This document shows, piece by piece, positions 1 to 23,440 of a stretch of 23,440 bases of DNA (within the stretch, counting starts at the first letter, position 1; each line of letters opens with the position of its first letter). This stretch comes from Acrasis kona. Its lineage: Eukaryota; Heterolobosea; Eutetramitea; Acrasida; Acrasidae. The notes beneath the pieces are model-generated. The model had not been told where the DNA came from. It ran no database searches and saw only the letters and a program-made list of their open reading frames with translations. The position numbers and the translations under genes are program-made. The stretch spans positions 1 to 23,440 of the forward strand of contig JAOPGA020001215.1 in the NCBI GenBank assembly GCA_026419775.2. Direction: 5' to 3'.

Positions 1-1176
1 TAATGCCAAGACAGCAAGAAGTTCGAGAATGAGGTTGGGATCTAAAGGTTCGTCGTCGTTGGGAAGATTTAAATCATTGTCTTGTTCGTCTTCTTCTTCG
101 TCTGATGAATCATCTTGTACACAAATGTCGAGTAGAGCGTTTAATTTACCAAGAATGTGGTCCCTGTTTTCAATGTCGTTGGCAAGTCTTGTGTTGACGT
201 CGTCGATGAGTTCGGAGAATCCTTTGAGTACCTTTTCTCTCCATTCTGTTGGTTCATCATCTTCGTCATCATCATCATGACCTTCTTCTTCATCATTATC
301 ATCGCTCTTGACATTACTTTTAGCGTCATTAGATGTAGTAGTGTTTGAAGATAATCCAAAATCCAAGGACATGAACGGCTTGCTTGCCTTCTCCTTCTTT
401 GGTTCAGGTTGTTTGATCTTTGGAATTTCTTGAACAACAGTTGGAGCTGTTACTTGTTCTACTGTAGCAACTGCATCGTCTTTTTCTTCTTCTTCTTCTT
501 GTTCGCTATCACTACTGTCGCTACTTTCACTATCTTCAGCAACACTATTTTCAACAATAGGAGGTGTAATGTCTGTTTCCAATAGAGATTGATCCCAGTC
601 TTTGTTCTTTCTATCCCAGAACTTGTCGACTCGTTCATCTTGTATGCCTTTCTTGAGGATCTCTTTGGCTTGGTTGGGAACGTGAGCTTTTTCAACTGCA
701 ATGGATCTTTGAATTTTTTGTTTGGTTGTCTCTTTTTGACTAATGGATCTCATTGGCTTTAGTAGATTTAATTGTTCTTGTGGTAAGCTATGTTCCTCGA
801 GTGTCTCTAGTAGCAGTCCACGCTCTGCATTCTTTTGTTTTTTTTCTGCAAGTTTTTTTTGTTTACGGAGAGTCTTCTTGCTTGGTGGGGGTGGCTCGTT
901 CACTTTCTTCTTGGGCTTTTTCTTCTCTGGTATTACAAGTAATTTGTTAGACCCTTCACCTTGGGGCTGAGACTTTAAAAGTTCAGGTGACAATATGTCT
1001 TCGACTTTTGTTTTTGGGGTTATCGCATTTGCTTTTTTAGAATCTGTATTTTTTGATTTGTTATCAACCCTTCTTCTTTTCTTGTCGTGATGTGCACTGT
1101 GAAGAAGTTCATCGCTTGAAGGCTTTAGAGCATCAGTAGATGGTGCGTCTTTCCTCTTGCGCACATTAGAACTCAT
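1..1176 (-). CDS. DHX37/Dhr1 (ECM16)-like DEAH RNA helicase, N-terminal part only
   Basis: The minus strand is open from an ATG at 1176 to the window edge, 392 codons with no stop, so the gene is truncated and its helicase core would lie beyond position 1. What is visible is a charged N-terminal extension. It has a basic nuclear-type start (RKRKD, DKKRRR), then SNKLLVIPEKKKPKKK and a Lys-rich helix ending in LLLETLEE. Acidic and Ser-rich tracts follow (residues about 200-330). The SNxLVLPxKK...KKxxKxxxxLLxxL pattern resembles the N-terminus of DHX37/Dhr1, the nucleolar DEAH helicase that releases U3 snoRNA during 40S assembly; I infer the family from that alone. The start is divergent from the eIF3g gene, with 84 bp between the two ATGs. 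No intron is needed. Another nucleolar protein with a similar low-complexity tail is possible. Confidence 0.5.
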   Translation of the reverse strand, partial: MSSNVRKRKDAPSTDALKPSSDELLHSAHHDKKRRRVDNKSKNTDSKKANAITPKTKVEDILSPELLKSQPQGEGSNKLLVIPEKKKPKKKVNEPPPPSKKTLRKQKKLAEKKQKNAERGLLLETLEEHSLPQEQLNLLKPMRSISQKETTKQKIQRSIAVEKAHVPNQAKEILKKGIQDERVDKFWDRKNKDWDQSLLETDITPPIVENSVAEDSESSDSSDSEQEEEEEKDDAVATVEQVTAPTVVQEIPKIKQPEPKKEKASKPFMSLDFGLSSNTTTSNDAKSNVKSDDNDEEEGHDDDDEDDEPTEWREKVLKGFSELIDDVNTRLANDIENRDHILGKLNALLDICVQDDSSDEEEDEQDNDLNLPNDDEPLDPNLILELLAVLAL

Positions 1177-1260
1177 GTTATTGCTTGCTGAATATTAACA
1201 CTTGAAGACAAGGTTTTGGTTGAACCGTGGTTGATCATATTTTCACTCAAGCATTCTAGA
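1177..1260. promoter_or_regulatory. Shared divergent promoter, helicase / eIF3g
   Basis: Only 84 bp separate the ATG of the minus-strand helicase gene (1176) from the chosen eIF3g ATG (1261). Both promoters and both 5' UTRs must fit here or overlap the neighbouring coding start. No clear TATA element is seen. Confidence 0.5.
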
Positions 1261-2040
1261 ATGACAACAGACGAAACTCAAAAGTCGTGGGCAGACGAAG
1301 TGGAAGACAATGACAACTTGAAGACCGTTGTTGAATACAAGGTCAAGGATGGCAAAAAATACAAAATAACCAAGAAGGTTAGAACGGTAGAAAAAACCAC
1401 CAAGGTTCCAAAAGGTGTTGAGGAACGCAGAAAATGGAAAAAATTCGGTCTAGCTACAGGCGAAAAACTTAATGGTGATGTCCAAATAACATGTGAGAGA
1501 GGAGAAGACATATTCTTTGAAAAGACAAAAGGAACAATCAGCCTCGTTAATGTCCAAAATGAAGAGAACTTACGCCTTGAGAGATTCAAGACACAACTAT
1601 TCACAGCCGCATCAGTACTTGCTGAGATTCCCGGAATCAAGGGAGAAACTTCAGGAAAGGCATACCGTCCACCAGCAAACAGATCAGAAGTGTCTTCACC
1701 TGCTCCAACCGACGAACCCAAAAAATCAACATACGTTCCACCATCTGCCAGAAACGCTGCTGGCACCACATCAACCAACATGCACGATCGCGACCAATCA
1801 CACACCGTAAGAGTCAGCAATCTCTCCGATATGATCACAGAACAAGATCTCCGTAACGTCTTTGGAAAGGTCGGTTTGTTAGAAAGAGTCTTCTTGGTTA
1901 CAGATAGAGAGACAAGAATCAGCAAGGGATTCGCATTCATCACCTACTCCACACGTGCAGAAGCTGAGAAGGCCATAGAAAAATTGAACCACTTGAAATG
2001 GGATCATTTGATCTTGAGTGTAGAATGGGCCAAGAATTAA
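1261..2040 (+). CDS. EIF3G: Eukaryotic translation initiation factor 3 subunit G
   Basis: 259-residue intronless protein. It begins TTDETQKSWADEVED, the usual acidic eIF3g start. The eIF3g N-terminal domain follows (residues about 20-75, with VEYKVKDGKKYKITKKVR and the RRKWKKFG block), then a low-complexity linker, and a C-terminal RRM at about 182-259. In the RRM, TVRVSNL is RNP2 and KGFAFITY is RNP1. eIF3g is a cytoplasmic subunit of eIF3 near the mRNA entry channel of the 40S ribosome, with roles in scanning and reinitiation. An in-frame ATG at 1216 would add 15 residues unlike the family, so I choose 1261. The zinc-knuckle found in some eIF3g proteins is not seen. The stop at 2040 is 22 bp from the stop of the convergent GST gene. 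Confidence 0.95.
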   Translation: MTTDETQKSWADEVEDNDNLKTVVEYKVKDGKKYKITKKVRTVEKTTKVPKGVEERRKWKKFGLATGEKLNGDVQITCERGEDIFFEKTKGTISLVNVQNEENLRLERFKTQLFTAASVLAEIPGIKGETSGKAYRPPANRSEVSSPAPTDEPKKSTYVPPSARNAAGTTSTNMHDRDQSHTVRVSNLSDMITEQDLRNVFGKVGLLERVFLVTDRETRISKGFAFITYSTRAEAEKAIEKLNHLKWDHLILSVEWAKN

Positions 2041-2062
2041 AATTTGTTATTTTAAAACATGT

Positions 2063-2902
2063 TTAATGTTGAACTAATCTCTCAATGTTGACTTTAAAGT
2101 GGTTCTGTATGATTGTGTCTCTCCATTCTATCAAATCCCTGTATTGATCTGCAATTTCCAAGTATGTCATGTTCCTTCGAAGGTATGGGTCCATTGGTAA
2201 AATGTGTTCGTCGACTGGTTTGATTCCCTGAAAAGCAATCACAGTGTTTAAATCTGCATAAGTTATTGAATCTCCAAATAGGTATCCGGACTTGTTTTCT
2301 TGAAGGCGTGTTCTTATTTTTTGTAAAGCGTCATGAGTGTCTTGTTGGCATTGCTCAGGAGTACCTGCTGGGTACTTTGAGGCTAACCCTTTGAATGTGT
2401 TGGTAGCAAGTCTCTTACCTAACCACAAGGTGTAGCTGGATTTGAAAAAGGAAGGTAGTTTTGAAAGTAAAGCCTCCTCGTCACTTGAAATTATTTTCTG
2501 GAAGGTAAGGGCTCTTTGTGAATTTTGCATGGAATCAATCATGTTGTTCCACTCTATAATGTCATTTTTAAACTGCTCTGGAAGTAGGGAAGGCTTATCT
2601 GCCGCTCTGATTTTATCTGCAAATTCAACCATTTCGGCTGATTCAAAAATAATTGAAGAGTTTTGTTGGTCGTCTTTGTATAAAAGAACTGGTGCAGTAA
2701 TGGTTCCGGTGTATTTTCCAGTCTTCCACCTCAACCAATATTCGTCTCGAACGGGTGTGTAAACATCGTACTTGTTGATTTCAACACCAAGTAGATCAAA
2801 AGCCCATAGTACTTTGACAGACCTAAAGTTTCATTTAAATTGAGTGAAAGATATGTACCATGGGGAGGTGGGGAGGTAAATGATATTTATGTCACTAACC
2901 AT
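2063..2902 (-). CDS. Glutathione S-transferase family protein (two exons)
   Basis: I read two exons, 2902-2859 and 2822-2063, joined across a 36-nt intron (donor GTACAT, acceptor TTTAG). They give a 267-residue protein. Exon 1 encodes MVSDINIIYLPTSPW and exon 2 continues SVKVLWAFDLLGVE, which restores a complete thioredoxin-fold N-terminus (beta-strand, active-site SPW region, helix 1). The ITAPVLLYKD...IFESAEMVEFAD stretch matches the cis-Pro and glutathione-gamma-Glu (ES) site of GSTs. The all-helical C-terminal domain carries the conserved capping motif GYLFGDSITYADLNTV. The protein probably acts on electrophiles or as a thiol transferase in the cytosol. The class is not certain. Without the splice the reading frame stops just upstream of 2822, which supports the intron. 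Confidence 0.85.
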
Positions 2903-2953
2903 GGATCTTTTGTTGTATTATTCCATGTTTGATGGGTTGATTGTAATTCTGAA

Positions 2954-3418
2954 TTAGGCAACATCACCAATAACCTTGTCGACTTGGGTTTTTGTCTCCG
3001 CCTCGGCTGCTTTCATTTCACCTAACCTACCCCTATGGTCCACTCTGTTCAAGGCCATGAACTCTGAGCCTATCAACAAAGAGGAACTTGTAGTTAGAAT
3101 TGATTCAAATGCAAATTAGAGTCAGCTGTTTGAAGAGCGCGCACATGAAGGAGTTCGATTAGGAAGAAAAAGTTTAATTAATTCAAGACAAATTCTTCTA
3201 AATCAACTCATCAACGATGTCAAATTACTCAAACACTCTTATTTATGCATAAATACGTAATTTTATTGCATTAGAAGTGCCATCATCACGTACGTGAATA
3301 TTTTTAATTCACCACTCTAGATCTCTACATACCGCTGTGTTCCATCCACTAATGTGCGAAGGCTTGTTGCATTTCGTGGGTCAGTAATGATCAATTCAAT
3401 CAATAAATGTTCACCCAT
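2954..3418 (-). CDS. Tentative small three-exon gene, 84 residues, unknown function
   Basis: I propose exons 3418-3333, 3197-3145 and 3069-2954, a total of 255 nt and exactly 85 codons. Exon 1 starts MGEHLLIELIITDP and ends at a good GTATGT donor. Exon 3 ends GEMKAAEAETKTQVDKVIGDVA-stop. It is preceded by a classic intron end (CTAAC, pyrimidine run, GATAG). Exon 2 rests on a weaker acceptor (GATTTAG) and an unusual GTGCGC donor, so the middle of the model is doubtful. The introns would be 135 and 75 nt, longer than most here. The protein is helical and charged and I do not recognise it. It would be divergent from the zinc-finger gene at 3481, 62 bp away. The last exon is the best supported part. 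Confidence 0.3.
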
Positions 3419-3480
3419 TCGTACTCATCCACCCAATTTGTTTTCTAAGCAAATGTACTGCAAATATTGTAAAACGTTCA

Positions 3481-4092
3481 ATGAGGGTCAAACGCGAAGA
3501 GGCTCCACTCCCACCGATTACACACTGTAATTTCTGTGGTGGTGATGTAAAGCTGGTAGATAATAGCATTATATACGGCAAAAATTACGGATGGCCGTTG
3601 ACATATTACTGTAAGAATTGCAGAGCGTATGTTGGTTGTCACAAGGACACTGAAATACCACTTGGAAGCTTGGCAGACAACCAAACAAGAAAGGCCAGAA
3701 GTGAAGCACACAAGTGCTTCGACGAACTTTGGAAGTCTGGTGTGTTCAAACGAGGAGAGGCTTATAAATGGCTATCAAAAAAAATGGACTTGTCGGCACA
3801 AGACTGCCACATTGGATTGTTCGATGTAACCAAGTGTGAGGCGGTTATAAAACATTGTAATGAGCTGACAGATTTCTTATTCGAAGAGGGAATGGAAGAT
3901 TTTGATGATATTGACTTTGGTTTAACTGATGATTTGTTCGATGAATCGTTTGATCTTGATAACATTGAAGTTGATTTGGGTAACGACATAATAGTAGAGA
4001 AACAAGACTACAGCCAACATTTTGAAGACATTGACATTGATCTAACAGATGATTTGTTCGATGATTCATTTGAAATATTAGATCATGTGTGA
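3481..4092 (+). CDS. DUF3268-type zinc-finger protein with duplicated acidic tail (phage/bacterial-like)
   Basis: 203-residue single-exon protein. Residues 14-130 match a family I know from phage and bacterial proteins (zinc-finger-containing DUF3268). Cys16-x2-Cys19 and Cys44-x2-Cys47 form a four-Cys zinc site. The blocks IIYGKNYGWPLTYYCKNCRAYVG, H54-PLGSLA, AHKCFDELW and DLSAQDCHIGLFD (about 103-115) follow in family order. The biochemical role of the family is not known to me. Residues 139-200 form an acidic tail. It holds two copies of DIDxxLTDDLFDxSF (about 143-157 and 183-197) spaced 40 residues, also visible in the DNA as a 120-nt duplication. The gene lies among eukaryotic genes with the same base composition, so the domain was probably acquired by transfer and later given a tail. 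The start is the first ATG after an AT-rich leader. Confidence 0.8.
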   Translation: MRVKREEAPLPPITHCNFCGGDVKLVDNSIIYGKNYGWPLTYYCKNCRAYVGCHKDTEIPLGSLADNQTRKARSEAHKCFDELWKSGVFKRGEAYKWLSKKMDLSAQDCHIGLFDVTKCEAVIKHCNELTDFLFEEGMEDFDDIDFGLTDDLFDESFDLDNIEVDLGNDIIVEKQDYSQHFEDIDIDLTDDLFDDSFEILDHV

Positions 4093-4397
4093 ATACTTTT
4101 AATTACATGTTAAATAAAGTCACAAGGAAGAGCTATTGGCCTCCTCAATTCCATTCGCGCAAAGCGCTTGTTGAAATGTTTGACTTTTTTGTAACTGAAC
4201 CAATTTGTATTGTTGACACACGAGGACAATGAAAAACCTCTTCAAATAAAAACCAACAGATTTCAAGAAGTACGCGACAGGTGGAATCCAAGAAAGCTTG
4301 TTTGTGTCTAATACAGTATGTTCTAGAGTGATCCACTACTCACTTTGTGTCATGACGAAGATGATAATTCTTGAAACATGTCTACTAATTAGAACAA
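4093..4397. other. Intergenic stretch, no gene seen
   Basis: It contains an AATAAA at about 4112 that could end the zinc-finger mRNA, and the upstream region of the RGS-like gene. Short frames on both strands show no family pattern. Confidence 0.5.
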
Positions 4398-5009
4398 ATG
4401 CTTCTCAACGAATTAAATAACGCTGATGACGAGTTCAAGTTCATGGTACTGCTGAACTATGAACAACATGATATATTAACGAGACTGTGCTTCAAAGAAT
4501 ACTCTGAAGGATTCATACTGCTATTTGATTCCATACAATGTTATCGAGAAGAAGAGTGCGATGAAGTCAAAGACGTTGTGTTCACAGATGCATATAAAAA
4601 CTACATTGATAAATCTTCCAGAAATACAGTCTCTAGGTTCATGGATCCAAATTTATATGGTCGGTTTGAGGAATTATCTAGAGTCGAAGGAGGTTGGTTG
4701 AGGATAGATCGTCTCATATCAGAACTAGAAGATTTTCTTGTAAAGAAGCTGAAGGCCACGTATGATAAATATTGTAATGAGAAGTTTGATTACAAACTTA
4801 CTCTTTTGTATAATAGCCCTGGATCCTCTCCACGAGTTGATGGAGAGGTCACTCTTACTGAGACAATATATAGGGCTCCGCCTTGTTCTGGCAATAAAAG
4901 TGCTATGAATTTAAATAGTGCAGTTATCACAAACAGAAAGAGGAGGCGAACAAGAAAAAATAGCTGGAATAGGGTATCATCGTGGTTTAATAAACTAAGA
5001 ATGTTCTAA
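4398..5009 (+). CDS. RGS-domain-like protein with basic C-terminus
   Basis: 203-residue single-exon protein. Residues about 10-125 have the spacing of a regulator of G-protein signalling fold. An opening helix (FMVLLNYEQHDILTRLCFKEYSEGFILLFDSIQCY) corresponds to the F-x-FL-xxEfsxEnLxFw region. Then come DAYKNYIDKSSRNTVS, like the aYxxfIxxxSxxxVN segment, and a final helix pair ending LISELEDFLVKKLKATYDKY. RGS domains speed GTP hydrolysis by G-alpha subunits at the plasma membrane. Residues 150-203 are polar and end in a strongly basic, aromatic stretch (RKRRRTRKNSW...WFNKLRMF) that could bind membrane or nucleic acid. The assignment is by pattern only and the key contact residues cannot be checked. 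An in-frame TAA shortly upstream supports this ATG. Confidence 0.5.
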   Translation: MLLNELNNADDEFKFMVLLNYEQHDILTRLCFKEYSEGFILLFDSIQCYREEECDEVKDVVFTDAYKNYIDKSSRNTVSRFMDPNLYGRFEELSRVEGGWLRIDRLISELEDFLVKKLKATYDKYCNEKFDYKLTLLYNSPGSSPRVDGEVTLTETIYRAPPCSGNKSAMNLNSAVITNRKRRRTRKNSWNRVSSWFNKLRMF

Positions 5010-5114
5010 GTCTCTTGTTAATTTTAGGCGAAACAGAACTAATTTCTCATCAATTCTTATACTAAGTTGTTACTAATATAAATTTTTTCATCTCCAAGCT
5101 CCCAAGTCATTACA

Positions 5115-6255
5115 ATGAAAACAAACACAAAACAGACCCCGAGCTGGTCCGATACAAACTGGAGGGCAGTAGCCTCTCATATGAGCAAGGGATTCAAAGA
5201 TGCTGTAAACCTATCATCAACCGTCAATTTCTTCGTAAAAAGTGACAAACTGCAAAAGTTATTTGTGCAGTGTTTCCTACTAAATGGGGCCATTTTTGTT
5301 GGAAGTGTGGTTATATTAGATTATCTTGCAGCACCAATATTCGTTAGCGCATTTGGAGGTTCTACGCCGTCAAATGAAACGATGTTACACGACAAAACAG
5401 TTAATACCTTGTCGAGATCCTTCTCGTTGCTAAAAAACGTGAGTACTATATCTTTGAAAGGATGCTAATGTAAAGTTTTTCTGGATTTACCCACTGTATA
5501 CATTGAGTTTTCTATTTAACGCCATATGGTATGGAGAGATTGCAAAGATATCATATGAGCTGAATGAGAAGAGGAAAGCCCAAATACAAAGACGTGCTGG
5601 CGGAACTCCTGCACCCCCCGCTCAACAAGCGCCCAATTTGTCATTCAGAAAGTACGAATTGATTTTAGTTTTGTTTTCTCATTCTTGATAGAGCTATCGT
5701 GGATAAGATCACTGATCAAATCTACCTGAACATTCTTTTGCTGTTCTTTGTTATACAGCAATCGGTCGCTTCATACATTCCCTTTATCGGTACCTTTTTG
5801 GAATTCTTGACCTTTACTTGGTATTCGGCTTTCTACAGTTTTCAGTTTTTGTGGAGTTACCATTCAGAAATCAACTTACAAAAGCAATTAGAGTACTTTG
5901 AAAGGCACTGGGCGTACATGTTGGGTTTTGGAGCACCTCCCGCTCTGGCAAGTTACTTCTTCCCATTCTTCATTAATGCAGGTATCTGGGCTATGTTATT
6001 CCCTGTGGTAAGCATCGATATATACTCTTATTAATAATGTATTTCTAGTTTATTGTCCTCGCCATACGTTCCTCTCCACCATCCATAAAAGGAGACATGC
6101 CACCACTTCACGTGTTCCACTACTCAAAGAAGGTCAGCAACTTTATAATTACTTGCTTCAAGAGGACACAGCAAAAGAGATCAAGAACATTGCAACAGCA
6201 ACAAGCAGCACAAGAAGTTCAGAGCGTAAAGTTTAACTTGCCAAAGACTGAATGA
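5115..6255 (+). CDS. EI24: EI24/EPG-3 autophagy membrane protein (four exons)
   Basis: Exons 5115-5438, 5476-5651, 5692-6007 and 6049-6255 join to 341 codons, giving 340 residues. The introns are 37, 40 and 41 nt with GTGAGT, GTACGA and GTAAGC donors. Recognisable EI24 blocks are FFWIYPLYTLSFLFNAIWYGEIAKISYELN, the following hydrophobic segments (LNILLLFFVIQQSVASYIPFIG), then QLEYFERHWAYMLGFGAPPALASYFF and AMLFPVFIVLAI. I count about five to six membrane segments. EI24/EPG-3 is an ER membrane protein needed for autophagosome maturation in animals. The basic, Gln-rich C-terminal tail (KRTQQKRSRTLQQQQ) faces the cytosol by analogy. The spliced frame is continuous and each unspliced intron would break it. 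The stop lies 23 bp from the convergent VPS25 stop, with an AATAAA in between. Confidence 0.93.
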
Positions 6256-6278
6256 ATTGTAAATAAAAATAACTTGTA

Positions 6279-6903
6279 TTAAATGTTTAAAAACTTGACA
6301 CCATCTTGATCTGATGTTGTTCCTTGAAATAATTCTGCTTTTCCTCTCCTTTCCAAAACTCCAATGGCTTTCCTAAAAATGTCACCATCAAGACCAAAGA
6401 ATTCCGTCTTCTCCCCTGTGTCACCCTCAATTAGTTCGTATACTGTAAGAACTGTGTTAGAGTATCCAGTCTCTGCGACCCACTTCTGAATAATGTCTGC
6501 CCACTCAGTAGGTGTCTTCCAATAGATGCTGACTTCATCTTTTCTTTTAGCGTCAATCCATTCGGCCTTGCCTTGCTCAACTAAGGCATCCAAGAACACA
6601 ATTATAGCTTCTCTTGACAGTGATCCTTTTTGATTTTAGTTGATGATGGAATGGACATGTGCATACTTTGTATAGCATCGTTGCGGAATAGATCTAATTT
6701 TTCTGCTTGATCGAGGTTCAACTTATACAAAGTGTTCTTTTGACAGTAATTTAATATCAACTCACTCCAAAGTTTTATTTGCTTTTGTCTGGTCGCAACA
6801 ACAGGTTGCAATCTATATATTAGTTTTTACCGATCAATGAAGTTTACGTAAAAAACGGGGGCAGCTGATAGAATGACGGAAACTGGAAGTGGGTGGATGG
6901 CAT
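6279..6903 (-). CDS. VPS25: ESCRT-II subunit VPS25 (three exons)
   Basis: Exons 6903-6848, 6812-6667 and 6625-6279 (introns 35 and 41 nt) give 183 codons, 182 residues, close to the usual size of about 176. Exon 1 plus 2 restores QLPPFFTLQPVVATRQKQIKLW, the VPS25 N-terminal signature: a PPxF start that contacts the other ESCRT-II subunits. It is followed by the first winged-helix domain. Exon 3 gives SLSREAIIVFLDALVEQGKAEWID, the tryptophan-rich linker (IYWKTPTEWADIIQKWV) and the second winged helix ending GVKFL. ESCRT-II acts on endosomes to recruit ESCRT-III through VPS25-VPS20 contact. The start codon lies 37 bp from the divergent SOSS-B start. Confidence 0.96.
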
Positions 6904-6940
6904 GATGTATTCTGTTGTAAGAAGAAGTTTGATTACAATC
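6904..6940. promoter_or_regulatory. 37-bp divergent start region, VPS25 / SOSS-B
   Basis: The two chosen start codons face away from each other with 37 bp between them, so each mRNA leader must overlap the other gene's first exon or be extremely short. Confidence 0.5.
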
Positions 6941-7442
6941 ATGCAGAACGCACAACAGAGACCACCAACTCAACATAGACCTCCCGCACAACAAGGTCCA
7001 CCCGCTGCCAAAACCACGAAAATAGCCGATATGAAACCGCAACTTAATGATGTAAATACTTTTTTTATTGTTCTAGAGAAGTTGGCACCCGTAAAGACAA
7101 AGGAGCACATGATAAATAATTTTCTCGTTGCAGATGAGTCTGCAGCTATCAATCTCACTGTATGGGACGAAAAAGCCGATGGAATATCTTCTGGTGACAT
7201 TTTAAAACTTTCTGGTGGGTATGTTAAAGCAATTTCATAACATAACAAAAAGGCATGTAGGGATATGGAAAACAAATCTAAGTTTATATACAGGAAAGAA
7301 AGGTACTCTTGAGAGGGTTGGAGAATTCAACATGATTTTTAACGAGGCAAAGAACATGAGTTTGGCAGAATATGAAGAAGATCCACCTGGCTCTAAAAGA
7401 TATGTTCCTCGTCCTAGAAGTTCTGTGCCACACCACCCATAA
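6941..7442 (+). CDS. SOSS complex subunit B / NABP single-stranded DNA-binding protein (two exons)
   Basis: Exons 6941-7218 and 7253-7442 are joined across a 34-nt intron (GTATGT donor, acceptor AAAAAG), giving 155 residues. After a Pro/Gln-rich leader, residues about 28-125 form one OB fold. IADMKPQLNDVNTFFIVLE, KTKEHMINNFLVADESAAINLTVWDE and GDILKLSGG lead across the splice into HVGIWKTNLSLYTGKKGTLERVGEF. This matches human NABP2 block for block and without gaps at the splice. That is why I prefer acceptor 7252 over the TAG at 7260. SOSS-B binds ssDNA at double-strand breaks in the nucleus with INTS3. The C-terminal tail is short compared with animals, ending in a Pro/Arg-rich segment. The start at 6941 is the last Met before the conserved region; a longer leader from 6893 would overlap VPS25 exon 1. 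Confidence 0.92.
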
Positions 7443-7876
7443 TAGATCAGTAACGATCCACAGTGGATCGCATGTGCTACAACAACAAACTATTAACATT
7501 AAATCTCAATAAATAACATTAATTCGTAACTCACCACAACTTGTTACCACTTAATGAAATCCTCCAAACTAATATTTTTTATTAATTGCATTTGCTACTT
7601 GACTACTTTGAACAAGTACTAAAGTCACATGGAATGTCCTCTTCTTGATTCTGGATCATAAAATCTTATCAACTGGTTTTATCAATATAAACTCGTAAGA
7701 TTCATTGGTAAAATTATACATGTCTGGGCTCCTATGCTCCGCTTTTGTAACCTAGAAGACTAGAATCACAGAATACCTTCGATTGCAACGCTCAACCATC
7801 GTTGGCGCGGTTTTTTTTATTCGTTTTATTTTTTTGTAATCGCTACCACATTGGTGGTCGAAAAATAATCACAAAC
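7443..7876. other. Intergenic stretch, no gene seen
   Basis: It contains a short inverted repeat near 7453 (GATCCACAGTGGATC), directly after the SOSS-B stop, which could form a small hairpin. AT-rich upstream sequence of the next small gene follows. No coding pattern or RNA gene is seen. Confidence 0.4.
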
Positions 7877-8185
7877 ATGTCAAACATAGCAGAGGCAAGA
7901 ATCAATCTCGAACACAAGCACAGCAGATATGTTTTATATGAAAGAACTCGCACACAGAAAGAAGAGGCCCTTACTAAATTTCTTGAAGAACTTACTGATT
8001 CGATCCCTACACAAAGAGATGAAGCATATTTATTTATACTCCCAAAGATACACGAAGAGATTTACACGAAGAAAAACACACAATTTCCAAGTGAAGACGA
8101 ACGAATCATGACTGAGGTAAATCGTTTTCTGTTCAGGAGGGAACTTGCAAACACACCCAACACTTACAACGGAGAAGATTTCTAA
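7877..8185 (+). CDS. Small unknown protein, 102 residues
   Basis: A single-exon frame from the ATG at 7877 (context ACAAACATGTC) encodes a charged, mostly helical protein. It starts MSNIAEARINLEHKHSRY, has a Lys/Glu-rich middle and ends RRELANTPNTYNGEDF. An in-frame ATG at 7802 would add 25 residues (FFLFVLFF...) encoded by a T-rich leader; I read that as 5' UTR. No signal peptide, membrane segment or motif is visible and I do not recognise the family. The composition and lack of low complexity suggest a real gene. Its helical pattern would suit a small subunit of a larger complex, but that is only a guess. Confidence 0.55.
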   Translation: MSNIAEARINLEHKHSRYVLYERTRTQKEEALTKFLEELTDSIPTQRDEAYLFILPKIHEEIYTKKNTQFPSEDERIMTEVNRFLFRRELANTPNTYNGEDF

Positions 8186-8286
8186 AAAGTTTATTGATGT
8201 GGAGCCGTAGCCAATTAGAATAACAGGATGCGATTCCGAACACTATTTACATCTATTTACAATACTCGTCTCATGGACTTCGTAAA

Positions 8287-8788
8287 TTATTTTCTAATAA
8301 GTCCTTGTATTGTTGTAAATGGATATTGACATTCCAATGTCTTCCCATCAACATAACCCAATAAGATTGGATCAGTTCCAAACTTACTGGTCCATAACGT
8401 TCTAATTCCATCTACAGTTAATACTTCTAGTTTAATTTGGGTGTGAATCGGCACTTTTTCGTCCATGAATAGAGTTATTGTTGATTCTATAACGTTATGA
8501 TGCGTCTTGAATCCAAATCTATCATACAAACCAAGTGGGTCGACAACTACTCCCTGGTATTTTGGAATGCGGAATCCTAAACTCCAATTGAAGCAGTCGT
8601 ATTGTTTTTCTTCCTGGTTATGAAGCGACGACGAATTGAGTAAATATACCTCAGTTTTTAGTTTTTTCTAGCTGTGCGTATGTTTTTCCATCAAAAAGCT
8701 GATTGAATATAAGAGGAGATGCATTAAAGAGTCGTGGTGCGGTTCCGTCTACCATGTATGGCCCACAAGCACACCTTTCTTCAGCCAT
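8287..8788 (-). CDS. Unknown protein of about 166 residues, reading frame broken by one base
   Basis: The minus strand begins with ATG at 8788 (MAEERCACGPYMVDGT) and runs 45 codons to a TGA at 8653-8651. One base further on, the next frame continues without interruption from 8652 to the stop at 8287 (EVYLLNSSSLHNQEEK...FTTIQGLIRK). Nothing between them works as an intron: there is no GT donor in the last 60 nt of the first part. Dropping a single A from the run of six at about 8663-8668 gives QLEKLKTEVYLLN, a natural join. A sequencing indel is the simplest reading. A recent mutation or +1 frameshifting at AAC TGA G is possible. The product looks like a compact beta-rich protein (VVVDPLGLYDRFGF...LFMDEKVPIHTQIKLEVLTVDG). 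I do not recognise it. Confidence 0.6.
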
Positions 8789-9620
8789 ACCACTTCAACA
8801 AAAAAATTTGAGTTGAGTTATTTTAAAAATAGATTACTCGAAATTCAATGAAGAAAGATCTTGTTCACATACACAATCGTACAGAATCAATGTTTATCAA
8901 TACGAAGCAATCAACACAAAAACAAACAAGTTCACACTCAAGTACTGACCAACCCAGCTGAGTACCAAAAAGAAGTGCATATACCGACTTTAGTTGAAAA
9001 AACATATTTAATATTAAGATTTAACTCTTAATCACTCCACACATTTATTTGGCTCTGGGTTGACCGAAATTGACCTTAGAAAACACATTAAAATACGCTG
9101 GGGCATGGGTGCACAAGTGACTTTTCAACATCTTTTTTTCAATTTTTATCGTTTATATCAATTGTATGCATCGATATAAGACTCAAAATTTTTGGGACCG
9201 AAGAAGAGTTAAGGATTATGTTATTAAATTGGACTACTGCAGGGAGAGTGATATTTCCAGTGCCGATTTCCGCACACATTGGGTAATACAACGCATTATT
9301 GAAAATTACCATGTCCCTGATATTTATCCTGTTTGATTAAATAAGGTTCTTATTGTATTCCTACAAACAGAAACAATTCTTACTGTGGTGTTCCCACCGC
9401 ACAAATTTCTACAATAGTTTATTTGATAGGAGTTTAAAACAGACCAACAGGCTTTGATTCATCAAATTAAGGTCACCGCCCCCCTCTGGAAATATTTAGA
9501 CTATAAAACGGTTTCAAGTCCTACTCCGGATCGTAAAAGTCACACCTTAAAATGAAGTTTGACAGGTAACTATTTATAACTGAAAAAATGTACATATAAG
9601 ACAACTTTAAAAAGATTCAA
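8789..9620. other. Upstream region of the PAS-RGS receptor gene with leader intron and uORF
   Basis: About 830 bp, mostly AT-rich. It holds one possible small ORF (9166-9336, listed separately). A TATA-like CTATAAAACGG lies at 9501. A likely 35-nt leader intron runs from 9566 to 9600 (GTAACT...ATATAAG). Before it is ATG AAG TTT GAC AG, which after splicing reads a 7-codon upstream ORF ending in TAA at 9608-9610, eleven bases before the main ATG. Confidence 0.45.
9166..9336 (+). CDS. Possible small ORF, 56 residues
   Basis: The frame opens at 9166 (MHRYKTQNFWDRRRVKDYV) and closes with TGA at 9334-9336. The composition is balanced (many Arg, Asp, Tyr, Ile; ends NYHVPDIYPV), unlike the AT-rich noise around it, so it may be real or a remnant exon. 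No motif is recognised. A second short frame starts at 9105 and overlaps it. Weak evidence. Confidence 0.25.
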   Translation: MHRYKTQNFWDRRRVKDYVIKLDYCRESDISSADFRTHWVIQRIIENYHVPDIYPV

Positions 9621-11852
9621 ATGAGAATGGGTGAGATAAAGGACCAGTCATCGCGTACACCCTCTGTTGATCCAGTACTCTATGCCTCCCCAACGAGTTG
9701 TACATCGGTTCAATTAGAGTCATCATTCGTAATTCCATCATCTAGCAGAAAGAACACAAGTAAAAGAGAAGGCAAAAGTACAAAGACTACATCCACAGAG
9801 GAGACCTCAAATAAACGTTCAAAGTTGGAAAATACAAAAGTGTTACAGTTCGAATGGTATGATTTGGTCATTATCATCATTTCAATCGCAACATTACTCA
9901 TAGCCACCGGTATTTCCGTAGCATTGTACTTTACATTACAACAACAACAAATCTTGCAACTAAAATCACAATTTCAAGCCCAAACAAATTTCCAGAAAGA
10001 TTTAGTGCAGTCCAACGTGAACAAATGTGTACAGTTGACATTAACATTGGCAAGTTTCTTCAAGTATCGAACCAATGCAGTAAATGTCTATTCGGACTAT
10101 TTACCATTCATTAACGAATCCTCATTACTATCTAATGGAGCTAATCAAATCGTTTACGTTTCAATCGTACAACAATCACAAAAAGAGAGCTACATACAAC
10201 AAGTCCGCCAGAGAGGTCGGGACTATACCAACTTTTTTATTTCCGGAAGAACCAGTACAAATGACATTATAACAAACATAACGGCACCAATTTACTATGT
10301 AGAGGACATGATCTATCCAATGACTTTCTCTTCGAATCTTGGAATGGATGTGACTCAGAGACCGACTGATAACTCGCATCTTTATAGAGCGTTACAAACT
10401 GGTAGAGTGTCTGTTTCTACTGCTTACACTCTGGCGTCTACTAATACATCTGGTATTGTAATGTGTTACCCGATTGTCAACTATACAACTGGTGAGTACC
10501 AGGGATTGTCGTGGGTTGCGAATACGTTGAGTGGTATGATTGGAAGTGCAATGGGTGCTGATTTTTTAATAAATACTGCTGTGGTGACTCTTGTTGATAC
10601 TTATCACAATGTGTCACCTTTTATGTACTCTTCTTTGTCTTCTCCTTCTCAACTTGCTTATTTACCTCGCCAAGTAAATGAATTGAGCGACCTTACTGGT
10701 GATGATCATTTGAATATTGTGTTTAATGCTCCGTATACTTTGCAATACTCACTCTCTATTGCCGATCGTAATTTTTCACTGTATTTTACTCCCACTCGAT
10801 CATTTATTGATTCCATTTCGAGTATTGAAAAAATTGTTTGTGCAGTGATTCCTTTTGTTGTTTGGATCTTGGTTGTCCTGTTCGTTGTAATGGTCTTGAC
10901 AAGGCTCAAAAATCAAAACAGACTGTTACGTTCTGAAAAGGAACGGTTGGTGATATTGGGATCATCTAGAGCTAACTTATCCGATCTATTAAATAGAATG
11001 TCTGCTCAGGAGAGAAAAACAAGAAGTACTCTTGATAGCATTCCAGACTACGTCATGTCCATCAATCAAAGTGGTCGCATCATCCAAACAAATGCAACAT
11101 TCGACAGAGTGATTGGTTACACTGCTACGGAGATGGAAAAGGGTGCATTCGTAGGTCAAATTTTGTCCGAACTTCCTTTTAGATTCTACGAAACAGATAA
11201 TAGACAAGTAGAAACGTTTTTGGTGACACGTTATGACAAACGAATTAGAGTGATGGTCACAATTGTTGATTTGTTGCAAAGTCCTAATATCTTATCTTCC
11301 TCTCCTAAACATATTAAAAGTATTGAACTAGTTGAAGACGATGAAAACGAGTCCTTTTTAATAGTCGCCAGACCTCTAGACAATGTTGCCACAGACGCTA
11401 TTCTCGCAAAGCATTTGACTTTCAAAGAATGTCAAGTTGATGGTGTCAGAAGGGATTCTTTGATTTTTGAATTTAAACAAAAATTTAAGAACAATGTTGA
11501 ATTCAGAAGAGCAATAAGAAGATTTGCAAAGGGAGAGAGAAACGAAGAGTTGGTGGAGTTTTTGGAAGCTGTTCTCAAGTACAGAACCCTAATAACAGTT
11601 GAGAAGAGGATGGATAAACAAAGGAAGATTTATAATAAATATTTTGAAAATGATGCGCCCAAGTTGTTAAATCTAGACCATGCTCTGCGCACTCAGTACG
11701 CTCTCAAAGTACAAAAGAGCATAGGAGATGTTGATTTGTTTGATGATGCTGAGACACATGTAGAGGAAACAGTTGTAACTGGTTCATACCAACGCTTTCT
11801 ACAGTCATGTGAAGGCCATCCATGGAGGGAGGAATTGCAATCGGGCTCTTAA
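9621..11852 (+). CDS. Two-TM sensor receptor with PAS and RGS domains
   Basis: 743-residue intronless protein. Residues 1-78 are a Ser/Thr/Lys-rich cytosolic start. TM1 is at about 80-105 (LVIIIISIATLLIATGISVALYF). An extracellular region of about 290 residues follows, with several N-x-S/T sites and the general look of a periplasmic-type (Cache-like) sensor. TM2 is at about 404-427 (AVIPFVVWILVVLFVVMVL), then a short basic and coiled linker. A PAS domain at about 467-580 begins STLDSIPDYVMSINQSGRIIQTN and includes GYTATEMEKG. An RGS-like domain occupies about 621-735 (FKNNVEFRRAIRRFAKGERNEELVEFLEAVLKY, then RKIYNKYF). The layout suggests an extracellular or internal ligand signal tuning G-protein deactivation. 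Heterolobosean genomes are known for PAS and RGS expansions. Two Met codons (1 and 3) are possible starts. No kinase or cyclase domain is present. Confidence 0.8.
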   Translation: MRMGEIKDQSSRTPSVDPVLYASPTSCTSVQLESSFVIPSSSRKNTSKREGKSTKTTSTEETSNKRSKLENTKVLQFEWYDLVIIIISIATLLIATGISVALYFTLQQQQILQLKSQFQAQTNFQKDLVQSNVNKCVQLTLTLASFFKYRTNAVNVYSDYLPFINESSLLSNGANQIVYVSIVQQSQKESYIQQVRQRGRDYTNFFISGRTSTNDIITNITAPIYYVEDMIYPMTFSSNLGMDVTQRPTDNSHLYRALQTGRVSVSTAYTLASTNTSGIVMCYPIVNYTTGEYQGLSWVANTLSGMIGSAMGADFLINTAVVTLVDTYHNVSPFMYSSLSSPSQLAYLPRQVNELSDLTGDDHLNIVFNAPYTLQYSLSIADRNFSLYFTPTRSFIDSISSIEKIVCAVIPFVVWILVVLFVVMVLTRLKNQNRLLRSEKERLVILGSSRANLSDLLNRMSAQERKTRSTLDSIPDYVMSINQSGRIIQTNATFDRVIGYTATEMEKGAFVGQILSELPFRFYETDNRQVETFLVTRYDKRIRVMVTIVDLLQSPNILSSSPKHIKSIELVEDDENESFLIVARPLDNVATDAILAKHLTFKECQVDGVRRDSLIFEFKQKFKNNVEFRRAIRRFAKGERNEELVEFLEAVLKYRTLITVEKRMDKQRKIYNKYFENDAPKLLNLDHALRTQYALKVQKSIGDVDLFDDAETHVEETVVTGSYQRFLQSCEGHPWREELQSGS

Positions 11853-12075
11853 TGTACTTACCATGTTAATTTTGGCTGCATAAACAAAAATCTTTGTAAA
11901 AATAAAAAATGATGTTTTAGTTTTGAGGAAAACTTTTTTGGTAGTAGGTTGTTTACATTGATTTAAAATGTCAAGAATACATGCCACATACTCCATTGAC
12001 ATCTAGTACTATTAATAGGACTGGAGGTGATCTTGTGGCACCTGGTGGCGGTGATGTTTAACAAGAATATTTTTC
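11853..12075. other. Intergenic stretch before the inverted-repeat block
   Basis: It begins with an AT-rich 3' flank of the receptor gene containing AATAAA at about 11900. No coding pattern is seen. Confidence 0.4.
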
Positions 12076-12091
12076 TAAGCAAGTACAGGAG

Positions 12092-12206
12092 CCTTCCGTC
12101 CCACTGTTGAACCTTCCGACCCATGATGAATCCTCCCATACACTATGGAATCCTCCCATGCAATATTGAATCCTCCCATACTATTTATAGTTTAACGTCA
12201 ACATAC
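12092..12206 (+). repeat. Left arm of a long inverted repeat
   Basis: About 115 bp, nearly identical to the reverse complement of 13055-13209. The order is CCTTCCGTCCCACTGTTGAA, then three AATCCTCCCAT motifs, then CTATTTATAGTTTAACG and ACATAC. Weaker similarity continues outward to about 12076 (AAGCAAGTACA against AAGCAGTACA). It also continues inward: the arm is followed by ATGTCAGTGGA, resembling ATGACAGTGGA at the start of the enclosed gene. Confidence 0.9.
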
Positions 12207-12346
12207 ATATGTCAGTGGAAGTATGGCACTATCATAACTGACCATTGTGTGAACTCTCAAACAAGCAGAACAAGTAAATAGATGAAATAATGAATTTATC
12301 AAGCGTTTGTAAAGTTAAAAAAGTCCTCGTCCAACCTAAAGTCGAT

Positions 12347-13047
12347 TTATTGGAGGATGTTCATCAGGTCTCCTTCGATGTTCCCACTGTTGCAATCCTC
12401 TTCAAAATAATTGTTGTCGTCGCTTGCAGAAGGTGATGCACCTCCAAATTGAACATCATTTTCCACATCTGGAGCAGGGTCGCTGAGTACCTGCATTCTA
12501 TCCAAAAGACGTAACAAAGGTGATCTTAAGGTAACTCCAACTTTACCTTCGGCCCATCCCTTCTTGCCNTTGTCGTACTGGTACAAGTGTTTTCCGGTAG
12601 AACGTATTCCAGTACAAATGGTTGTTGAGGTCCTTTTTGAATGCTTAATAGCAAGCACAGTTTCTTCAAGTTTACTTAGGAAAGACGTAATTAATGCCTT
12701 GGGTGTGTTCTCAATCACTTGCCGGTTGGCAATCTGAAACTGTATCGAAAGAAGTGGGTCATCAATGTCTGTCACTTCTTTGTTCACATCTGTATATAAG
12801 ATTACAAGTCGGGCAGATGTAATTACAGAATCAGCACTGTTGTCCTTTTCAACCGCGTCAAAGTGTTCTTGTTGTGGTTGAGGTGTTCCTTTCTCTTCCT
12901 TCCTCGCTTTGCGTGCTTTCTTGCTCCATGACTTATCAACTCTTCCAGGCCCAGGAACAACAAATTCATCGTCTACGTCATTTTGTTCCGGTTGTTCATC
13001 TTCTACGCCCAATCAATGACAGTCTCCTTGGACCAATCCACTGTCAT
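12347..13047 (-). CDS. Unknown protein of about 233 residues inside the inverted repeat, one-base frame break near its start
   Basis: The main frame (13012-12347, minus) lacks an ATG and is preceded by an in-frame TGA. An ATG at 13047 opens MTVDWSKETVIDWA and stops at TAG 13005-13003. Adding one G to the GGG at 13010-13008 would join them as ETVIDWGVEDEQPE. A one-base error or mutation is therefore likely. The protein has an acidic N-terminus (residues 14-35), a Lys/Arg-rich segment (SWSKKARKARKEEKG), a folded-looking core (SARLVILYTDV...SIQFQIANRQVIENTPKALI) and an acidic C-terminus (ASDDNNYFEEDCNSGNIEGDL). One N at 12569 leaves a Lys/Asn ambiguity. I do not recognise the family. It has no transposase-like DDE pattern that I can see. 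Its promoter, with TATTTATAG, sits in the right repeat arm just before the ATG. Confidence 0.65.
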
Positions 13048-13054
13048 CTTTGGC

Positions 13055-13209
13055 GTATGTTAACGTTAAACTATAAATAGTATGGGAGGATTCAATATTG
13101 CATGGGAGGATTATTATGTCATCGGAGATTTCAATAGCGCATGGGAGGATTCCATAGTGCATGGGAGGATTCATCATGGGTCGGAAGGTTCAACAGTGGG
13201 ACGGAAAGG
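13055..13209 (-). repeat. Right arm of the long inverted repeat, promoter-proximal copy
   Basis: Reverse-complement match to 12092-12206, with an extra unit of about 39 bp. On the plus strand it carries four ATGGGAGGATT motifs spaced about 22 bp apart, with one degenerate copy around 13119 (ATCGGAGATTT). On the minus strand it ends in TATTTATAG, TTTAACGTTAA and the ATG of the enclosed gene, so this arm is also the gene's upstream region. Confidence 0.9.
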
Positions 13210-13293
13210 ACAACAGAGTTTGTACTGCTTTACAATCCGTAAAATTAATTGGGTAGTCAACCAACCAAATATTTTTTGAAACCTGATTGAACC

Positions 13294-15701
13294 ATGCCGT
13301 ATTCATCAACAGAGCCAAAAATAAGCGTACGTCATAATTTACTAAAAGTTTCTAAACATTTAGTGTGTAAGTAGAATACAACAGGGCATGTCAACTAACA
13401 AAATGCTTCATTTCACATGTCATTACATTTATAGGGAGTAAGTAACCAATAAGCAACAACGAGCACTAACACTGTGTTATTATAGGATGTAAGTAACCAA
13501 TAAGCAACAACAAGCACTAACACTGTGTTATTATAGAAAGTAAGTAACCAATAAGCAACAACGAGCACTAACACTGTGTTATTATAGGGAGTAAGTAACC
13601 AATAAGCAACAACGAGCACTAACACTGTGTTTTTATAGTATGTAAGTAACAAATAACATGCAATCATCGCTAACATAAATCTCTTTAACTGTAGTGGGTG
13701 AAATTTTTTGTGTTGACAATAATTTGACATTTGTAGCAAGTAAGTTTTATCTACTGATAATATTTTACTTTTTAGTGTAATGAATGTTTTCAAAAAGAAC
13801 GCGAGCAACAGCAACGCGAGCAACAGGAACGTGAGCGACAACAACGCGAACAAGCGAAAAAAGATTTTGAAAACCAACTCACCTTTTCTGACTTGATGTG
13901 CTTGACTCTTGTGAGATTGAACGATGACCGAACCAAGGCCAGAGCCATTCAGACCAACATTGCCAAAGTCGAGAAGAATTTGGAGGAGCTTCAAAAAGCT
14001 AAAGCACAACTCAAAGAGCACATTCAAGGTTTGAATGTCGGTCAGCAACCCGATCAACAAATCATCGATCAGAAAAATGTTGCCGAGAAAAATCACCAAG
14101 TGGTCGTGAATGAATTGTCCAATGCCCTTGACAGCCGTCCCATCATCGACCACCAACAATTAGAACAAATCACCGCCAGTCTATTTGAGTTCAAGAGAGA
14201 TTATCCAGAGAGCCGTCTGGTTCAGGCACGTCAACATCTAGTTGATGAGTACCAAGAACAACTGAAGAAGGAGAAGGAAAGCATCAAGCGTTATGAACAA
14301 GCCAAGCAAAAGGTCATTTCTTTGAGACATGAATTGAGAGCGGCCGAAATTGCATTGGCTTCGATCGATCTCGAAATTGAAAAACACGAACTCAAGGGCA
14401 GAACTCCATCCGAATCCATCAAGAAGCAAGCCATCAAGAAGAATGAAATCGACAAGATTACTCGATTAGTCAAAGTCGAAGAAGAAGAACTTTTTGCAGC
14501 GGGCCAACAAGAACACTTACCCGAGGAGCTGAAACACAATGCAAGATCCGTCGCCAATGTTCGCAATCAGCCACGCGTTCAAAGGCAGGAGTCAAACATG
14601 ATTGGGGATTACAAGATCATTGAAAAATTACAGCATGGAGCTCAAGCTAAGGTTTACTTGTGTGAAAACGCCAACCGAGATCGCGTCGTTGTCAAGGCCT
14701 ATACCGTTGTTGTTGCGAGCGACATTCAAGTGGGAATGAAGGAAGTAAGTGTGACCGCATTGACGCTAACCATTTTGTAGTGCATCACTGTCCAATCCAT
14801 CCAGCATCAAAATGTGATTACCATCTTGGATTACTTTACGGAACACACCTCCACCTTTCAAAGATTCTGTCTTGTNGCCCCCCATTATCAAGGAGGCGAC
14901 ATGGACGCATTACTATCAAGAGCGAGACTGCAAAACCAAAACATCCCCGCACCCGTATGTACTTTTGATTCGACGTTCATCATTGTTTGTAGGTCGTTTT
15001 GCGCATCGCTCATCAATTAGCATCTGGCTTGGAAGTGATCCATGCCAAAGGGATTATCCATCGTGACATTAAACCCAAAAACATTTACCTCACNCCGGAG
15101 GGAGAATCTCTAGTGATTGGAGACTTTGGCCTCGCAAAAAGCAGCAACAACAAGATGAGCATTGCTGGAGAAGAAGATTACATGAGCTTCGAAATGAAAT
15201 CCCAAAAACCGTATTCTGGCCAAACAGACATGTGGTCCTTCGGATGTGTCTTGTATGAATTAATGAGCCTCAAACACAAGAACATGTCCAACGATTATCT
15301 CGAAGCCATTGCCGACGAAAGGCTGTCCGAGTTCAGAAGTGAATTGAAACAAGATATGAACGTGAGTACTACATCATGATTTTGCCTGACCCGTTTAGAT
15401 GAGTGGCATGTATCCTCAACCCTTGATTGAATTGGTCATCAAGTTGTTGCAGAGAAGAGATGTGGACAGACCGACCGCATCTCAAATCGTGCAGATGAGA
15501 GATTTGTTTGGAGGCGTTGAAGTTGTTCGAGCAGATGAACAACAAGAGTGTGTGATTTGCATGGATGCAGCAAAGAGTCATGCTTGCTCTCCATGTGGCC
15601 ATAAAGTTGTATGTGAGGAATGTGCGGAGGGGGTGCGTGAGAGAGGTGTGTGTCCCATCTGCAGAGCAGAAGTAATCCATTGTATTCGCATTTTCGAATA
15701 A
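13294..15701 (+). CDS. Protein kinase with C-terminal RING finger, 13 exons including eight single-codon micro-exons
   Basis: The model is exon 13294-13326 ([11 protein letters not shown]), micro-exons at 13364, 13435, 13486, 13537, 13588, 13639, 13695 and 13737 (3 nt each, CGDKGYWQ), then 13776-14744, 14781-14954, 14993-15361 and 15399-15701. The total is 1872 nt, 623 residues, and every intron is phase 0. The region after the micro-exons starts CNECFQKE, a possible Cys-based zinc site with the micro-exon Cys12. A Gln/Glu/Arg-rich coiled coil follows (about 25-290). The kinase domain runs about 293-570: a poorly conserved Gly loop ([10 protein letters not shown]), Lys at about 325 (VVVKAY), HRDIKPKN at 423-430, DFG 444-446 and DMWSFGC. 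The APE position reads MSFEM, lacking the usual Pro. The C3HC4 RING starts at Cys574 and ends CPICR. The product is probably a kinase coupled to E3 ubiquitin ligase activity. Two N bases (14876, 15094) fall in silent third positions. Confidence 0.85.
13435..13638 (+). repeat. Four 51-bp tandem units, each one codon plus a 48-nt intron
   Basis: The units start at 13435, 13486, 13537 and 13588. Each has a triplet (GGA, GAT, AAA, GGA) followed by a 48-nt segment that begins GTAAGTAACC, contains CACTAAC about 20 nt from its end and finishes TTATAG. The segments differ at only about two positions (an A at 13511 in unit 2, a T at 13632 in unit 4). Donor, branch and acceptor signals are present in every copy, and an in-frame TAA within each would stop translation if it were retained. 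The unit after 13641 begins with a related GTAAGTAACAAATAA and then diverges. Confidence 0.95.
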
Positions 15702-15860
15702 ATATAGTCACGGACTATTATAACAATCAAAGAATTGGATATTGATCCGTATTTTTTCTACAATCCCTGATCCTCTGATCCACGGGCGGTAAGCTGAAAA
15801 ATCCAAAGTCTGATCCGATGAAAAATAAATCATCGAATACATTCAAAAACATTCACAAAC
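15702..15860. other. Short intergenic region
   Basis: It starts with an AATAAA overlapping the kinase-RING stop codon and serves as upstream region for the small gene at 15861. Nothing else is seen. Confidence 0.4.
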
Positions 15861-16100
15861 ATGTCTCACAACGAAAAAGATATCGTTCCCTCCAAGGCAC
15901 GCTCAGGCCGTTTGACTACAATGAACCCCAAAAATACAACTTGGGAAGACCACATAAATGCAATCACCGTGTCTGATCCTTTCAAAATTGGAATGTTGAC
16001 AATGTGCAGCATTGGCGTCCTCAAACAACGTTGTACCCCCACGATACAATTTGTGGACATGGCAACAATTGAATGTCTTGCCGCATTGTTTGGACAATGA
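15861..16100 (+). CDS. Small unknown protein, 79 residues
   Basis: Single-exon frame with ATG in the context ACAAACATGTC, the same as the small gene at 7877. It starts MSHNEKDIVPSKARSGRLTT with a basic, polar leader. It continues with a more hydrophobic half containing three Cys residues (MLTMCSIGVLKQRC and MATIECLAALFGQ at the end). No motif or family is recognised. The C-terminal half could be a helix-turn-helix or a small dimerising domain, but nothing decides this. The stop is followed by about 165 bp up to the convergent TTC39 stop. Confidence 0.5.
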   Translation: MSHNEKDIVPSKARSGRLTTMNPKNTTWEDHINAITVSDPFKIGMLTMCSIGVLKQRCTPTIQFVDMATIECLAALFGQ

Positions 16101-16265
16101 TTACGTCAAAGTTGCAACTCACCTTGTGTTTATTTTCAATTTCGTGGAATTGGATAATTGCATTTTCCTCCTATCATGCAAAGAGTTATGATGCAGCCCT
16201 GTTCAACAATTACTATTATAAAAATAAAATTTAATATTATTTGATTTCATCCTCATTAGCTACTT

Positions 16266-17972
16266 TTACTTTAAATGTTGCCTCTTCTTCTCTGTTTTTG
16301 TCTGCCTGTGTGCTGCTTTTATCCTGCTGTGTAAAATATCTTCACTTGCATAACCTTTGACAGATTCGCATGCCTTCAAGTATTTCTCAATGGCAGCAAC
16401 ATTCTTTTCTGGTTGGCTCCATTGTATCTCTGCCAACTCAAAATTCGCGAGTGCAGCCCATTGATTCTGTGTTGTGTTCTCAGATGCATCCAAAACATCA
16501 AACAATTTATCTTTATAGTCAGAAGCGGCTACTTTCCCTAAACGACGTTCAAAGACTGCTTCAAAGAACATCTTTGACAACTGGACATCACTGTTTGTCA
16601 CTTCACAACGATTAAGCAAGTCCAACAAGGGAGAAAAATACTTTTCGGCTTCGTGATTCATGTCATTCAAACGATCTCTGGCGTATAACAATTCAAGATA
16701 AGAAGTAATCAAACAAACAGTTCTTTCTTCGGGGTCAGAAATCTTTTTCAATGTTTCATTCTTTGCAGTGACAAATCTTTCGAGAGGCATGTTTTTTTTT
16801 GTTAAATTATAATACTTTTCTAGAGATGACAACAACTCGTCACGCTGTTTAATTTTATTATCACATGAATAAATCATGGCAAGTACAAGAGCACTCAACG
16901 ACCGTCCAGGAAATTCCGCGGTCTCTCCATTAAGCAAAACTTTTTCAAGTAACAACGACGCCTGCTCATAATCTTTATTCAAAAAGTAACATTGAGCTAA
17001 TTCAGAGGCAATAAACTTTGGCACACAATCCAACTTTTCTGACGCACTCTTCAAAGCAATTTCCATATCCGAGATGGCACCGGAAATGTCACCCTTCTTT
17101 CTTTGGACTTGAGCATGAAAAGATAAAAATGCACTACTTTGGGGATATCTAGGCATGTATTGTGATAATAAAGTTTCGTATTTTTTGACCTTGTTAAATC
17201 TTGGCTTCAATCCTCCACCAATGAGCAGATAATGTGCTCCCAATCCGAAGCATGCAACGTATCCGAGGCGTCCCTGAGACGAAACGCTCTCGTTGGCCAA
17301 CTTCAAACCCAACTCTCTATCGCCTCCGAAACCCAACATGCTTAGCAGCCATTGAAGAGCCGGTGGAACTAAACTTAAATTATATTGGAATAAACCATAA
17401 CCAATCTTGATGCAGTCAACAATGTCGGCATGTAGATTTTGTGTTTTTGTTTGCTCGTATAACGCCTCGAATGCTTTGACCCCGACTCTAATGTTGTAGA
17501 CGGCTTTAACGTAAGATGCGACGAAAAATTGCATGGCACCTCTTATGACATATAGCTCCGCGCTGATTAAATGGTTTACCGCTCTATATTGCTTGATTAG
17601 CTCAGAGTTGGATAGATTGGCCACTTTTTGTACACTTTCTGGCTCAAATGGCGGTGGAATGTACCCCATTGGTGGCTCAGATTCAGCGATTAGGTTTAGT
17701 TTGTTGTTGTTCTTGGCGAACTCCAGCACATTCTCATCTGAAGCTTCTATATTGGCGACAAGTTGCTCTGCTTCAGTTACAAGGTTTAGGATATTTTCAA
17801 CTTGTGCTGCATCACTGCCTACGCTTAAAATGATGATTTTTTGGATGTGCGAGTGGATTTCTTGAGCTGCGCATAGCGGGTTTTTTTTCTTGTGTGGTTT
17901 TACTAATAATATAGCCTCATCAACTCTGTTATTACATGTTAGCCATGTTGCATGCTCTGCTTGACGAAACAT
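16266..17972 (-). CDS. TTC39/IML2 family TPR protein
   Basis: 568-residue intronless protein. The N-terminus (MFRQAEHATWLTCNNRVDEAILLVKPHKKKNPLCAAQ) and the block SAELYVIRGAMQFFVASYVKAVYNIRVG are typical of the TTC39/Iml2 family. So are GYGLFQYNLSLVPPALQWLLSMLGFGGDRELGL (about 195-225) and ACFGLGAHYLLIGG. The C-terminal half holds degenerate TPR-like helical pairs (e.g. FLSFHAQVQRKKGDISGAISDMEIAL, CYFLNKDYEQASLLLEKVL). In yeast Iml2 is associated with lipid droplets and inclusion-body clearance; animal TTC39 proteins are linked to lipid metabolism. The length fits the family. The basic end (KTEKKRQHLK) has no ER-retention signal. Confidence 0.9.
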   Translation of the reverse strand: MFRQAEHATWLTCNNRVDEAILLVKPHKKKNPLCAAQEIHSHIQKIIILSVGSDAAQVENILNLVTEAEQLVANIEASDENVLEFAKNNNKLNLIAESEPPMGYIPPPFEPESVQKVANLSNSELIKQYRAVNHLISAELYVIRGAMQFFVASYVKAVYNIRVGVKAFEALYEQTKTQNLHADIVDCIKIGYGLFQYNLSLVPPALQWLLSMLGFGGDRELGLKLANESVSSQGRLGYVACFGLGAHYLLIGGGLKPRFNKVKKYETLLSQYMPRYPQSSAFLSFHAQVQRKKGDISGAISDMEIALKSASEKLDCVPKFIASELAQCYFLNKDYEQASLLLEKVLLNGETAEFPGRSLSALVLAMIYSCDNKIKQRDELLSSLEKYYNLTKKNMPLERFVTAKNETLKKISDPEERTVCLITSYLELLYARDRLNDMNHEAEKYFSPLLDLLNRCEVTNSDVQLSKMFFEAVFERRLGKVAASDYKDKLFDVLDASENTTQNQWAALANFELAEIQWSQPEKNVAAIEKYLKACESVKGYASEDILHSRIKAAHRQTKTEKKRQHLK

Positions 17973-18241
17973 CAGTTTTATATTTTTGTATTTGCGGTCT
18001 TTTACAATGAGATAATTTATTGATGTCTAAAAATAGACAATAAGCTTCTATGACGGACAGGTGCGGAGGGTTTTATTACAACAATCTATGATTCAACTGC
18101 CTGAGCTGATCCTATGGTAATGCCCCATGGTAGTAAAATATTCTAATTATGAATAATTTCCTCTTCATTGATTCTATATATTTGATGGACCATATATTAC
18201 ATTTAAATATTGTAGTTGACAATTAATATATTAGAAACATA
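17973..18241. other. Intergenic stretch between TTC39 and the tRNA
   Basis: It is AT-rich and contains the TTC39 leader on the minus strand and the tRNA 5' flank. No gene is seen. Confidence 0.4.
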
Positions 18242-18326
18242 GCCCGTCTAGCTCAGATTCTTGAGTATTCGGTAGAGCGCAAGACTCTTAATCTTGTGGT
18301 CGAGGGTTCGAGCCCCTCGGTGGGCG
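18242..18326 (+). tRNA. tRNA-Lys (anticodon CTT) with enlarged D-loop
   Basis: The acceptor stem is GCCCGTC (18242-18248) with GGTGGGC (18319-18325), discriminator G at 18326. The D-stem is GCTC (18251-18254) with GAGC (18275-18278). The anticodon stem is CAAGA/TCTTG with loop CTCTTAA, anticodon CTT at 18287-18289 and no anticodon-loop intron. The T-arm is GAGGG-TTCGAGC-CCCTC. The B box GGTTCGAGCCC is intact and a TTTT terminator follows at about 18331. The D-loop is 20 nt (18255-18274), about 12 nt longer than in a normal eukaryotic tRNA-Lys. The extra bases split the A box. Confidence 0.93.
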
Positions 18327-18816
18327 TCAATTTTCCCATACAGGGATTTTAAATGTGAAGGACTTTTTCATACTTATTTTTCGACGCATTGATGCCTGAA
18401 TATGCATTGCTGGTGGCAGATGGTTACTGCTTGATACTCCAATGACCATATGTCATTATTGGCAGCAGCAACTGATGTGCCAAAATCTCCTACGCATGAG
18501 TGAGTTGTAATAATATCAACAGAACCAATACTTTGTGTCTTATCCAATAAAGTTGCATGAAAAATCCTTTCCAAAGTGCACAGTTTCAGTATGAGGTGAG
18601 GTTCCCAAATCTCTCAATTAGACCCCATCCTGCAATTTGGAACATGGTAAGTTGCTCAATCAGAATGGTGAAAGTTCATTAAGTATTTGGGATAGTATCG
18701 ACATGCCCAATTGGACTCGTGCTATCCTCGTATAAGTTCGCTTCCTTATACGGTTGGCTTACTGGTTCGGCTCCTAGTTAGTTCAACTTGATTTTCTTTG
18801 TAATGTCCCTATCAAA
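18327..18816. other. Stretch between tRNA and KBL
   Basis: It holds the pol III terminator, the minus-strand relic described separately, and a perfect 8-bp hairpin at 18729-18752 (CGTATAAG, 8-nt loop, CTTATACG). The last 60 bp are the KBL upstream region. Confidence 0.4.
18374..18675 (-). pseudogene. Possible relic of a trypsin-like (S1) serine protease
   Basis: Two minus-strand frames, offset by one or more bases, look like successive parts of an S1 protease. The first (18675-18586) reads EQLTMFQIAGWGLIERFGNL with the GWG motif and ends TSY-stop. The second (about 18612-18374) reads ILKLCTLERIF, then HSCVGDFGTSV where active proteases have C-x-GDSGGPL, then NNDIWSLEYQAVTICHQQC where they have W-x-L-xGv-S-xG-xxC. 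The catalytic Ser is replaced by Phe and the frame is broken, so the product would be inactive. The N-terminal half with the His and Asp of the triad is not found. The resemblance is by eye and could be chance. Confidence 0.3.
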
Positions 18817-20133
18817 ATGATCAGAAACTCCCTTCTCATTCCCACGATTAACAGGCTACTAACAAGGCAGTTTCACAATGCTCCAATCACTCTTGGAAGT
18901 AATAAATTACAGCATGTTGTAGAGCAGCAACTACAGGAGATTCGTGAAGCAGGAACATACAAGCACGAGAGGATAATTACTACTCAACAAAAATCAATCA
19001 TAAAAGTCAAAGAGAGTGATCAGGGTGTCATTAACTTCTGTGCAAATAATTACTTAGGCCTATCAAATAGACAGGAACTTATTGATGCTGCCAAAAAGAC
19101 ACTAGACACACACGGGTTTGGATTAAGCAGTGTGAGGTTCATTTGTGGCACGCAAGACATTCACAAGGAGCTTGAGAAAAATTTAGCACAATTCCACCAA
19201 ACGCAAGATACAATTTTGTTCCCAAGTTGCTTCGACGCTAACGCGGGTATTTTTGAAACAATTCTCACTGCAGAGGATGCAGTCATTAGTGACTCACTCA
19301 ACCATGCCAGCATCATTGATGGTATTCGCTTGTGCAAGGCAAAGAGACTACGTTATAATCATTTGGACATGAATGATCTAGAGTCAAAGTTAAAGGAAGC
19401 CAAAGATTCAAGAATACGTCTTATTGCCACCGATGGAGTTTTCAGCATGGATGGAGACATTGCACCTTTGGATAAGATTGTTGAGCTAGCAGAAAAGTAT
19501 GATGCAAACATTTTTGTTGATGACTGTCATGCCACTGGTTTCATTGGTGCTACTGGAAGAGGCACACCGGAGTACTTTAATGTAACTGATAAAATTGACA
19601 TTGTAAATTCTACACTTGGGAAGGCTTTGGGTGGTGCCACTGGAGGGTAAGAGATACACTTTCATCATCATTTAACACTCACATCCAGTTACACTACCGG
19701 TCACCAATGGGTTGTTGATTTACTGCGCCAGCGCGCTCGTCCATACTTATTCAGCAATAGCGTAGCACCAAGTGTAGTTGGAGCGTCCTTACAAGCATTA
19801 AAACTAATTGAACATGACACGTCATTGAGAGATACTTTAATGAGGAACACAACAATGTTTAGAAAGGGAATGAAACAGGCAGGATTTACAATTAGTGGCC
19901 ACGATGACTGTCCTATTGCGCCCGTTATGATCGGAGATGCAAGAATAGCTGCAACGTTTGCCGACGAAATGTTAAAGATGGGAATTTATGTGATTAGCTT
20001 TTCTTATCCTGTGGTTCCAAAGGGTCAGGCGCGCATAAGGGTTCAATTGTCTGCAGCACATACGCAAGAGCAAGTGCAAAAAACAATTGATGCATTTATT
20101 AAAGTTGGGAAGCAGACGAACTTGTTAAAATAA
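18817..20133 (+). CDS. Glycine C-acetyltransferase (2-amino-3-ketobutyrate CoA ligase), mitochondrial, two exons
   Basis: Exons 18817-19646 and 19689-20133 (42-nt intron, donor GTAAGA) give 424 residues. The first 25 or so residues (MIRNSLLIPTINRLLTRQFHN) are basic, Ser/Thr/Leu-rich and free of acid, as in a mitochondrial presequence. Class II PLP aminotransferase features follow: VINFCANNYLGLSNRQEL, GFGLSSVRFICGTQDIHKELE, DSLNHASIIDGIRLC, DGVFSMDGDIAPLDKI, DDCHATGFIGATGRG, and TLGKALGGATGGYTTG, where Lys269 binds PLP. The glycine-region splice falls inside GGATGG|Y. The enzyme converts 2-amino-3-ketobutyrate and CoA to glycine and acetyl-CoA, the second step of threonine breakdown. The threonine dehydrogenase partner is not in the window. 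ALAS and SPT are alternatives, but the blocks fit KBL best. Confidence 0.95.
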
Positions 20134-20165
20134 AATCATGAATTTATGTTTTATTGTTGTGGTAC

Positions 20166-21055
20166 TTATGCGGAGAGGTCTAGTTCAGGTTGGGCGACGG
20201 GTCCAGGATTAATTCCGTACTTGAGGTAGAATCCATCTCTGACTTGCTTTTGGTTGATGGTATCTTTGATGTTGGCAGTGTTGTAAATGTCCTTAGTATG
20301 TCTCCAGACGTTTGGATATTCCTTTAGAGAACGGGCGGCTTTAATAACTCCAACAGCAACTAAATGCGTTAAACATTATGATTGTAGAATAACTTACGTA
20401 GTTCGTATCTGACAAGAATGGTGAATAAGCGAACGTCGGCGGCGGTTAAGTGGTCTCCAAAAATGTACTTCTGGTCCTTTAGTCTTGAATCTAATTCTTC
20501 AAGGTAGGCAAGTAGAGGAGCCAAAGCAGCCTTTGCGTCTTCCTCACTCTTGTTCATGGCCGCGAAATAGTTAAGCTTTCCACCCAAAGTTGCAATAAAT
20601 GCTTTGATGTCTTGCTCTTTGTCCTTGGGGAACAATGTATAGGTTTGGTTTTTTCCAATCTGATCGCAAATACCCATCAACACAACGGTGGTGTTGGAGG
20701 CCAATGATTTGGTTGTGGCATCGTACACAAGAGGAACAGAGGATGCTCCTGTGTAGTGTGAACCAGCTGCAGAGTAAACTTCGTGGAGATTCTTCTTGTT
20801 TAAAACACGGTCTGGGTATGTCTCATCAAAGCTCCAACCCTCGTCTCCCTGGATTGGGGAAGTCACAACAACATTGAGTTGTGGAACATTTTTGAGTTCT
20901 TTTGCGATCCAAACTGATTGTGCGAAGGGGCATGGTACCGACACGTATAAATATAACTCGTGAGAATCATCAAGTTTGTCAGGGAGTTGAGTTGGATTTG
21001 TGGCAGATCCTCCATTAACCCATTTGTCGTCAATAATACATCCCTTGGCAGCCAT
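20166..21055 (-). CDS. Xi-class GST / glutathionyl-hydroquinone reductase (ECM4-like), two exons
   Basis: Exons 21055-20398 and 20359-20166 (38-nt intron, donor GTAAGT) give 283 residues. The start MAAKGCIIDDKWVNGG is followed by a thioredoxin-fold segment with the nucleophile in VPCPFAQSVWIAKEL (Cys42; the usual motif is CPWA). YPDRVLNKKNLHEVY and SVPLVYDATTKSLASNTT come next, the last at the glutathione-binding S-N/S position. The C-terminal domain includes KYIFGDHLTAADVRLFTILVRYEL. Exon 2 adds KEYPNVWRHTKDIYNTANIKDTINQKQVRDGFYLKYGINP, the signature end of Xi GSTs, which reduce glutathionyl-hydroquinones. It is somewhat shorter than the usual 310-330 residues. The stop is 32 bp from the KBL stop, with a TTTTATT (AATAAA on this strand) between. 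Confidence 0.9.
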
Positions 21056-21252
21056 TTCTAGTTGTTGTTTTTTTTATTAATTATACTTGTACCTTCGCGT
21101 TGTATCGCTTTAATGCGCACAATCGGGAAAACGGAGTGGGATTCAAAATCGGAGTTGTAATATGACTGTTGAACTTTGGCAGGTGTGGAATAAACATAAT
21201 AAAATAATTTAGGATTTATTTATACATCAAGTGGGTTTCTGCCACCTTTCTT

Positions 21253-21723
21253 CTACCACCTTCTCATACGAGGGCTTGCTGTTTGGAATTCTGTGAACAA
21301 ATCACATATTTTTCTTATCACTAGTACCTCGACTGCTTCTATCCCTTCATGTGGAACTATGCCGCCTTTTATTTGTTGCTCTATCAATGAAACATAGCTT
21401 GTGTCTACCTCTATGTTTACTTTGAAACTTGAGTTCTTTTTCAAGAACAAATTGTATATCGAGTACGCAATGTCTTTTTTGTTATCTTCGTTGTAGAACC
21501 GTTGTATTTGATCGAAAAGGTTCATGCACTGATCTTTTTTGTTTAAAGTGCAGAATAGCCTAAAGCTACCCTGAACATGTTTCTCACACAAAATTTTTTC
21601 CACTGTTTTTAGCTCATCGTCTGAGTTTTGCGGAGGCTCCTCGGTTAAAAGTCCTTGAAGGCTTTGTTCTCTGGCGTTGCCAGTCCATCCAACGAATGAT
21701 GATAGTGTAGATAGTATTGTCAT
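21253..21723 (-). CDS. Small RGS-domain protein
   Basis: 156-residue single-exon protein. Residues about 40-150 are nearly all one RGS-type helical domain. TVEKILCEKHVQGSFRLFCTL resembles the opening Lxx..GxxxFxxF helix. LFDQIQRFYNEDNKKDIAYSIYNLFLKKNSSFKVNI fits the central YxxFIxxxSxxxVNI part. The last helices run VEVLVIRKICDLFTEFQTASP. The short leader (LSSFVGWTGNAREQ) has no membrane segment or lipid signal, so location is open. It would act as a GTPase activator for G-alpha if the contact residues are kept, which cannot be judged by eye. It is the third RGS-like frame in this window. Confidence 0.6.
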   Translation of the reverse strand: MTILSTLSSFVGWTGNAREQSLQGLLTEEPPQNSDDELKTVEKILCEKHVQGSFRLFCTLNKKDQCMNLFDQIQRFYNEDNKKDIAYSIYNLFLKKNSSFKVNIEVDTSYVSLIEQQIKGGIVPHEGIEAVEVLVIRKICDLFTEFQTASPRMRRW

Positions 21724-22319
21724 CTTTTTTTATTTTGTGTTGCAAGGCTTTTTAAAACGTATTTATATCTTACACACATAAGCAACGGCTAAAATATTGC
21801 GCTTTTTTTGGAAAGTGATCGTGCGACTTCCTACTTCATATGTAATCCGTTGTGCCAATAGTTTCTAATTACAATAGATCTTTTTAAGGGGTTATTCACA
21901 TACCAGTTACAGTCAAAACAGAGTAGATCCATGTTGAAAATATTTATTCATAACCTAAAAAAGTTAGGTCTATGAGGTGCACAATCTTAGTGCGAGTCTA
22001 AGTAAAAAATTACAACTTCTTTGGTTATAAAAAATCGAAAATGCTATTGAGATTGCTCAAGATCATATCTTCAACCTTGCAGAAACTCAAAGGCAATTAT
22101 CAATTTTGGTGAACGATATCGAATCTCCATGGTATTTTCATACTACGATATATAAATGTCTTACCTAGTTCTCAGTGAGGATTCACCCGGATAAACGAAT
22201 TATGAGAAGTTTTAGTGTTGCTTGATTCATTTACACTGGAACTAATTGGATCAAACCTTCATTGACTAATTAGACATGAGCTATCTTGACCATAGAGGTA
22301 TTTATTAGCCTATAATTTG
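21724..22319. other. Gene-free AT-rich stretch next to an LTR
   Basis: About 600 bp. No frame of note, no repeat and no RNA gene is recognised. It starts with the RGS gene leader and ends at the putative LTR boundary. Confidence 0.4.
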
Positions 22320-22568
22320 TGTTGTGCAAATGGTATAGATCAAATATTGAAGATATATCATGATGATATGTGTAATAAATAGTCGTATAGACAAGTGTAG
22401 GTAACAAGTGTTTACACGATCAATTCTAATAGATGTTTATTATGAACATTCAAGCATCCTTTTTATACCGCTGTGGAACTTCCCTACGAAGTTCCATATG
22501 AACTTCGATACTAGTACGAACATCTCCTTACTGGCTAGTTCCCTTGTAATGGATGTTACATTACAACA
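22320..22568 (-). mobile_element. Putative 3' LTR of a Ty3/gypsy-like retrotransposon
   Basis: In the minus orientation a purine tract GTGGGGAG directly precedes TGTTGTAATGTAACATCC, and 249 bp later the segment ends GCACAACA, giving TGTTG...CAACA ends. Inside are CGGTATAAAAAGGATGC as a TATA box and AATAAACATC as a possible polyadenylation signal. Upstream of the TATA are three GAAGTTC/GAACTTC elements, two forming a near-palindrome around CATATG. The purine tract and the integrase frame upstream (at 23012 and higher) agree in orientation. The matching 5' LTR would lie beyond the right edge, so identity of two copies cannot be tested here. Confidence 0.7.
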
Positions 22569-23011
22569 CTCCCCACGATGCGAGCGACAAGATAACTGTT
22601 TTCATCACTCGCTAATCTAAATCCAAACCTAATCAGACACCGCGCTCTGCTAGGACGAAGACTCTGATGCATATCACCAAAGAGCAACTCCGTATTCCAC
22701 TATAAAATAAAATATTGAATTTCCTTCTTCAATAAAACCTAAACACTCATTGTAATAGGACGTAGGAGTGAATGCAAAACACAATCACCAACCTCGTAAC
22801 CTGACATCAAGAATCAGGACGCTGGGAAAACCACATTCTCGGTTAAAAACCCACGTAAGTCATCTTACTGACTCAGCCACCACTCGGCCTACTGCTAACC
22901 TTGTAGCCAAAATAATATAGATCTATAGATTGGCTATTCAAGCCTGTGCACAAAATAAATAATAATAACCGGTTCACTAACAATATGCGCATAACAATAA
23001 CATTGCCAAAT
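22569..23011 (-). mobile_element. 3' untranslated internal region of the retrotransposon
   Basis: About 440 bp between the end of the polyprotein frame and the LTR. No further frame (such as an envelope-like gene) is visible. It ends at the purine tract. Confidence 0.5.
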
Positions 23012-23440
23012 TCAATTCAACTTGGTCTTTTTTCGAGCCGTGCTTCCCCATTCTGCTTCAGCTATAACTTTTCGTTTTCTTTCACGATTAACCCTACCAA
23101 CGACAACAGAAGTTGACACGTTGTTTGGTTGAACATTGTCTGGTACGAATGTTTTGTCTCTTTGATTATCAATACCGACTTCACTGACTTCTTCCTCTTC
23201 ATCGTCAACAAGATCAGCATAAACTGGTCTGTTTAATAACTTTTGACCTTCGGCTAAAACTGCTTTCTTCAAAAAATTTGCTGGAACTTTGAATCCTTTC
23301 TCGTAATCACTTTTGATTATGTATTCACCATTGATAGGTGTTCTACTTACAACCTCGTACGGACCTTCGTACAGAAATTCACCTTTTTTCTTTGTAGGAT
23401 TACGTAACATTACGATATCACCTGGCTTGTAAATGCTTGT
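23012..23440 (-). CDS. Retrotransposon polyprotein, integrase C-terminal end (truncated by window edge)
   Basis: The minus frame enters from the right edge and stops at 23012, 142 codons. Its beginning, YKPGDIVMLRNPTKKKGEFLYEGPYEVVS, then EYIIKSDYEKGFKVPANFLKKAV, is the C-terminal SH3-like DNA-binding module of Ty3/gypsy integrases. The usual pattern is GDxVxLR...K..P.YeGPYxVv...y.l.d..g....v....lK. A hydrophilic tail of about 90 residues follows, acidic (DDEEEEVSE) and then basic (RERKRK, ARKKTKLN), the latter a possible nuclear signal. The catalytic integrase core, reverse transcriptase and protease would be to the right. No frame damage is seen in this portion. Confidence 0.8.
   Translation of the reverse strand, partial: TSIYKPGDIVMLRNPTKKKGEFLYEGPYEVVSRTPINGEYIIKSDYEKGFKVPANFLKKAVLAEGQKLLNRPVYADLVDDEEEEVSEVGIDNQRDKTFVPDNVQPNNVSTSVVVGRVNRERKRKVIAEAEWGSTARKKTKLN

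Follow-up and report, generated by a model that had tools for sequence, protein, structure and literature searches.

In Acrasis kona, a kinase-RING protein probably has its N-terminus encoded by a run of one-codon exons, spliced successively by intron definition and grown by unit duplication, a reading to which we give a probability of about 0.77. The original prediction, that consecutive exons of a single codon open this gene, is supported by the geometry and phase of the array, which are read directly from the DNA, by paralogous arrays with at least 12 and with 23 triplets, by variation concentrated in the triplets, by near-constant splice signals, by the lack of stops, and by introns that fit the 9-95 bp range of this organism. 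With somewhat less assurance, we think it likely that the gene family as a whole has a fast-evolving N-terminus to which each exon of the array supplies a single codon, with 8 to at least 23 such exons per gene, that all of the codons would be spliced in successively and so be present in the mRNA, and that the codon with its intron is the unit of duplication, giving growth by single residues with fixed splice signals.

The gene and its array

The window, by which we mean the whole stretch of DNA analysed, is contig C614 of Acrasis kona with 23,440 nt, from an assembly of 37.35 Mb in 1,021 contigs. The kinase-RING gene lies on the + strand, as do all of its parts given below, and is read as exon 1, eight triplets with nine array introns, and then four long exons. 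All 12 introns of the model (12/12) are in phase 0, and the spliced reading has 623 codons, 8/623 coming from one-codon exons.

Exon 1 (13294..13326) has the start codon and 11 residues and ends in phase 0; the same start and the same first-intron donor are found in the paralogue C237. Intron 1 (13327..13363, 37 nt, GTACGT...TTTAG, 86% identity to C237 intron 1) leads to TGT for Cys (13364..13366), which is framed as AG-NNN-GTAAGT and is also the codon that C237 has here. Intron 2 (13367..13434, 68 nt) and its counterpart in C237 share 90% identity and differ by a 1-nt indel. The codons GGA for Gly (13435..13437), GAT for Asp (13486..13488), AAA for Lys (13537..13539), GGA for Gly (13588..13590) and TAT for Tyr (13639..13641), each with the AG-NNN-GT framing, then alternate with four copies of a 48-nt repeat, introns 3 (13438..13485), 4 (13489..13536), 5 (13540..13587) and 6 (13591..13638). 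Intron 7 (13642..13694, 53 nt) resembles the repeat intron at its start and is diverged over the rest. TGG for Trp (13695..13697), intron 8 (13698..13736, 39 nt, GTGAAA...TTGTAG), CAA for Gln (13737..13739) and intron 9 (13740..13775, 36 nt) complete the array, and these last two codons are identical in four paralogues. The TAG acceptor of intron 9 is an in-frame stop directly before the frame that opens at 13776, so that part of the gene must be entered by splicing.

The long exon that follows, CNECFQKE...VGMKE (13776..14744), holds a Gln/Glu-rich stretch and the start of the kinase. After an ordinary intron (14745..14780, 36 nt) come a kinase exon (14781..14954), a second ordinary intron (14955..14992, 38 nt), a further kinase exon (14993..15361), a third ordinary intron (15362..15398, 37 nt) and the last exon (15399..15701), with the kinase end, the RING finger and the stop. 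Exon 14993-15361 alone gives a profile match to Pkinase PF00069 at 92.7 bits against a cut-off of 31.7 (E = 3.2e-26), and the RING finger C3HC4 PF13920 is matched at 47.5 bits against a cut-off of 27 (E = 1.6e-12). The best protein match of the gene is AKO1_007921, the published model of paralogue C237. Ordinary intron candidates here measure 35-42 nt in 8/14 cases and 51-130 nt in the remainder (several overlapping others or false-looking), and the 48-nt array introns are longer than most of them, which counts against our reading.

The nine GT...AG intervals and the eight triplets had been called at these places between 13294 and 13776, with phase 0 at every boundary and an open frame from 13776, and they are borne out in full; joining the pieces reproduces the expected CGDKGYWQ followed by CNEC. 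Underlying the array is a 51-nt tandem repeat, and the four 48-nt introns are near-identical. Of the 8 occurrences of AG-NNN-GTAAGT in the window, 7 fall within the array, six of those being consecutive; 500 dinucleotide shuffles gave a mean of 0.31 occurrences, a maximum of 3 and a longest run of 1. At distances from 0 to 12 nt other than 3, no AG is followed by GTAAGT anywhere in the window. Because four of the introns are copies of one repeat, the splice sites of these copies in the window are not independent; independent support comes from the paralogues, the flanking introns outside the repeat and the identity of the variable columns. The number of units in the window may be affected by the assembly of near-identical repeats, and the unit counts of all such arrays depend on it.

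Paralogous arrays

A search of the genome with the long exon finds seven matching places including the window, of which three others are close, namely C757, C237 and C849. In the three arrays the triplets were located by the pattern AG-NNN-GTRA[GA], with sites 41-71 nt apart and following each other without a gap. C757, where the contig ends inside the array, has at least 12 triplets (TGT GGA AAA TTT GAA GGA TGT GGA AGA TTT TGG CAA), and C237, which retains its first exon, has 23 (TGT GGG GGA TTT TGT ATT GGA TTT CAT TGT GGA GAA TAT TAT GAA GAA TGT ATT GAA CAT TTT TGG CAA). C849 is a damaged fourth copy with TGG and CAA only and one stop in its long exon, and by eye no array units lie upstream of that pair. 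Beside the window reading given above, the joined readings are CGKFEGCGRFWQ-CDEC for C757 (partial) and CGGFCIGFHCGEYYEECIEHFWQ-CDEC for C237. The third base of the triplets is T in 20 and C in 0, and the same codon families in the long exon have C in 28/61.

Across the arrays of the window, C757 and C237, the link between one intron and the next is exactly 3 nt in 43/43 cases, despite intron lengths that vary. The interval from triplet to triplet is a 48-nt intron in 30/40 and 38-68 nt in the other ten, and the C237 array includes units of 52 and 49 nt. In size and in splice sites the triplets fall within what is called a microexon, that is, an internal exon no longer than about 30 nt, with AG before and GT after in 43/43 as judged from sequence only.

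Two exact-letter genome scans that do not use the full sequence of the repeat gave 29 matches (reversed control 5) and 26 matches (control 0), and the matches of both are confined to the window, C757 and C237. Elsewhere in the genome, paired 3-nt exons with GTATGT donors gave 0 matches (reversed control 1) and paired 6-nt exons with GTAAGT donors gave 0 matches (reversed control 2). Within the exact patterns scanned, that is, for these donors and sizes, the arrays are restricted to one gene family. In the stretches examined of the distant kinase relatives, C394 and C996 have no AG-NNN-GTAAG, and C263 has one on each strand.

The published model and intron lengths

The published model AKO1_007921 begins at MRLTLVRL, which lies within the long exon, downstream of the array. 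From 13776, all four paralogues have an open, in-frame stretch of 30-44 codons ahead of the published start Met. Low-complexity and interspersed repeats were masked before gene prediction in A. kona (PMC11589745), so the array was possibly missed in the model, and masking may be the reason that it went unmodelled. The same account gives a maximum of 21 introns per gene, and C237 as we read it exceeds this, with 24 array introns plus the next one.

The published introns of A. kona, taken from predicted genes, measure 9-95 bp (PMC11589745), and this range bears on two other explanations. According to one, the whole of 13327-13775 is a single intron of 449 nt in which a minisatellite expanded; no triplet would ever be part of the mRNA, and the AG...GT framing would be a by-product of copying an intron-like unit. 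The 51-nt tandem repeat itself is what this would give, the frame is kept when all triplets are omitted, the published C237 model ignores the array, and repeats had been masked ahead of gene prediction. An intron of 449 nt, however, is far outside the predicted range, and the comparison of columns in the next section also speaks against it.

According to the other, the triplets are real but optional, and subsets of them are included to give isoforms that differ by single amino acids, like those of the schistosome micro-exon genes. All triplets are of 3 nt and in phase 0, so any subset preserves the frame, and splice sites this alike might be joined in many combinations. To skip one triplet in the window, an intron of 95 nt would be needed for TGG and one of 78 nt for CAA, both within the published range, so these two could be optional on length grounds alone. 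The other six of the eight would need introns of 99-119 nt, which exceeds the 95 bp of the longest published intron (PMC11589745), and nearest-neighbour pairing should therefore dominate there. We regard free choice among the triplets as unlikely, and hold to the reading in which all of them are spliced in.

Triplets compared with introns

Columns were compared over the 30 units with 48-nt introns, setting aside the ten intervals of 38-68 nt; the units derive from one another by duplication, so all of the column tests overstate independence. Over these 30 related units the triplet columns have a mean pairwise difference of 0.63 and the intron columns one of 0.083, and the ratio of triplet to intron variation is 27 in the window, 10 in C757 and 7 in C237. 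Two intron columns match the third triplet column in variability (0.58 and 0.57 versus 0.55). On a tree made from introns only, the triplet columns require 12, 10 and 11 changes, where intron columns average 0.79 and never exceed 6; a tree from all 51 columns gives a smaller contrast, in which the triplet columns take 5, 8 and 3 changes and the intron columns 0.96 on average and 6 at most. The upstream codon is the same in 21% of the 34 unit pairs whose introns differ at no more than 1 of 48 positions.

The splice signals show the reverse pattern. GTAAGT follows the triplet in 37/40 cases. The branch-like motifs noted in the original prediction have a T and an A that are constant in the 30 units, and the four branch variants all fit YTRAY. 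Taking GTAAGT, the branch T and A, and AG together, 0/10 columns are variable versus 20/38 of the others, with a nominal Fisher p of 0.0028 for columns that were picked after seeing the array and for units that are related. Among the same related units, counting all five branch columns and TAG gives 2/14 versus 18/34 (p = 0.023), and counting only the donor and AG gives 0/8 versus 20/40 (p = 0.014).

Stops are found in 0/43 triplets where 7.3 would be expected, a result never reached in 20,000 column shuffles of these related units. Leaving out TGG and CAA, there are 0 stops in 37 triplets against 5.4 expected (p = 0.0002); taken over the 13 distinct triplet types alone, the absence of stops is not significant (p = 0.099). 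Exact spacing is also kept where the repeat is not: the introns on either side of TGT (1 and 2) and of CAA (8 and 9) are not copies of the 48-nt repeat, yet the AG-NNN-GT spacing is still 3 nt, and TGG is framed by the diverged intron 7 and the unlike intron 8, with a spacing of exactly 3 nt.

For a minisatellite drifting as noncoding DNA inside one long intron, triplet columns that are 7 to 27 times more variable per gene than intron columns are not expected, nor are near-constant splice signals, and the lack of stops and the several triplets that sit between non-repeat introns argue in the same direction. The comparison favours genuine exons, as far as the columns of related units can tell, and the intron length of 449 nt, the triplet variation, the missing stops and the near-constant splice signals together leave the single long intron with a small chance of being right.

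Proposed growth of the array

Under the reading with one-codon exons, the array would have grown by duplicating a 51-nt unit made of one codon and one 48-nt intron, so that the protein would gain one amino acid per duplication. The codons would then have diverged fast under selection for amino-acid variety, with the introns staying alike. Growth by unit duplication would account for the different counts among the paralogues (8, at least 12, and 23) and for the codon-plus-intron blocks that recur in C237, TGT ATT and GGA TTT, with matching introns.

Introners are dispersed intron copies, and mobile copies of that kind might have been inserted between the codons of an older continuous exon. Such an origin would suit the observation that near-identical introns share their upstream codon in 21% of pairs. 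Insertion alone, however, leaves the number of codons unchanged, and this number varies among the paralogues; the recurring blocks in C237 repeat codon and intron together, and the copies lack the equal flanking triplets that a target duplication of 3 bp leaves behind. Introners place the same intron in many unrelated genes, and the repeat intron was found only in the three genes at C614, C757 and C237 with exact patterns, which diverged copies could escape. On the varying codon number, the recurring blocks and the confinement to one family, we consider insertion very improbable.

A last explanation reads the 51-nt repeat from the opposite strand, as the code for a protein with a 17-residue repeat. 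In the window an antisense open frame of 248 codons spans the array, and the longest antisense open stretches in C237 are of 187 and 127 codons, in two frames. A 51-nt period, though, keeps any stop-free unit trivially open, so that long antisense frames are expected. The 52- and 49-nt units of C237 shift the frame, and stops across the array number at least 16 per antisense frame in C237 and at least 4 per frame in C757. With its frame broken in both paralogues, the antisense protein is rejected as extremely improbable, and duplication of codon with intron is the origin that we retain.

Proposed splicing of one-codon exons

An exon of 3 nt is hardly definable across itself. The original prediction had accordingly called for intron definition or a special order of splicing, and this agrees with the argument made for a 1-nt exon (PMC4674806). 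In the mechanism that we propose, the spliceosome would join each donor, mostly GTAAGT, to the nearest acceptor 36-68 nt downstream, which is intron definition. The introns would leave one by one, each removal lengthening the 5' exon by 3 nt or, in the opposite order, the 3' exon. With stepwise removal, U1 and the acceptor factors would never have to flank a free 3-nt exon simultaneously. Short introns, strong donors and one nearby acceptor are features that would suit such a scheme.

Ten U1 candidates in the genome are all under the Rfam cut-off, and the two whose sequence was read begin AAACTTACCTG. A GTAAGT donor would pair fully with these over the intron positions, offsetting the poor pairing of most triplets.

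Possible selection and function of the N-terminus

Between the window and C237, exon 1 has 11 nonsynonymous differences over 26 sites and 0 synonymous over 7 sites, in a comparison of 33 nt and two genes only. For the long exon, the same two genes give dN 0.058 and dS 0.206, and among the window, C757 and C237 the ranges are dN 0.041-0.070 and dS 0.156-0.308; this exon is open in all three, and C849 has its one stop there. Exon 1 and the triplets thus appear to evolve faster than their introns, and the rest of the long exon appears constrained. Given this change beside similar introns and a low dN in the long exon, diversifying selection on the N-terminus is most simply suggested, for an exon 1 that is short and array units that are related.

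The array most likely encodes a fast-changing N-terminus, and in two paralogues this is rich in Cys, Gly and aromatic residues. The Cys-rich zinc site that had been suggested for CGDKGYWQ-CNEC is no more than a hint: the C757 reading matches the CHY zinc finger PF05495 at 18 bits, below the cut-off of 31.3, and the window copy has only three Cys there. The same family was not listed at E = 10 for the window and C237 readings, no Pfam family matches the N-terminus above cut-off, and 0/86 candidates are homologues of C237 residues 1-75 at E = 10 or better. Most plausibly, the variable N-terminus would be a binding or recognition surface that directs the kinase-RING part.

Should transcripts bear it out, splicing would here reach an extreme: as many as 23 exons of 3 nt would follow one another, and an intron-defining spliceosome would handle more than 20 introns with single codons between them. 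The array would then be a natural repetitive substrate for asking in which order introns are removed, and what is the least exon space for U1 and the acceptor factors. Coding triplets that outpace their own introns would suggest that variety is being selected for in a social amoeba's signalling protein, and would be an unusual route to a variable protein region, evolved residue by residue. The case also suggests that repeat masking can conceal such exons from annotation.

Comparison with known systems

In Schistosoma micro-exon genes (MEG), the micro-exons are of 6-36 nt and form most of the coding region. MEGs have many tiny symmetric exons per gene and a high dN/dS (PMC4350168). The Acrasis gene likewise combines numerous tiny symmetric exons, all of 3 nt and in phase 0, and it differs in that they are uniformly 3 nt, lie mostly between near-identical introns and are confined to the N-terminus of a kinase-RING gene, where they make up 8/623 codons in the window rather than most of the coding region.

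Stepwise removal is described for recursive splicing at zero-nucleotide ratchet points, where a donor stands beside the newly used acceptor (PMC8605326). Ratchet points split long introns, with acceptor abutting donor, whereas the Acrasis introns are of 36-68 nt and each step would add one codon; three bases part AG and GT at every junction, and AG-GTAAGT at distance 0 is absent from the window. Near-identical spliceosomal introns are known as introners and as repeated stwintrons (PMC8469720, PMC9024468). Introns of those two kinds are dispersed or nested, a stwintron being one that interrupts another intron's splice signal, and the Acrasis introns are complete introns in tandem within one gene family, every 48-nt unit with its own donor, branch motif and acceptor.

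Among the matches listed from the openly licensed literature, we found no run of consecutive one-codon exons. Single tiny exons are reported there, of 1 nt in plant APC11 and VPS55 and in Fusarium CYP621A, and of 3 bp in Drosophila homothorax (PMC4674806, PMC8831610, PMC12940212, PMC7392893), and for the 1-nt exon of APC11, intron definition with successive removal was proposed as the likely route (PMC4674806). In these sources there is one such exon per gene, compared with 8 to 23 in succession in Acrasis. RPS24, with three consecutive microexons of 3, 18 and 22 bp that are alternatively spliced (PMC11162997), is like the Acrasis array in having microexons in succession, one of them of 3 bp, and unlike it in that the exons are of unequal size, with no repeat array described in that account. 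Relative to the literature found, and provided that transcripts bear it out, the Acrasis array would extend microexon gene structure beyond single exons of 1-3 nt and beyond the RPS24 trio.

Composition of the arrays and their units

The proposed one-codon exons, which we call triplets, are nearly devoid of C, which makes up 5 of 129 bases when the window's own contig (C614) and the paralogue contigs C757 and C237 are taken together, and in these three contigs C never stands at the second or third position of a triplet. Among the 13 triplet types of the same contigs there are no codons for Ser, Thr, Pro, Ala, Val, Leu, Asn, or Met.

The C237 array lies at about 10023-11002 of that contig, within the stretch 7000-13500 (L045). 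Two of its units measure 52 and 49 nt versus the usual 51 nt, and in both the change in length affects the intron and not the triplet; the 52-nt unit has AAG at its end, replacing TAG. The paralogue on C757 (L008) is cut by the contig end inside the array, so its 5' part is missing and the unit count is incomplete. The paralogue on C849, within 6000-12500 (L046), is damaged, with a truncated array in which only TGG and CAA are left and a long exon carrying one stop. Compared with C237, its dN of 0.028 is near its dS of 0.042.

Surroundings of the window gene

Upstream of the kinase-RING gene, two minisatellites at 12128-12181 and 13082-13193, both with a 20-nt unit that is GGGAGGATT-like or its complement, flank an antisense open frame (12347-13012) on either side. 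The long open frame at 9600-11852, with CHASE and RGS domains, encodes a receptor-like signalling protein. The window has three N; those at 14876 and 15094 are both within kinase exons and leave the amino acid unchanged whichever base stands there, and the third is at 12569.

In the published A. kona paper (PMC11589745), section 6 describes a group of 54 from this organism, which might include more tiny-exon arrays.
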